From assembly GCF_011455875.1 (NCBI RefSeq), contig NZ_CP015031.1, forward strand, positions 1,593,405 through 1,657,404: a stretch of 64,000 nucleotides of DNA, read 5' to 3'. Within the stretch, counting starts at the first letter, position 1, and each line of letters begins with the position of its first letter. Shown here piece by piece: positions 1 through 64,000 of this stretch. The position numbers and the translations under genes are program-made. Below the pieces are notes generated by a model. That model was given only the letters and a program-made list of their open reading frames with translations. It was not told the DNA's origin and ran no database searches. This stretch comes from Basfia succiniciproducens. GTDB lineage: Bacteria > Pseudomonadota > Gammaproteobacteria > Enterobacterales > Pasteurellaceae.

Positions 1-1413
1 TATCATGAACTTTTTCAAGAACTGAACAATACGGATCTGATGTTCCGTTTTCAACGGGTAATGGAATTGCAAGCCGCTGCCTGTCAAAAAATAGCAACGG
101 CGCTTCGCCGGAGAGAAACTTATACTCATAGCCCTCGGGGAAAGAAAGCATTACAGGGCTTACTTGATTCTTTAAATTATTACAACAAGCAAGGATTACC
201 AAATACTTATCGCTGGCAGATGATTGCGGAAAACCTCCGTAATATTGAAAACCAATTGAGCCAAATAGAACAAGATAATATTAGCGTAGAGGCATCGGAT
301 AACGAATTAGTAAAATCAATTCGATTAACCGGTGAAAATGTCTCCGGAATACAAAATATGTTCAGAGTGATACGCGGACAATGCACTTTTTCTTCTCAAT
401 TATTTCGCCATGCCGTCCGGCTTTCTATTTTAATGGTGATTTGTAGTGCGCTCGTTCAGATTTTTAATTTAGACAGCAAGAGATATTGGATTGCCTTAAC
501 CGCAATTTTTGTCTGCCAGCCGAATTACGTCGCTACCAAAAAAAGATTAATACAGCGGATTATCGGCACTGTGTTGGGTGTTATCGTCGGCTACAGTTTT
601 CAGTATTTATCACCAAGTCTTGAGGCGTTATTAGGTTTAACCGTATTAACGGGCAGCTTATATTACTTTTTCCGTCTGAGTAACTACGGATCCTCAACAT
701 TTTTTATTACTCTACTTGTTTTCGTCAGTTTAAATGTCATTGGTGTAGGTGCAAATGAAGGAATCTTACCAAGATTGTTTGACACCTTACTCGGTACCGC
801 ATTAGCCTGGATTGCCGTATCATTCCTTTGGCCGGACTGGAAATATTTGAATCTACATAATAATTTGAAAAGTACGTTATCCGCCTGCACGGAATATATG
901 CGCCACATAATTGCCCAATTACAATTCGGTTATAATGACCAACTGGCTTATCGCGTAGTGCGTCGCGAAGTGCATAATAATATTTCCTCACTTAGTGCGG
1001 TTATTTCCAATATGTATTCGGAACCGGGCAAATATCAAGAGGCCTTAGAATTTGCACCTAAATTGCTTGGCATTACCTACACATTATTAAGCTATATTTC
1101 CACAATGGGGGCCTATCGTGCGGCAAGCAGGGAACTGGATCACAATACAGAATTTTCCGCATTATTTTTTAAATACGGTAAACAAACGACAGAAATCCTG
1201 GATTGTCTAACTGATAAAAAATGTTCAACTGATAATATTAATGAACGAATTAAAATTATTGACGAAAATCTAGCTCGATTTAATAAATATGATAAACAAA
1301 GCAATGGCATCGAACAGGTACTAGTGCAGCAACTAAGAATGATATTACAGCTACTGCCACAATTAGGGGTTTTAGTGAAAACAGAAAACTCGTATTTTCA
1401 ATTAGAATCCTAA
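1..1413 (+). CDS. yccS: YccS/FUSC-family inner membrane protein, 3' part
   Basis: The reading frame is already open at base 1 with no stop before it, so this is the C-terminal part (about 470 codons) of a longer gene; YccS proteins are usually around 700 residues. What is visible is a soluble stretch, then a block of closely packed hydrophobic segments at roughly codons 135-275, with a conserved-looking ALTAIFVCQPNYVATKKR stretch, followed by a hydrophilic helical tail. That is the second membrane block plus cytoplasmic domain expected of the YccS/YhfK and aromatic-acid exporter (FUSC) superfamily. The family is predicted to export small molecules, but its substrate is unknown. An ATG at base 40 lies inside the frame and is unlikely to be the true start. 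Family assignment is good; the exact symbol is moderately sure. Confidence 0.8.
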   Translation, partial: YHELFQELNNTDLMFRFQRVMELQAAACQKIATALRRRETYTHSPRGKKALQGLLDSLNYYNKQGLPNTYRWQMIAENLRNIENQLSQIEQDNISVEASDNELVKSIRLTGENVSGIQNMFRVIRGQCTFSSQLFRHAVRLSILMVICSALVQIFNLDSKRYWIALTAIFVCQPNYVATKKRLIQRIIGTVLGVIVGYSFQYLSPSLEALLGLTVLTGSLYYFFRLSNYGSSTFFITLLVFVSLNVIGVGANEGILPRLFDTLLGTALAWIAVSFLWPDWKYLNLHNNLKSTLSACTEYMRHIIAQLQFGYNDQLAYRVVRREVHNNISSLSAVISNMYSEPGKYQEALEFAPKLLGITYTLLSYISTMGAYRAASRELDHNTEFSALFFKYGKQTTEILDCLTDKKCSTDNINERIKIIDENLARFNKYDKQSNGIEQVLVQQLRMILQLLPQLGVLVKTENSYFQLES

Positions 1414-1432
1414 ATCTAGTTTTAAGCAAAAG

Positions 1433-1457
1433 AACCGCCTCAATTGAAGGCGGTTTT
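1433..1457 (+). terminator. Rho-independent terminator of yccS
   Basis: An 8-bp stem AACCGCCT / AGGCGGTT closes a short loop and is followed by T residues 20 bp after the yccS stop. A single uptake signal, AAGTGCGGT, follows at 1464-1472. Confidence 0.75.
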
Positions 1458-1558
1458 CATCAAAAGTGCGGTTAAAATTTTGAGAATTTCATCAAGTAAA
1501 AATTTTATAATTAATTCGAAAATATTTTCCTATTTAATTAAAATAATAAAAATTCGCT

Positions 1559-1696
1559 CTAAATGACTAAACCATACAATACCGGAAGCCCCGTATTTTC
1601 TAAATATGACCAATAGCCGGTAAAATCAATTTTGCATTCTGTATCAATAGCCCGCAATACCGGGTTATTAATTACATGCTCTACGCTTAAAAAGTT
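1559..1696 (-). pseudogene. Unidentified coding remnant between yccS and rplQ
   Basis: On the minus strand about 45 codons are open between an in-frame TAA at 1697-1699 and a TAG at 1559-1561. There is no ATG or GTG with a ribosome-binding site. The peptide has a normal protein-like composition (VEHVINNPVLRAIDTE near the start, YWSYLENTGLPVLYG near the end) in otherwise very AT-rich spacer. It may be the 3' end of a decayed gene, or chance. I do not recognise the family. The rest of 1414-1753 holds the two terminators, one uptake signal and AT-rich sequence. Confidence 0.3.
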
Positions 1697-1707
1697 TTAC
1701 TAGGCAA

Positions 1708-1732
1708 ATAAAAAAGCCCGCTATCGCGGGCT
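1708..1732 (-). terminator. Terminator of the alpha operon (after rplQ)
   Basis: Stem AGCCCGC / GCGGGCT with a 4-nt loop. On the minus strand it is followed by a run of six T, 22 bp beyond the rplQ stop. It closes the rpsM-rpsK-rpsD-rpoA-rplQ transcript. Confidence 0.85.
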
Positions 1733-1753
1733 CTTCAATAATAAATTAAAAAA

Positions 1754-3162
<1,409 letters not shown>

Positions 3163-3194
3163 TTTATCCTCTCTTTGCTTCCAAGCTTTAACTA

Positions 3195-3815
3195 TTATTT
3201 AGAGTAAAGCTCAACGATCAGATGTTCGTTAATGTCTGCTGATAAATCAGAACGTTCAGGAACACGTTTGAACACACCTTCCATTTTAGCAGCATCAACT
3301 TCTAACCAAGTTGGTTTTTCTCTTTGTTCTGCTAATTCTAACGATGCCTTAATACGAGCTTGTTTTTTAGACTTTTCACGTACAGCAACAACATCGTCAA
3401 CTGAAACTTGGAAAGATGGAATATTCACAACACGACCATTTACAACAATCGCTTTATGACTCACCAATTGGCGAGCTTCAGCACGAGTTGCAGCAAAGCC
3501 CATGCGATAAACAACGTTATCCAATCGACCTTCTAATAATACTAGTAAGTTTTCACCGGTATTACCTTTTAAACGGTTTGCTTCTTTATAGTAGTTACGG
3601 AATTGACGTTCTAAAATACCATAGATACGACGAACTTTTTGTTTCTCACGTAATTGACTACCATAGTCAGACAAACGCGGTTTACGAGCACCGTGTTGAC
3701 CGGGTGCTGTATCAATTTTACATTTAGAATCGATAGCACGCACGCCAGACTTAAGGAATAAGTCTGTGCCTTCACGACGGCTTAGCTTGAGTTTAGGACC
3801 CAAATATCTTGCCAT
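3195..3815 (-). CDS. rpsD: 30S ribosomal protein S4
   Basis: The 206-residue product starts [20 protein letters not shown], typical of S4. The S4 RNA-binding fold covers roughly residues 96-160 ([20 protein letters not shown] and following). S4 is a primary 16S rRNA binder that nucleates 30S assembly. In enterobacteria it also represses its own operon by binding a pseudoknot at the rpsM start. That leader is conserved here (see 4600-4690), so autoregulation by this protein is very likely. It sits 29 bp after rpsK. Confidence 0.98.
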
Positions 3816-3844
3816 TTTCTTTCTCCAATTATCCTAACGTCAGA

Positions 3845-4240
<396 letters not shown>

Positions 4241-4249
4241 TTACCCCGA

Positions 4250-4606
4250 CTATTTTTTGATCGGCTTACGAGGACCCTTACGGGTACGCGCATTAGTTTT
4301 AGTACGTTGACCACGTACCGGTAAACCACGACGATGGCGTAAACCACGATAACAACCTAAGTCTAAAAGACGTTTGATGTTAAGTGTTACTTCACGGCGT
4401 AAGTCACCTTCAACGGTAAATTTACCAACTTCGTCACGCAGTTTGTCAATCTGCTCTTCAGACAATTCGCTGATCTTAACATTTTCGGCAATACCTGCAG
4501 CTGCACAAATTGCTTGTGAACGAGTTTTACCGATACCATAAATTGCTGTTAAAGCGATCACAGTATGTTTATGATCAGGAATGTTAATGCCTGCAATACG
4601 GGCCAC
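4250..4606 (-). CDS. rpsM: 30S ribosomal protein S13 (GTG start)
   Basis: The 118-residue product begins [14 protein letters not shown] and ends in a basic Lys/Arg-rich tail that reaches toward the P-site tRNA. S13 lies in the 30S head. The start codon is GTG (4604-4606), preceded by AGGAG about 7 bases upstream. Escherichia coli also starts rpsM with GTG, and the bases around the start are nearly the same, because the initiation region is part of the S4-controlled pseudoknot. It is the first gene of the alpha operon. Confidence 0.98.
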
Positions 4607-4690
4607 TATGCACTCCTATTTTCTAATTAATTTGACACACTGATCTTGAAAAGCCCGTTTTCAGGATACTCAAACAGTGTGCCAAGGACA
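4600..4690 (-). promoter_or_regulatory. Alpha-operon leader, S4-binding translational control element
   Basis: The untranslated region before rpsM contains a 25-nt block (4647-4671, minus strand GAGTATCCTGAAAACGGGCT continuing into TTTCA) that, as I recall it, matches the E. coli alpha-operon pseudoknot leader exactly, and the GTG start context also agrees. A 7-bp outer pairing (4636-4642 with 4675-4681) encloses it here. In E. coli S4 traps the ribosome on this pseudoknot. Function here is inferred from conservation. Confidence 0.85.
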
Positions 4691-4696
4691 TAAATG

Positions 4697-4721
4697 AGTT
4701 GAGCAGTATAACTGCTCAACT
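4697..4721 (-). other. 11-bp perfect stem-loop between rpmJ and rpsM
   Basis: AGTTGAGCAGT and ACTGCTCAACT pair perfectly around a 3-nt loop. There is no T-run after it on the minus strand, so it is not a classical terminator. It overlaps the -10 of a candidate promoter and lies at the junction of the spc and alpha operons. It may be an RNA-processing or attenuation element. Confidence 0.6.
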
Positions 4722-4733
4722 GGTTCTTTGCAA
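4705..4733 (-). promoter_or_regulatory. Candidate sigma70 promoter for the alpha operon
   Basis: On the minus strand TTGCAA (4728-4733) is separated by exactly 17 bp from TATACT (4705-4710). A start about 7 bp below 4705 would give a leader that begins just before the S4 element. It suggests the alpha operon can be transcribed separately from spc. The -10 lies inside the stem-loop at 4697-4721. Confidence 0.5.
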
Positions 4734-4747
4734 GAAAAAACTATCAA

Positions 4748-4861
4748 TTAACCTTGACGTTGTTTATGTTTAGGATCGCTGCATAAAACACGAACGACAC
4801 CTTCACGTTTAACAATTTTACAGTTACGACAAATTTTCTTTACAGAAGCACGAACTTTCAT
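4748..4861 (-). CDS. rpmJ: 50S ribosomal protein L36 (zinc-binding form)
   Basis: This 37-residue reading frame begins [20 protein letters not shown] and ends PKHKQRQG. It is the complete L36, the smallest ribosomal protein, which binds 23S rRNA. The zinc ligands are all present: Cys11, Cys14, Cys27 and His32, so this is the zinc-dependent C+ form. It lies 27 bp after secY on the same strand, the usual last position of the spc operon. The start is fixed by homology and length. Confidence 0.95.
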
Positions 4862-4888
4862 TGCTTATCCCTTTTATTTCTAGGACAG

Positions 4889-6214
4889 TTATTGTCCAAA
4901 ACCTCTAAGGTTTGCTTTTTTCAGCGCAGATTCATATTTAGTTGACATCAAATGACTTTGAATCTGAACGATGAAATCCATAATTACCACTACAACGATC
5001 AGTAAAGATGTACCACCGAAGTAAAACTGTACATTCCATGCTGACATCATAATGTAAGGAACCAGACACACAAAGGTAATATATAAACCGCCAATTAATG
5101 TTAAGCGGGTCATAATTTTATCAATATAACGTGATGTCTGCTCACCTGGTCTAATTCCGGGTATAAATGCTCCAGATTTTTTTAAATTATCTGCTGTATC
5201 ACGAGGATTATATTGCATTGCTGTATAGAAAAAACTAAAGAAAATAATAGCAATAGCGTAAACAATCAAATATAACGGCTGACCTGGATGCAGTAACATC
5301 GACAGATCGGTTAACCATTCAAGACTCGATCCTTCACCGAACCATTGTGTTAATGTTGCGGGGAATAAAATAATACTTGAAGCGAAAATAGCCGGGATAA
5401 CACCTGCCATATTCACCTTCAATGGTAAATGAGTTGAATGACCGCCTAAAATTTGACGACCTTGTTGACGTTTAGCATATTCAACTTTAATTCGTCTTTG
5501 ACCTCTTTCGAAGAACACCACGAAATAGGTTACCGCAAAAACAATTACGGCAATTAATAAAAGAACTAATAGATGCATTTGCCCTTGACGAGCCTGCTCA
5601 ATAGTTTGACCGATAGCCGAAGGAAGTCCGGCAACAATCCCTGCGAAAATAATTAAAGAAATACCGTTACCAATTCCACGCTCTGTAATTTGTTCACCTA
5701 GCCACATCAAGAACATAGTCCCTGTAACAAGGCTGATTACAGCGGTAAAATAGAAACCGAAACCTAAATTAGGTACTAAACCCGGCAACATATTAGGTAA
5801 GCCTGTAGAAATACCGATTGCCTGTAAAGTGGCAAGTCCTAAAGTCGCATAACGAGTATATTTGCTAATTTTGCGACGACCTGACTCGCCTTCCTTTCTT
5901 AATTCATTTAATGCGGGATAAACTGTTGCAAGCAATTGGATAATAATCGATGCCGAGATATACGGCATGATACCCAATGCAAAAATAGACGCCCGACTTA
6001 ACGCACCACCAGAGAACATGTTAAACATATCAATGATGGTGCCTTTTTGTTGTTCAATCAACTGAGCTAACACGGCTGCATCAATACCAGGAACCGGAAT
6101 GAAAGAACCTACACGGAAAACTATTAGTGCACCTAATACGAAAAGTAATCGACTTTTAAGTTCACTACTACCGCTTTGGGTACTTCTACTTTGATAGCCT
6201 GGTTGCTTAGCCAT
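4889..6214 (-). CDS. secY: Protein translocase subunit SecY
   Basis: SecY is the channel subunit of the SecYEG translocon in the inner membrane. The 441-residue product has about ten hydrophobic segments, the first near residues 22-42, with the plug region and conserved [15 protein letters not shown] following. The large cytoplasmic loop carrying [11 protein letters not shown] and the C-terminal loop after [13 protein letters not shown] contact the ribosome and SecA. Length and position (after rplO, before rpmJ) match the spc operon of other gammaproteobacteria. secE is not in this window. Confidence 0.98.
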
Positions 6215-6221
6215 TTGTTAA

Positions 6222-6656
6222 TTATTCCTCAACTGAACCGCCAGCAGCTTCAATTGCTGCTTTTGCACCTTTAGTCACACGTAGACCGCGAACAGTTACA
6301 GCACCTTTAACCTCACCCGCTAAAACAACTTTAGCGAATTGGATCTCTTTAGTGATGATATTTGCAGCTTTTAGTGATTCTAAAGTTACTACGTTATTTT
6401 CTACTTTAGTTAAATCATTCAAACGAATTTCCGCTGTTACAGCAGCTTTCATTGATGTAAAACCAAATTTTGGTAAACGACGGTATAAAGGCATTTGACC
6501 ACCTTCGAAACCACGACGAACACCGCCGCCGGTACGAGATTTTTGACCTTTATGACCGCGTCCACCGGTTTTGCCTAAACCAGAGCCAATGCCACGACCT
6601 AAACGCTTAGCGCTATGCTTTGCACCTTCAGCCGGAGCCAGAGTATTTAAATACAT
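6222..6656 (-). CDS. rplO: 50S ribosomal protein L15
   Basis: The 144-residue product has the typical glycine- and arginine-rich N-terminal extension ([20 protein letters not shown], about residues 21-40) that threads into 23S rRNA, followed by a globular C-terminal domain. L15 is a late-assembling 50S protein. It sits 4 bp after rpmD and 7 bp before secY, so the three are translated as a tight group in the spc operon. Confidence 0.98.
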
Positions 6657-6660
6657 TATA

Positions 6661-6840
6661 TTACTCCTCTACTTTAACCATGTATGAAACTTGGTTAATC
6701 ATACCGCGTACTGCCGGAGTATCGATTAACTCAACAGTATGGTGCATATGGCGAAGACCTAGACCACGTAAAGTAGCTTTATGCTTCGGTAAACGAGCGA
6801 TAGAACTACGTACTTGTGTTACTTTGATAGTTTTTGCCAT
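6661..6840 (-). CDS. rpmD: 50S ribosomal protein L30
   Basis: The chosen start gives a 59-residue protein beginning [16 protein letters not shown], as in other L30 proteins. An in-frame ATG two codons further upstream (6846) is less likely because it leaves no room for a ribosome-binding site after rpsE. L30 is a small ferredoxin-like-fold 23S rRNA binder. It lies between rpsE and rplO, as in the standard spc operon. Confidence 0.96.
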
Positions 6841-6846
6841 TGTCAA

Positions 6847-7347
<501 letters not shown>

Positions 7348-7362
7348 CTAAAATTACCTCTA

Positions 7363-7716
7363 TTAGAACTGTAGACCAGCTTCACGGGCAGCGTCCGCTA
7401 AAGATTGGACACGACCATGATATTTAAAACCGGAACGATCGAAAGCGACATCTTTAATGCCTTTCGCTAATGCTCTTTCTGCAACTAGTTTACCAACTAC
7501 TGCTGCGGCATCTTTGTTACCGGTATATTTAACTTGCTCACTGATTGCTTTTTCTACTGTGGAAGCTGCGGCAAGCACTTCTGAACCGTTTGGTGCAATT
7601 ACTTGTGCATAAATATGACGCGGAGTACGGTGAATCACTAAACGTGTCACTCCGTTCTCTCTCATCATATGACGTGCACGAGCTGCACGACGGATACGAG
7701 CTGATTTCTTATCCAT
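7363..7716 (-). CDS. rplR: 50S ribosomal protein L18
   Basis: The 117-residue product starts [20 protein letters not shown], a basic N-terminus that binds 5S rRNA, and ends in the conserved [21 protein letters not shown]18 with L5 and L25 forms the 5S rRNP in the central protuberance. The gene lies 13 bp after rplF and 15 bp before rpsE in the spc operon. Confidence 0.98.
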
Positions 7717-7729
7717 AGTGTTACCTTAA

Positions 7730-8263
7730 TTATTTTTTCTTAGCTTCTTTCGTGCGAACCACTTCATCAGAATAACGAACACCTTTACCTTTATAAGGTT
7801 CAGGGCTACGGTATGCACGAATATCTGCTGCAACTTGACCAATTAATTGTTTGTCGGCACCTTTCAACACAATTTCGGTTTGAGATGGACATTCTGCAGT
7901 GATACCTGCTGGTAAAGTATGCTCAACTGGGTGAGAAAAACCTAAGCTTAAGTTAACAACATTGCCTTTAACTTGTGCTCTGTAACCAACACCCACTAAT
8001 TGTAACTTCTTAGTGAAGCCTTCAGTAACACCGATAACCATAGCATTAACTAATGCGCGGGTAGTACCAGCTTGTGCATTTGCTTCAGCTCCGTCATTAC
8101 GAGGAGAGAAAGTTAATTCATTATTATCTTGTTTAACTTCAACAAAGTTATGAATGGTACGAGTTAACTCGCCATTTTTACCTTTAACTGTTAGTAGCTG
8201 ACCGTCAAGTTTTACTTCAACGCCGGCAGGAACACTAACAGGTGCTTTTGCAACACGAGACAT
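7730..8263 (-). CDS. rplF: 50S ribosomal protein L6
   Basis: L6, 177 residues, is composed of two tandem repeats of the same fold. The C-terminal half carries [20 protein letters not shown], the family signature that contacts the factor-binding region of 23S rRNA. The start [17 protein letters not shown] is family-typical. It follows rpsH by 15 bp in the spc operon. Confidence 0.98.
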
Positions 8264-8278
8264 TTTCCTACCTCTCTA

Positions 8279-8671
8279 TTAAGCTACATAACAAATGATC
8301 TCACCGCCTAAACCAGCTTGACGAGCTGCACGGTCAGTCATTACACCTTTAGATGTAGATACTACAGCAACACCTAAACCACCCATAACTTTTGGTAATT
8401 CGTCTTTACGTTTGTAAATACGAAGACCAGGACGGCTTACGCGTTGGATACTTTCTACAACAGGTTTACCTTGGAAATATTTTAAAGTAATTTCCAACTC
8501 AGGTTTTGCACCTTCTAAAACTTTAACGCTTTCAATATACCCTTCCGCAGCTAATACGTTGGCAATAGCCACTTTTAGCTTGGATGAAGGCATACTGATC
8601 GCAACTTTGCTCGCAGCTTGACCGTTACGAATACGAGTCAACATATCTGCGATTGGATCTTGCATACTCAT
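8279..8671 (-). CDS. rpsH: 30S ribosomal protein S8
   Basis: The 130-residue product begins [20 protein letters not shown] and ends in the S8 C-terminal segment [21 protein letters not shown]8 is a primary 16S rRNA binder. In E. coli it also represses spc translation at the rplE start. I did not identify an equivalent S8 hairpin here with confidence, so regulation by S8 is inferred only from the family. It lies 36 bp after rpsN. Confidence 0.98.
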
Positions 8672-8707
8672 TGTGCTTTTTCTCCGATTCCAAAATAAAG
8701 TGGTAAA

Positions 8708-9013
8708 TTACCAACTTGCTTTTTTAAGGCCAGGGATTTCGCCACGCATTGCTGCTTCGCGAACCTTAATACGGCTTAAACCAAACTTACGAAGAACGCC
8801 GTGAGGACGTCCGGTTTGGCTGCAGCGGTTACGTTGACGGCTTGGGCTTGAATCACGTGGTAAAGTTTGTAACTTTAACACTGCATCCCAACGCTCTTCA
8901 TCGGATGAATTTGCGTCAGAAATGATTCTTTTTAATTCAACGCGTTGAGCGTAAAATTTTTCAGCCAATTTAACGCGTTTTACATCGCGTGCTTTCATTG
9001 ATTGTTTAGCCAT
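8708..9013 (-). CDS. rpsN: 30S ribosomal protein S14 (zinc-independent form)
   Basis: The product has 101 residues, the long C-minus form of S14 with no CxxC zinc motif. It carries the conserved [20 protein letters not shown] near residues 60-80. S14 assembles late into the 30S head. It sits 11 bp after rplE in the spc operon. Because it needs no zinc it does not require the zinc-starvation paralogue switch seen in bacteria with short S14. Confidence 0.98.
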
Positions 9014-9024
9014 TGTAACCTGCC

Positions 9025-9893
<869 letters not shown>

Positions 9894-9908
9894 TTAATGC
9901 TTCTCCTC

Positions 9909-10292
<384 letters not shown>

Positions 10293-10329
10293 TTAAGTTA
10301 ATAATACACCCTTTCGGGACGAACCTATT

Positions 10330-10350
10330 CACCCTAAGGTAAATAGGGTG
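10330..10350 (-). other. Stem-loop at the 5' end of the spc transcript
   Basis: CACCCT and AGGGTG pair around a 9-nt loop, starting very close to the transcription start predicted from the spc promoter. It may protect the 5' end of the messenger. Confidence 0.5.
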
Positions 10351-10353
10351 CAG

Positions 10354-10382
10354 ATTTTAGCAATTCAAGAGGGAAAAATCAA
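10354..10382 (-). promoter_or_regulatory. spc operon promoter
   Basis: On the minus strand TTGATT (10377-10382) and TAAAAT (10354-10359) are 17 bp apart, and the -10 is extended by an upstream TGC. It lies about 75 bp before rplN. E. coli spc has a strong promoter in the same place. Between it and rpsQ lie an uptake-signal dyad (10430-10470) and the S10 operon terminator. Confidence 0.75.
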
Positions 10383-10484
10383 CAGAATTTTCAGGATTAT
10401 TATGCTTTCTCTTAACGAGAAATAAACGTAAAAGTGCGGTAAAAAAATACGATTTTTTAACCGCACTTTTACCGCATTTTACAG

Positions 10485-10513
10485 AAAGAAAAGCCCCGGT
10501 TAATACCGGGGCT
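10485..10513 (-). terminator. S10 operon terminator (after rpsQ)
   Basis: AGCCCCGGT / ACCGGGGCT form a 9-bp GC-rich stem with a 4-nt loop, followed on the minus strand by TTTTCTTTC. It lies 21 bp beyond the rpsQ stop and separates the S10 and spc transcripts. Confidence 0.88.
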
Positions 10514-10534
10514 TTCGAGTTTTAATATAGTTAA

Positions 10535-10792
10535 TTAAGCTTCAACAGCTTTTTCAACTACACGAACTAATGTCCAAGATTTAGTTTTTGATACCGGACG
10601 ACATTCTTTAATTTCGACAGTATCACCAATTCTTGCTTCATTGTTCTCGTCATGCACGTGTAATTTTGTGGTACGACGGATAAATTTACCTAAAAGTGGG
10701 TGTTTCACTTTACGCTCAATTGCGATTGTGAAAGATTTATCCATTTTATCGCTGATTACACGACCTTGCACGGTACGAATTTTATCAGTCAT
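10535..10792 (-). CDS. rpsQ: 30S ribosomal protein S17
   Basis: The 85-residue product has the OB-fold S17 sequence ([20 protein letters not shown] near the N-terminus). S17 is a primary 16S rRNA binder. Its ATG overlaps the rpmC stop as TAATG, so the two are translationally coupled. It is the last gene of the S10 operon. Confidence 0.98.
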
Positions 10793-10982
10793 TACTCACC
10801 CGCCTTCTCGGTTAGTACAGTTTTAACTTGTGCAATATTACGACGCACTTGTTTTAACTGATGGGTTTGTTGAAGCTGACCTGTAGCGGCTTGCATACGC
10901 AATTTAAATTGCTCGCCTGCTAAGTTAGCTAATTCAGCATTCAGCTCTTCAACAGTTTTTGCACGTAGTTCTTGAGCTTTCA

Positions 10983-10983
<1 letters not shown>
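10792..10983 (-). CDS. rpmC: 50S ribosomal protein L29
   Basis: The 63-residue, all-helical product starts [21 protein letters not shown]29 lies beside L23 at the tunnel exit, where trigger factor and SRP dock. Both ends overlap neighbours as TAATG (the rplP stop with its start, its stop with the rpsQ start), so rplP-rpmC-rpsQ form a coupled group. Confidence 0.98.
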
Positions 10984-11393
<410 letters not shown>

Positions 11394-11406
11394 TTAGCAG
11401 TTCTCC

Positions 11407-12114
11407 TTACTTACGACCTTTGCCGCGTGGTGCCTTTTTAGGCGCAGCAGGTTGTTGTTCTGGTTGTTGTGCAATTGCAGCCATTCCACCAAGAATTTCA
11501 CCTTTGAAGATCCACACTTTAACGCCGATTACGCCGTATGTAGTATGAGCTTCAGAAGTATTATAATCGATGTCCGCACGTAATGTATGTAATGGTACGC
11601 GACCTTCACGATACCACTCAGAACGTGCAATTTCTGCACCACCTAAACGACCGCTTACTTCAACTTTGATACCTTTGGCACCTAAACGCATTGCATTTTG
11701 TACCGCACGTTTCATTGCGCGACGGAACATCACACGACGTTCTAATTGAGAAGCGATGCTATCCGCGACTAATTTCGCATCCAGCTCAGGTTTTTTCACT
11801 TCAGCAATGTTGATTTGTGCCGGAACGCCTGCGATTTTCGCCACTGCGTTACGTAATTTTTCAACATCTTCGCCTTTTTTACCGATAACGATACCCGGAC
11901 GAGCTGTGTGAATTGTTACACGAATACTTTTAGCAGGACGTTCAATAGTGATACGTGATACTGAAGCATTCGCTAATTCTTTATTCAAGAATTTACGTAC
12001 TTTGAAATCGCCGTCTAAATTAGATGCGAAATCTTGTGTATTCGCGAACCAAGTAGAGCTCCAAGGCTTAACGATACCTAGGCGAATACCATGTGGATTT
12101 ACTTTTTGACCCAT
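11407..12114 (-). CDS. rpsC: 30S ribosomal protein S3
   Basis: The start chosen at 12114 gives 235 residues beginning [20 protein letters not shown], the standard S3 start, with GAGGAAT as ribosome-binding site. An in-frame ATG eleven codons upstream overlaps rplV and is rejected. The KH type 2 domain holds [19 protein letters not shown] (about residues 72-90). S3 lines the mRNA entry channel and has helicase activity there. The Gln/Pro/Lys-rich tail ([17 protein letters not shown]) resembles related S3 tails. Confidence 0.97.
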
Positions 12115-12130
12115 TGCTATTCCTCTACGA

Positions 12131-12466
<336 letters not shown>

Positions 12467-12473
12467 TTACCTC

Positions 12474-12752
<279 letters not shown>

Positions 12753-12774
12753 TTATCCTCTTAATTCAATTTAA

Positions 12775-13596
12775 TTATTTGCCACGACGACGTACGATAT
12801 ATTTATCGGTACGTTTGTTGTGACGAGTTTTCTTACCTTTGGTTTGAACGCCCCAAGGTGATACCGGGTGTTTACCAAAGTTACGACCTTCACCACCACC
12901 GTGCGGGTGATCTACCGGGTTCATCGCAGTACCGCGAACTGTAGGGCGAACGCCTCTCCAGCGGTTGGCACCGGCTTTACCAAGTACGCGTAACATATGT
13001 TCTGAATTACCTACTTCACCAATGGTAGCGGTACATTCAGCTAATACTTTACGCATTTCACCGGAACGAAGACGTAAAGTTACATAGTTACCTTCACGTG
13101 CGATGATTTGTACATAACTACCTGCAGAACGAGCGATTTGACCGCCTTTACCAGGTTTTAATTCAACATTATGTACTGTCGAACCGACTGGGATATTACG
13201 CATTGGTAATGCATTACCAACTTTAATCGGCGCATTAACACCAGCTTGGATTTGATCGCCTGCACTTAAACCTTTAGGTGCTAAGATATAACGACGTTCA
13301 CCGTCTTTATAAAGCACTAAAGCAATGTTTGCGGAACGATTCGGATCATATTCAAGACGCTCAACAACCGCTGGGATATCTAACTTGTTACGTTTGAAAT
13401 CGATTAAACGGTAATGTTGTTTATGACCACCACCGATATGACGAGTAGTGATACGTCCTAAATTATTACGACCACCAGTTTTAGATTTAGTATCTAATAA
13501 AGGTGCGTAAGGTTTACCCTTATGTAATTCAGGGTTCACGATTTTAACAACGTGACGACGACCAGCGGAGGTCGGCTTACATTTAACGATAGCCAT
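12775..13596 (-). CDS. rplB: 50S ribosomal protein L2
   Basis: The 273-residue product contains the L2 signature [20 protein letters not shown] around residues 220-240, including the histidine near the peptidyl-transferase centre. L2 is needed for subunit association and tRNA binding. It lies between rplW (20 bp) and rpsS in the S10 operon. Confidence 0.98.
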
Positions 13597-13616
13597 TTAT
13601 TTCTTCTCCTCCGTTA

Positions 13617-13922
13617 TTACTCTGCAGCGCCTTCAACGAAGTCCAATTCTTGGCCTTCGGCAAGGGTTACATAAGCTTTTTTCCAGTCACTGCGACGTCC
13701 TGTTTTAGCACCGTGACGTTTAGTTTTACCTTTAACTACAACGGTACGAACAGAATCCACTTTCACTTCAAATAATTGAGCAACTGCATTAGCAATTTCA
13801 ACTTTATTAGCATCTAATGCTACTTTGAAAACGATAGTGTTAGACTTCTCAGCGTTATTTGTTGCTTTCTCAGAGATATGCGGTGCTTTAAGCACTTTTA
13901 ACAAACGTTCTTGTTGACTCAC
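13617..13922 (-). CDS. rplW: 50S ribosomal protein L23 (GTG start)
   Basis: This 101-residue product begins [20 protein letters not shown]. The start codon is GTG and overlaps the rplD stop in the tetranucleotide GTGA (13919-13922), giving tight translational coupling. L23 forms the trigger factor and SRP docking site at the tunnel exit. No ATG lies in a better position, so the GTG start is firm. Confidence 0.96.
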
Positions 13923-14521
13923 GCTAACATCTCCTCAATTTGTTTCACAGCATCAACTGTAACAACCACTTTATTGAAAGCAATTAAGCTTACAGGGTCG
14001 ATACCTTGAACATCACGAACGTCAACTTTATATAAGTTACGCGCCGCTAAGAATAGATTTTCATCTAAACTTGCTGTGATGATTAACACATCTTCAAGTG
14101 CTAAATCTTTTAATTTTTGAACTAAAACTTTAGTTTTTGGTGCGTCAATTTCGAATTTATCCACCACAACCAAACGGTCTTGACGAACTAATTCTGAAAG
14201 AATGCTTTTGATTGCACCACGGTACATTTTTTTGTTCACTTTTTGGCTGTGATCTTGTGGTTTCGCAGCAAAAGTGATACCACCTGAACGCCAGATTGGT
14301 GATTTAATATCACCGGAACGAGCACGGCCTGTACCTTTTTGACGCCAAGGTTTTTTACCTGAACCAGACACTTCAGCACGAGTTTTTTGAGCGCGCGAAC
14401 CTTGACGAGCACCTGCCGCATACGCAACAACTACTTGATGGATTAACGCTTCATTGAACTCACGTCCGAAGGTAGTTTCAGAAACAGCTAGTGCGTTTGC
14501 ACCTACAACTTGTAATTCCAT
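13919..14521 (-). CDS. rplD: 50S ribosomal protein L4
   Basis: The 200-residue product has the long tunnel loop ([14 protein letters not shown]-type segment, here [20 protein letters not shown], about residues 56-75). L4 is an early assembly protein. In E. coli and several relatives it also represses the S10 operon by attenuation and translational control in the rpsJ leader. A leader of similar size and conserved end is present here (15492-15683). It follows rplC by 15 bp. Confidence 0.98.
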
Positions 14522-14536
14522 CTCTATCTCCTAGAC

Positions 14537-15163
14537 TTATGCTTTAACTGCCGGTTTCACGATAACATCACTATTAGTCGCACCAGGGACGGCACCTTTA
14601 ACTAATAATAATTTACGTTCAGCATCAACACGAACAACTTCCAGTGACTGAACGGTTACTCGTTCGGCACCTAAGTGTCCTGCCATTTTTTTGCCTTTAA
14701 ACACACGACCCGGAGTTTGGTTTTGACCAATAGAACCAAGTACACGATGTGATAAAGAGTTACCGTGGGTTGCATCTTGAGTACGGAAATTCCAACGTTT
14801 AACACCACCTTGGAAACCTTTACCTTTAGATGTACCGGTAACATCAACTTTTTTAACATCCGCAAAGATGTCAACATTAATTTCTTGACCTAAAGTGAAT
14901 TCTTCACCTTCAGTACGAAATTCCCATAAACCGCGACCAGCTTCAACACCTGCTTTCACGAAATGACCTGCTTCTGGCTTAGTTACACGGCTCGCTTTTT
15001 TCGAACCTGTAGTAACTTGAACAGCAGAATAACCATCGTTTTCAAGAGTTTTAACTTGAGTCACACGGTTGGCTTCGATTTCGATAACGGTAACTGGAAT
15101 TGAAACGCCTTCTTCAGTGAAGATGCGAGTCATACCAACTTTACGACCGACTAAACCAATCAT
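14537..15163 (-). CDS. rplC: 50S ribosomal protein L3
   Basis: The 208-residue product begins [20 protein letters not shown]. The internal segment [20 protein letters not shown] (about residues 144-163) holds the glutamine that PrmB methylates in enterobacteria. L3 is one of the two assembly initiators of the 50S subunit and approaches the peptidyl-transferase centre. It is the second gene of the S10 operon, 16 bp after rpsJ. Confidence 0.98.
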
Positions 15164-15179
15164 TGTAATAACCTCTTAA

Positions 15180-15683
<504 letters not shown>

Positions 15684-15689
15684 CAGCGA

Positions 15690-15718
15690 ATTCTACTCAA
15701 ATTGTAAACATATTGCAA
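15690..15718 (-). promoter_or_regulatory. S10 operon promoter
   Basis: TTGCAA (15713-15718) and TAGAAT (15690-15695) on the minus strand are separated by exactly 17 bp, about 200 bp before rpsJ. This is the only strong sigma70 match in the leader region. Confidence 0.7.
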
Positions 15719-15765
15719 GCGTTTATTTAATAATAACGACAAATTACCGCTTTGCAAAAATCGTC

Positions 15766-15801
15766 AAAAAAATACCGCACTTTTAAAACCAAAAGTGCGG
15801 T
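15766..15801 (-). terminator. ansB terminator made of paired uptake signals
   Basis: ACCGCACTTTT and AAAAGTGCGGT (15774-15784, 15791-15801) form a perfect 11-bp stem with a 6-nt loop, followed on the minus strand by a run of T. It lies 40 bp after ansB and insulates it from the S10 promoter. Confidence 0.85.
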
Positions 15802-15840
15802 CGGAATTTGACAATTTTTATTTATGTTGATCTGCCCGAT

Positions 15841-16890
15841 TTAGAAATCATCAAAATATTGTTGGATTTGTTTAATATCCTTGGTTTGCGTTAAGGCAAG
15901 CTGCAATAACACTCTGGCTTTTTGCGGGTTGAGGGTGCCTGATGCGGCAAACCCTAAGGCGTTATCATCCACTTCGCCGTTACGGGTAGTATAACCGGTC
16001 GGCACACGGGAAGAACGCACTACGGCAACACCGTCTTTCGCCGCTTTTTCCAGGATAGCGGAATTAGCCTGATTCACATTACCGTTGCCGACGCCGGCGG
16101 TTACAATGCCTTCATATCCCGCATCTAATAATGCTTTCAGCGGTTCTGTCGGCATATTGGAATAAGCGTAAACAATACCGACTTTAGGTAACGCAGTTAA
16201 ATTATCCACATTAAACGGTGTTGCGGTCGTATGTTTACTTTCCGGCGAACGTTCATAATCCACTTTGCTGTTATGGATATAACCCAAGCTGCCGAAATTC
16301 GGCGAATTAAACGTTTCTACCGCGGTGGTGCTTGTTTTTGTCACATCTCTGGCACCCAGAACCTTATCATTCATCGCTACTAACACGCCGCGCCCTGCGG
16401 ATTTTTTGTCCGTCGCCACCACAACGGCATTATATAAATTAAGCGGACCGTCGGCACTTTTTTCGGTTGCCGGACGCATTGCCCCGACTAATACCACCGG
16501 TTTTTCACATTTTACCGTCATATCCAGAAAATAGGCGGTTTCTTCCATAGTATCCGTGCCGTGCGTAATCACAAAACCGTCGGTTTCGTTACATTTGGCA
16601 TTAATGGTTTTTGCCAGTTTCAGCCACACCTCATCGCTCATATCCTGCGAACCGATATTAACCACTTGTTCACCGGTAATATTGGCGAGATCTTTCATTT
16701 CGGGCACCGCTTCAATTAAGGTTTGCACGGTTAACTGCCCAGCTTTATATGAGGAACTTACCGAAGTCGCACCACTACCGGCGATTGTACCGCCCGTTGC
16801 TAAAATCGTAATATTAGGTAATTCCGCCGCATTAGCAAAAGATACGCCTAAACCTAAGCTCATTGTTAGTGCAAGTTTAGTTAATTTCAT
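15841..16890 (-). CDS. ansB: Periplasmic type II L-asparaginase
   Basis: AnsB hydrolyses asparagine to aspartate and ammonia in the periplasm; aspartate can feed fumarate respiration. The 349-residue precursor has a signal peptide (about residues 1-21, ending SFANA before AELPN). Both catalytic threonine motifs are present: ILATGGTIAGSG near residue 30 and ITHGTDTMEETAYF near residue 110. The length matches the E. coli enzyme (348). It is monocistronic with a good AAGGAG site. Upstream lies a CRP-like site, in line with CRP and FNR control of ansB in enterobacteria. Confidence 0.95.
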   Translation of the reverse strand: MKLTKLALTMSLGLGVSFANAAELPNITILATGGTIAGSGATSVSSSYKAGQLTVQTLIEAVPEMKDLANITGEQVVNIGSQDMSDEVWLKLAKTINAKCNETDGFVITHGTDTMEETAYFLDMTVKCEKPVVLVGAMRPATEKSADGPLNLYNAVVVATDKKSAGRGVLVAMNDKVLGARDVTKTSTTAVETFNSPNFGSLGYIHNSKVDYERSPESKHTTATPFNVDNLTALPKVGIVYAYSNMPTEPLKALLDAGYEGIVTAGVGNGNVNQANSAILEKAAKDGVAVVRSSRVPTGYTTRNGEVDDNALGFAASGTLNPQKARVLLQLALTQTKDIKQIQQYFDDF

Positions 16891-16923
16891 GGTAACTCCT
16901 TAAAGTTTGAAGAATTCTTTTCA

Positions 16924-16984
16924 ATTATGCGCTTTATAGTTGCAATCACAAACCCTGTTTATTCGTTTTTTGATCTAGTTCACA
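16924..16984 (-). promoter_or_regulatory. ansB promoter with CRP-like site
   Basis: A candidate -10 CATAAT (16924-16929) has TTGTGA 16 bp upstream. Further upstream, 16969-16984 reads TTTGA-TCTAGT-TCACA, one mismatch from the CRP core TGTGA-N6-TCACA, centred about 60 bp from the expected start (class I position). The TTGAT half could also suit FNR. The divergent CLC gene shares this 173-bp gap; a TATAAT at 17029-17034 is its probable -10. Confidence 0.5.
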
Positions 16985-17063
16985 AGAAAATCATGCTTTC
17001 AACGATGAACGGATTACCCTATTCCGGGTATAATGATCAAAAAATTAACTTTAGTCATACCTT

Positions 17064-18449
17064 ATGTTCAATTTAAAATATTTTAAAACCCGGCTCGGTT
17101 TTATTATTCATAAAAAATTGCGCCAAACTCACCGCATTTCCCATAAAAGTATTGAATTTATCTGCTTATTATCAGGAGCCGCGTTGGTAGCGTTATTTTC
17201 GTTAGCGTTTGCTAAGCTTTCCGATCTCGGCTTGCAATGGAATGCCCGCTGGTCCGCTCACTATCCTCTCGCAGTTTGGTTTATTCTGCCTTTAGGATTA
17301 GCCGCACTCAGCTGGTTTACGGCAAAATTCACGCCTTATGTTGGCGGCAGCGGAATTCCGCAGGTTATTGCAGCTATCAGCTTACCTCATGGTAAGAATA
17401 AAAATCGTTTGGTGGAGTTCTGGCAAACGTTATGGAAAATACCGCTTACATTTTTAGCCATGCTAATAGGCGCTTCCGTCGGGCGCGAAGGGCCTTCCGT
17501 CCAAGTAGGGGCGGCGGTTATGTTAGCCTGGGGCAATTTTTGCCGTAAACATAATTTTGCCTTTAGAGGATTAAGCGCAAACGAATTAATAGCGGCGGGT
17601 GCCGGCGGCGGTTTGGCGGCGGCATTTAACGCGCCGCTGGCGGGTGTTATTTTCGCAATTGAGGAACTCGGCAGAGGCTTTGTTTTGCGCTGGGAACGTC
17701 GGATATTGCTCGGTGTGTTAGCCGCCGGTTTTATTTTAGTTGCCATTGAAGGAAATAATCCCTATTTTCCGCAATATCAGGGCGCTTATTCCTCACAATA
17801 CATTTATTTATGGGTTATTTTATGTGGTGTGATCTGCGGTTTTTTCGGCGGCGTTTTTGCCCGGTTATTAGCGAAAGGCGCCGCCGGCGTTTCGCCTGCA
17901 AAAATCCGCGGTTGGGTGCGCCGCCATCCGATTTATACGGCTTTACTTCTCGGTCTAATGTTGGCGGCACTCGGTTCCTATACAAAAGGGCAAACCTACG
18001 GAACCGGTTATCATGTGGTTACTCAGGCATTAAGCGGAGAATTATTACAGCCGGAATCGGTGGGCATTGCTAAACTTGCCGCCACTGTCGCCACTTATTG
18101 GACCGGCATAGCGGGCGGTATTTTCACACCGTCGCTGACTATCGGCGCCGGTATAGGTTCGCAAATCGCCGCTTATGCCGGTGATTTAATTGACCCTCGC
18201 TTATTGGTGTTGCTTTGTATGTCGGGCTTTTTAGCCGGCGCCACCCAATCCCCCGTAACCGCCAGCGTGGTGGTTATGGAAATGACCGGCAGTCAACCGG
18301 TCTTGATTTGGGCATTGATTGGCTGTATTGTAGCGAGCTTTATTTCACGTCAGATTAATCCGAAACCCTTTTATCATTTAGGCGCGGCACGCTTTCGCCA
18401 GCGGGTTCAGGAAGAAAGCAAACTGAAAAACAATGATGTGAATCCCTAG
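17064..18449 (+). CDS. CLC-family chloride/proton antiporter
   Basis: The 461-residue membrane protein carries all CLC selectivity motifs in order: GSGIP (about residue 99), GREGPSVQ (about 144) with the gating glutamate, AIEELG (about 199) with the internal proton glutamate, GGIFTP (about 350) and a C-terminal tyrosine in NPKPFYHLG. Having both glutamates suggests an exchanger like E. coli ClcA, used in extreme acid resistance, and not a channel. There is no CBS domain. No clear ribosome-binding site precedes the ATG at 17064. I cannot decide between ClcA and other subtypes, so no symbol is given. Confidence 0.9.
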   Translation: MFNLKYFKTRLGFIIHKKLRQTHRISHKSIEFICLLSGAALVALFSLAFAKLSDLGLQWNARWSAHYPLAVWFILPLGLAALSWFTAKFTPYVGGSGIPQVIAAISLPHGKNKNRLVEFWQTLWKIPLTFLAMLIGASVGREGPSVQVGAAVMLAWGNFCRKHNFAFRGLSANELIAAGAGGGLAAAFNAPLAGVIFAIEELGRGFVLRWERRILLGVLAAGFILVAIEGNNPYFPQYQGAYSSQYIYLWVILCGVICGFFGGVFARLLAKGAAGVSPAKIRGWVRRHPIYTALLLGLMLAALGSYTKGQTYGTGYHVVTQALSGELLQPESVGIAKLAATVATYWTGIAGGIFTPSLTIGAGIGSQIAAYAGDLIDPRLLVLLCMSGFLAGATQSPVTASVVVMEMTGSQPVLIWALIGCIVASFISRQINPKPFYHLGAARFRQRVQEESKLKNNDVNP

Positions 18450-18450
18450 A

Positions 18451-18475
18451 ATCTGTTTATCTTTTATAGACAGAT
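18451..18475. repeat. Short palindromic repeat, copy 1
   Basis: ATCTGTTTAT and ATAGACAGAT flank CTTTT, nearly the same as a palindrome at 28274-28294. The shared similarity continues for about ten bases past the palindrome (CCTAATCA versus CTCTAATAA). It lies between the CLC gene and dusA. Confidence 0.5.
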
Positions 18476-18506
18476 CCTAATCAGCCAAATTTAAGAAAGT
18501 AGAAAA

Positions 18507-19490
18507 ATGAACCAAAATCAACCGCACTTTTATCGAGGACGCTTTTCCGTTGCGCCGATGCTTGACTGGACAACGCGTCACTGCCGTTATTTTCATCGCC
18601 AATTCAGCCACCATGCATTACTTTATACCGAAATGGTGACCGCACCGGCAATTATTCATGCCAAATACGATCATTTGGAATTTGATCCGGCGGAAAATCC
18701 CGTTGCCTTGCAATTGGGCGGCAGCGATCCGGAACAATTACAACATTGCGCAAAACTGGCTGAACAACGGGGTTATACGGAAATCAATTTAAATGTGGGC
18801 TGCCCTTCCGATCGCGTACAAAACGGCATGTTCGGCGCCTGTTTAATGGCGAAAGCCGATTTGGTCGCCGAATGTGTGGAAAAAATGCAGGCTGAGGTAG
18901 CAATCCCCGTTACGGTGAAAACCCGGATCGGTATTGATAATCTGGACAGTTACCAATTCTTTTGTGATTTCATTCAAAAAGTGCATAGCAAAGGCTGCAA
19001 TGAATTTATCGTGCATGCCCGTAAAGCCTGGCTTTCGGGTTTAAGCCCAAAGGAAAATCGTGAAATTCCGCCACTTAATTATGAACGAGTTTACCAACTC
19101 AAACGAGATTTTCCGCAGCTAACTATCAGCATTAACGGTGGTATCAAAACTCTCGAGGAAATGACCGCACATTTAGCTCATGTGGACGGCGTGATGGTAG
19201 GGCGGGAAGCTTATCAGAACCCCGCCCTGTTAGGGCAAATCGATCGGGCGTTATTTGACCTTAACGCACCTATCGTCACGCCTCGCGAAGCGGTGGAAAA
19301 GATGTTCCCTTATATTGAACGCCAATTAAGCCGAGGCGTACATTTAAATCATATTGTCCGCCATATGCTCGGCGCATTCCAAAACTGCAAAGGTGCGCGC
19401 CAATGGCGCCGGCATTTGAGCGAGAATGCACATAAAACGGGCGCCGGTATCGAGATTCTGGAAACCGCATTACACTTTGTTGAAGAATAA
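18507..19490 (+). CDS. dusA: tRNA-dihydrouridine synthase A
   Basis: DusA is an FMN enzyme that reduces uridines in the tRNA D-loop (U20/U20a in E. coli). The 327-residue product has the family start [17 protein letters not shown] (residues 13-29), the catalytic cysteine in [20 protein letters not shown] (Cys99), and [20 protein letters not shown]. These are closer to DusA than to DusB or DusC. The FMN-binding INGGIK and [11 protein letters not shown] are present. An uptake signal lies within the first codons. It ends at the convergent terminator before the DppA-like gene. Confidence 0.95.
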
Positions 19491-19580
19491 AAAAGTGCGG
19501 TTGAAATTTTGGAATTTTTTGATGAATATCGAAATATTATTTCGTTATAAACGGATGCCAGTCCATCACTTCTATCAAAT

Positions 19581-19621
19581 AAAACTGCGGTCAAAAATCA
19601 CAAAATTTTGACCGCAGTTTT
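19581..19621. terminator. Bidirectional terminator from a variant uptake-signal dyad
   Basis: AAAACTGCGGTCAAAA and its exact complement form a 16-bp stem. Both arms carry ACTGCGGT instead of the canonical AGTGCGGT, so the change is symmetric. It lies between the convergent dusA and DppA-like genes and has A/T runs on both sides. Confidence 0.8.
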
Positions 19622-19647
19622 TAACAGGGATTTTTATTAGTTGAAGG

Positions 19648-21249
19648 TTATTTCTTATCTTCGACCCGTACGCCGTAGAAGGATGTATAACCGAACGGGC
19701 TTTGTTTGAAATCGCGAACCCGGGCGCTTAACGGCGCATAAGTTACTGCGTGAGCCATTGGGATCCAAGGAGCCTGATCGTGCGCGATAACTTGCGCTTG
19801 TTTATAAAGTGCCGCACGTTGCGCTTTATCCGTTAAGCCGATGGCTTTATCCAACAAAGCGTCAAACTCGGCATTTTTCCAACGGGCATAGTTGCTGTTA
19901 CCCGCATTAGCGCCGGCTAATAACGGTGATAAAAAATTATCGGGGTCGCCGTTATCACCTGACCAGCCAAAGGTTCCCGCGGTTAATTCGCCGGCCTTCG
20001 CCCGTTTAATGTAATCGCCCCATTCATAGCTGACTAATTTGGCTTTTACGCCGACTTTTTCCCAATCGCTTTGTACTAATTCAGACATTCGACGAGGATT
20101 AGGATTTGAATTACGCACCACCGGCTGAACCCAAAGCTCCGTTTCAAACCCGTTCGGGAAACCGGCTTCCGCTAAAAGTTGTTTTGCCTTTTCCGGATTA
20201 TATTCATAAGGCTGAATCTGATCGTTATAACCCCAAATGGTCGGCGGCAGCGGATTCTTGGCGGCAATACCCGCACCTTGATATACCGCATTTAGGATAG
20301 TGTTTTTGTCCACCGCATAATTTAATGCCTGGCGCACTTTTACATTATCAAACGGCGCTTTTTCCGTATTAAAGGCGATATAGGCCACATTCAAACTTTC
20401 CTGTGACGGCATTTGAATACGCTTGTCCGCTTTCATGCGTTCAATATCCGCGGTATTCGGAAACTCCGCTAAATCACAGGCGCCTTGTTGTAATTTAGCA
20501 TAACGTGTACCCGCATCAGGGGTAATGCTGAAAACCAAACGGTCAATAGCGGCTTTACCTTTCCAGTAGTCTTTGTTTGCTACAAAACGAACCGCTTTAT
20601 CCACCTGATAGCCGGCAAAAACAAAAGGACCTGTACCAATCGGCTGATTATCAATAGTTTCCGGTTTGCCTGCCCGCATCATTTTATCGGCATATTCCGC
20701 CGAATAAATAGATAAAAAATCCATCCCTAAGCTGGCAAGAAAGGTCGCATCTTTGCGGGTTAAGGTAATTCTGACCTGATGATCATTCAGTTTTTCCACA
20801 GATTTCAACAAACTTGGAAATTTCATTGAATTGAAATACGGATAAGTTCCGTTTGAGACCTTGTGATAAGGATGATTCGAATCTAATTGACGTTGGAATG
20901 AAAAGATTACATCGTCCGCATTAAATTCACGGGTAGGCGTAAATTCTTTATTTGCATGAAATTTAACGCCTTTACGCAAATGAAAAGTATAAGTTAAACC
21001 GTCATCGCTGATATCCCAGCTTTCCGCTAATCCCGGTTCAATATCTACGCTGCCGCGTTTAAACTCGACTAAACGGTTATAAACCTGCTGAGAACTGGCG
21101 TTATAAGAAATACCGTCCATAACAAGCGCCGGGCTGAAGCCCGTAGGTGCGCGACTGGTACAGTTTATAAAGGTGGTTTCCGCCGCTTGAACAAAGCCGA
21201 TTGCGGATAATACCAATGCCGCAAGAGTAAATTTAGTTGTTAATTTCAT
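19648..21249 (-). CDS. dppA: DppA-like periplasmic dipeptide-binding protein
   Basis: The 533-residue product is a family 5 extracellular solute-binding protein with a signal peptide (about 1-22, ending FVQAA). It is collinear with E. coli DppA: YNRLVEFKRGS, SWDISDDGLTYTFHLRKGVK and KLVSYEWGDYIKRAKAGELT are all recognisable. DppA delivers dipeptides to the DppBCDF permease; related Haemophilus proteins also bind haem or glutathione. No permease or ATPase genes are adjacent, so it must work with a transporter encoded elsewhere. The specificity is inferred. Confidence 0.85.
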   Translation of the reverse strand: MKLTTKFTLAALVLSAIGFVQAAETTFINCTSRAPTGFSPALVMDGISYNASSQQVYNRLVEFKRGSVDIEPGLAESWDISDDGLTYTFHLRKGVKFHANKEFTPTREFNADDVIFSFQRQLDSNHPYHKVSNGTYPYFNSMKFPSLLKSVEKLNDHQVRITLTRKDATFLASLGMDFLSIYSAEYADKMMRAGKPETIDNQPIGTGPFVFAGYQVDKAVRFVANKDYWKGKAAIDRLVFSITPDAGTRYAKLQQGACDLAEFPNTADIERMKADKRIQMPSQESLNVAYIAFNTEKAPFDNVKVRQALNYAVDKNTILNAVYQGAGIAAKNPLPPTIWGYNDQIQPYEYNPEKAKQLLAEAGFPNGFETELWVQPVVRNSNPNPRRMSELVQSDWEKVGVKAKLVSYEWGDYIKRAKAGELTAGTFGWSGDNGDPDNFLSPLLAGANAGNSNYARWKNAEFDALLDKAIGLTDKAQRAALYKQAQVIAHDQAPWIPMAHAVTYAPLSARVRDFKQSPFGYTSFYGVRVEDKK

Positions 21250-21340
21250 AGAGTTTCCTCTCTTTACAGGGGACAGATAGTTCTAAGATAAAACTAAACC
21301 AATCATAAAGTAAATAATCAATCATTATTTATTATAACTA

Positions 21341-22732
21341 TTACTTATGTAAATGCGCACCGTCTTCCTTTTTTAATCCGCTCAGAACAAGCACTAACAA
21401 AACGCCGAAACTCGCCGAAGTTAAATAGGTGTAGCCGAAAGCTTGTTGCAATTGCACCGCACTTTCACCGATAAAATAACGATAAAGGCTTAAAATCAAA
21501 GCGGAAACCGCAATTCCCAAACCGATGCCCACTTGCTGTACAACACTTAAAAACGTCGAACCGGCACTGGCGTCCTGGTCGCTTAACTCGCTAATCGTTA
21601 ATGTATTTACCGCCGTAAACACAATAGAAATGCAACCGCCATAAAGCGCCACGTTAACAATTAATATCCAAACAGGGCTGTCGATGTGTAAAAATGACAT
21701 GACGGCAATAGACAGAGTTAATACAATTGAGGCGCTAATTAACGCAGTACGGTATCCGAGTTTGGTTAAAATACGTCCGCACAAAGGTTTGACTAACATC
21801 GAACTCAGCGCAATCGGCGCAATCAACATCCCCGCTTTATCCGCGCTATAATGAAAAACCACCTGATACATCAACGGCAACAGAAAGGGAATACCCGAAG
21901 CGCAAAGGCGAATCAGCATATTCGCCATAATGCCGACCCGAAAGGTACGGATTTTAAACAATGATAAAGGCAACAATGCCAGCCGTTCGCGTTTTTGGGC
22001 ATGAAAACAATAAGTAATAATTAAAATCACCCCTAAAATAACGATAACCGTAGCCTGCCATTTAGCAATAAATTCTTCGCTGATGAGATCAAAACCTAAA
22101 GTTACGCCGACTAAACCGCCGCCCAGAAAGAAAAATCCCGCCCAGTCAAGTTTTTGCAAACTGCCCGTTACATTCGGCATGTAACGGTTCGCCAGCCAAA
22201 TACCCAACAAACTCATAGGAATATTAATTAAAAAAATCCAATGCCAACTGGTATAAGTCACGATCCAGCCGCCTAAAATCGGGCCAAGAATAGGACCGGT
22301 TAAACCGGCGGTCGCCATTAAATTCCAGACCGGCAATAACTCCTGTTTCGGCACGCTGCGAATAATCGAAAGTCGTGCAACCGGCATCATTAATGCGCCG
22401 CCAAAGCCCTGTAACACTCGGGAAAAAATCAGCATAATTAAAGAAGAAGACATCGCACAGGCTAAAGAACCCAGCGCAAACATACCGACGGCAAAACGAA
22501 AGACCCGCAAGGTGCCGTATTTATCGGCGACCCAGCCGCTAATAGGAATAAACAATGCCACAGTCAACGCATAGCTAATCACCGCTAACTGCATTTCTAA
22601 GGGAGAATGATGAAGATCCGCGGCAATGGTCGGCAATGCCGTATTTAATATAGTGGCGTCCAAAGATTGCATAAACAAGGCGCTTGCCGCAATCCATGCT
22701 AAAGAACGATAATTTGCTTCACCACTTGCCAT
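21341..22732 (-). CDS. mdtD: MdtD-like MFS multidrug/proton antiporter
   Basis: The 463-residue, roughly 14-segment DHA2-type transporter has motif A-like ADKYGTLRVFR (about residue 69), motif B RVLQGFGGALMMPVARL (about 109) and the antiporter motif C GLTGPILGPILGGW (about 142). Overall it aligns best with E. coli MdtD (MQSLDATILNTALPTIA, SYTSWHWIFLINIP-type regions). Substrates are unknown. It starts 26 bp after mobB on the same strand and may be co-transcribed with mobA-mobB. The symbol is based on resemblance only. Confidence 0.75.
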   Translation of the reverse strand: MASGEANYRSLAWIAASALFMQSLDATILNTALPTIAADLHHSPLEMQLAVISYALTVALFIPISGWVADKYGTLRVFRFAVGMFALGSLACAMSSSLIMLIFSRVLQGFGGALMMPVARLSIIRSVPKQELLPVWNLMATAGLTGPILGPILGGWIVTYTSWHWIFLINIPMSLLGIWLANRYMPNVTGSLQKLDWAGFFFLGGGLVGVTLGFDLISEEFIAKWQATVIVILGVILIITYCFHAQKRERLALLPLSLFKIRTFRVGIMANMLIRLCASGIPFLLPLMYQVVFHYSADKAGMLIAPIALSSMLVKPLCGRILTKLGYRTALISASIVLTLSIAVMSFLHIDSPVWILIVNVALYGGCISIVFTAVNTLTISELSDQDASAGSTFLSVVQQVGIGLGIAVSALILSLYRYFIGESAVQLQQAFGYTYLTSASFGVLLVLVLSGLKKEDGAHLHK

Positions 22733-22758
22733 AATACTTCCCGAATTACTTTCTCACT

Positions 22759-23298
22759 TTATTTAGCAAAATTTTCGTTTTTTTGACCGCACTTTTCTTC
22801 ATACCAACGTTGAATAAACCGTGCGACGGCGGGAACATCATTAATATTTAAATCCGGCAGGTTTTGAACGAGCGGATAATCCGTTGCGGTGGCTATAACA
22901 TACTCATCTAATTCGGGTAACGTTTTTTCCATTCCTTTGCGGTGTAACAAAATCTTCGCAATAGGTTCCTGCTTAAAGCCTTCCACCAGCACTAAATCCG
23001 TTAATGCGCTGTCAAATTGACCGGCTAAATAGCTTAACGATACCGGTTGTCGGGTTTCCGTCATAATAGCCCAGCGCCGGTCACAGGTCATAATCACCTG
23101 GCTGGCACCCGCTTCTTTCATACGCCAACTGTCTTTGCCCGGTTTATCAATATTTACATCATGATGAGTATGCTTAATAACCGCGACACGAATACCCAAT
23201 CCGGTCAGTTGCGGCACTAGTTTTTCCAATAGGGTTGTTTTGCCGCTGCCACTATAACCGGTAATGCCCAGCATTGGCAGGCTGTTTTGTGTCGTCAT
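22759..23298 (-). CDS. mobB: Molybdopterin-guanine dinucleotide biosynthesis protein MobB
   Basis: MobB is a GTP-binding adaptor that assists MobA in attaching GMP to molybdopterin. The P-loop GITGYSGSGKTTLLEKL is near the N-terminus, and KHTHHDVNIDKPGKDSWRMK follows at about residue 44. Three in-frame ATGs (23322, 23307, 23298) are possible starts; I use the last because GATGAG lies about 9 bases before it, so the product is about 179 residues. The C-terminal tail KCGQKNENFAK is encoded by an uptake signal. It follows mobA by about 90 bp. Confidence 0.9.
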   Translation of the reverse strand: MTTQNSLPMLGITGYSGSGKTTLLEKLVPQLTGLGIRVAVIKHTHHDVNIDKPGKDSWRMKEAGASQVIMTCDRRWAIMTETRQPVSLSYLAGQFDSALTDLVLVEGFKQEPIAKILLHRKGMEKTLPELDEYVIATATDYPLVQNLPDLNINDVPAVARFIQRWYEEKCGQKNENFAK

Positions 23299-23386
23299 CT
23301 TATTCATCTCATCAAAAATCATGACGAAATTATATAATGCTTAACCCAACTTCTCTAGAAAAAACGTAGCGCTTTTTATTTTGCGA

Positions 23387-23959
23387 CTATGGCGAATTAA
23401 GATCCGCCAAATTATTGATATTAATAAAGCCTTGTTTTTCCGTACTAAAATCTACCGCTACGGCACCGTGCATTTGCATAAACTGCAGCATCCGACGTTC
23501 TCCGCCGGCGAGATAATCCGCCAATGCGTTTTTTAATTGAGTAGAAACCAAACAAAAAGTCGGATGATCGCGTTCGCCGTCGTGGGCATAAGCCAACGAA
23601 ATTTGCGAAAATTCCACCGCACTTTTTAGTTTTTCCAATAAATTCAACGGAAAATTAGGACAATCACAGGGCACAAATAACACATAATCGCTGGTCGCCC
23701 GTTCCAATGCGGTTAATATTCCGCTCAACGGACCTTGAAAGCCAGCAAGTCTATCGCCAAACACCGGCACGCCAAGGCGGGCATAAATTTCCTGGTTACG
23801 GTTCGCATTAATGGAAATCCGCTCAATTTGACGGTGAAGATGCTGATAAACGGTCTCAATTAAGGGCTTACCCCGCCAAAATTGCAAGCCTTTATCCACC
23901 CCGCCCATACGTCGACCGAGTCCGCCCGCTAAAATTACTGCGCTAATTGTTATCGTCAT
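23387..23959 (-). CDS. mobA: Molybdenum cofactor guanylyltransferase MobA
   Basis: MobA transfers GMP from GTP to molybdopterin, giving the bis-MGD cofactor of DMSO-reductase-family enzymes used in anaerobic respiration. The 190-residue product has the nucleotidyltransferase signature LAGGLGRRMGGVDKGLQ (about residues 10-26) and the metal-binding aspartate in VPCDCPNFP. It is the first gene of a minus-strand group mobA-mobB-mdtD and is divergent from yihD. The same mobBA/yihD/dsbA neighbourhood is known from E. coli. Confidence 0.95.
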   Translation of the reverse strand: MTITISAVILAGGLGRRMGGVDKGLQFWRGKPLIETVYQHLHRQIERISINANRNQEIYARLGVPVFGDRLAGFQGPLSGILTALERATSDYVLFVPCDCPNFPLNLLEKLKSAVEFSQISLAYAHDGERDHPTFCLVSTQLKNALADYLAGGERRMLQFMQMHGAVAVDFSTEKQGFININNLADLNSP

Positions 23960-24035
23960 AAATTGTCAACCGCTCTTAATTCAAGTATGATTCGCACCAT
24001 CTTTTTTTATTTATTAGGATAATAAGGAAAACTTT

Positions 24036-24302
24036 ATGAAATGTCATCGTCTTAATGAAGTCTTAGAGCTTCTTCAGCCTTACTGGTCGAAAGATTCGGA
24101 TTTAAATTTAATTCAGATTCTGCAAAAAATCGCCGACGAAGCGGGCTTTGAAAAACCGCTGGCGGAATTATCCGACGAAGTGATTATTTATCATCTGAAA
24201 ATGCACGGCACGGACAAACTGGAACCGATTCCGGGCATTAAAAAAGATTATGAAGAAGACTTTAAAACCGCCATTTTAAAAGCGCGTGGCATTATCAAAT
24301 AA
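24036..24302 (+). CDS. yihD: YihD-family protein (DUF1040)
   Basis: This 88-residue soluble protein starts [20 protein letters not shown] and matches the YihD family, whose function is unknown. It has a good AAGGAAA ribosome-binding site. It lies 28 bp before dsbA on the same strand, as in E. coli except that rdoA (yihE) is missing in between. Family recognition is solid; no function can be stated. Confidence 0.88.
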
Positions 24303-24330
24303 TTTTCGTTTTATTTTAAGGATCTATCGT

Positions 24331-24945
24331 ATGAAAAAATTGTTTCTGGCTTGTTTTACAGCCTTAGCCACCGTGACTTTCCAAGTGCAGGCGACGGATT
24401 TAACCGAAGGCAAACAATATGAAGTATTGGCATTAGAACATTCCGCACAACCTGAAGTGGTTGAATTTTTCTCCTTCTACTGCCCGCATTGTTATTCCTT
24501 TGAAATGCAATACAAAATTCCGGAAAAAATCAAGCAAGCCATTCCTGCAAATGCCTCATTCAAACAATATCATGTTAATTTCTTAGGCAGCCAGGGTGAA
24601 AACCTAACCAGAGCCTGGGCGTTAGCCATGGCAATCGGCGCTGAAGATAAAATAAGAGCGCCATTATTCAAAGCCGCTCAAGCTAATAGTCTTCGTTCTA
24701 TGGACGACATTCGCCAAATTTTCATTGATAACGGCGTTACCGCAGAACAATTCGACGGCAGCATTAACAGTTTCGCAGTGACTGCGTTAGTCAATAAACA
24801 AACTAATCTTGCCGAACAATTTAAAGTCCGCGGCGTACCGGATTTTTATGTGAATAATAAATTCCATATCAATATGGAAGGATTATCCCATGATAATTTC
24901 GTACAAGACTATGTTGACACGGTAAATGAATTATTAAGCAAATAA
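24331..24945 (+). CDS. dsbA: Periplasmic thiol:disulfide oxidoreductase DsbA
   Basis: DsbA introduces disulfides into exported proteins and is reoxidised by DsbB. The start at 24331 gives 204 residues with a signal peptide (about 1-21, MKKLFLACFTALATVTFQVQ) and the active site CPHC at Cys51-Cys54 in a thioredoxin fold. The cis-proline is in RGVPDFYVN. An upstream in-frame ATG at 24286 overlaps yihD and lacks a signal-like start, so it is rejected; AAGGA precedes the chosen ATG. Confidence 0.95.
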   Translation: MKKLFLACFTALATVTFQVQATDLTEGKQYEVLALEHSAQPEVVEFFSFYCPHCYSFEMQYKIPEKIKQAIPANASFKQYHVNFLGSQGENLTRAWALAMAIGAEDKIRAPLFKAAQANSLRSMDDIRQIFIDNGVTAEQFDGSINSFAVTALVNKQTNLAEQFKVRGVPDFYVNNKFHINMEGLSHDNFVQDYVDTVNELLSK

Positions 24946-24961
24946 TTATTTGCAAAAAGGC

Positions 24962-24992
24962 AAAAAAGTGGTTTAATGCCTGCCACTTTTTT
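24962..24992 (+). terminator. dsbA terminator
   Basis: AAAAAAGTGG and CCACTTTTTT form a 10-bp stem just after the dsbA stop, with T residues at its end. Confidence 0.7.
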
Positions 24993-25015
24993 AAAGTACA
25001 GACAGAGAGGATATT

Positions 25016-25345
25016 ATGGCTGAAAGTTTTAGCGTTGAACGTCGTTTCTTCGACGACAAAAATTACCCACGAGGTTTTGCACGTCACGGTGACTACACAA
25101 TTAAAGAATCGCAAGCTCTTGAACAATACGGTCAAGCGTTTAAAGCATTAGATTCCGGTGAACGTGCGCCTGTAACCGATGAAGAAGAATTATTTGTTTC
25201 TTTCTGCCGTGGTGAACGCCCTGCCGCAACATTTTTCGAAAAAACCTGGAACAAATACCGTTCCCGTATCTCTGCCACTAAACGCGTTTACACATTATCA
25301 GGTGTTGTAGGCGACGGCTTGGACGAATTCAACGCAAACGACTAA
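25016..25345 (+). CDS. maoP: Macrodomain Ori organisation protein MaoP (DUF413)
   Basis: The 109-residue protein begins [20 protein letters not shown] and matches the DUF413/YifE family. The E. coli member, MaoP, acts with the maoS site to organise the Ori macrodomain. The conserved block [20 protein letters not shown] is at about residues 61-80. It is monocistronic between two terminators. I saw no maoS-like site here, so only the protein assignment is offered. Confidence 0.85.
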
Positions 25346-25366
25346 TTTTAAGTTGAATACCAAAAC

Positions 25367-25397
25367 AAAAGGCTTGAATATTGTTCAAGCCTTTTTC
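25367..25397 (+). terminator. maoP terminator
   Basis: AAAAGGCTTGAA / TTCAAGCCTTTT form a 12-bp stem with a 5-nt loop and end in T, 21 bp after the maoP stop. Confidence 0.88.
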
Positions 25398-25419
25398 TTC
25401 ATAAAAATTTACCGCACTT

Positions 25420-25707
25420 TTAAGCAAGATAATCCACCACATTAATTTCTAATTCGGCAGATAAAATATCCGCAAATTTTGCACCGGCTTCAATAAAATG
25501 CGGCTGTTGCGTATGAAGTTTCAAATCTTCCATAGACTGCCATTGTTCAATAAAGGTATAAGTATTTTCTTTACCCTGAACCAGGCCGCAGGCATAAGAT
25601 ATACAGCCCTGATCCCCGCGGGATTTCGCCACTAATTCTTTAACCACATCTTCAAATGCGGTAATTTTATCCGCTTTCACTTTTGCTATTGCATAAACTG
25701 CGATCAT
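25420..25707 (-). CDS. ABM-domain monooxygenase-like protein (YgiN type)
   Basis: The 95-residue product is a single antibiotic-biosynthesis-monooxygenase (ABM) domain with a dimeric ferredoxin-like fold: MIAVYAIAKVKADKITAFED at the start, then GCISYACGLVQG, IEQWQSMEDLKLHTQQPHF. The closest characterised relative by pattern is E. coli YgiN, proposed to act on quinols, but members vary widely. It lies alone between the maoP terminator and the proS terminator. The substrate is unknown. Confidence 0.75.
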   Translation of the reverse strand: MIAVYAIAKVKADKITAFEDVVKELVAKSRGDQGCISYACGLVQGKENTYTFIEQWQSMEDLKLHTQQPHFIEAGAKFADILSAELEINVVDYLA

Positions 25708-25731
25708 AATTTACTCCTTATTGATTTAACT

Positions 25732-25772
25732 AAAAGTGCGGTCGAAATTTGCAAAATTTTCACCGCACTTTT
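25732..25772 (-). terminator. proS terminator from paired uptake signals
   Basis: AAAAGTGCGGT (25732-25742) and ACCGCACTTTT (25762-25772) pair, with GAAAATTTTGC-type sequence extending the stem, immediately after the proS stop. Confidence 0.7.
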
Positions 25773-25785
25773 ATGCCGGGATACA

Positions 25786-27501
25786 TTAAACGTTTACGTT
25801 CGCTTTTAAAAAATCCAGCAATTGATCTTTGGCAATCATCTGTTTTTCACTCGTGCGGCGGTTTTTATATTCGATTTCGCCGTTCTCCAGATTTTTCTCG
25901 CCGATAATCACCATGTGCGGCACACCGATTAATTCCATATCCGCAAACATCACGCCCGGGCGTTCTTTGCGATCATCAAAAATAACTTCTACGCCTTGGG
26001 CAAGCAAGGTTTGATAAAGCTCTTCCGCATAATCCTGAACGCTTTCCGATTTGTGCATATTCATCGGCACAATCGCCACGGTAAACGGCGCAATGGCATC
26101 ACTTGGCCAAATAATACCGCGCTCGTCATGATGTTGTTCAATCGCCGACGCCACCACGCGGGTTACCCCGATACCGTAACAACCCATAGTCATCACCAGC
26201 GGTTTGCCGTCTTCGCCTTGTACAGTGGCATTCATCGCTTCCGAATATTTCTGACCTAATTGGAAAATATGCCCCACTTCAATACCGCGTTTAATTAGTA
26301 ACGTGCCTTTGCCGTCCGGACTTGGATCGCCCTCAACCACATTACGTAAATCCGCGATCTTAGGCAAGGCTACATCACGTTCCCAGTTAATGTTGAAATA
26401 ATGCTTACCGTCAATATTCGCACCGGCGCCGAAATCGCTCATAAGCGCTACCGAACGGTCAATAATAACGGGAATATTCAGATTGACCGGGCCTAACGAG
26501 CCCACGCCCGCACCGATTTGGGCTTTAATGTCCGCTTCATCGGCAAATTCAAACGGGGACGCCACTTCCGGTAATTTTTCCGCTTTGATTTCATTCAAAT
26601 CGTGGTCGCCGCGAATGATTAACGCCACTAAAGGCTGCTCTTCCGTTGCGCCTTTAACGATTAAGGTTTTCACCGTTTTTTCAATCGGTAAATTAAATTG
26701 CTCCACTAACTCCGCAATGGTTTTCGCATTCGGCGTATCTACCAACTGCATTGCGGCGCCGGGCTGCGCGCGTTCGCCCACCGCGATGGCTTCGGCGAGT
26801 TCAATATTCGCCGCATAATCGGATTCCGTTGAGAACACCACATCATCTTCGCCACTGGAAGCCAATACCTGAAATTCATGAGAAGCTGAACCGCCGATTG
26901 AACCGGTATCCGCCTGAACCGCACGGAAATCCAAACCTAAACGGGTAAAAATATTGCTATAAGTCTGATACATTACATCATAGGTTTCTTGCAAGGATTC
27001 TTTAGTGGTGTGGAAAGAATAGGCATCTTTCATAATAAATTCCCGCGAACGCATAACGCCGAAACGAGGGCGCACCTCATCGCGGAACTTGGTTTGAATT
27101 TGGTATAAATTTAACGGCAGTTGTTTGTATGAACTCACTTCGCGGCGTACCAAATCCGTAATCACCTCTTCATGGGTCGGGCCTAATACGAAATCACGAT
27201 TGCCACGGTCGTTAAAACGCAGTAATTCCGGGCCGTATTGCTCCCAGCGACCGGATTCCTGCCATAATTCCGCGGGTTGCACCACCGGCATTAATACTTC
27301 GATAGCACCGCTTTTGTTCATTTCTTCACGGATAATATTTTTGACTTTTTCTAATACGCGAATCCCGGTAGGCAACCAGTTATACAAACCTGAAGCCATC
27401 GGGCGAATCATACCCGCACGTAACATTAATTGATGGCTAACCACTTGGGCGTCGTTCGGGGTTTCTTTGAGGGTTGAGAAAAGATATTTGCTTGTACGCA
27501 T
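25786..27501 (-). CDS. proS: Prolyl-tRNA synthetase (bacterial type, with editing domain)
   Basis: ProS charges tRNA-Pro. The 571-residue protein starts [20 protein letters not shown] and has the class II catalytic core with motif 2 in [20 protein letters not shown] (about residues 138-157). The inserted editing domain (about 225-405) removes mischarged alanine, and the C-terminal anticodon-binding domain holds [20 protein letters not shown]. Length equals the bacterial type (572 in E. coli). The 113-bp spacer to pdxH shows no riboswitch or T-box. Confidence 0.97.
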
Positions 27502-27614
27502 TATAATTGGATTCCTATTATTTTTTTAAATTAAAAAATTGTCGGTAGTTTACCATTTACCGCTGGTTTGTAGAACGGGATTCTGGAAAATTTTGCGATT
27601 CCTATTTGTTATGT

Positions 27615-28250
27615 CTAAGGAGATAGACGTTCCCGGACCCATTCGCCCTTTTCTAAACGATAACGAATGCGATCATGCAAACGGCTTGGACGCCCCTGCC
27701 AAAACTCGATTAATTCGGGGATCACAATATAACCGCCCCAATGAGGCGGACGGGGAACCTGCAACGGATGTTTTGCCGCGATCAAGGCGGCTTTGGTCAG
27801 CAATGAATTTTTACCGGAAATAACCGCACTCTGTTCGCTTGCCCATGCACCGATTCGGCTTGTATAAGGCCGGCTGGCGAAATATTCGTCGGAAGCCTGC
27901 GGGGAAATCAGCTCTACTCGCCCTTCTATCCTGACCTGGCGCTGTAATTCCGCCCAAAACAAATTCACCGCGGCAAAGGGATTTACCGCCAAATCCCGCC
28001 CCTTATGGCTGTGATAATTGGTGAAAAAAACCAATCCCCGCTCATTAACTTCTTTTAACAAAACCACCCGGCTGCTTGGCTTGCCGTTTTCTCCGACTGT
28101 TGCCACATTCATTGCCGTAGGTTCGTTTACTTTCGCCTGAATGGCTTCATTTAACCATTTTTCCAGCTGCTTTAACGGGTCGTCATCGCATTGTTTTTCC
28201 GATAACGCCTGTTGGCTGTATTCATTACGAATATTGTGTAAGTCTATCAA
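27615..28250 (-). CDS. pdxH: Pyridoxamine 5'-phosphate oxidase
   Basis: PdxH oxidises pyridoxamine or pyridoxine phosphate to PLP with FMN. The 211-residue product shows the family blocks [20 protein letters not shown] (about residues 60-79), [19 protein letters not shown] and the C-terminal [17 protein letters not shown], followed by ERLSP. PLP is the cofactor of LysA and MalP, both in this window. It is monocistronic; in the upstream gap lies copy 2 of a short palindromic repeat. Confidence 0.96.
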
Positions 28251-28273
28251 TTTATTATTCCTGTATTTGGGAG

Positions 28274-28294
28274 CTGTTTATCTTTTATAAACAG
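28274..28294. repeat. Short palindromic repeat, copy 2
   Basis: CTGTTTAT-CTTTT-ATAAACAG, near-identical to 18451-18475 with one base changed in the arms, and with similar flanking bases. It lies between pdxH and malM and has no T-run, so a terminator role is doubtful. Confidence 0.5.
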
Positions 28295-28332
28295 ACTCTA
28301 ATAATAATCGGATTTCAGTATAAAACTTAACA

Positions 28333-28363
28333 AGAAAAAAGCCACCGCAAAATAAACGGTGGC
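28333..28363 (-). terminator. malM terminator
   Basis: GCCACCG / CGGTGGC stem (28341-28347, 28357-28363) followed on the minus strand by six T, 37 bp after malM. It ends the malK-lamB-malM transcript. Confidence 0.85.
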
Positions 28364-28399
28364 GAAGATAATACCAATATGAAAAAGACAATTAGAGGA

Positions 28400-29299
28400 T
28401 CAATTAGAATTCACATTTTTTAAGAAAATTTGGCGAGGTGATTTTAGTCCTAGTTTTTCCGCCTCGTTAACTAAATTCAGCGCTTTGTTTACGTCTTTCG
28501 CTTTCAGCGCTTTGGTTACCGCTTGATTGAAATAGGCTTCGGTATCTTTATCCACGGCGGTAACTACGGCATTTGGATTTTGCGCGGCGGTTGCCGGCGA
28601 AGCCGCCGGTTTGCCTACCGGAGTGGAAGCCTTGTTAGAACTGAAAATTTCTGTCGGTAAGCCTATAAATTTAGTGCCGTTTGCACTTGATACATTAATT
28701 TGAACTTGCCCGTTTAGGCTGTGTGCCACTTCAATGTCGTTAATTGCCGGCGGCTGTCTGCTCGTTGCTTTGGCATATAATTTGGCCGGGTGCGGCATCA
28801 TTGTGGTTTTAGCTAAATCCTGTTGGGTAGTGTAAATCAACAGGTAAATATAATCCTGATTCATAGCGGGAGTTAAATTAAGTTCCGCGCTTAAACGGTT
28901 ACCTTTTAACCCGCCTTCTTCCTGTAATTTAAATGAGGAGGAAGGATAAGTCGCCGCTACATTAAAATTGCCGTCCAATACTACTGCGGTCGGTACGAAT
29001 AAGGTTTGATCTATAACCGGGCTTTCAATTTCAATTTCCAATGTGCCTTGATTAGCAGGTATACGGTAAGCCGCCACCGGGCTTGCAATACCGGCAAATT
29101 GTGCGGTAAACGCCTGTTTTTGTTGTTCCGTTAAGGTTGTTTTGACGGTTTGAGAAAACGGCACGTCTTGCCATTGAATTTGCGCTAATGCCGTTGAGTT
29201 AATATGAACGGGCGTACCTGCCGAACTATTTGCGATACCGGGCAAAACAACAAACATATTAGCCAATAAAAGTGCGGTTGAAATTAGTGTTTTTTTCAT
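28400..29299 (-). CDS. malM: Maltose operon periplasmic protein MalM
   Basis: The 299-residue precursor has a signal peptide (about 1-24, MKKTLISTALLLANMFVVLP). It then has the MalM-type N-terminal domain (INSTALAQIQWQDVPFSQTV) and an immunoglobulin-like middle. A low-complexity Pro/Ala/Ser linker (about 228-245) precedes a helical C-terminal segment, AYFNQAVTKALKAKDVNKAL. MalM is the last gene of the malK-lamB-malM operon, as in E. coli. Its exact role is not settled; it may help starch or maltodextrin use at the outer membrane. Confidence 0.9.
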   Translation of the reverse strand: MKKTLISTALLLANMFVVLPGIANSSAGTPVHINSTALAQIQWQDVPFSQTVKTTLTEQQKQAFTAQFAGIASPVAAYRIPANQGTLEIEIESPVIDQTLFVPTAVVLDGNFNVAATYPSSSFKLQEEGGLKGNRLSAELNLTPAMNQDYIYLLIYTTQQDLAKTTMMPHPAKLYAKATSRQPPAINDIEVAHSLNGQVQINVSSANGTKFIGLPTEIFSSNKASTPVGKPAASPATAAQNPNAVVTAVDKDTEAYFNQAVTKALKAKDVNKALNLVNEAEKLGLKSPRQIFLKNVNSN

Positions 29300-29370
29300 A
29301 TTAACCTCTAAAAAAACGTCGAAAAATATTACAGTAAATCAAATATTTAAATCGTAACCGCAGCTTAAAC

Positions 29371-29390
29371 GGTGGGCTGGCAAGCCCACC
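29371..29390. repeat. REP-like hairpin between lamB and malM
   Basis: GGTGGGCT / AGCCCACC form an 8-bp GC-rich stem with loop GGCA, followed by CTACGG. It has no T-run. It stands out in AT-rich spacer and occupies the place where E. coli carries repetitive extragenic palindromes after lamB; such hairpins stabilise upstream mRNA. Confidence 0.55.
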
Positions 29391-29419
29391 CTACGGTAAC
29401 TATCCTCATTAAGCGGATT

Positions 29420-30715
<1,296 letters not shown>

Positions 30716-30789
30716 TTAGGTTAATTATTAATTGATCGGGCGATACAGCCTTGCCCTAAAATCAGTAAATAAAAATGAATAGATTGCGT

Positions 30790-31908
30790 TTATACGCCTT
30801 TTTCCACAAATAAACGTTGGCAGGCTGTGCCGTCTTCTTTAAACAGATGACAACGCTCCGGCACAATACCGATGTTCATTTCATCGCCTTCATTAACTAG
30901 TATCACGTCGTTTTGGCGATAAATAAAAGACGGTTGTTTAATTTCCGGAATTTCTAAATGAATCTGGGTTTCGTTACCTAACAATTCCACTACTTGCACA
31001 ATGCCCCTTAAACTAACTTGCGCTTGTTCTGCCGGTACTAAATGCTCGGGGCGAATACCCAAAGATAAATTTTCCCCTATATTTACCCCTTCGCCGGAAA
31101 CAGGAATCCAGAAGTTGTGATGATTTGCATCCGGCAATTCAATTTTGACTTGGTTCTCTTCCACTGCGGTGACTTTCACCGGCAGAAAATTCATTTTCGG
31201 AGAACCGATAAATCCGGCTACAAAACGATTTGCCGGATAATGATAAAGCTCTAAAGGTTTGCCTACCTGAGCAACACCGCCCGCGTTTAACACCACAATT
31301 TTATCAGCGAGAGTCATCGCTTCCACTTGGTCGTGAGTTACATAGATCATGGTGCGGTTTAATTTTTTATGTAATTTAGAAATTTCTACCCGCATTTGTA
31401 CGCGCAATGCGGCATCAAGATTAGAAAGCGGTTCGTCCAATAAGAATACTTCGGGCTGGGAAACAAGGGTGCGGCCTATCGCCACACGTTGGCGTTGACC
31501 GCCGGAAAGCGCTTTCGGTTTGCGATCCAGTAAATGGGCAAGTTGCAGGATTTCCGCTACCTGGTTGACCCGTTGATCCCGCTCGTTTTTTTTCACGCCC
31601 GCCAATTTCAAACCGAAAGACATATTGTCCGCTACGTCCAAATGGGGGTAAAGCGCGTAAGATTGGAACACCATACCGATACCGCGTTTGGAAGGCTCGA
31701 CGTCATTCATTAATTTCTCGCCAATATACAGTTCGCCTGTGGTAATATCTTCGAGACCTGCAATCATACGCAATAGGGTTGATTTTCCACAGCCTGACGG
31801 ACCGACGAAAACAACAAATTCGCCTTCATTAATTTCTAAATTAATATCTTTAGAAATATGAACGTCGCCATAAGATTTACCCACGTTGCGTAACGATACA
31901 TTCGCCAT
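30790..31908 (-). CDS. malK: Maltose transporter ATPase MalK
   Basis: MalK energises the MalEFGK2 importer and in E. coli also restrains MalT. The 372-residue protein has Walker [10 protein letters not shown] (about residues 36-44), the ABC signature [13 protein letters not shown] (about 134), Walker [15 protein letters not shown] (about 153) and the H-loop in [10 protein letters not shown]. The C-terminal regulatory OB-type domain (about 235-372) is intact. It heads the malK-lamB-malM operon and is divergent from malEFG. Confidence 0.97.
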
Positions 31909-32270
31909 AATTAAAACCTCTTATTTTGCTTGTGGTCTGATTTTGGGCTAAATAGTCGCCTTTTTACTTAAAGAAGAAATCATCCCAAAGCGATTTTTTT
32001 AAGGATTAGAACAAAAATGTTCTCATTCGCTCAAAAAAGACACAATTCAGGAAAATAAAATGAATTTTGTGATCCAGATCGGTTTTTCATGTCAATTTTT
32101 TGTGAGAATGATCACAAAAACGACAAAAGTGTTAGTTAGATCATACTTTTAATTGGGGGGGCGTAGGACAGAGGGTGATCTCAAATAGAAATAATTGCCC
32201 ATAATTTGCCATAACTCAGAGAAATGAATTTCCTCTCATTTCTGTTCTTTCACCTCAAGGAGCTTAATTT
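31909..32270. promoter_or_regulatory. Divergent malK / malE control region
   Basis: This 362-bp gap contains no gene. It holds a perfect CRP site (32097-32120) and a G-rich MalT-box-like stretch on the plus strand (GGGGCGTAGG at 32158-32167, 7 of 10 to GGGGATGAGG). A minus-strand GGGATGATTT (31977-31986) recurs in the malT/malP gap. The arrangement resembles the E. coli malEp-malKp region, where several MalT boxes and CRP sites act on both promoters. The MalT boxes are inference. Confidence 0.6.
32097..32120. promoter_or_regulatory. CRP binding site, perfect palindrome
   Basis: TTTTTGTGA-GAATGA-TCACAAAAA: 9-bp arms match exactly and include the full CRP core TGTGA-N6-TCACA. It is in the middle of the malK/malE intergenic region, about 150 bp before malE. 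Confidence 0.85.
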
Positions 32271-33461
32271 ATGAAAAATAAATGCGTCAAACTCACTTTA
32301 ACCGCGATTGCAGGTTTAGTTCTTTCCACTTCCGTCATGGCTAAAATGACGGAAGGTAAACTTGTTATCTGGATTAACGGCGATAAAGGCTATAACGGTC
32401 TTGCGGAAGTCGGTAAAAAATTCGAAAAAGATACGGGTGTACAGGTGTTAGTGGAACATCCGGACAGATTAGAAGAAAAATTCGCCCAGGTCGCTTCAAC
32501 CGGTGACGGCCCGGATATTATGTTTTGGGCGCACGACCGTTTTGGCGGTTATGCACAAGCCGGTTTATTGACGGAAGTCAGCGTAAGCAAAGAATTTAAA
32601 GATAAATTCGTTGATTTCGCCTGGGATGCGGAAACCTACAACGGTAAAATTATCGGTTATCCGGTTGCTATTGAAGCCATTTCTTTAATATATAACAAAG
32701 ACTTAGTAAAAGAAGCGCCAAAATCCTGGGAAGAAATTCTTGAGTTAGACAAAAAGCTCAAAAAAGAAGGCAAAAACGCCATTATGTGGAATCTTTCCGA
32801 ACCTTATTTCACCTGGCCGGTGGCCGCATCTAACGGCGCTTACGCCTTCAAATACAAGGACGGCAAATATGACGTAAAAGACATCGGTGTGAACAACGAA
32901 GGCGCGGTGAAAGCCTTACAATTTGTAGTTGATATGGTGAAAAACAAAAATATCAGCGCGGATATGGACTATGCCGTGGCGGAAGCTTCTTTTAATAAAG
33001 GTCAAACCGCATTAACCATTAACGGTCCTTGGTCTTGGGGTAATATTGATAAAAGCGGCGTAAAATACGGCGTAGCGGTATTACCTACTTTAAACGGTCA
33101 GGCGTCTAAACCGTTCGTGGGCGTATTAAGCGCCGGTGTGAACAGTGCAAGCCCGAACAAAGATTTGGCGAAAGAATTCCTGGAAAACTATTTGTTAACC
33201 GATGAAGGTTTGGATACGGTAAATAAAGATAAACCTTTAGGTGCGGTAGCGTTAAAATCTTATCAGGAAAAACTGGCGGCGGATCCGCGTATTGCGGCGA
33301 CCATGGAAAATGCGAAAAACGGTGAAATCATGCCGAATATTCCGCAGATGACTTCTTTCTGGTATGCGGAAAAATCCGCAATCAACAATGCGGTAACCGG
33401 TCGTCAAACAGTGAAAGCGGCGTTGGATGATGCGCACGCCCGTATTCAAAAACAACAATAA
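32271..33461 (+). CDS. malE: Maltose/maltodextrin-binding periplasmic protein MalE
   Basis: MalE captures maltose and maltodextrins and delivers them to MalFGK2. The 396-residue precursor has a signal peptide (about 1-24, ending SVMAK) and is close to E. coli MalE in length (396). Recognisable stretches are [20 protein letters not shown] (about 29-48), [20 protein letters not shown] and [20 protein letters not shown]. It has a strong AAGGAG site and heads the malEFG operon. Confidence 0.97.
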
Positions 33462-33473
33462 TTTTCTTAATTT

Positions 33474-33495
33474 GAGTGGGCTAATCCGCCCACTC
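33474..33495 (+). other. Stem-loop between malE and malF
   Basis: GAGTGGGC / GCCCACTC pair with a 6-nt loop 13 bp after malE; a T-run follows only weakly (CGTTTTC). In E. coli a palindrome at the same site stabilises malE mRNA and lowers malF expression. A single uptake signal lies between it and malF. Confidence 0.6.
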
Positions 33496-33542
33496 CGTTT
33501 TCAAATTCACCCCAAAGTGCGGTCAAAATTCGAGGTGTTTTT

Positions 33543-35078
33543 ATGTCCACTCTAACTCAACCCAAATCCACTCATTGGTTTAAATATCTGATAGCGGGCA
33601 TTGTGCTGTTATTTGATTTTTACCTGGTCGGATTAATGTATTTGCAAGGCGAATATTTGTTTGCCATTTTAACCCTCGTAATCCTGACTTCGGGTGTTTA
33701 TGTATTTACCAACAAAAATGCTTACGCATGGCGTTATGTTTATCCCGGTATTATGGGAATGACCATTTTTATTTTGTTCCCCTTAGTGGCGACCATAGCT
33801 ATTGCCTTTACCAATTACAGCGGCTCGAATCAATTGTCTTTTGAACGTGCGCTTTCCGTACTTACCGAGCAACGCTATTTTGCCGGCGATAAATACAATT
33901 TTAAACTTTATCCGCAGGCGGATAATCAATATAAAATCGTGTTAACCAATCCCGCTACGGCGCAAACCTTCGTGTCCGAAAGTATTGCCTTAAAGGCGGC
34001 GGATGTGCCGGTTAGCGAACAAGCCGAGCCGACAGGCGAGATTGCACCGCTTAGAATTATTACCCAAAATCGCAGTGCTCTTCAGGCAATGAAAGTGATT
34101 TTACCGAATGACAATGAATTGACCATGAGTTCATTGCGCCAGTTTTCCGCACAAAAAGCCCGTTATCAATTCGATAAAGAAAATAACATTTTACGCAATA
34201 ATGAAAACGGCAAATTATATAAAGCCAACGATGAAACCGGCTTCTTTCAGGCGGTAAACGAAAGCGGCGACTGGTTAAGCGAAACCCTTGAACCCGGTTA
34301 TACGGTGGGTTCCGGTTTTCATAATTTTGTTAAAATTTTCACCGATAAAGGTATTCAAAAACCTTTTGTACAAATCTTTATTTGGACGGTGGTGTTCTCC
34401 CTATTAACCGTGGTATTCACCGTTATTCTCGGTATGGTGTTGGCTTGTTTAGTGCAATGGGAAGCCCTGAAAGGCAAAGCGATTTATCGTTTATTGTTGA
34501 TTTTACCTTATGCGGTACCGTCTTTTATTTCCATCTTGATTTTCAAAGGGTTGTTTAACCAAAGTTTCGGCGAAATCAATATGATTCTGAACCAATTATT
34601 CGGTATCAGCCCCGAATGGTTTAATGATCCCTTCCTTGCCAAGGCGATGATTCTTATTGTTAACACCTGGCTCGGTTATCCTTATATGATGATTTTATGT
34701 ATGGGTTTATTAAAAGCGATTCCGTCGGATTTATACGAAGCCTCGGCAATGGACGGCGCCTCTACCTGGCAAAATTTCAGCAAAATCACCTTCCCGTTGC
34801 TGCTAAAACCGTTAACTCCGTTGATGATTGCCTCTTTTGCATTCAACTTTAATAACTTCGTTCTGATTCAGTTGTTAACCAACGGTCGCCCGGACATGAT
34901 CGGTACCACCACCCCGGCGGGTTATACGGATTTGCTGGTAAGTTACACCTACCGCATCGCATTCGAAGGCAGCGGCACTCAGGATTTCGGTCTGGCGGCG
35001 GCCATTGCGACCATTATCTTCCTGTTGGTGGGCGGTTTGGCGTTATTGAATATTAAAGCGACCAAAATGGAATTATAA
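33543..35078 (+). CDS. malF: Maltose transporter permease MalF
   Basis: The 511-residue inner-membrane protein has the MalF plan. N-terminal membrane segments are followed by a large periplasmic P2 domain (about residues 90-260) that contacts MalE. The permease core follows, with the EAA loop YEASAMDGASTWQNFSKITF (about 399-418) that docks on MalK. Length is near E. coli MalF (514). It lies between malE and malG, about 81 bp after malE. Confidence 0.97.
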   Translation: MSTLTQPKSTHWFKYLIAGIVLLFDFYLVGLMYLQGEYLFAILTLVILTSGVYVFTNKNAYAWRYVYPGIMGMTIFILFPLVATIAIAFTNYSGSNQLSFERALSVLTEQRYFAGDKYNFKLYPQADNQYKIVLTNPATAQTFVSESIALKAADVPVSEQAEPTGEIAPLRIITQNRSALQAMKVILPNDNELTMSSLRQFSAQKARYQFDKENNILRNNENGKLYKANDETGFFQAVNESGDWLSETLEPGYTVGSGFHNFVKIFTDKGIQKPFVQIFIWTVVFSLLTVVFTVILGMVLACLVQWEALKGKAIYRLLLILPYAVPSFISILIFKGLFNQSFGEINMILNQLFGISPEWFNDPFLAKAMILIVNTWLGYPYMMILCMGLLKAIPSDLYEASAMDGASTWQNFSKITFPLLLKPLTPLMIASFAFNFNNFVLIQLLTNGRPDMIGTTTPAGYTDLLVSYTYRIAFEGSGTQDFGLAAAIATIIFLLVGGLALLNIKATKMEL

Positions 35079-35133
35079 AAATGTTTCGGGTTAAGGAATT
35101 ACCCTTAACCCCCTGTTGATTTAAGGAGTATAT

Positions 35134-36024
35134 ATGGCGATTGTTCAATCTAAATCAGTGCGTTATCGCGTATGGGCAACCCATTTAATTTTAATTAGCT
35201 TTCTTGCCTTGATTATTTTTCCGTTATTAATGGTCATCGGTATTTCTTTACGTCCGGGCAACCTTGCTATCGGCGATATTATCCCAAGCCAAATTTCCTG
35301 GGAACACTGGCAGGCGGCATTAGGCTTTGAAGTGACTCACGCGGACGGCACGGTAACCCCACCGCCATTCCCGGTATTACGTTGGTTATGGAATTCCATT
35401 AAAGTGGCGACCATTACCTCTATCGGCATTGTGACCTTATCCACAACCTGTGCGTATGCTTTCGCCCGTATGAAATTCAAAGGTAAAAAGACCATTTTAC
35501 AGGGCATGTTAATATTCCAAATGTTCCCGGCGGTGCTTTCCTTAGTGGCGTTATACGCCTTATTTGACCGTTTAGGACAATACGTTCCTTTCCTCGGTTT
35601 AAATACCCACGGCGGCGTGATCTTTGCTTATTTAGGCGGTATAGCGCTACATGTTTGGACAATCAAAGGTTATTTCGAAACCATTGACGGTTCTTTAGAA
35701 GAAGCGGCGGCACTGGACGGCGCCACACCATGGCAAGCCTTCCGCCTGATTTTATTACCGCTTTCCGTACCGATTTTAGCGGTGGTATTTATTCTTTCCT
35801 TTATTGCGGCGATTACCGAAGTACCGGTGGCGTCACTGTTATTGCGTGATGTGAACAGCTACACTCTGGCGGTGGGCATGCAACAATACTTATATCCGCA
35901 AAACTACTTATGGGGCGATTTTGCTGCCGCCGCTGTACTATCGGCCATCCCGATTACATTAGTGTTCTTACTGGCGCAACGCTGGTTAATCGGCGGATTA
36001 ACCGCAGGTGGGGTAAAAGGTTAA
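35134..36024 (+). CDS. malG: Maltose transporter permease MalG
   Basis: MalG is the second permease subunit; 296 residues, same length as E. coli. It has six membrane segments and the EAA loop [20 protein letters not shown] (about residues 188-207). The C-terminal end GLTAGGVKG inserts toward MalK in the E. coli structure and is conserved here. It follows malF by 55 bp. Confidence 0.97.
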
Positions 36025-36035
36025 ATTTGCTTGTA

Positions 36036-36060
36036 ATCCCCTCTTTAACAAAGAGGGGAT
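36036..36060 (+). other. Strong stem-loop after malG
   Basis: ATCCCCTCTTT / AAAGAGGGGAT form a perfect 11-bp stem with a 3-nt loop 11 bp after the malG stop. It lacks a T-run, so it may be a 3'-stabilising element or a partial terminator rather than a full one. malS follows after 170 bp, with one uptake signal at about 36171 between. Confidence 0.6.
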
Positions 36061-36231
36061 CAGAATATTAAATCCGGCTCGGCTAATAATCCGGCCTTTT
36101 AACGATAGCCTCTAACCCATGCCCAATCAACAAGTACAAGCTAAAGCCTGCGCTATCGCAGAGACAGCAAAAGTGCGGTCACAAATCAAGGTTTTTTAAA
36201 CCGGAAAACATTCTTTACAAATCAGGTTACT

Positions 36232-38289
36232 ATGAAAAAATCGTTACTCTATCTTTGTTTGTTCACCTCTTCCGCAGCTTTCGCGCAAGGCTGGCAACAT
36301 ACGCATTTTCAGCATTTCAACGACAACGCCGAAAGCAATTTATTTCAATCGCAAACGCCGTTGGAAAAAGGTAATTATCCCTTAACTTTCACCTTTGATA
36401 ACCAATGTTATCAGCCTCAAAGTGCGGTGAAATTAAATCAAACGGTTTCGCTGATTCCTTGCTCCGGCGAAGCGCCGCAGCTTCGTTTATTCCGGCAGGG
36501 CAATTATATTGCCCAAATCGATATGCGCAGCGGTACGCCGACCCTGAGAATCGGCGTGGAACAGCGGGCGGAAAACGATAATAATACGGTAAAAAGCTGT
36601 CCGGTTTGGAATAAGCAACCCATTGAAATCGACGTATCTTCAACTTTTACCGAGGGTGAATCGGTGCGGGATTTTTATTCGGGGCAAACGGCTAAAGTGA
36701 AAAACGGCAAAGTAACCATGATGCCCGCAGAAAATGCCGGCGGATTAATTCTGTTGGAGAAAAGTGCGGATAAAAAAACGGAAGTTTTTGACTGGAAAAA
36801 CGCTACCGTTTATTTTGTCCTTACCGACCGCTTCCACAACGGAAATCCCGCCAACGATAACAGTTACGGACGGCATAAAGACGGCATGCAGGAAATCGGC
36901 ACCTTTCACGGCGGTGATTTGCAGGGCTTAACGGCAAAACTGGATTATTTGCAACAATTAGGGGTAAACGTGTTATGGATCAGCTCGCCGCTGGAACAAA
37001 TGCACGGTTGGGTCGGCGGCGGCAATAAGGGCGATTTTCCTCATTACGGCTACCATGGCTACTACCATCTTGATTGGACAAAACTGGATGCTAACATGGG
37101 AACGGAGGCGGATCTGAAAAATCTGATGCGGCAAGCTCACCGGCGCGGTATCCGGGTGCTGTTTGACGTCGTGATGAACCACACCGGCTATGCCACTCTT
37201 GCCGATATGCAGGAATTTAACTTCGGCGATTTTTATCTCAAACCGGAAGAAATGACCGCTACCCTTGGCAAAAAATGGACAAACTGGCAACCGAAAAAAG
37301 GACAAAACTGGCACAGTTTTAACGACTTCATCAAATTCGGCGATAGCAAAGCCTGGCAAAACTGGTGGGGAAAAGATTGGGTGCGGGCTGACATCGGCGA
37401 TTACGACAGCCCTAAATTCGACGATTTAAAAATGTCGCTTTCCGCCTTACCGGATTTAAAAACGGAAAGCGAAAGTGCGGTCAAATTACCGCGATTTTTT
37501 CAACATAAAAACACCAATGCAAAAGAATTGGCAAATGCCAAAGTGCGCGATTATTTAATCACATGGTTAACGGATTGGGTGCGCCGATACGGCGTTGACG
37601 GTTTCCGCGTGGATACGGCAAAACATGTGGAAAAACCTACCTGGCTTGCGTTGAAACAGGCTTCGCAACAAGCCTTAAAAGAATGGCAACAAAAAAATCC
37701 GCAAGAAAGTTTCGGCGACGATTTCTGGATGACGGGCGAAGCCTGGGGCCACGGCGTATTCAAAAGCGATTATTATCAGAACGGTTTTGACGCTATGATT
37801 AATTTTGATTTTCAGGATCAGGCAAAAAATGCATTGGACTGTTTTGCCCGGATTGACCCCGTATATCAAGACATGAGCAATAAACTGAAAGATTTCAATG
37901 TGTTGAGTTATTTATCTTCCCACGACACCCGATTATTTTTCCATTCCGACAGCGAACGCAATGCGGTAAAACAAAAAACCGCGGCTAACCTGCTTCTTCT
38001 TTCTTCGGGGGCGGTGCAGATTTATTACGGGGATGAAAGCGGGCGTGAGTTCGGTGCCACCGGCTCCGATCCGGTACAGGGCACTCGTTCGGATATGAAC
38101 TGGAAGGAGTTGCAAAATGATCAAAGTAAACAGGCGTTGCATCAGCACTGGCAAAAATTGGCGCAATTCCGCCAACGTCACCGGGCTGTCGGAGCCGGCG
38201 TTCATCAAACCCTAAAATCGGAAGGATACTTTGCTTTCAGCCGAACTCTTGGCGAAGATAAAGTGATGGTGGTTTGGGCCGGGAATTAG
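36232..38289 (+). CDS. malS: Periplasmic alpha-amylase MalS
   Basis: MalS cleaves maltodextrins in the periplasm so they can be imported. The 685-residue precursor has a signal peptide (about 1-18, ending AFAQG) and a GH13 TIM barrel. The catalytic set is complete: Asp in GVDGFRVDTAKH (about residue 460), Glu in WMTGEAWGHG (about 504) and Asp in LSSHDTRLFF (about 564). The substrate-site histidine is in LFDVVMNHTGYA. Length agrees with E. coli MalS (676). Several uptake signals lie within the coding sequence (for example near 36418 and 37472). Confidence 0.93.
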   Translation: MKKSLLYLCLFTSSAAFAQGWQHTHFQHFNDNAESNLFQSQTPLEKGNYPLTFTFDNQCYQPQSAVKLNQTVSLIPCSGEAPQLRLFRQGNYIAQIDMRSGTPTLRIGVEQRAENDNNTVKSCPVWNKQPIEIDVSSTFTEGESVRDFYSGQTAKVKNGKVTMMPAENAGGLILLEKSADKKTEVFDWKNATVYFVLTDRFHNGNPANDNSYGRHKDGMQEIGTFHGGDLQGLTAKLDYLQQLGVNVLWISSPLEQMHGWVGGGNKGDFPHYGYHGYYHLDWTKLDANMGTEADLKNLMRQAHRRGIRVLFDVVMNHTGYATLADMQEFNFGDFYLKPEEMTATLGKKWTNWQPKKGQNWHSFNDFIKFGDSKAWQNWWGKDWVRADIGDYDSPKFDDLKMSLSALPDLKTESESAVKLPRFFQHKNTNAKELANAKVRDYLITWLTDWVRRYGVDGFRVDTAKHVEKPTWLALKQASQQALKEWQQKNPQESFGDDFWMTGEAWGHGVFKSDYYQNGFDAMINFDFQDQAKNALDCFARIDPVYQDMSNKLKDFNVLSYLSSHDTRLFFHSDSERNAVKQKTAANLLLLSSGAVQIYYGDESGREFGATGSDPVQGTRSDMNWKELQNDQSKQALHQHWQKLAQFRQRHRAVGAGVHQTLKSEGYFAFSRTLGEDKVMVVWAGN

Positions 38290-38298
38290 ATAAATCAG

Positions 38299-38341
38299 AA
38301 AAAGTGCGGTCGAAATTTTGAAAGTTTTTCGCCGCACTTTG
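38299..38341. terminator. Bidirectional malS/malT terminator from paired uptake signals
   Basis: AAAGTGCGGTCGAAA and TTTCGCCGCACTTT pair with one bulged base between the convergent malS and malT genes; A/T runs lie on both sides. Confidence 0.75.
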
Positions 38342-38353
38342 ATTTTAGTGTTC

Positions 38354-41080
38354 TTAATTATATCCCATCAATGCCAGTAATTCTTTGGTGTAACTGATAG
38401 CTTCGTTGCGGTTGGTTACGCCGATTTTTTGATAAAGATTGCGGATGTGGGTTTTGATGGTCGTGGCCGCCACCTGCAATTCATCGGAGATTTGCTCATT
38501 GCTGTAACCGGAATAAATCAGCCCCAACACCTGCCATTCCCGTTGAGTCAGCGGACTGATTTTCAAAAGCTCGGGAACTTTCGGATTTTTCAATAACTGG
38601 CTGACAAAAGTTTCGTCAAAGTGGGCGAATTTATGCCGGTAGAATTGGTTAATATTGCGCAAAATAAACTGCGCTTTATGTAAAACCAGTTCGTCCAGTA
38701 CATTTAATTGCAATAAATTACGGATTTGTTGCGCCATCACATCGCCTTCAACCACAAAAGCGCTGATAAAATTGGTTTGTCGCGTCAGTTTCAGAGCGGC
38801 GATGAGATCCTGTTGCGCCAGCTCTTTCGCACCTTGCAGAAAATAAAGACGATTACGCACAATTAAAGCACGATTCAAATCGCTGGTGAGTGAAAATTTC
38901 TCGGCGGTTTCAATTAAATTATCCAAAATTTCCTGCGCTTTATCATACTGCCCCAACAGAATTCTTGCCCGCGCAATATTACGCCATTGAATTTGAGTGA
39001 AATGATTTTTATCTGAAATCGGTGCGGGATTCTGAATTAACCAATTGCGTGCGGCGGCGCCGTCATTAGTCATTTGCCAATAAAGCATCCGTACTTGATC
39101 CGCACTTGCCGTCCAGTCATGATGATAAGCATGAGAACGTTCCAACTGTTCGACTTCGTTCAACAAACGCGAGGTATTATCTAAATTACCCCGCACTAAA
39201 GAAATTTTAGTTAATAGTGCCAGGCATTGCAGTTTATCCTCAAATTTTTGCAATGCGTTCATGCCGGCAACCGCCATGGATTCCGCTTTATCAAGATTGT
39301 ACCATTCCCACAGAATTTTACCTTTCAATCGCAAAAGAAACTCATACATCGGCACTTTTTGCAGATGGTTTTCTTTTACGAATTCACTGGCTTTATCCAA
39401 CATATCATAAGCGGCTTGAGAGAAACCTTGAGCAAGCAAAATTTCCGATTGCTGCAATAATGACCAGAGAATATTGTGATAAGTATGATGTTGGCGCGCC
39501 ATACGTTCGGCTTTTTGCAACATAGACAAGGCTTCGGCAAGATTGCCGTGGCAATGATGCGCCTCGCCGATAATGGATGTCGCGACAATATGAGCGTAAT
39601 AGGCGTTTTCCGACAAATCTTTCAGAGCATCGGAAGCTAACTGAAGCGCGGTGTTTTCATCACCGGAATTAATGGCAACCTGCGCGCGCAATACGTTAAA
39701 TTCCGCTTGTGCGGTTTTACTTAATTCCACTTTATTTTCATTCAGCGCCCGCGAAAACTCCGCTAAAATACCGCTCACTTCGACATGACGGTGCTGACTT
39801 TGCACCAACCAGGCTTTAAGCAGCACTAAATTCGTATGTTCCGTTAAATGGGCATAATCAAGGCTGTTTAAACTTTCTTCCAATAATTGCAATTCGCCTT
39901 GATGGAATACCGTCCATGCGTGTTCATCCAAGATTTCCAGCAATAAACAGGTATCCGATAACTGCATCGCATGATGCAGAGCTTCCGTTACATAACCCAG
40001 TTTCAGCCAGGCCTGCGCCGCGCGCCGGTGGAGTTGCGATAATTCGTCATACAATTCGTGCTGGCAACAGAAATTTAGGAACGAGGCAAATAACGGGTGA
40101 AACTTCCACCAGCTGTCATCCACGGTTTGCCACTTGCTGTTCGCCATTTGTTGTAAGAACAAGCCCTGTTTCTCAAGCGATTCCAGTTTTTTACGACTGT
40201 TCGGTTCGCCGGTTACCGCCTCAACCAAGGTTTCGTTCATGGAATGGAGTACGGAACAACGCAAAATAAATAAGCGCGTACTTTTATCCACTTTATTTAA
40301 CACTTCGTCGGCCAAATATTCGTTAATATGGAAATTATTGGATTTCGCTAAGCGTTTGGCAATATCCTGTAGCGGTACTTGCAGAGTTTGAGATTTATTT
40401 TTTGCAAATAAACTAATAAGTTGTAAAGCGGTCGGCCAGCCTTCCACTTCGTTACAAAGCTCGATAATATCCTGTTGTTTTAATTCGGAACCCAATCTCG
40501 CCTGGAAAAACGCCACACTTTCCTGATGATCAAACATAAGCTGATTAATGTCGATTTCCAACAGTTGTTCCTGCACCCGCAAACTGGCGACACTTAAAGG
40601 AGGAACGGAACGAGAGATAAGGATGAGAGTCATATTGGCGGGTTGATGTCTAATCCAATATTTCAACGCTTCATGGATTTCGTCATTCTCGATCAAATGA
40701 TAATCATCGATAACTAAATAAAAATGCTGAGGGAAACCGGAGGCTTTAATCAACAGTTGATTAAATAAGGCTAATAAGTTAGCCTTGCGGTTTTCCTCCA
40801 GCAGAACATCGACTTCTTCATTAATGGCCGAATGTAATGCCGCGCTGAAATAGACGGCAAAACGATCCGAATTATTATCTCCTTCATCCAGCCCGTACCA
40901 GCCTACGTTCTTTTTATCTTCTATCCATTGCGATACCAAGGTGGTTTTACCATAGCCCGCCGGTGCGTTAATCAACACTACAGGATAGAAAGCGGATTTA
41001 TCCAATTCTTGAATCAGACGGGTACGTGGGACGCTGTTTTGTAAGCGAAAAGAGCAAACAAGTTTTGACGGTATTAACAT
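38354..41080 (-). CDS. malT: Maltose regulon activator MalT
   Basis: MalT is the ATP- and maltotriose-dependent activator of mal genes. The 908-residue protein (E. coli 901) has the STAND NTPase head with Walker A NAPAGYGKTTLVSQW (about residues 38-52) and Walker B FYLVIDDYHLIEND. A long superhelical TPR-like sensor domain (about 440-800) follows, and then a LuxR-type HTH at the C-terminus (LTQREWQVLGLIYSGYSNEQ and onward, about 834-900). It is divergent from malP, as in E. coli. Confidence 0.96.
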   Translation of the reverse strand: MLIPSKLVCSFRLQNSVPRTRLIQELDKSAFYPVVLINAPAGYGKTTLVSQWIEDKKNVGWYGLDEGDNNSDRFAVYFSAALHSAINEEVDVLLEENRKANLLALFNQLLIKASGFPQHFYLVIDDYHLIENDEIHEALKYWIRHQPANMTLILISRSVPPLSVASLRVQEQLLEIDINQLMFDHQESVAFFQARLGSELKQQDIIELCNEVEGWPTALQLISLFAKNKSQTLQVPLQDIAKRLAKSNNFHINEYLADEVLNKVDKSTRLFILRCSVLHSMNETLVEAVTGEPNSRKKLESLEKQGLFLQQMANSKWQTVDDSWWKFHPLFASFLNFCCQHELYDELSQLHRRAAQAWLKLGYVTEALHHAMQLSDTCLLLEILDEHAWTVFHQGELQLLEESLNSLDYAHLTEHTNLVLLKAWLVQSQHRHVEVSGILAEFSRALNENKVELSKTAQAEFNVLRAQVAINSGDENTALQLASDALKDLSENAYYAHIVATSIIGEAHHCHGNLAEALSMLQKAERMARQHHTYHNILWSLLQQSEILLAQGFSQAAYDMLDKASEFVKENHLQKVPMYEFLLRLKGKILWEWYNLDKAESMAVAGMNALQKFEDKLQCLALLTKISLVRGNLDNTSRLLNEVEQLERSHAYHHDWTASADQVRMLYWQMTNDGAAARNWLIQNPAPISDKNHFTQIQWRNIARARILLGQYDKAQEILDNLIETAEKFSLTSDLNRALIVRNRLYFLQGAKELAQQDLIAALKLTRQTNFISAFVVEGDVMAQQIRNLLQLNVLDELVLHKAQFILRNINQFYRHKFAHFDETFVSQLLKNPKVPELLKISPLTQREWQVLGLIYSGYSNEQISDELQVAATTIKTHIRNLYQKIGVTNRNEAISYTKELLALMGYN

Positions 41081-41248
41081 AATAAATCTTAATTTTTTTC
41101 TTATCGCAAAACGAGGATGAAATCTCCTCCTTTTGCATTTTAACTACTTCCCGATAATCATACCAAATAAGATGATCACAGGGATGATTTGATTTTATCC
41201 GGATTCCACATAATAAACGGCAATTAATTTCTAATTTAGGAGTTTCCC
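41081..41248. promoter_or_regulatory. Divergent malT / malP control region with MalT-box candidates
   Basis: The 168-bp gap contains GGGATGATTT at 41181-41190, the same 10-mer found on the minus strand before malK, and GAGGATGAAA near 41113. Both resemble the MalT consensus GGGGA(T/G)GAGG. A TGATCACA half-site (41173-41180) could be a weak CRP site. In E. coli MalT boxes before malPQ and CRP control of malT share this gap. Assignments are by similarity only. Confidence 0.5.
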
Positions 41249-43618
41249 ATGACATTTCAATCTATCGTCGAAAAATACTGCCGTTACTTTGATGTGGCGG
41301 ACGCGAAAAATTTCACCTTACAACAATGGTATCAAATTGTTGCCGAAGGATCACTCGAGTTAGCTTACAGCCAACCGTCCGCTAAGCCTGCGGAATCTCG
41401 CCACGTCAATTACCTTTCAATGGAATTTTTGATCGGGCGTTTAACCGGCAATAATTTGATGAATTTAGGTTATTACGAACAAATTCGTGACTATCTTAAA
41501 CAATATCAGGTGGAATTAGTAGATGTTTTAGAACAAGAACGTGATCCGGCGCTCGGAAACGGCGGTTTAGGGCGTCTTGCCGCTTGTTTTTTAGACTCTA
41601 TGGCGGCCTTAGGGCAAAATGCCACGGGTTACGGCCTGCATTACCAATACGGTTTATTTAAACAAAGTTTTGCCGAGGGAATGCAAAAAGAAACACCGGA
41701 TACCTGGGATCGCAATAACTATCCTTGGCATAGTTTCAACCCGTCTAAAACCCGTTATGTCGGTTTTGGCGGTAAAATCAAACACATTCAAGGGGATAAT
41801 TACGAATGGTCGCCAAAACTGACCATTCAGGGCAAAGCCTTCGATTTACCGGTTGTAGGTTATCGGAATAATCTGATTCAGCCTTTACGTTTATGGCAGG
41901 CGGACAGCGATCAGTCTTTTGATTTTGACGCTTTCAACGAGGGTAAATTCCTCAAAGCCGATAAAACTATCGTCAATGCCGCTGCGCTGACTCAAGTACT
42001 TTATCCGAATGATAATCATAAAGCCGGACAAAAATTACGCTTAATGCAGCAATATTTCCATTGCGCTTGTTCCGTTGCCGATATTTTAGAACGCCATTTC
42101 GCCGAGGGTTATCAACTGGCGGATTTCGCCAAACGTCAGGTTATTCAGCTTAATGATACCCACCCGACGCTTGCCATTCCGGAATTAATGCGTCTGTTAC
42201 TGGACGATTATCATCTCACCTGGAATCAAGCTTGGGACATTTGCACCAACACCTTTGCCTACACTAATCATACGTTATTGCCGGAAGCCCTCGAACAGTG
42301 GGATCAGCGCTTATTCAAACAATTACTGCCGCGCCATTATCAAATCGTGGAAAAAATTAATGATATTTTCCATCAAAAAGTGCGGTCGGAATTCGGCGAG
42401 AATTCTCAAGTATGGGAAAAACTTGCGATTCTTTTCGATTACCGCGTACGCATGGCGAATCTTTGCGTGGTGACCTGCTTCCGGGTTAACGGTGTGGCAC
42501 AGATTCACTCGGATTTATTGGTCACTGATTTATTCCCGGAATATCACAAATTATTCCCGGGCAAATTCTGCAATGTAACGAACGGTATTACGCCTCGCCG
42601 CTGGATTCGTCAGGCTAACCCGAAATTAAGCGATTTATTGGATCGCACCTTAAAACAGGATTGGGCCAAAGATCTGGAATTGCTGAACGGCGTGGAAAAA
42701 TACGTGGACGATGCCGGTTTCCGCGAAGAATATCAAGCGATTAAACATCATAACAAAGTCATACTTGCCAATGAAATCAACCGTACTTTAGCTTTAAAGG
42801 TGAATCCGGACGCCATTTTTGACGTGCAAATTAAACGTTTCCACGAATATAAACGTCAACATTTAAACTTACTGAACATTATCGCCGATTATCAATCCTT
42901 AAAGGCCAATCCGAATCAGGATTACACGCCGCGCGTGTTCGTCTTCGCCGGTAAAGCGGCGCCGGGATATTATCTGGCGAAAAATATTATCCACGCTATT
43001 AATAATGTGGCGGAAATTATCAATAACGACAAACAAGTCAATGATCTCCTACAGGTGGCGTTTTTACCGGATTACCGCGTAAGTCTGGCGGAAAAAATTA
43101 TTCCTGCCGCCGACGTATCGGAACAAATCTCTATGGCGGGGAAAGAAGCGTCCGGCACGGGTAATATGAAACTTGCGCTTAACGGTGCATTAACCTTAGG
43201 TACTTTAGACGGCGCAAACGTAGAAATCGCCGAAATGGTGGGCGAAGAAAACGTCTTTATTTTCGGTCACACGGTAGAAAGCGTGCGGGAATTGTTAGCT
43301 AAAGGTTATCAGCCGAAAGATTACTACAAAAAAGACAGCGTATTGAAAAATGCGGTGGATTTCTTAGCTCATGGTAAAGCGTCCAATGGCGACAAAGAGA
43401 CCTTCAGATTAATGCTGGACAGTCTGCTTGAACGGGATCCGTTCCTGGTATTCGCCGACTTCGACAGTTATCGCCTGGCACAACAAAAAATCGGCAGTGC
43501 GTATTTAAACCGGGAAGCTTGGTTACGCAGCGCGATTTTAAATACCGCCCGTCTGGGCACTTTCAGCTCGGATCGCTCCATTCGTAATTATCAACAACGT
43601 ATTTGGTTGAAGAAATAA
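41249..43618 (+). CDS. malP: Maltodextrin phosphorylase MalP
   Basis: MalP phosphorolyses linear maltodextrins to glucose 1-phosphate. The 789-residue protein is collinear with E. coli MalP (797). It has [18 protein letters not shown] (about 51-68), [20 protein letters not shown], and the PLP-lysine in [20 protein letters not shown] near residue 640. It is a short form without the N-terminal regulatory extension of animal phosphorylases. Position next to malQ and malT argues for MalP over a glycogen-specific GlgP. Confidence 0.95.
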
Positions 43619-43699
43619 TCACTTTTAGGCGGCTTCTTCCCGATAGGAAGTCGCCTGTTTTTCACTGTATCCGAAGTGTAAGCCATGGAGAAAAAAATA

Positions 43700-45775
43700 A
43701 TGACAATAACCACCAAACAATTCCGCCGTGCAGGTATCATGCCTTATTTCTTCGATGAACGGGGCGTAAAAAAATGGGCGCCGCATAATATTAAAAAAGC
43801 GCTTTTCAACACTTTTGAAGGCAATATTCAAGCCTCTTTCACGCCGATTCCTGCGGTAAAAATTTTTTATCAAAACCGACCGCACTTTTTACCTATTAAC
43901 TCGGCGGATAAAAAACATCCGTTAAAAGGTTGCTGGCAGCTGCAATTGGAAAATACCCAAACGGTAATTTCCGGACCTATTAAAACGCGCGGCATTAACT
44001 TGCCGAAAGATTTGCCGTTAGGCTACCACCAACTGCAATTACAAAGCGCCGGTAAAGTTTTCAACTGTACGGTTATTGTTGCGCCGCAGTCTTGTTATCA
44101 ACCTCAGGCATTGCGCGAGCATAAAAAATTATGGGGAACCTTTTTACAGCTTTACACCTTAAAATCCGAGCAAAACTGGGGAATCGGCGATTTCGGCGAT
44201 TTAAAAAAATTCCTGCAAAATCTTGCACCTTTTCAGGCGGATTTTTTAGGCTTAAACCCGATTCATTCCCTTTTTCCCGCCAATCCCGATTCGGCGAGTC
44301 CGTACAGCCCGTCTTCCCGTCAATGGCTGAATATTGCCTATATTGATGTGAATCAATTAGCCGAATTCCAACAAAGCGACGAAGCGCAGGCTTGGTTTAA
44401 TTCCGCCGAAGTACAGCAAAAACTCACGGAATTACGCCAAGCAGAATGGCTGAATTACGGCGAAATTATTCCGCTGAAATTGAAAGGGTTACGCTTTGCG
44501 TTCAAAAAATTTCAGCAAAATCCGACCGCACTTTCTAGCCGCCAATTCGCACAATTTGTGCAACAAGGCGGTGAGAGTTTACAGGTTCAGGCGACTTTTG
44601 ACGCCCTCCATCAGTATTTAGCCGACCGGTTTGATAACCAATGGGGTTGGGATTTTTGGGCAAAAGAATATCAGGATTATCATTCTACAGCGGTACAACA
44701 ATTCCGTGCCGAGCATCAAGCGGAGATCGAATTCTACGCGTGGTTACAATTTATCGCCGATCAACAGCTGGCGGAATGTGATGAGGTTTGCCGACAACAG
44801 AATATGCGCATCGGCATGTACCGCGATTTAGCGGTAGGAGTAACGGGAAACGGCGCGGAAACCTGGAACGATAAACGGCTTTATTGTTTGAACGCTTCCG
44901 TCGGCGCACCGCCCGACGTGTTAGGTCCGCAAGGACAAAACTGGGGATTAACGCCGATGAATCCGCATGTTTTACAACAACAAGGCTACGCACCTTTTAT
45001 CGAATTGCTGCGAGCCAATATGAAACATTGCGGCGCATTACGTATCGACCACATTATGTCGTTGCTGCGATTATGGTGGATTCCCAAAGGCGACAGCGCG
45101 GTAAACGGCGCTTATGTTCGTTATCCGGTGGATGATTTAATTGCCATTCTCGCTCTTGAAAGCCAGCGTCATCAATGTTTAATCATCGGTGAAGATTTAG
45201 GCACGGTGCCGAAAGAAATTGTCGGTAAATTAAAAAATGCCGGGATTTTATCCTATAAAATATTCTATTTCGAATTTGACGAACAAGGACAAAGCCGGGA
45301 TTTACAGACTTATCCTTATCAAGCCATGACCACGTTAAGCACTCATGATTTACCGACAATAAACGGCTACTGGCGCGGTTATGATTTTGAATTAGGGGAA
45401 AAATTCGGCGTCTATCCGAATCCGAAAATTCTGGATATTTTGCAACGGGATCGTGTGCGGGCTAAAACCCAAATTTTGCAGCGATTACAGCAACATCATG
45501 TGCCGGTAGAGGCAAAAATCAGTACGGAATTAGGTTCGTCCGTGAGCAATAAATTTGTTCATCAATTGCAAACTTATGTGGCGCAGGTGAGCAGCGGATT
45601 GTACGGATTCCAACCGGAAGACTGGCTCGGTATGACCGAACCCGTCAATATTCCGGGAACCAGCACTCAATACGCCAACTGGCGCCGCCGTTTAACCGCA
45701 AATGTAGAGGATATTTTTGCCGATACGGATATTCAACATCTGTTAAAAGAGGTGAATGCTATTCGTAAGGAATAA
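43700..45775 (+). CDS. malQ: 4-alpha-glucanotransferase (amylomaltase) MalQ
   Basis: MalQ disproportionates maltose and maltodextrins, releasing glucose and longer dextrins for MalP. The start at 43700 gives 691 residues and has GGAG nine bases upstream. An ATG at 43685 overlaps that site and is rejected. The C-terminal GH77 barrel shows the family set: LYCLNASVGAPPDVLGPQGQ, LRIDHIMSLLRLWWIP (nucleophile Asp), IIGEDLGTVPKE (Glu) and STHDLPTINGYW (Asp). It follows malP by about 80 bp in one operon. Confidence 0.95.
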   Translation: MTITTKQFRRAGIMPYFFDERGVKKWAPHNIKKALFNTFEGNIQASFTPIPAVKIFYQNRPHFLPINSADKKHPLKGCWQLQLENTQTVISGPIKTRGINLPKDLPLGYHQLQLQSAGKVFNCTVIVAPQSCYQPQALREHKKLWGTFLQLYTLKSEQNWGIGDFGDLKKFLQNLAPFQADFLGLNPIHSLFPANPDSASPYSPSSRQWLNIAYIDVNQLAEFQQSDEAQAWFNSAEVQQKLTELRQAEWLNYGEIIPLKLKGLRFAFKKFQQNPTALSSRQFAQFVQQGGESLQVQATFDALHQYLADRFDNQWGWDFWAKEYQDYHSTAVQQFRAEHQAEIEFYAWLQFIADQQLAECDEVCRQQNMRIGMYRDLAVGVTGNGAETWNDKRLYCLNASVGAPPDVLGPQGQNWGLTPMNPHVLQQQGYAPFIELLRANMKHCGALRIDHIMSLLRLWWIPKGDSAVNGAYVRYPVDDLIAILALESQRHQCLIIGEDLGTVPKEIVGKLKNAGILSYKIFYFEFDEQGQSRDLQTYPYQAMTTLSTHDLPTINGYWRGYDFELGEKFGVYPNPKILDILQRDRVRAKTQILQRLQQHHVPVEAKISTELGSSVSNKFVHQLQTYVAQVSSGLYGFQPEDWLGMTEPVNIPGTSTQYANWRRRLTANVEDIFADTDIQHLLKEVNAIRKE

Positions 45776-45804
45776 TTTTGTTGCGAACGTAATGTAATTT
45801 TAAC

Positions 45805-45824
45805 GGGTGCCGGATATGGCACCC
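45805..45824 (+). terminator. Weak malQ terminator
   Basis: GGGTGCC / GGCACCC stem with a 6-nt loop 29 bp after malQ, followed by only two T and a mixed sequence. Likely but not a strong site. Confidence 0.5.
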
Positions 45825-45901
45825 TTATCAAAACGACGAATATTATAGACCTCTTACGATGACGCATCTTTCCCCAGATACGCAGAATTAGACGGATAAT
45901 G

Positions 45902-46801
45902 TTACGGAATATCCCGTCCCTGCGCGGCAACATAAACCTTAATCCATTCTTCCTCAGTGAAGGAAATTCGTAACGCATCCGCCGCGCTTTTTACCCGTTC
46001 AATTTTACCGGACCCCATAACCGGCATAATTTTCGCCGGATGCGCCAATAACCAGGCATAAGCCAATGTATCTAAACGGGTTTCTCCTTTCGTTTCACCG
46101 ATTTCGAGTAATGTTTTTTGCACCGCCCGACTGTTCTCATCCTGATTGAATAAACGACCGCCGGCAAGTGGCGACCATGCCATCGGTTGAATACGTTTTT
46201 CCAGTAAAAAATCCAGGGTACCGTCATCAAAAGCCTGACGATGAAGAGGCGAAATCTCAATTTGATTAGTGATTAACGGCTGATTCACATAAGATTGCAA
46301 CATGGCGAACTTAGCCGGCGTATAGTTAGATACCCCGAAATAACGTACTTTTCCGGTTTGATAAAGTTCATCAAAAGCCCGCGCGATTTGTTCGGGATCC
46401 GCACAGGGAGAAAGTCGGTGAATCAGCAATACATCTAAATAGTCGCATTGCAGTTTTTCAATGGAACGTTGCGCCGACCACATAATATGGCGGTAGCTGT
46501 TGTCATAGTGATGGGATTTTATATCGGGCAATTCTTCGTTAGGATACAAAATCCCGCATTTGGTCACCAAAGTAAGCTGTGCGCGCAAGGATTTATCCAG
46601 CGCCAGCGCCCGTCCGAATTCCGCCTCGGAAGTAAAAGCCCCGTAACAAGCGGCATGATCCAGCGTATCAACGCCTAATTCCAATCCTTGCTTAACGAAT
46701 GTAAGCAATTCCTGCGGCGATTTCCGCCAGCTTTTTAACCGCCAGAATCCTTGAATTAAGCGACTGAATGTTAAATCGGGAGCCAGTTGAATGTGTTGCA
46801 T
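45902..46801 (-). CDS. ydhF: Aldo/keto reductase, YdhF type
   Basis: The 299-residue protein has the AKR fold with catalytic aspartate and tyrosine in VDTLDHAACYG (about residues 44-54), lysine in LVTKCGI and histidine in LLIHRLSPC. It aligns along its length with E. coli YdhF (GSGKIERVKSAADALRIS near the end). It probably uses NADPH on an unknown carbonyl substrate. It is monocistronic. Confidence 0.85.
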   Translation of the reverse strand: MQHIQLAPDLTFSRLIQGFWRLKSWRKSPQELLTFVKQGLELGVDTLDHAACYGAFTSEAEFGRALALDKSLRAQLTLVTKCGILYPNEELPDIKSHHYDNSYRHIMWSAQRSIEKLQCDYLDVLLIHRLSPCADPEQIARAFDELYQTGKVRYFGVSNYTPAKFAMLQSYVNQPLITNQIEISPLHRQAFDDGTLDFLLEKRIQPMAWSPLAGGRLFNQDENSRAVQKTLLEIGETKGETRLDTLAYAWLLAHPAKIMPVMGSGKIERVKSAADALRISFTEEEWIKVYVAAQGRDIP

Positions 46802-46884
46802 AAAACCTCCAAATAAATTGAATCAAACAGACTTAAGTATAAATCTTTAAAGAAAAAGTGCGGTAGAAAAATATGGATTTTCCG

Positions 46885-46915
46885 CATAAAAAAAGCGTAC
46901 CCGATTAGGTACGCT
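46885..46915 (-). terminator. ldhA terminator
   Basis: AGCGTACC / GGTACGCT form an 8-bp stem with a 6-nt loop, followed on the minus strand by seven T, 20 bp after ldhA. Confidence 0.88.
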
Positions 46916-46934
46916 ATTAAAAATATAAGCGGCG

Positions 46935-47927
46935 TTAACCTTCAACGCTATTTTCGCACGTTGCATTTTTGGAAACCGCCTGAATATTCGATAAAGTCAC
47001 ATCGGCGATATTATTCAGCGCCTCTTCCGTTAAAAACGCCTGATGACCGGTAAAAAGCACATTATGGCAGGAAGAAAGGCGACGGAATACATCATCCGTA
47101 ATAACATCGTTAGATTTATCCTCGAAAAACAAATCCCGTTCATTTTCATAAACATCCATACCGAGAGCGCCGATTTTCTGCCGTTTTAACGCTTCGATTG
47201 CCGCCCGGCTGTCAATTAAAACGCCGCGGCTGGTATTAATAATCATTACACCGTCGCGCATTTTATTAAAAGCCGCTTCATTTAATAAATGATAATTATC
47301 CGCCGTAGCCGGGCAATGCAAAGTGATAACATGGGATTTTGCATAAAGCTCGTCTAAACCGACATATTTTGCGCCCAACGCTTCCGCCGCCGGATTTTTA
47401 AAAGGATCAAACGCCAGAACGTCCATACCGAAGCCTTTTAAAATGCGAATAGCCGCCAAGCCGATTTTTCCCGTACCAATCACTCCGGCGGTTTTGCCGA
47501 ACATATTAAAACCGACTAATCCTTCCAGAGAAAAATTCGCATCGCGGGTACGCTGATAAGCCTTATGGATACGGCGGTTTAAAGTCAGCATTAATCCGAT
47601 CGCATGCTCGGCAACGGCTTCCGGCGAATACGCAGGCACCCGTACGACTTTTAATTCCAGCTCTTTTGCCGCCTCCAAATCCACATTATTAAAACCGGCA
47701 CAACGTAAAGCGATAATTTTCACTCCGATTTGCGCCAACTTTGTTAACACCGGGCGGCTCGCATCATCATTGACGAAAATACAGACGGCATCGGCGCCCT
47801 CCGCCATTTTCGCGGTTTGTTCATCAAGTAAAAAATCAAAGAAATGAAGCTCAAAATTAAATTTTTTATTCGCCAAATCCAGATGTTTGCGATCATAATT
47901 TTTAGTACTGTAAACGGCAACTTTCAT
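46935..47927 (-). CDS. ldhA: Fermentative D-lactate dehydrogenase
   Basis: LdhA reduces pyruvate to D-lactate with NADH in mixed-acid fermentation. The start at 47927 gives 330 residues beginning MKVAVYSTKNYDRKHLDLAN, with TAAGGAG seven bases before it; an ATG twelve codons upstream is rejected. The NAD-binding motif GVIGTGKIGLAAIRI lies at about residue 150, and the catalytic Arg, Glu and His are in NTSRGVLIDSRA, DVYENERDLFF and FTGHQAFLTEEA. Confidence 0.95.
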   Translation of the reverse strand: MKVAVYSTKNYDRKHLDLANKKFNFELHFFDFLLDEQTAKMAEGADAVCIFVNDDASRPVLTKLAQIGVKIIALRCAGFNNVDLEAAKELELKVVRVPAYSPEAVAEHAIGLMLTLNRRIHKAYQRTRDANFSLEGLVGFNMFGKTAGVIGTGKIGLAAIRILKGFGMDVLAFDPFKNPAAEALGAKYVGLDELYAKSHVITLHCPATADNYHLLNEAAFNKMRDGVMIINTSRGVLIDSRAAIEALKRQKIGALGMDVYENERDLFFEDKSNDVITDDVFRRLSSCHNVLFTGHQAFLTEEALNNIADVTLSNIQAVSKNATCENSVEG

Positions 47928-48079
47928 AGTTAGCTCCTTATTTAAACATACTGATTTTGTCAACTATTCTACTCTCTTATGGATCTCAGTCAAGAAAGGA
48001 TCCGGCAACCGCCGAACAAATGGAGACGAAGAAATTGAAAAGACGAGGAAATCAGCGCGTTAAAAATTCCCGAAAACCC

Positions 48080-48121
48080 ACCGCACTTTTTATTGGAATT
48101 TGCTAACCTTAAAAGTGCGGT
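48080..48121 (-). terminator. recQ terminator from paired uptake signals
   Basis: ACCGCACTTTT (48080-48090) and AAAAGTGCGGT (48111-48121) can pair across a 20-nt loop 17 bp after the recQ stop. The remaining gap down to ldhA (about 47930-48079) shows nothing that I can assign. Confidence 0.55.
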
Positions 48122-48137
48122 CAAAAAGTTAAAAATT

Positions 48138-50051
48138 TTAAGACTGCAATTCCAACGGATTCTTACCCGCTTTACGCAAAGCCTGATGTTCTTTAATAAT
48201 CGCCATAAAAGGCTGTCCGAAACGCTGCCATTTAATGGCGCCGACACCGTTGATTTGCAGCATTTCCACTTTGCTGGTCGGCTGATACAACGACATTTCC
48301 TGCAAGGTCGCGTCACTGAACACAATATAAGGCGGAATGTTTTCTTTGTCGGCAATTTGTTTGCGCAGGAAACGCAGGCGGGCAAATAAATCTTTGTCGT
48401 AGTTGGTTACCGCATTACGTTGCGGAGCCTGTACCATGGTAATGGAAGATAATCTCGGCGTGGCCAGTTCCAAAGACACTTCGCCGCGCAGCACGGGACG
48501 CGCGCTTTCGGTGAGCTGTAATCTGGTCCCCATGCCGAAATCGCTGATGATTTGTTGTACAAAGCCCAAATGAATCAGCTGACGAATTACCGATTGCCAG
48601 TATTCTTTGCTTTTATCTTTGCCGATTCCGTAGACTTTCAACTCATCATGTTGATTTTCTTTTATTTTCTGATTCTGCAAACCGCGCATTACGCCGATTA
48701 CGTATTGCGTGCCGAAACGTTGCCCGGTACGATAAATGGTCGAAAGGATTTTCTGCGCATCTAATAATCCGTCATATTTTTTCGGCGGATCAAGGCAGAT
48801 ATCGCAGTTATTGCATGGCGTTTGGCGATTTTCGCCGAAATAATTTAACAGCACTAAACGGCGGCAGGTCTGGCTTTCGGCAAATTCGCCGATGGCTTCC
48901 AGCTTATGCCGTTTAATATCCCGTTGCGGGCTTTCCGGCTCTTCCAATAAAATTTTATGCAACCAGGCATAATCCGCCGGCTCGTAAAACAGTACCGCTT
49001 CCGCCGGCAGGTCGTCCCGCCCCGCGCGCCCGGTTTCCTGATAATACGCCTCAATGCTGCGAGATAAATCAAAATGCGCCACAAAACGCACATTAGATTT
49101 GTTGATCCCCATACCAAAAGCAATGGTCGCCACTACCAATTGAATATTATCCCGTTGAAACGCCTGCTGCACCGCGTCCCGCTGCGACGACTCCATGCCC
49201 GCATGATAAGCGGCTGCGGAAATGCCTCTTTTCTTCAGGGCTTCCGCAATGCGCTCCACTTTGCTACGGCTGTTGCAATAGACGATACCGCTTTTACCTT
49301 TTTGCGCCGCCACAAAATTGCATAATTGCTCCATCGGTTTGAATTTTTCCACCAAGGTATAACGAATATTCGGGCGGTCAAAACTACCTACATACAAGTG
49401 CGGTTCGTTCAGGCTGAGATTTTGCAGAATATCCTGCCTGGTTGTACTGTCCGCCGTGGCGGTCAGCGCCATAATCGGCGCATGAGGAAAACAACCTTTC
49501 AGTCCGCCGAGCTGAGTATATTCGGGACGGAAATCATGTCCCCATTGGGAAATACAATGGGCTTCGTCAATGGCGATAAAACTCACGTTACACAGCGAAA
49601 TAAACTGAAAAAAGCTGTTGGTCATTACTTTCTCAGGAGAAAGATAAAGCAATTTCAGTTCGCCCGAAATGGCTTTATTTTGCACCTGTTGCTGCTGTTC
49701 CAAACTTTGGGTCGAATTCAGAAAATCGGCGGCAATGCCGTTTGCCAGAAGCTGATCCACCTGATCTTTCATTAAAGAAATTAACGGCGAGATAACCAGC
49801 GTTAAACCAGCAAAACAAAGCGCCGGAATTTGATAGCAAAGAGATTTGCCGTTACCCGTCGCCATTACCACTAAACTATCGCGCCCGCTTAATGCCGCCT
49901 GAATTACTTCCTGCTGCCCTTTTCGGAAAGTTTGATAGCCGAAAACAGAATGCAACACATCAAGTGCGGTAGAAATTTCAGGATTTTCTACCGCACTTTT
50001 TATTAGTTCCGGTTTTATAGCTTCAGACCGATTGCTCAGTTCTGCGGTCAT
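48138..50051 (-). CDS. recQ: ATP-dependent DNA helicase RecQ
   Basis: RecQ unwinds DNA 3'-5' in RecF-type repair. The 637-residue protein has motif I MATGNGKS (residues 63-70; E. coli has MPTGGGKS), the DEAH box in FIAIDEAHCISQWGHDFRPE, motif VI YYQETGRAGRD, zinc cysteines (CRR...CNNCDIC, about 370-395), a winged helix and a C-terminal HRDC domain. Its ATG overlaps the cyaY stop as TAATG. Residues about 17-30 are encoded by an uptake-signal dyad (49962-49998), making the N-terminus longer than in E. coli. Confidence 0.96.
   Translation of the reverse strand: MTAELSNRSEAIKPELIKSAVENPEISTALDVLHSVFGYQTFRKGQQEVIQAALSGRDSLVVMATGNGKSLCYQIPALCFAGLTLVISPLISLMKDQVDQLLANGIAADFLNSTQSLEQQQQVQNKAISGELKLLYLSPEKVMTNSFFQFISLCNVSFIAIDEAHCISQWGHDFRPEYTQLGGLKGCFPHAPIMALTATADSTTRQDILQNLSLNEPHLYVGSFDRPNIRYTLVEKFKPMEQLCNFVAAQKGKSGIVYCNSRSKVERIAEALKKRGISAAAYHAGMESSQRDAVQQAFQRDNIQLVVATIAFGMGINKSNVRFVAHFDLSRSIEAYYQETGRAGRDDLPAEAVLFYEPADYAWLHKILLEEPESPQRDIKRHKLEAIGEFAESQTCRRLVLLNYFGENRQTPCNNCDICLDPPKKYDGLLDAQKILSTIYRTGQRFGTQYVIGVMRGLQNQKIKENQHDELKVYGIGKDKSKEYWQSVIRQLIHLGFVQQIISDFGMGTRLQLTESARPVLRGEVSLELATPRLSSITMVQAPQRNAVTNYDKDLFARLRFLRKQIADKENIPPYIVFSDATLQEMSLYQPTSKVEMLQINGVGAIKWQRFGQPFMAIIKEHQALRKAGKNPLELQS
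49962..49998. repeat. Uptake-signal dyad inside the recQ coding sequence
   Basis: AAGTGCGGTAGAAA and its exact complement form a 14-bp stem around a 9-nt loop. On the plus strand it is followed by TTTTTATT, so it looks like a terminator pointing against recQ. It encodes in frame part of the N-terminal extension of RecQ. Confidence 0.85.
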
Positions 50052-50359
50052 TAAGCAAAACTCACTTCTTCACCGTGAGCGGCGCATGCTTGCGCAAGAC
50101 AATCCCAAAAGCGTTTGCCTTCGTAATTCAGCCAATCGCCGTTTTTATATGAAAAATGGAATCCGCCCAATTTGCTGGCGAGCCAAAGCTCTAATAAGGG
50201 TTCTTGCTTGTTGATAACAATTTGCGTGCGGTTTTCAAAAGTGATGGTAAACACCGCCCCTTGGCGCTCGCAATCCGCGTCAATATCCTGATTTTCCAGC
50301 TGTTCTTCAATACTGTCCCAAATTTGGTCAATGTTTTGGTGAAATTCCGCTATGTTCAT
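50051..50359 (-). CDS. cyaY: Frataxin homologue CyaY
   Basis: CyaY binds iron and modulates IscS during Fe-S cluster assembly. The 102-residue protein starts MNIAEFHQNIDQIWDSIEEQ with the acidic first helix typical of frataxins and contains TIVFENRTQIVINKQEPLLE-like strands (ITFENRTQIVINKQEPLLEL, about residues 34-53) and the WLNYEGKRFW end. It is divergent from lptM-lysA, as in enterobacteria, and coupled to recQ downstream. Confidence 0.93.
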   Translation of the reverse strand: MNIAEFHQNIDQIWDSIEEQLENQDIDADCERQGAVFTITFENRTQIVINKQEPLLELWLASKLGGFHFSYKNGDWLNYEGKRFWDCLAQACAAHGEEVSFA

Positions 50360-50456
50360 AAAATTACCTTATTTTTTCCTTTAAGGTCAGAATTATAGAT
50401 ATTTTCCGTCTTTAAAGATAGAATGAATGCAAATTTTCATCTATCAGGAACTCAAA

Positions 50457-50579
50457 ATGAAAAAATTTATTTCTCTCCTTATTTTGACCGCACTTTGTGC
50501 ATCCGTCACCGCTTGCGGCGTAAAAGGCCCCCTTTATTTCCCGGAGCAGGAACAACCGAAACAAGAACAAGCCGAATAA
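50457..50579 (+). CDS. lptM: LPS translocon maturation lipoprotein LptM (YifL)
   Basis: This 40-residue frame begins MKKFISLLILTALCASVTAC. It is a lipoprotein signal with the lipobox VTAC (Cys20) followed by GVKGPLYFPE, the hallmark of YifL/LptM, and a Glu/Gln/Lys/Pro tail. In E. coli LptM helps LptD form its native disulfides in the outer-membrane LPS translocon; DsbA, also in this window, would supply those disulfides. It lies between cyaY (divergent) and lysA, the conserved place, with CAGGAA upstream of its start. An uptake signal falls within the signal peptide codons. Confidence 0.9.
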   Translation: MKKFISLLILTALCASVTACGVKGPLYFPEQEQPKQEQAE

Positions 50580-50600
50580 TCAGTAATCAGGATACAACAT

Positions 50601-51851
50601 ATGGATTTTTTCCAATATAAAAACAATAAATTATACGCAGAAGATCTGTTAGTGAGCGAATTAGCCGAACAATTCGGCACACCGCTTTATATTTATTCGC
50701 GCGCAACTCTTGAACGCCACTGGAAAGCTTTCGACAGCGCATTGGGCGACCATCCGCATTTAGTTTGCTTCGCGGTGAAATCCAACCCGAATATCGCTAT
50801 TTTGCAGGTGATGGCAAAATTAGGCGCCGGTTTTGATATTGTTTCCCAAGGGGAATTGGAACGCGTTATCGCCGCCGGCGGCGACCCGCATAAAGTAGTG
50901 TTTTCCGGCGTAGCGAAAAATGAAAAAGAAATCGCCCGCGCTTTGGAACTGGACATCCGCTGTTTTAATGTGGAAAGCCTTGCGGAATTGCAACGTATTA
51001 ATGAAGTTGCCGGCAAATCGGGTAAAATTGCGCCCATTTCATTACGGGTAAACCCTGACGTTGACGCCCATACCCACCCTTATATTTCTACCGGATTAAA
51101 AGAAAATAAATTCGGTGTGAGCGTTGACGAAGCCCGTGAAGTTTATCGTTTGGCAAGTCGATTGCCGAATATTAAAGTAACGGGGATGGATTGTCATATC
51201 GGTTCGCAATTGACTGAAATCCAACCGTTTTTAGACGCCACCGATCGATTAATCCTTCTGCTTGAACAATTACGCGAAGACGGCATTGAACTTGAACATT
51301 TAGACTTAGGCGGCGGCTTAGGCGTAACTTACAGCGATGAAATGCCGCCTCATCCAAGCGAATACGCCACGGCATTATTAAACAAATTAAAACAATATAC
51401 GAACTTAGAAATCATTATGGAACCGGGGCGCGCAATCAGTGCGAATTCAGGCATATTAGTGACTAAAGTTGAATATTTGAAAAGTAACGAAACCCATAAT
51501 TTCGCTATTGTGGACGCCGGTATGAACGATATGATTCGCCCGGCTCTGTATCAGGCTTATATGAATATCATCGAAGCCGACCGCACTTTAAACCGGGAAA
51601 GCAAGATTTATGATGTGGTAGGTCCGATCTGCGAAACGTCCGATTTCTTGGGTAAACAACGCCGATTAGCCATCGCCCCGGGCGATTACTTGGTGCAACG
51701 TTCCGCCGGTGCTTACGGAGCAAGTATGTCTTCCACCTACAATTCGCGCCCGCTGACGGCGGAAGTAATGGTTGACGGCTCACAAGCCCATTTAATCCGC
51801 CGTCGTGCGGAACTGACCGAATTGTGGGAGTTAGAATCCCTATTACCTTAA
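50601..51851 (+). CDS. lysA: Diaminopimelate decarboxylase
   Basis: LysA decarboxylates meso-diaminopimelate to lysine with PLP. The 416-residue, fold III enzyme has the PLP lysine in CFAVKSNPNI (Lys60), the glycine-rich phosphate loop LDLGGGLGVTY (about 235), and the second active-site stretch VGPICETSDFLGKQR (about 340) with the cysteine contributed across the dimer. It follows lptM by 21 bp, so the two are probably one transcript. PdxH in this window makes its cofactor. Confidence 0.96.
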   Translation: MDFFQYKNNKLYAEDLLVSELAEQFGTPLYIYSRATLERHWKAFDSALGDHPHLVCFAVKSNPNIAILQVMAKLGAGFDIVSQGELERVIAAGGDPHKVVFSGVAKNEKEIARALELDIRCFNVESLAELQRINEVAGKSGKIAPISLRVNPDVDAHTHPYISTGLKENKFGVSVDEAREVYRLASRLPNIKVTGMDCHIGSQLTEIQPFLDATDRLILLLEQLREDGIELEHLDLGGGLGVTYSDEMPPHPSEYATALLNKLKQYTNLEIIMEPGRAISANSGILVTKVEYLKSNETHNFAIVDAGMNDMIRPALYQAYMNIIEADRTLNRESKIYDVVGPICETSDFLGKQRRLAIAPGDYLVQRSAGAYGASMSSTYNSRPLTAEVMVDGSQAHLIRRRAELTELWELESLLP

Positions 51852-51864
51852 ACAGGAGGAGATA

Positions 51865-52482
51865 ATGAAACTTTATTATTTACCCGGCTCTTGCGCCACC
51901 GTGCCTTATGTCGCCCTTGAATGGATTGGCGAACCTTACGAAGCGCAGGCAGTAACTCACGACTATATAAAATCGGCGGAATATCTTGCGTTAAATCCAC
52001 AGGGGCAGGTTCCTTTACTGGTGGACAATGATCTGGTTTTAACACAAAATATCGCTATCTTAACGTATTTAGACAACCTCTTCCCGGAAAAGAAAATCTT
52101 CGGCAGCAAAACCGCCCGGGACAAAGCAAAAGCAATGAAATGGCTGGCATTTTTTAACGGCGATCTGCACAAAGCCTTCGTACCGCTTTTCCGCGTACCG
52201 GCTTATGCGGAAGGCAATGAAGAATTAACCAATGAGATACGCAAAGATGCCGCCGCTAATGTTATCAGAATGCTTTCTATAGCCGACGAATATCTTACCC
52301 GCCACATTCACTTCGGCGAACAGATATCCGTTGCAGACGTATATCTATTCGTTGAATTACGTTGGTGTAAAATGTTAGGGCTGGATCTCAGCCAATTCGC
52401 CAACCTTCATGCATTCTATCAACGCATTGCCGCCGATGTCGGCGTAAAAACCGTGTTGATAAAACAGGGAATTTCGGAATAA
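51865..52482 (+). CDS. gst: Beta-class glutathione S-transferase
   Basis: The 205-residue protein has the N-terminal thioredoxin-like domain MKLYYLPGSCATVPYVALEW with the beta-class cysteine (Cys10) and the cis-proline GQVPLL at about residue 53, followed by the all-helical C-terminal domain. It conjugates or binds glutathione; its substrate is unknown. It starts 14 bp after lysA with AGGAGGAG, so it is likely co-transcribed. Glutathione adducts are the known activators of Kef-type antiporters, and one is encoded 7 kb away, but a functional link is speculative. Confidence 0.88.
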   Translation: MKLYYLPGSCATVPYVALEWIGEPYEAQAVTHDYIKSAEYLALNPQGQVPLLVDNDLVLTQNIAILTYLDNLFPEKKIFGSKTARDKAKAMKWLAFFNGDLHKAFVPLFRVPAYAEGNEELTNEIRKDAAANVIRMLSIADEYLTRHIHFGEQISVADVYLFVELRWCKMLGLDLSQFANLHAFYQRIAADVGVKTVLIKQGISE

Positions 52483-52484
52483 TT

Positions 52485-52673
52485 TCAAGCAGATATAACA
52501 GCATCGCCCTGCCCTGTCTGAACGGCGGCAATCATGCTTTCGCCGATCAGAAAAGCCCGTTCGCGCAACCGCGCAATGTTATCGGCGGGCATTTTATGCG
52601 GGCTACGCTTGCTGAAATTTATCCAGCCATGCGAGATAGCCTGCCGCGCTTTGTTCTATCGCTGTATGGCGGC
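52485..52673 (-). pseudogene. Frameshifted relic downstream of the DUF1330 gene
   Basis: On the minus strand two frames give protein-like segments that would join with one frameshift near 52605: AIEQSAAGYLAWLDKFQQA before a TAG at 52603-52605, then SPHKMPADNIARLRERAFLI continuing to a TGA at 52485-52487. There is no start codon. It looks like the C-terminal end of a gene cut off by the DUF1330 reading frame. I cannot name the family. A CCTGTCTGAA 10-mer lies inside (52512-52521). Confidence 0.45.
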
Positions 52674-52985
52674 TCCGCTATACCCAGCATTGCTGTCTAT
52701 CGTATGAAATGCGAACAGAGGCTGCCAGTCGGCATTGCAGTAGCGCATGGATTTCACGGCTTCGTACTCCGGGCTGGTGTACCACGCGCGGGCTGCCGCC
52801 ATATCGGGGAAGCGCAGGACGACCGAGCCGTCAAAATCCGCCCCTTCAAAGGCTTCGTGCGCTCCATTGGCTACCAAGATTTCGCCGCCGAAAGGGGCAA
52901 GTGTCGGCACGCCCAATTGCAGATAGCGGTCGTAAGCCGCTTGGTCTTTCATTTCGTCCCGAATAAAAACAACATAAGCTGTCAT
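52656..52985 (-). CDS. DUF1330 family protein, with aberrant C-terminus
   Basis: The start at 52985 gives 109 residues beginning MTAYVVFIRDEMKDQAAYDR, with AAGGAA upstream; an ATG 17 codons further up overlaps the RND gene end. The DUF1330 fold (dimeric alpha-beta, as in ABM proteins) is clear in FDGSVVLRFPDMAAARAWYT and SPEYEAVKSMRY (residues about 50-85). The last 20 residues (IDSNAGYSGAAIQR) do not look like the family and may have been added by a deletion that joined this gene to the relic below it. It is the last gene of the efflux operon. Function unknown. Confidence 0.75.
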   Translation of the reverse strand: MTAYVVFIRDEMKDQAAYDRYLQLGVPTLAPFGGEILVANGAHEAFEGADFDGSVVLRFPDMAAARAWYTSPEYEAVKSMRYCNADWQPLFAFHTIDSNAGYSGAAIQR

Positions 52986-53028
52986 ATGATTTTCCTTGTT
53001 TAAACATAAAATAAATGTGTAGAGATGG

Positions 53029-56000
53029 CTACACAACCCTATCTTCTTCCGTAACCGAGGTTAATTTCGCCAATTTCGGGGCAAGGTAATTCCGCATATC
53101 GTCCATCAGCGAATAAACCACAGGTACGAAAACCAAACTCAACAGAGTGGAAGCAGTTAAGCCACAAATCACAGCAATTGCCATAGGAGCTCGGAATGCT
53201 GCACTTGCACCACCGGCAAAAACAGCAGGGATCATACCTGCTACCATAGCAATAGTGGTCATGATAATCGGGCGGACGCGTTCTGCGCCTGATTGAATCA
53301 GCGCGGTGGTGCGTTCCACCCCTTGTTGACGTTTTTCAATCACAAAATCCACCAGCAGAATCGAGTTTTTGGTCACAATCCCCATCAACATCAAAATACC
53401 AATCACCGACGACATATCTAACGCGGCACCATACAACAACAAGCCTAACGCCGCCCCGCCGATAGAAAGCGGAAGTGCGGTCAAGATCGTGAACGGTTGT
53501 AAGAAATCTTTAAACAACAGTATCAGTACCAACAGTACCATTGCCACGCCTGTTGCCATGGCAAAACCGAATTGACTAAACATTTCATCCATATATTCGG
53601 CATCACCGGCAGACGGCACACGCACGCCGTCGGGCAGGTTTTGCATTATCGGTAGTTCGTTGATTTGCGATAAGGCGGTACCGATGGTTTGCCCAACTGC
53701 CAAATCCGCTTCCACTGCAATACGGCGTTCGCGATCAAAGCGTTCCAAACTTGCCGAACCTGCCCCAAACTGAATATCCGCAATTGTGTTTAGGATAACC
53801 GTACCACCGTTACTACTGGCTACACGTAGATGTTGTAATACTTCGGGTTGATTGCGTTCGTTTTCCGACAGCGTTACCCGAATCGGAATTTGTCGGTCTG
53901 GTAAATTGAAACGTGCGGCGTTGCCGTCTGTTGTACCCAAAGTTGCAATTTGTAGTAAATTTCCGACCGCTTGTGAGCTAATACCGGCTTGAGCAGCTTC
54001 GTTTTTTCGCAGTTTGACTTGCAATTCCGGCTTGACTAACGGTGCATTAATTTGCACATTTTCAATGGATTTTATTTCTTGCATTTGTTTTTTTAATTTG
54101 GCAGCTGTTTGATCAAGTTTTACCGGATCGTTACCTGTCAGTAAAATTGACACATCGCGCCCTGCCATTTCATTGCGGAAATTGGTGCGAATATCGGCGA
54201 ATTTAACCAACTCATCACGTAATTTATCTTCAAATTCCTTTTGTGAAACCGATCGTTCCTTGTAAGGTTTGAGCTTAATCAGCACTTCGCCTTTGTTAAT
54301 TTCACTACTCCCTGCGGTGGTAAACACTAGATCTACCTCATTAAACTCACGAATGATACGGTCAAGCTGTTGTAGCATGTCATCGGTTTGCGCTAACGGA
54401 CTGCTTGGTGGCAAGGTAATGTCAATTTGGCTCATCCCCGTATCGCCTTTTGGTACAAAGCCTGTTGGGAGTTGTGGAATTATCATCGCTGACATCAACA
54501 ACAGCCCACCGCCCATTAGCAATGTGGTTTTGCGAAATTGCAGGGCTTTTGCTAAGAGACTCAAATAGCTTTTCTTCAGTCGTCCTACATGTTGCGCAGT
54601 ATGATGTTCGGAAATATGTGGTTTTAGTAAATAAGCAGCCAATAAGGGGATAGCAAGGCGAGCGACCACCAAGGAACTCAACACTGCCGCGGCGACCGTT
54701 GTACCAAACTGCCCGAAATATTGTCCGGTCATACCGTCAATAAAACTCACCGGCAGGAATACGGCAACAATACTGGCGGTAATGGCAACAACAGCCAAAC
54801 CAATAGCATCAGATGCATCCAATGCAGCTTGAAAAGGACGTTTGCCTTGCTGCATATGGGTTTCAATGTTTTCAATCTCGACAATTGCATCATCCACCAA
54901 AATTCCAATCACCAACGTAATCGCCAACAATGAAATACTGTTGAGCGTGTAACCAAGCAATTTCATTATCCAAAAGGCAGGCAAAATGGAAAGCGGTAAG
55001 GCAATCGCCGCCACTAAGGTAGCGCGCCAGTTACGCAAAAACAGCCATACCACCAGTACCGTTAAAGCTGCACCTTCCAGTAATGTGGAAATTGCCACAT
55101 CGTAGTTTTCACGCGTGGTATCTACCGAGTTATGCACTTCAGTTAAGTGAATATCGGGGTAAGTTTCGATTAGCTTTTTCAACGCTTGCTGAATGCCGCT
55201 TTCCACCACCGTATCGCTGGAGCCTTTGGAGCGAAACACTTGGAAACCCAACACTTCACGCCCATTTAAACGGGTTCGGCTACGCATTTCGGCGTGACTG
55301 TCAGTAATGGTAGCAAGTTCCGACAATTTCACTTTGCGGTTATCGCTTAACGCAATCGGTAAATTGGCAAGATCGTCTAAGTTTATTTGGCTACCGATCA
55401 CTCGGACAGATTGTTCCTGATTAAACCATTCCACTCGACCTGCCGGTACATTAGCATTGGTTTGAGCAAGTTGTTGGCTAACCTGTTCGGCGGTAATCTC
55501 CAAAGCATTAAGTTTTGTTGATTGCAACGCCACACGGATTTCACGTTTTTCACCACCCAAGCGTTTCACTTGTTGCACGCCATTAACGGCTAACAATTCA
55601 CGGCTGACCGCATCATCAATAAACCATGCTAGCTCGGTTTGGTTCATATTCAGCGACTGCACCGCATAATAGCCCAGTGCGGCTCCTTCAGTGTCCATTC
55701 GCTCAACAATAGGATTATCAATATTTTGTGGCAAATCGCCACGAATTTGCGTAATCGCATTACGCACATCGTTCACCGCACGGTCGGTATCGGTTTCCAA
55801 ACGGAATTCCACCGAAGTGGTGGACGTACCTTCGGTAATGCTGGAGGTAATATGGCGCACGCCCGCCATACCGGCAACCGCGTCTTCTACGCGGCGGGTA
55901 ACCGAATTTTCCAGTTCGTCGGGCGAAGCCCCCGTTTGCGAAATTGTAATATTAACTGCAGGAAAGCTGATATTCGGGTCGGCGTTAATCGGCAGCGCCT

Positions 56001-56094
56001 GAAACGAACGAATTCCCATTATTGTCAAAAGCAAAAACAGCACAATAATCGGAATCGGATTGCGGATTGCCCAAGCGGAAATTCTGAAATTCAT
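53029..56094 (-). CDS. RND efflux pump, HAE1 (AcrB-like) family
   Basis: The 1021-residue inner-membrane transporter has the full RND plan: TM1 at about 10-30, a periplasmic porter domain, TM2-6 with the proton-relay aspartates in GILVDDAIVEIENIE (about 404-405), a second porter domain, and TM7-12 with the relay lysine in GIVTKNSILLVDF (about 935). This identifies it as a drug/proton antiporter of the HAE1 type. Its ATG overlaps the adaptor stop (TAATG). No outer-membrane TolC-like gene is adjacent, so it must borrow one. An uptake signal lies within the gene near 53472. Confidence 0.92.
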   Translation of the reverse strand: MNFRISAWAIRNPIPIIVLFLLLTIMGIRSFQALPINADPNISFPAVNITISQTGASPDELENSVTRRVEDAVAGMAGVRHITSSITEGTSTTSVEFRLETDTDRAVNDVRNAITQIRGDLPQNIDNPIVERMDTEGAALGYYAVQSLNMNQTELAWFIDDAVSRELLAVNGVQQVKRLGGEKREIRVALQSTKLNALEITAEQVSQQLAQTNANVPAGRVEWFNQEQSVRVIGSQINLDDLANLPIALSDNRKVKLSELATITDSHAEMRSRTRLNGREVLGFQVFRSKGSSDTVVESGIQQALKKLIETYPDIHLTEVHNSVDTTRENYDVAISTLLEGAALTVLVVWLFLRNWRATLVAAIALPLSILPAFWIMKLLGYTLNSISLLAITLVIGILVDDAIVEIENIETHMQQGKRPFQAALDASDAIGLAVVAITASIVAVFLPVSFIDGMTGQYFGQFGTTVAAAVLSSLVVARLAIPLLAAYLLKPHISEHHTAQHVGRLKKSYLSLLAKALQFRKTTLLMGGGLLLMSAMIIPQLPTGFVPKGDTGMSQIDITLPPSSPLAQTDDMLQQLDRIIREFNEVDLVFTTAGSSEINKGEVLIKLKPYKERSVSQKEFEDKLRDELVKFADIRTNFRNEMAGRDVSILLTGNDPVKLDQTAAKLKKQMQEIKSIENVQINAPLVKPELQVKLRKNEAAQAGISSQAVGNLLQIATLGTTDGNAARFNLPDRQIPIRVTLSENERNQPEVLQHLRVASSNGGTVILNTIADIQFGAGSASLERFDRERRIAVEADLAVGQTIGTALSQINELPIMQNLPDGVRVPSAGDAEYMDEMFSQFGFAMATGVAMVLLVLILLFKDFLQPFTILTALPLSIGGAALGLLLYGAALDMSSVIGILMLMGIVTKNSILLVDFVIEKRQQGVERTTALIQSGAERVRPIIMTTIAMVAGMIPAVFAGGASAAFRAPMAIAVICGLTASTLLSLVFVPVVYSLMDDMRNYLAPKLAKLTSVTEEDRVV

Positions 56095-57209
56095 TATTCC
56101 GCTCCCTTCGATAATACTGCTTCCACTTGATCACCTTCATTGATCAATGCGCCTGCTTTTTGCACGACTTGCTCGCCAACTTGCAAACCTGACAAGACTT
56201 CAGCTTGGATTTGGCTCACTTCGCCAAGAGTAATCTTACGGCGAACTACCATACCATCGGCATTTACCACCATAACAAAGTGATTGCCGTCAGCACCAAA
56301 ATTCACTGCGCTGAACGGTACGGCAATTTGTGCCGTCATTTCAGGTAACTGAACGGCAGCATTTATAGGTGTGCCAAATGGCACTTGCAACTTTTCCTGT
56401 AAGGCAATATGAACTTTAGCTGTGTGGGTTGCACTGTCTATTTGGGAAGAAATTAAGCGAATTAGACCGCTTGTAACCTTATCAAGCATTTGCACATTAG
56501 CAACCAAACCTGTTTTCAATACCGAAATCTCGTCAGCACTGGCTCGCACCACGGCTTCCAATACACCATCACGCGCAATATGAAATAAGGCGTTGCTGTC
56601 GGTTAAGTTACCCGCTTGTGCCGAACGTTGCGTAACAATGCCGCTCGTTGGGGCAAGAACTTCCGCTTTTTTACGTTGATGACGACTATCGTCAAGCTGT
56701 GCCTGGACCTGTGCAATTTCAGCTTTTGCCGCCTGTATCGCAGCCCTTGCACTTTCTGCTTTAGCTCGTTGCTGATCTAATTCCTGACGACTGACCGCAT
56801 CCGTTTTTATCAACTGCTGATAGCGTTTAAGCGTTGCTTCCGCCTCTTTTAATGTGGATTGTTGTGATACTAAATTGGCTTTGGCTCGCTGTAGTAAAGC
56901 ATCATTTTGGCGAAATTGCGATTGCACTTGGCTTTGTTCCAAGGTAGCTAAAACTTGTCCTTGCTCCACCCAATCGCCCACTTCTGCTTTCACATCCAAT
57001 ACCTGCAAGCCTTGTAATGGCGTGCCGACAGACACATCATCTTTTGCCTGGATTGAACCGGAGAGCAATAAGCGGTAATTCAGTTGAGTCGGCTGAACTT
57101 GTACCACGTTCACTTTCATGCGTGATGTGGTTTCCGCAACTTCCGTTTGCGCTTCGCCGCAAGCGGTCAAAGCCAGCGCCAATAATAAAATCAAGTATTT
57201 TTTCTTCAT
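56094..57209 (-). CDS. RND membrane fusion (adaptor) lipoprotein
   Basis: The start at 57209 gives 371 residues beginning with a lipoprotein signal MKKKYLILLLALALTACGEA (lipidated Cys17); the much longer open frame upstream overlaps the preceding gene and is rejected. Domains follow the AcrA order: lipoyl half (GTPLQGLQVLDVKAEVGDWV, about 60-79), a coiled-coil hairpin (about 95-185), second lipoyl half (APTSGIVTQRSAQAGNL), beta-barrel and membrane-proximal domains. It bridges the RND pump to an outer-membrane channel. It begins 5 bp after the six-TM gene. Confidence 0.9.
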   Translation of the reverse strand: MKKKYLILLLALALTACGEAQTEVAETTSRMKVNVVQVQPTQLNYRLLLSGSIQAKDDVSVGTPLQGLQVLDVKAEVGDWVEQGQVLATLEQSQVQSQFRQNDALLQRAKANLVSQQSTLKEAEATLKRYQQLIKTDAVSRQELDQQRAKAESARAAIQAAKAEIAQVQAQLDDSRHQRKKAEVLAPTSGIVTQRSAQAGNLTDSNALFHIARDGVLEAVVRASADEISVLKTGLVANVQMLDKVTSGLIRLISSQIDSATHTAKVHIALQEKLQVPFGTPINAAVQLPEMTAQIAVPFSAVNFGADGNHFVMVVNADGMVVRRKITLGEVSQIQAEVLSGLQVGEQVVQKAGALINEGDQVEAVLSKGAE

Positions 57210-57214
57210 AAATC

Positions 57215-58069
57215 CTACACCTCCACCCGCTTGCCAATATCTTTCAAATTGGAAAACTCCTCCAGCAATCGCGGCATATCGTCCAGGCTCATGGCAAATT
57301 GCCATAAGTAGGTAATCACCGCATAAATATGCCCGGCTTTTACGCCTTGGGTGGTGGCGATTTGCACCACGGTGACGCCGAACAGCAGCGCCATCGCCAC
57401 GCCAATCCACAAATAACCCGCCGCTTCACGATTGGAAATGCGGATACGCAGTTTTGCCAGCCAGCCGTAGTGTTTGTTGAGCTGGTAGCCGTTGTTGCGC
57501 TCGATGACGTCCACTTCTTTTTCCAAACGGTTGTTGAGTTTGAGGTAGAGCAAATCATTGGTTTTGGCGTATTTCGGCATTAAAAAGGCGAAGAACGCCA
57601 AAATCGCACAAGCGGTAACCCCTGCCCAGAATTCCAGAATCAGCAACATCAGCGCCGAGCCGATAATCTGAAAAGCGGACATCATCAAAATCGGCAAATG
57701 CTGCTCGAAGAAATCCACAAACTGGCGGGATAGCGCAACGCGTGCGGTAACGGAAGAGGTATCCAAGCCTTTCGCACGCTGGCTTGCCACCACCGGCACG
57801 GCAAGTTCCGCATAAATTCGGGCGAATGCGCGGGTATCCACCGCGCGGCGCATGGCGCCGATACTCCAGATAACCAGCACCAACAATGAATAAGAAAGCG
57901 ATGTCCACACATCGCCGCTCATCATCGCATTAACCGCGAAACTGCCGAATACGGGATAGGTCAAAAATAAAACGTTTTCCGCCGCCACTAAACCAAAAGT
58001 GCCGGCAAGGCGTTTTTTGTTGTTTTTAGCGATGGATTTTAAGTTGCCCAAGGCATTGGATGTCTGCAT
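57215..58069 (-). CDS. Six-transmembrane ABC exporter-like membrane protein without ATPase domain
   Basis: The 284-residue protein is the membrane half of an ABC exporter. Hydrophobic segments lie at about 22-42, 57-72, 130-165 (two) and 225-270 (two), with the cytoplasmic coupling loop DTSSVTARVALSRQFVDFFE. No Walker A, signature or Walker B follows; the frame simply stops at VEV. Stand-alone six-TM proteins of this kind are found next to MarR regulators in some Neisseria and Pasteurellaceae, from memory. Its ATG overlaps the marR stop (shared base 58069). Role unknown; it may modulate or supply substrate to the pump. Confidence 0.75.
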   Translation of the reverse strand: MQTSNALGNLKSIAKNNKKRLAGTFGLVAAENVLFLTYPVFGSFAVNAMMSGDVWTSLSYSLLVLVIWSIGAMRRAVDTRAFARIYAELAVPVVASQRAKGLDTSSVTARVALSRQFVDFFEQHLPILMMSAFQIIGSALMLLILEFWAGVTACAILAFFAFLMPKYAKTNDLLYLKLNNRLEKEVDVIERNNGYQLNKHYGWLAKLRIRISNREAAGYLWIGVAMALLFGVTVVQIATTQGVKAGHIYAVITYLWQFAMSLDDMPRLLEEFSNLKDIGKRVEV

Positions 58070-58506
58070 TATTCCACCCCTAAATTTTTGCTTAAGACTT
58101 TGTTTAAGCGGATTAAATCCTGCACCAAGGTCGCCAGTTTTTCTTCGCCGAATTCGACCGCACTTTGTTGCTCCGCCGCCGTTTGCGCTTCAATAATCGG
58201 CGCAATCACGGCAAAACCGTCTGCGGTCAAATTCATCAACTTACCGCGCTTGTCATTCGGGTCGGGCACAAACGCCAACCAGCCGCGTTCAACAAGCTGT
58301 TTGCACACAAACGACACCGTCTGCTTCGGCAATTCCCAATCCGCCACAATGTCTTTCTGCGAACAGCCCTGATGGTGATAAACGGAATACAGCACGACAT
58401 ATTCGTTCTCCGCCAAGCCCATTTTTCTTGCGTACTTCATGTAAATCTGAAGCGACTGCATCATGGTTTCGGCTAATAAATCAATGGAAGTGATATGGTT
58501 TTGCAT
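58069..58506 (-). CDS. MarR-family transcriptional regulator
   Basis: The 145-residue protein has the MarR winged helix. The recognition-helix region is ELPKQTVSFVCKQLVERGWL (about residues 58-77), the wing is FVPDPNDKRGKLMNLTADGF (about 79-98), and helices at both ends form the dimer. It is the first gene of the efflux operon and is expected to repress it. Two near-identical inverted repeats overlap the promoter just upstream (58515-58531 and 58549-58565). A uptake signal is embedded in the coding region near 58158. Confidence 0.92.
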   Translation of the reverse strand: MQNHITSIDLLAETMMQSLQIYMKYARKMGLAENEYVVLYSVYHHQGCSQKDIVADWELPKQTVSFVCKQLVERGWLAFVPDPNDKRGKLMNLTADGFAVIAPIIEAQTAAEQQSAVEFGEEKLATLVQDLIRLNKVLSKNLGVE

Positions 58507-58514
58507 GGTATTAA

Positions 58515-58531
58515 GGTCTAATATTGGACTA
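58515..58531. promoter_or_regulatory. MarR-type operator, copy 1 (promoter-distal, near marR start)
   Basis: GGTCTAATATTGGACTA, an imperfect inverted repeat GTC-N8-GAC, located between the promoter and the marR start. It is the same as copy 2 except for a few bases. Confidence 0.7.
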
Positions 58532-58543
58532 AATGAAAGCGGT

Positions 58544-58571
58544 ATTTTAGTCTAATTTTGGACTTTGTCAA
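58544..58571 (-). promoter_or_regulatory. marR-efflux operon promoter with embedded operator copy 2
   Basis: TTGACA (58566-58571, minus strand) and TAAAAT (58544-58549) are 16 bp apart, a near-consensus promoter. The spacer contains AGTCTAATTTTGGACTT (58549-58565), the second copy of the inverted repeat, so binding there would block RNA polymerase. The two copies are 34 bp apart, about three helical turns. Confidence 0.75.
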
Positions 58572-58588
58572 TCGTGGGGGTATAAAAA

Positions 58589-58618
58589 TGCCTGTCTGAA
58601 AGTGGTTTCAGACAGGCA
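58589..58618 (-). terminator. Terminator made of two inverted Neisseriaceae-type uptake sequences
   Basis: TGCCTGTCTGAAA and its exact complement form a perfect 13-bp stem with loop GTGG, followed on the minus strand by TTTTTA-type sequence. It ends the quinone oxidoreductase relic. The 12-mer TGCCTGTCTGAA equals the TG-wadDUS dialect of Neisseriaceae as I recall it and is unrelated to the Pasteurellaceae signal used elsewhere here. Confidence 0.8.
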
Positions 58619-58632
58619 ATATCTCTTTTCCT

Positions 58633-58761
58633 TTACAGCCTTACCAAAATCTTGCCAATTTGGGCATTGCTTTCCATATAACGATGGGCGCCGGCAATGT
58701 CATCAAAAGCAAAAACCTTGTCAATTTCAGGTTGTAGCTGATCGCTTGGCGTATTACTCAC
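58633..58761 (-). pseudogene. C-terminal relic of a zinc-type alcohol dehydrogenase / quinone oxidoreductase
   Basis: On the minus strand the frame ending in TAA at 58633-58635 reads QLQPEIDKVFAFDDIAGAHR followed by YMESNAQIGKILVRL. This is the unmistakable end of medium-chain NAD(P)H:quinone oxidoreductases. Only about 40 codons remain and there is no start. Just upstream is the palindrome TACTCAC-GA-GTGAGTA (58755-58770), which could be the former operator of the gene, so an internal deletion may have joined the control region to the gene end. Confidence 0.75.
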
Positions 58762-58786
58762 GAGTGAGTATTATGAAAAAATCTGT

Positions 58787-58978
58787 TTATTTTTTCACTT
58801 CGATCGGCGTATATTCCACGGGAATCCAAGAATAGCCGCCTTTTTCTTCAGCACGGATATGACTGATACCGGGGAATGGTAAGTGATCACCAGCGATCCA
58901 AGTTTTATTTTTTGTTAATTCAGGTAATAAACGAAGACGTGCTTCTCTCGCCCCCTGCGCATTAACATCAAATGAAAA
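58787..58978 (-). pseudogene. C-terminal relic of a metallo-beta-lactamase-fold hydrolase
   Basis: The minus-strand frame ending at TAA 58787-58789 encodes SFDVNAQGAREARLRLLPEL, then TWIAGDHLPFPGISHIRAEE and WIPVEYTPIEVKK. This matches the last third of MBL-fold hydrolases (the HLPFPG histidine region). The upstream part is replaced by the uptake-signal dyad that terminates doxX. No start codon is present. I regard it as the stub of a deleted gene. Confidence 0.7.
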
Positions 58979-59015
58979 AGTGCGGTAAAAATCCTTAAAT
59001 TTTTACCGCACTTTT
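58976..59015 (-). terminator. doxX terminator from paired uptake signals
   Basis: AAAAGTGCGGTAAAAAT and ATTTTTACCGCACTTTT form a perfect 17-bp stem with a 6-nt loop, 8 bp after doxX, followed by T on the minus strand. It abuts the hydrolase relic. Confidence 0.88.
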
Positions 59016-59023
59016 AGTCTTAG

Positions 59024-59428
59024 TTATTTATTGAATTTTGCGTCAAGGGAAATTCTGCCTGCGCCTGTAATCATCAGAATTAAATAAGTCATGGAGTAAA
59101 GCACCGCTAATTCGCCTTGGTTTTCAACCGGGTTGAATAAGGTTTCGGCGCTTGCGTGGAACATGAAGTATGCCACCGCCATTTGACCCGCCAGGATAAA
59201 TGCGGTAAAGCGGGTGAACAAGCCCAGGATGATGAAGATTCCGCCCAGGGTTTCGATGATGCCGCCTACGCCCATTAATGATGTGAGCTCAACGCCGCCG
59301 GTTAATTTTTGTAAACCGTGTAATAAGAACATATAGCCGATGATGACACGGGTCAGTAATAAAATTACCGGGCTAAGGTTTGTCGCCAGAGTTTTGATTA
59401 AGTTGTCTAATTTGTAGATTGGATTCAT
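59024..59428 (-). CDS. DoxX-family membrane protein
   Basis: The 134-residue, four-segment membrane protein has the DoxX pattern: LLTRVIIGYMFLLHGLQKLT (about 26-45), GGIIETLGGIFIILGLFTRF (about 55-74), a third segment with MAVAYFMFH and a fourth near LYSMTYLILMITGAGRISLD. Members are linked to redox or thiol stress and respiration in various bacteria, but no single activity is established. Its upstream region duplicates the pirin/lysR control region, so it is probably a target of the LysR regulator at 62347. Confidence 0.85.
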   Translation of the reverse strand: MNPIYKLDNLIKTLATNLSPVILLLTRVIIGYMFLLHGLQKLTGGVELTSLMGVGGIIETLGGIFIILGLFTRFTAFILAGQMAVAYFMFHASAETLFNPVENQGELAVLYSMTYLILMITGAGRISLDAKFNK

Positions 59429-59511
59429 TTTGTTTTCCTTCTGTGAAATTGAAATTTAATTAACAAGAAACGTTTTATTGCGTTTCGATGTGATGCATTT
59501 TAATTAAATAC

Positions 59512-59570
59512 AAATTTGCAACAAGATACAAAAATCAAAAAATATTTTGCATAAATAGAAAGATAGAATG
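59512..59570. promoter_or_regulatory. Duplicated control segment, doxX copy
   Basis: The first 20 bases (AAATTTGCAACAAGATACAA) are identical to 62291-62310, and 31 of the next 39 also match. At the second copy the segment lies between pirin and lysR. It is the likely LysR binding region of doxX, about 85 bp before its start. No gene follows on the plus strand at this copy. Confidence 0.7.
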
Positions 59571-59584
59571 CGGAACGCCTGAAA

Positions 59585-59610
59585 TGAAAAGAGCGGATTT
59601 TATCCCGCTC
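59585..59610 (-). terminator. Terminator of the Kef-type antiporter gene
   Basis: GAGCGG / CCGCTC with an 8-nt loop, followed on the minus strand by TTTTC, 20 bp after the stop of the antiporter gene. Confidence 0.75.
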
Positions 59611-59630
59611 TTCAAGTTTGCTATTTGATT

Positions 59631-61442
59631 TTATATTTCTTCGTCCAGAATTTTTTGGATTTCCAGTTTAAGCTCTTCATCCTGTTCAAAAGCGATTTTC
59701 AGCATATCCGCATTGGTAAACATCGGTTTTTTCGGATCATAAACGTCCGCCATTAATTTTACGCTATGACGATCTTTGCCAAAGAACATATTGCCGATAC
59801 GGTGTACTTTTTCCTGTTCGATACCAAGCGTCGTTAAGGCTTGTTTGCCGGTTCTTAAGGCGCTGTCGAAGGTTTCCCTGATTTGTACGTTCGCCCCGGC
59901 CTGCGCTAATTCAAAAACATGATGGCGATCGTAAGCGCGGGCAATAATTTTTGCTTTTGGGTTGATTTGACGGATGTGCTGTACGATTTTAGTTGCCTGT
60001 TTGGTATTATCAATGGCGACAATCACCAGTTTGACCGTTTCAATTCCCGCTCTATGCAGCAGATCCGGGTGGCAGGCATCGCCGAAATAGCTGCGAATGC
60101 CGCGTTTTTTCATGCCGCTAACCAGTTTTGCGTCTTTATCAATAATAGTCGGTTGAAAACCGGATGCCCGCAATAAGTGGTTGACTATTTGACCAAACCG
60201 TCCTAATCCGATAAGAATGATGTCGTTTTGTTCTTCAATCACATCATTTTCCAGCACTTCTCTTACGGCAAATTTAGGCGCGATCCATTTTTGATAAATC
60301 ACAATAAAAAGCGGTGTTAATGCCATTGATAACACGACGATTGCCGTCATATTGGCATGCACTTCCGCGCTTATTACGCCTTGTAGTGTGGCAGAGGAAA
60401 ATAATACGAAAGCAAATTCACCGCCCTGCGCCATCAAAACTGCGCGATCCAGAGATTGTAGTTTGGTGGAGCCGGTAGCTCTGGCAACCGCATAAATAAT
60501 GATGCCTTTGGTTATCATCATAAGGAACAGTGCCGACACAATCATTTTCCAGTGATTTAAAACATGGGTTAAGTCCAGGCTCATTCCCACGCCTAAGAAA
60601 AACAAGCCGAGTAATAACCCTTTAAAAGGGTCAATATCCACTTCAAGCTGATGCCGGAAGCTGGAATTCGACAGCAATACGCCCGCTAAAAATGCACCCA
60701 TTGCCATTGATAAACCGGTGGCTTCCATTAATAAGGCGGAACCTAACACCACAAACAGCGCAACTGCGGTCATTAATTCCCGAATTTTGGTTTTCGCCAC
60801 TAGGCGGAATAACGGGTCAAGCAACCAAATGCCGGCAACAATCAGCAAGGCTAAACCGGCAAAAGAGACGATGATATGTTGCCATAGGGAATGGGATTGC
60901 AGTGAGTCTGCAGTTTGTGCGGGAGAGAGAATAGCAACTAAAGCCAATAAGGGTACAATCAGTAAATCTTCAAAAAGCAGCACGGCGATAATTCGGCGGC
61001 TCGGATCCGAGGTCATATCATTACGGTAACTTAGCGTTTGCATAACGATAGCGGTGGAAGTCAGCACAAAACCGCTTGCCGCAATAAATGAAAATTGTAA
61101 TGAAAAGTTATAAAGCAAGCCGATTGCGGTTAATGCACCCGTCGCACCAAGTACCTGAAGACTGCCCATGCCGAAAATATATTTGCGTAAGCCCCATAAT
61201 TGCTTCGGCTGTATTTCAAGCCCGACTAAAAACAGGAACATTACCACGCCAAGCTCGGCGATATGAATAATAGTGGTCGAATCGGTGAACAATGCCAGCC
61301 CAAAAGGTCCGATTGCCAGACCTGCGGCAAGGTAACCCAACACTGGGCCTAGACCGATTTTCTTAAATAAGGGCACGACAATGATTGCGGCACCTAAGAA
61401 AGTCACAATACTGACTAAATAATTTGCACCTTCGGTAACCAT
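59631..61442 (-). CDS. Kef-type (CPA2) potassium/proton antiporter with RCK domain
   Basis: The 603-residue protein has about twelve membrane segments (residues 1-385), including ELGVVMFLFLVGLEIQPKQL (about 68-87) and DPFKGLLLGLFFLGVGMSLD (about 266-285). A cytoplasmic KTN/RCK domain follows, with the nucleotide fold IILIGLGRFGQIVNHLL (about 404) and DKDAKLVSGMKKRGIRSYFG. It resembles E. coli KefB/KefC (601-620 aa), glutathione-gated K+ efflux systems that protect against electrophiles. No KefF/KefG partner is adjacent; a pirin is upstream instead. I cannot choose KefB or KefC. Confidence 0.87.
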   Translation of the reverse strand: MVTEGANYLVSIVTFLGAAIIVVPLFKKIGLGPVLGYLAAGLAIGPFGLALFTDSTTIIHIAELGVVMFLFLVGLEIQPKQLWGLRKYIFGMGSLQVLGATGALTAIGLLYNFSLQFSFIAASGFVLTSTAIVMQTLSYRNDMTSDPSRRIIAVLLFEDLLIVPLLALVAILSPAQTADSLQSHSLWQHIIVSFAGLALLIVAGIWLLDPLFRLVAKTKIRELMTAVALFVVLGSALLMEATGLSMAMGAFLAGVLLSNSSFRHQLEVDIDPFKGLLLGLFFLGVGMSLDLTHVLNHWKMIVSALFLMMITKGIIIYAVARATGSTKLQSLDRAVLMAQGGEFAFVLFSSATLQGVISAEVHANMTAIVVLSMALTPLFIVIYQKWIAPKFAVREVLENDVIEEQNDIILIGLGRFGQIVNHLLRASGFQPTIIDKDAKLVSGMKKRGIRSYFGDACHPDLLHRAGIETVKLVIVAIDNTKQATKIVQHIRQINPKAKIIARAYDRHHVFELAQAGANVQIRETFDSALRTGKQALTTLGIEQEKVHRIGNMFFGKDRHSVKLMADVYDPKKPMFTNADMLKIAFEQDEELKLEIQKILDEEI

Positions 61443-61458
61443 AATTTCTCCTTGGTAA

Positions 61459-61490
61459 AAATAAAATAAAGGCGGATTTTATTCCGCCTT
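61459..61490 (-). terminator. pirin terminator
   Basis: AAGGCGGA / TCCGCCTT stem with a 6-nt loop followed by TATTTTATTTT on the minus strand, between pirin and the antiporter gene. It may allow partial read-through. Confidence 0.8.
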
Positions 61491-61533
61491 AATATGGGGC
61501 GCAGAGATTTAAACCAATATCCGCACGCCTTAA

Positions 61534-62223
61534 TTATCGTAAATCGAACAACAAAAATTCCACCTCGTCCGAGGTTTCGATAGTTGCCAATTCTTCCGCG
61601 CTTATACCCAGCGCATCAGAAGTTGCAAGTGCGATATCATTAACCGTTAAATTACCTTTTACCACCTGCAGCCAGTAATTTCTGCGGGAATTTAACCCAA
61701 GCTCCACTTTTTGGTGTGCTTTATATTGGTGACGCCAAAGTTTCATATCCTGATAGACTTTGAACGATTCGCCTTCCGCATCGGGCGATAAAATCAATGT
61801 TGCCCCTTCTTTATCGGCAAACTGTTTTTGATCGTAACGGGGTTTAATGCCCTGTTCGTTCGGCATAATCCAGATTTGCAGAAGGTGCAAAAGCTCGCTT
61901 TCGCTCGGGTTAAATTCCGAATGATAGATACCGGTACCGGCAGACATAATTTGAAACTCGCCGGCAGTAAAGGTTTTCACATTGCCCATGCTGTCTTTGT
62001 GCGCAATGGCGCCTTGCAGCACATAGGTCAGAATCTCCATATCCTTGTGCGGATGGGTGCCGAACCCCATGGTCGGCTGAATGAAATCTTCATTGATCAC
62101 GCGCAAGTCGGAAAAATGCATATGATTGCGGTCGAAATAATCGGCAAAAGAGAAAGTATGGTAGCTGTCTAACCAACCGTGATTTGCATGTCCGCGCTCG
62201 TTGGATTTTCTTAATTGTAACAT
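61534..62223 (-). CDS. Pirin-family bicupin (YhhW-like quercetinase)
   Basis: The 229-residue bicupin has the metal-binding set GFGTHPHKDMEILTYVLQG (His57, His59) and AGTGIYHSEFNPSESELLHL (His about 101, Glu 103) in the N-terminal cupin; the second cupin is degenerate. Length and sequence fit YhhW/pirin proteins, of which the E. coli member has quercetin 2,3-dioxygenase activity in vitro. The natural substrate is unknown. It is divergent from the LysR gene and probably controlled by it. Confidence 0.88.
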   Translation of the reverse strand: MLQLRKSNERGHANHGWLDSYHTFSFADYFDRNHMHFSDLRVINEDFIQPTMGFGTHPHKDMEILTYVLQGAIAHKDSMGNVKTFTAGEFQIMSAGTGIYHSEFNPSESELLHLLQIWIMPNEQGIKPRYDQKQFADKEGATLILSPDAEGESFKVYQDMKLWRHQYKAHQKVELGLNSRRNYWLQVVKGNLTVNDIALATSDALGISAEELATIETSDEVEFLLFDLR

Positions 62224-62290
62224 AATTTATTTCCTCTATTTAATTTGTAGAACGCCAAATTGCGTTAGTGGGGTGATTTTATTTGAAGAT

Positions 62291-62349
62291 AAATTTGCAA
62301 CAAGATACAATTTTCAAAGAATATTTTGCAAAAATGGAAAGATAACATG
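62291..62349. promoter_or_regulatory. Duplicated control segment, pirin/lysR copy
   Basis: Second copy of the 59-bp segment at 59512-59570, located in the divergent gap between pirin and lysR and running into the lysR start codon. TTGCAA and TTTTGCA elements recur within it. LysR proteins typically bind such divergent gaps and regulate both sides. Confidence 0.7.
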
Positions 62350-63213
62350 AAAGAAATCAGTTTAGACGATATGCGGTTGTTTGTCTCCGTGGTGCAATCG
62401 GGCAGCCTGAGCCATGCCGGCGAATTAACCGGCATACCGGTTTCGCGGCTTAGCCGCCGTTTGACCCAACTCGAACAGGCCTTAGGTACGCAGTTGCTTA
62501 ATCGCGGGAAAAAAGGCGTAAGCTTAAATGAATTAGGCGAACGTTTTTTCGAACATTCGCAACAGATGCTGCAACAGGCGGAACTTGCCATTGAAAGCGT
62601 ACAAAAAAGTCTGGAAAACCCGAGCGGATTGCTGCGGATTTCCGTTGCCGCCGATATTTTCTATCTGTTTATTCAGCCGTATTTAGCTACCTATTTGAAT
62701 GAAAATCCGCAGGTCAATCTTGAGATAAACCTGAGTAATCAGAAAATCAATATGATTCAGGACGGTATTGATCTCGCCGTCAGAACCGGCATTATTGATA
62801 ATGAAAATGTGGTTGCCCGCCTGTGGAAAAAAATGGAATTCGGTGTATTTGCCAGCCAGGCTTATCTAGCCCAATACAGCGAACCGCAAAGCCCGAACGA
62901 TCTTTATCAACACCATATTATCAGCCAAATGCACACTCTGCCCTGGCGGTTTCAGCAAGGAAATCAAGAAGTAGCGGTGTTCCCTCACAGCAGGCTGACC
63001 TGCAACGATTTCGCTATCGTCGAACAGCAGCTCAAGCAGCATTCGGGCATTGGTATTTTGCCTATAACCAAAAATCATAACCGCTCGGATCTGATTCGAA
63101 TTTTAGCGGATTGGCAACTGCAAAGCGTGCCGGTTTCATTGATTTATTACCGCAACCGCGGCGCGATTGCTACGGTACGCAGCTTTGTGGAATTTTTGCA
63201 GCGATTGGTTTGA
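62347..63213 (+). CDS. LysR-family transcriptional regulator
   Basis: The start at 62347 gives 288 residues beginning MKEISLDDMRLFVSVVQSGS, with GGAAAG nine bases before; an ATG at 62326 lacks a site. The N-terminal winged helix (about 1-62) has SHAGELTGIPVSRLSRRLTQ as helix-turn-helix, and the C-terminal periplasmic-binding-like sensor covers about 90-285. It resembles the group beside pirin/DoxX genes. It is divergent from pirin and presumably controls pirin and doxX through the duplicated segment. Confidence 0.9.
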   Translation: MKEISLDDMRLFVSVVQSGSLSHAGELTGIPVSRLSRRLTQLEQALGTQLLNRGKKGVSLNELGERFFEHSQQMLQQAELAIESVQKSLENPSGLLRISVAADIFYLFIQPYLATYLNENPQVNLEINLSNQKINMIQDGIDLAVRTGIIDNENVVARLWKKMEFGVFASQAYLAQYSEPQSPNDLYQHHIISQMHTLPWRFQQGNQEVAVFPHSRLTCNDFAIVEQQLKQHSGIGILPITKNHNRSDLIRILADWQLQSVPVSLIYYRNRGAIATVRSFVEFLQRLV

Positions 63214-63387
63214 ATTTGAAATTTTGCCAAAATTGACCGCACTTTTAGAGAATCGTGCAAAAATCATAGAGCATTATGCTATTGTTTTTTGATAAAGAAA
63301 TTTATAATGCACTTGTTTTTTTATGAGGTACATTTGTGAAGAATAAACGTGCCTTAATTATTTTTTAATTATATTTTAGGAACTTTT

Positions 63388-64000
63388 ATGATAAACATCC
63401 CATCTTTAATTCAGGCGCAGCGTAATTTTTTTGCCAAAGGCGCCACAAAGTCACTCTCATTTCGTAAAGAACAGCTTTTACGGTTAAAAGCTTTATTAGA
63501 AGAAAATACGCAAGCTATTATTGAAACCCTAAAAATCGATTTAAATAAACCCGCCGATCAAGTTATGCTGGCGGAAATTTCACCGTTGATTCATGAAATT
63601 GATTACATGCTGGAAAATTTAGATCGCTTGGCGGCGCCTAAAGATGTGGAAAGCCCGGAAACTTTAAGCTTTTTTGGCACGGGTGAATATCACAGCCAAA
63701 TCATTTACGAACCCTACGGCGTAACCTTAAATATTTCCCCGTGGAATTATCCGATTCAGCTTTCAATCTCACCGATTATCGGCGCAATTGCTGCGGGTAA
63801 TACCGTAGTGTTGAAACCTTCCGAGTTTACCGCGGCGACTTCCGCCTTATTAAACCGTTTGGTTGCGCAGTATTTTGTCCCCGAATTTTTTGTGGTGATT
63901 GAAGGCGACGTGGAGGTAAATCAAGCGCTACTAGCGGAAAAATTCGACTATATTTTCTTCACCGGTAGCGTACCGGTCGGTCGCATCGTGATGGCGGCGG
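63388..64000 (+). CDS. Aldehyde dehydrogenase, 5' part
   Basis: The frame begins MINIPSLIQAQRNFFAKGAT, 9 bp after TTAGGAAC, and runs off the window end after 204 codons. Features of the ALDH superfamily are visible: ISPWNYPIQLSISPIIGAIA (about 119-138) with the catalytic-site Asn, GNTVVLKPSEFTAATSALLN, and the NAD-binding turn FFTGSVPVGRIVMAA at the edge. The pattern (short N-terminus, EPYGVTLNISPWNYP) is that of class 3-like NAD(P)+ aldehyde dehydrogenases. The catalytic cysteine lies beyond the window. Another uptake signal lies just after lysR at 63236. Confidence 0.88.
   Translation, partial: MINIPSLIQAQRNFFAKGATKSLSFRKEQLLRLKALLEENTQAIIETLKIDLNKPADQVMLAEISPLIHEIDYMLENLDRLAAPKDVESPETLSFFGTGEYHSQIIYEPYGVTLNISPWNYPIQLSISPIIGAIAAGNTVVLKPSEFTAATSALLNRLVAQYFVPEFFVVIEGDVEVNQALLAEKFDYIFFTGSVPVGRIVMAA

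Follow-up and report, generated by a model that had tools for sequence, protein, structure and literature searches.

The window analysed here, the whole stretch of 64,000 nt, carries the remains of two genes on the minus strand, then a hairpin, and then genes for a MarR-family regulator, an ABC_membrane_3 protein and an RND efflux adaptor and permease (Table 1); the true start of the adaptor is probably near 57209. The ORF at 58633-58761 (-) is the C-terminus of a zinc-binding dehydrogenase or quinone oxidoreductase (QOR; Pfam PF13602, E 8.6e-9). It also matches TIGR02824 quinone_pig3 (E 6e-7) at 28.8 bits versus a cut-off of 296.8, a score that stays low because just the tail of the gene remains. 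The QOR gene is dead. A sequence-only reading of this DNA had named the QOR and its decay correctly; it gave the stub 40 codons, where homology covers 38 codons plus the stop, and it missed the hydrolase stub. The hydrolase, presumably of the MBL fold, gave no match when its short stub was searched against Pfam. In G004, from another Pasteurellaceae genus, hydrolase and QOR are long and open, in the same order, and are followed by a degenerate hairpin of AT-DUS, a dialect of the Neisseriaceae uptake sequence (DUS); in G006 and G008 all that remains of QOR is an open tail of 45 and 55 codons, followed by a DUS-like hairpin. By eye, CAAGCGGTCA occurs twice in G004, between hydrolase and QOR and within QOR, and the loss in the window therefore fits a deletion between short direct repeats. 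The palindrome at 58755-58770 reads TGCTCACCTGTGAGCA in G004, altered on both sides, as an operator or small hairpin would be.

Table 1. Features around the hairpin (window coordinates; other coordinates as labelled).
Feature	Position	Strand	Basis or remark
DUF1330 5' fragment	52743..53001	-	94.6% identical to complete copy L006 6934-7192
RND efflux adaptor + permease	53029..57410	-	adaptor ORF 56094-57410, permease 53029-56094
ABC_membrane_3 protein, 284 aa	57215..58069	-	ORF + Pfam
Duplicated 1,387-bp segment	57216..58602	-	other copy G000:C1:1689463-1690849 (L006 5464-6850)
MarR-family regulator	58069..58506	-	ORF + Pfam
Promoter-like TTGACA-16-TAAAAT of MarR gene	58544..58571	-	just behind hairpin; promoter scan
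TG-wadDUS inverted pair	58589..58618	.	TGCCTGTCTGAAA-GTGG-TTTCAGACAGGCA, predicted intrinsic terminator
QOR dead stub, C-terminal 38 codons + stop	58633..58748	-	homology to full-length genes; ORF runs 58633-58761
Deletion junction CAAGCGATCA	58739..58748	-	by eye vs G004
Palindrome TACTCACTCGTGAGTA behind hydrolase stub	58755..58770	.	by eye
Hydrolase C-terminal stub, ~63 aa	58787..58973	-	comparison with relatives; precedes QOR in G004
Native USS hairpin, inverted AAGTGCGGT pair	58976..59015	.	terminator scan + fold

The hairpin at 58589-58618 is a perfect 13-bp stem behind the QOR end, as the sequence-only reading had described it, with a loop of four bases, GTGG. The 12-mer TGCCTGTCTGAA is present exactly at 58589-58600 (+) and inverted at 58607-58618 (-), and one extra A-T pair lengthens the stem. 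With at most one mismatch the 12-mer was observed twice in the window against 0.19 expected, and 0 of 100 shuffles reached two. For hairpin plus flanks the minus strand folds at -25.7 kcal/mol (z -4.56) and the plus strand at -21.8 kcal/mol (z -5.48), with 0 of 200 shuffles as good on either. The terminator scan called the hairpin on both strands, with the minus-strand T-run TTTTTATA (TTTTTA), and found 4 terminator-like sites versus 0.9 expected in the 801 bases scanned around it; promoter-like sites in the region number 3 versus 2.3 expected. With its T-run and its place behind a gene end, the hairpin is built like a functional intrinsic terminator of the TG-wadDUS type, and from its anatomy it would terminate minus-strand transcripts and so shield the MarR promoter. 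The rest of the window uses the Pasteurellaceae signal (USS), as had also been claimed: AAGTGCGGT occurs 35 times against 0.51 expected, and the native USS hairpin next to the hydrolase stub is probably the terminator of the DoxX-like gene at 59024-59428. An Rfam search of the window returned just Alpha_RBS, away from the hairpin, and no tRNA genes were found in the window.

We take TGCCTGTCTGAA to be TG-wadDUS; a genome scan matched these letters to Neisseria wadsworthii records. Names given to hairpins below, such as AG-kingDUS, use dialect letters that go beyond the statements of PMC3630211 and are presumptive to that extent. In the accessible parts of PMC3630211, wadDUS is AT-DUS with a T insertion, N. 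wadsworthii holds 2,426 wadDUS and the dialect of N. shayeganii is eikDUS. The sequence-only reading had assigned the 12-mer to N. wadsworthii and N. shayeganii; the former assignment stands, and the latter species is ruled out as a source by its eikDUS dialect, as given in those parts of PMC3630211.

G000, the host genome, is one contig of 2,253,194 bp and contains five exact wadDUS 12-mers, all between 1651993 and 1691283 (~39 kb): two in the window hairpin, two in a second pair at 1689443-1689476 and a single one at 1691272-1691283. The second hairpin and the single site lie 37-39 kb from the window hairpin. A 12-mer common across this genome would have spoken against the sequence-only reading; with five exact copies in 2.25 Mb it is rare. 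By comparison, 819 copies occur in 938 kb of Neisseria loci that use wadDUS and were picked for holding pairs. Since wadDUS is not over-represented in G000, it is foreign there and not the host's own DUS. Across 140 Pasteurellaceae genomes the exact 12-mer was found in 15, including G000 (26 matches in all); as a control, the reversed pattern matched 2 times, both in 1 genome. Single copies say little by themselves, because about 0.27 exact 12-mers are expected per genome at equal base frequencies. The inverted pair (11-mer arms, 0-20 apart) was found in only one of the 140, G000, and there twice. Among named genomes, at least 120 stretches hold a wadDUS pair, and all 120 of the matches listed are Neisseria, from four genomes (N. 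wadsworthii 9715, Neisseria sp. 83E34 and the MAGs S28M_Sa_33 and S18M_Sa_17). The 938 kb hold 240 pairs, 195 of them with the same extra A-T and hence 13-bp stems, and a T-run on at least one side accompanies 188 of the 240. Neither the loop GTGG nor the loop of the second hairpin is among the 240 sampled wadDUS loops of Neisseria, and no wadDUS pairs were found in viral contigs. The Neisserial origin of the window hairpin is well supported. It shares its 12-mer, inverted pair, short loop, T-run and place behind a stop codon with the TG-wadDUS terminators of Neisseriaceae, as far as these are described in the accessible parts of PMC3630211, but it lies in a Pasteurellaceae genome with Hin-type USS and five exact copies.

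The foreign dialect is confined to a local cluster, with wadDUS and AT-DUS pairs counted genome-wide and other dialects in 137.6 kb (1593405 to 1730999). Strong hairpins (stem 10 or more, loop 3-12) number 24 in these 137.6 kb. Four of them contain a DUS core, and all four fall within 58.6-96.1 kb of the extended stretch: two wadDUS pairs, a kingDUS pair and a hairpin with arms ending CTGCCTGAA (78876-78914 of the extended stretch). The AG-kingDUS pair (Kingella dialect) is exact, at G000:C1:1686901-1686933 (L006 2902-2934), 2.5 kb from the second wadDUS hairpin, and follows a gene that by eye is NAD(P)H-dehydrogenase-like; a search of the window for kingDUS found none. A one-mismatch search for wadDUS added no sites in the 137.6 kb, and the six two-mismatch sites there are not above permuted controls (mean 8.1). 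One-mismatch AT-DUS sites number nine in the 137.6 kb, and G000 has no AT-DUS inverted pair genome-wide. Each wadDUS of G000 stands at a join of gene groups: QOR/MarR, LysR#1/MarR, and the stop of LysR#2 beside DUF1330. The comparison with sister strains that had been proposed could be made with one congeneric genome, G030, which is without the 6-kb locus: synteny ends past the GST gene, near 52482, and window positions 52700-58770 had no match except short USS-hairpin repeats elsewhere (2 candidates scored in one search, 40 in another). These several foreign signals suggest that the 40-kb stretch passed through Neisseria-like bacteria.

The two wadDUS hairpins are linked by the 1,387-bp duplicate, whose copies differ by 1 mismatch (99.93% identity) and are inverted relative to each other. 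The edge of the duplicate falls inside the window hairpin, and both loci have the 3' arm and the MarR promoter in common; they differ in the loop, the flank of the 5' arm and the preceding gene (QOR in the window, LysR#1 at the second hairpin). Since the 3' arm is in the duplicated segment, part of the window hairpin may come from the other locus. Another repeat, the 259-bp DUF1330 fragment at 52743-53001, has diverged further (94.6%). At third codon positions the G+C of MarR-ABC is 0.60-0.65 versus 0.46-0.51 in three neighbouring genes. In G002 the LysR#1 gene is convergent with QOR, and a simple inversion between the two hairpins was rejected: alone it does not put QOR beside LysR#1 as in that genome.

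The family affinity of the attached genes was then compared. Over 116 nt the QOR stub matches its best Pasteurellaceae relative, G008, at 97/116 and the Neisseriaceae G145 and G163 at 95/116, so it is about equally close to both families and does not decide the donor alone. A search of 83 genomes of the N. wadsworthii family gave 6 matches to the stub, two of them at 84%, and it was not found among the best 10 candidates at most per genome in the four known wadDUS genomes. The hydrolase stub with the palindrome (58754-58973), queried in four Pasteurellaceae genomes (G030, G004, G002, G007), is 85% identical to G004 and 83% to G007, and the QOR part 80% and 78%. In 83 Neisseriaceae genomes the hydrolase stub gave 3 matches (74% over 98 nt, and two of ~30 nt), and it was not found among the best 9 candidates per genome in the four sampled wadDUS genomes, whose best MarR-ABC match is 69% nt. 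Such searches score the best few candidates per genome (9-40; 2-3 in some), so that absence is not proof. The ABC protein is 82.6% identical (aa) to Pasteurellaceae G019 versus at most 61.8% in the fetched Neisseriaceae rows, and in a tree of 30 rows the 13 members of its starred group include 10 Pasteurellaceae and 2 Neisseriaceae. LysR#1, whose 3' end is at the second hairpin, is 72.4% identical to Pasteurellaceae G002 (support 100/100 in a 23-row tree) and at most 51.5% to the Neisseriaceae rows fetched. The rows of both trees are fetched loci, the best DNA matches, with L154, L298 and L310 left out as too short, and both trees mix the families, with at least 3 label changes. MarR is 65% identical to G004 versus 47% to Neisseriaceae G142, and a protein search for the MarR gene in the named genomes found nothing. 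LysR#2, with the single wadDUS at its end, is 70.6% identical to Pasteurellaceae G048 versus 51.0% to the best Neisseriaceae row among the loci compared; DUF1330, at 92.7% identity to P_G048 and 89.6% to N_G222, does not discriminate between the families. Because the hydrolase stub, ABC, LysR#1, MarR and LysR#2 are nearer Pasteurellaceae, the genes do not look Neisserial by plain descent, and their sequences point to mixed or Pasteurellaceae affinity. The proposal that the segment itself, gene plus donor terminator, was Neisserial is not supported by the stub, about equally close to both families, or by the hydrolase. Homologues of several mosaic genes (DUF1330, LysR#2, AraC-like; in G048 also RND) occur on G048 contig 55 and G049 contig 3 (L337-L340), and these clusters suggest a circulating gene set.

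The QOR stub has matches at 22 places (16 Pasteurellaceae, 6 Neisseriaceae), of which 20 were read, with G044 and G172 left out. At the 15 Pasteurellaceae QOR loci, the next feature is an exact AT-DUS pair in 7 (G057, G108, G094, G019, G046, G090, G007), a degenerate AT-DUS pair in 4 (G004, G006, G007, G008) and a Pasteurellaceae-type or other terminator in 4 (G002, G031, G093, G090b); the exact AT-DUS form is also present at 2 of 5 Neisseriaceae loci (G145 and G163). The sequence-only reading had counted against itself stub relatives that are confined to Pasteurellaceae and carry the same hairpin, and this is half the case: relatives occur in both families, and 11 of the 15 loci have a hairpin of another dialect. 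Over the last 600 nt of QOR, Neisseriaceae G163 and Pasteurellaceae G090 are 99.5% identical, and Neisseriaceae G206, which has a non-DUS terminator, and Pasteurellaceae G090b are 96.5% identical; 5 of 7 inner branches of the QOR tree are open. The QOR + AT-DUS cassette is 99.9% identical on the Pasteurella multocida plasmid record CP084164.1 and 99.5-99.8% identical among three genomes (two Pasteurellaceae genera, one Neisseriaceae). Near-identical QOR genes with AT-DUS terminators in both families, plus the plasmid copy, support a gene pool that would cross the family border, terminators included. The cassette (L167-L172, L174, L180, L181; CP084164.1) was seen in seven Pasteurellaceae and two Neisseriaceae genomes, and several copies adjoin two genes that were named by eye, one for a MerR-like regulator and one cation-efflux-like. 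DUS hairpins also lie ~100 bp upstream of the MarR homologues of Neisseriaceae G142 and G172, and there are none in Pasteurellaceae G004 and G001. AT-DUS inverted pairs were found in 35 of 140 Pasteurellaceae genomes, from 15 of 43 genera; one genome, G044 (L350, L351), has 16 of them, mostly clustered.

The explanation that we favour, and consider fairly probable, is that the locus is a mosaic of shuttling genes that was last stamped in an unsampled wadDUS host and decayed in place. The oxidoreductase, LysR and efflux genes would belong to a pool exchanged both ways between the families, terminators would record the dialect of the last Neisseriaceae host, here an unsampled wadDUS species, and the wadDUS terminator would have been carried into a Pasteurellaceae chromosome as part of the gene mosaic; transformation is a plausible route of entry for a genome that bears USS. 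After arrival, ~290 codons would have been removed from the start of QOR, probably through a deletion between two 10-bp repeats, and the preceding hydrolase would have been shortened at its 5' end as well. The hairpin would have stayed between the dead genes and the MarR-ABC-RND promoter, where it would stop upstream transcripts. An unseen intermediate host with wadDUS is required, because several attached genes are nearer Pasteurellaceae and neither QOR nor hydrolase was found in the sampled wadDUS genomes. Against this explanation, the 9-40 best candidates scored per genome showed QOR and hydrolase in none of these four genomes, and MarR-ABC reaches 69% nt there. The Pasteurellaceae affinity of ABC, LysR#1 and LysR#2, the loop GTGG, which no sampled wadDUS pair of Neisseria has, and the position of the 3' arm in the duplicated segment also count against it.

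In another reading, transformation brought in a tract of Neisseriaceae DNA that held the gene together with its terminator and then decayed, and the genes would be Neisserial by descent. The wadDUS hairpin, the QOR homologues at 84% in two Neisseriaceae, the third-position G+C of MarR-ABC above three neighbouring genes, and the DUS hairpins upstream of MarR in G142 and G172 and not in G004 and G001 all agree with this; yet the hydrolase stub (83-85% nt), ABC (82.6% aa) and LysR#1 (72.4% aa) are closest to Pasteurellaceae, MarR is nearer G004 than G142, and the QOR stub is nearly tied, which makes such a tract quite unlikely. In a local graft, QOR would at first have had a different terminator; MarR-ABC and the 3' arm of wadDUS would have arrived when the locus recombined with the second hairpin or was converted by it, and the 5' arm would have been perfected as the quasi-palindrome allowed a template switch. 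Such a graft is suggested by the 99.93% identity over 1,387 bp that begins inside the hairpin and by the AT-DUS-like hairpins of relatives at the same place behind QOR. The flank of the 5' arm and the loop are however unlike those of the second hairpin, so the 5' arm was not simply copied, and an extra correction step is needed; we regard this route as unlikely. Rather doubtful, and compatible with the favoured mosaic, is a plasmid or conjugative element as the carrier, with the DUS hairpin as passenger or integration site. The near-identical cassette on CP084164.1 and in three genomes fits such a carrier, and an integrase preference for DUS was proposed for an ICE (PMC7371117, accessible parts); but the cassette on CP084164.1 has AT-DUS and not wadDUS, PLSDB predicts that plasmid to be non-mobilizable, and viral contigs are without the wadDUS pair. 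A chance or convergent terminator with no Neisseria link could draw on the fact that Pasteurellaceae too use uptake sequences as terminators and on isolated TGCCTGTCTGAA in 14 other genomes of the 140. It is contradicted by the clustering of dialect-exact sites, since 40 kb hold two perfect pairs, one isolated copy and the kingDUS pair, with wadDUS pairs in 0 of 139 other Pasteurellaceae genomes, and is extremely improbable.

A separate observation concerns the Pasteurellaceae genus g10, in which 3 of 4 genomes have islands with 4-12 DUS cores and 6-11 USS per 10 kb (L272, L273, L336 and L342 on G035 contig 13, 24-100 kb; L275 and L349 in G037; L274 in G034). The DUS hairpins of these islands hold a Pasteurellaceae USS as loop or inner stem. 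With arms up to 40 apart, a USS lies between the DUS arms in 18 of 24 pairs of G035, 8 of 10 of G037 and 2 of 3 of G034 in the stretches read. The corresponding counts are 0 of 8 in two G044 stretches and 0 of 240 for wadDUS pairs of Neisseria, whose arms are at most 16 apart and give a USS less space. The density of DUS cores is 0-1 per 10 kb in seven further stretches of the island genomes, six from the same contigs, and hybrid hairpins were not found in viral contigs. Hybrid DUS/USS hairpins are not described in the accessible parts of PMC1626085, PMC1852404, PMC3630211, PMC13020248 and PMC5635059. The window hairpin has the tip GAAAGTGGTTTC, where G034 has GAAAGTGCGGTTTC, and may be related to the hybrid as a wadDUS version minus two bases, a resemblance noted post hoc. 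It is possible, if doubtful, that terminator hairpins are exchangeable passports for a pool common to both families, rewritten in the local dialect and with arms that serve as recombination seams, the g10 islands being bilingual. If so, DNA with the g10 hybrid hairpins would carry the address of either family.

Uptake sequences are thought to help separate the DNA of Neisseriaceae and Pasteurellaceae, and Kroll 1998 reportedly described Haemophilus-Neisseria gene exchange flagged by foreign uptake sequences. The general kind of finding is already known. Likewise, uptake sequences of the other family border transferred genes in the lav/autB exchange between Haemophilus and Neisseria (PMC5635059, accessible parts). 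The autB transfer in that account ran from Haemophilus to Neisseria, whereas here a Neisserial tag of a minor dialect is found in Pasteurellaceae, with genes of mixed affinity and a second dialect beside it. The dialect serves as a donor label, as it does for the 'peregrine' DUS by which foreign DNA is found in Neisseriaceae (PMC3630211 and PMC7371117, accessible parts); that use stays within Neisseriaceae, and here the label is applied across the family border. Natural competence, the route named in the sequence-only reading, is a plausible one; the accessible parts of PMC3630211 call N. meningitidis-H. influenzae exchange rare. Literature searches found neither the wadDUS 12-mer as text nor titles on wadDUS in Pasteurellaceae. 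The AT-DUS pairs in a quarter of the Pasteurellaceae genomes (35/140) suggest that the uptake barrier leaks broadly, and here a minor Neisserial dialect stands beside a Kingella-type one, both in a Pasteurellaceae chromosome. With the hybrid DUS/USS hairpins it can be tested directly whether the two uptake systems read one and the same DNA, and dialect-typed terminators let one guess the host that a gene passed through.
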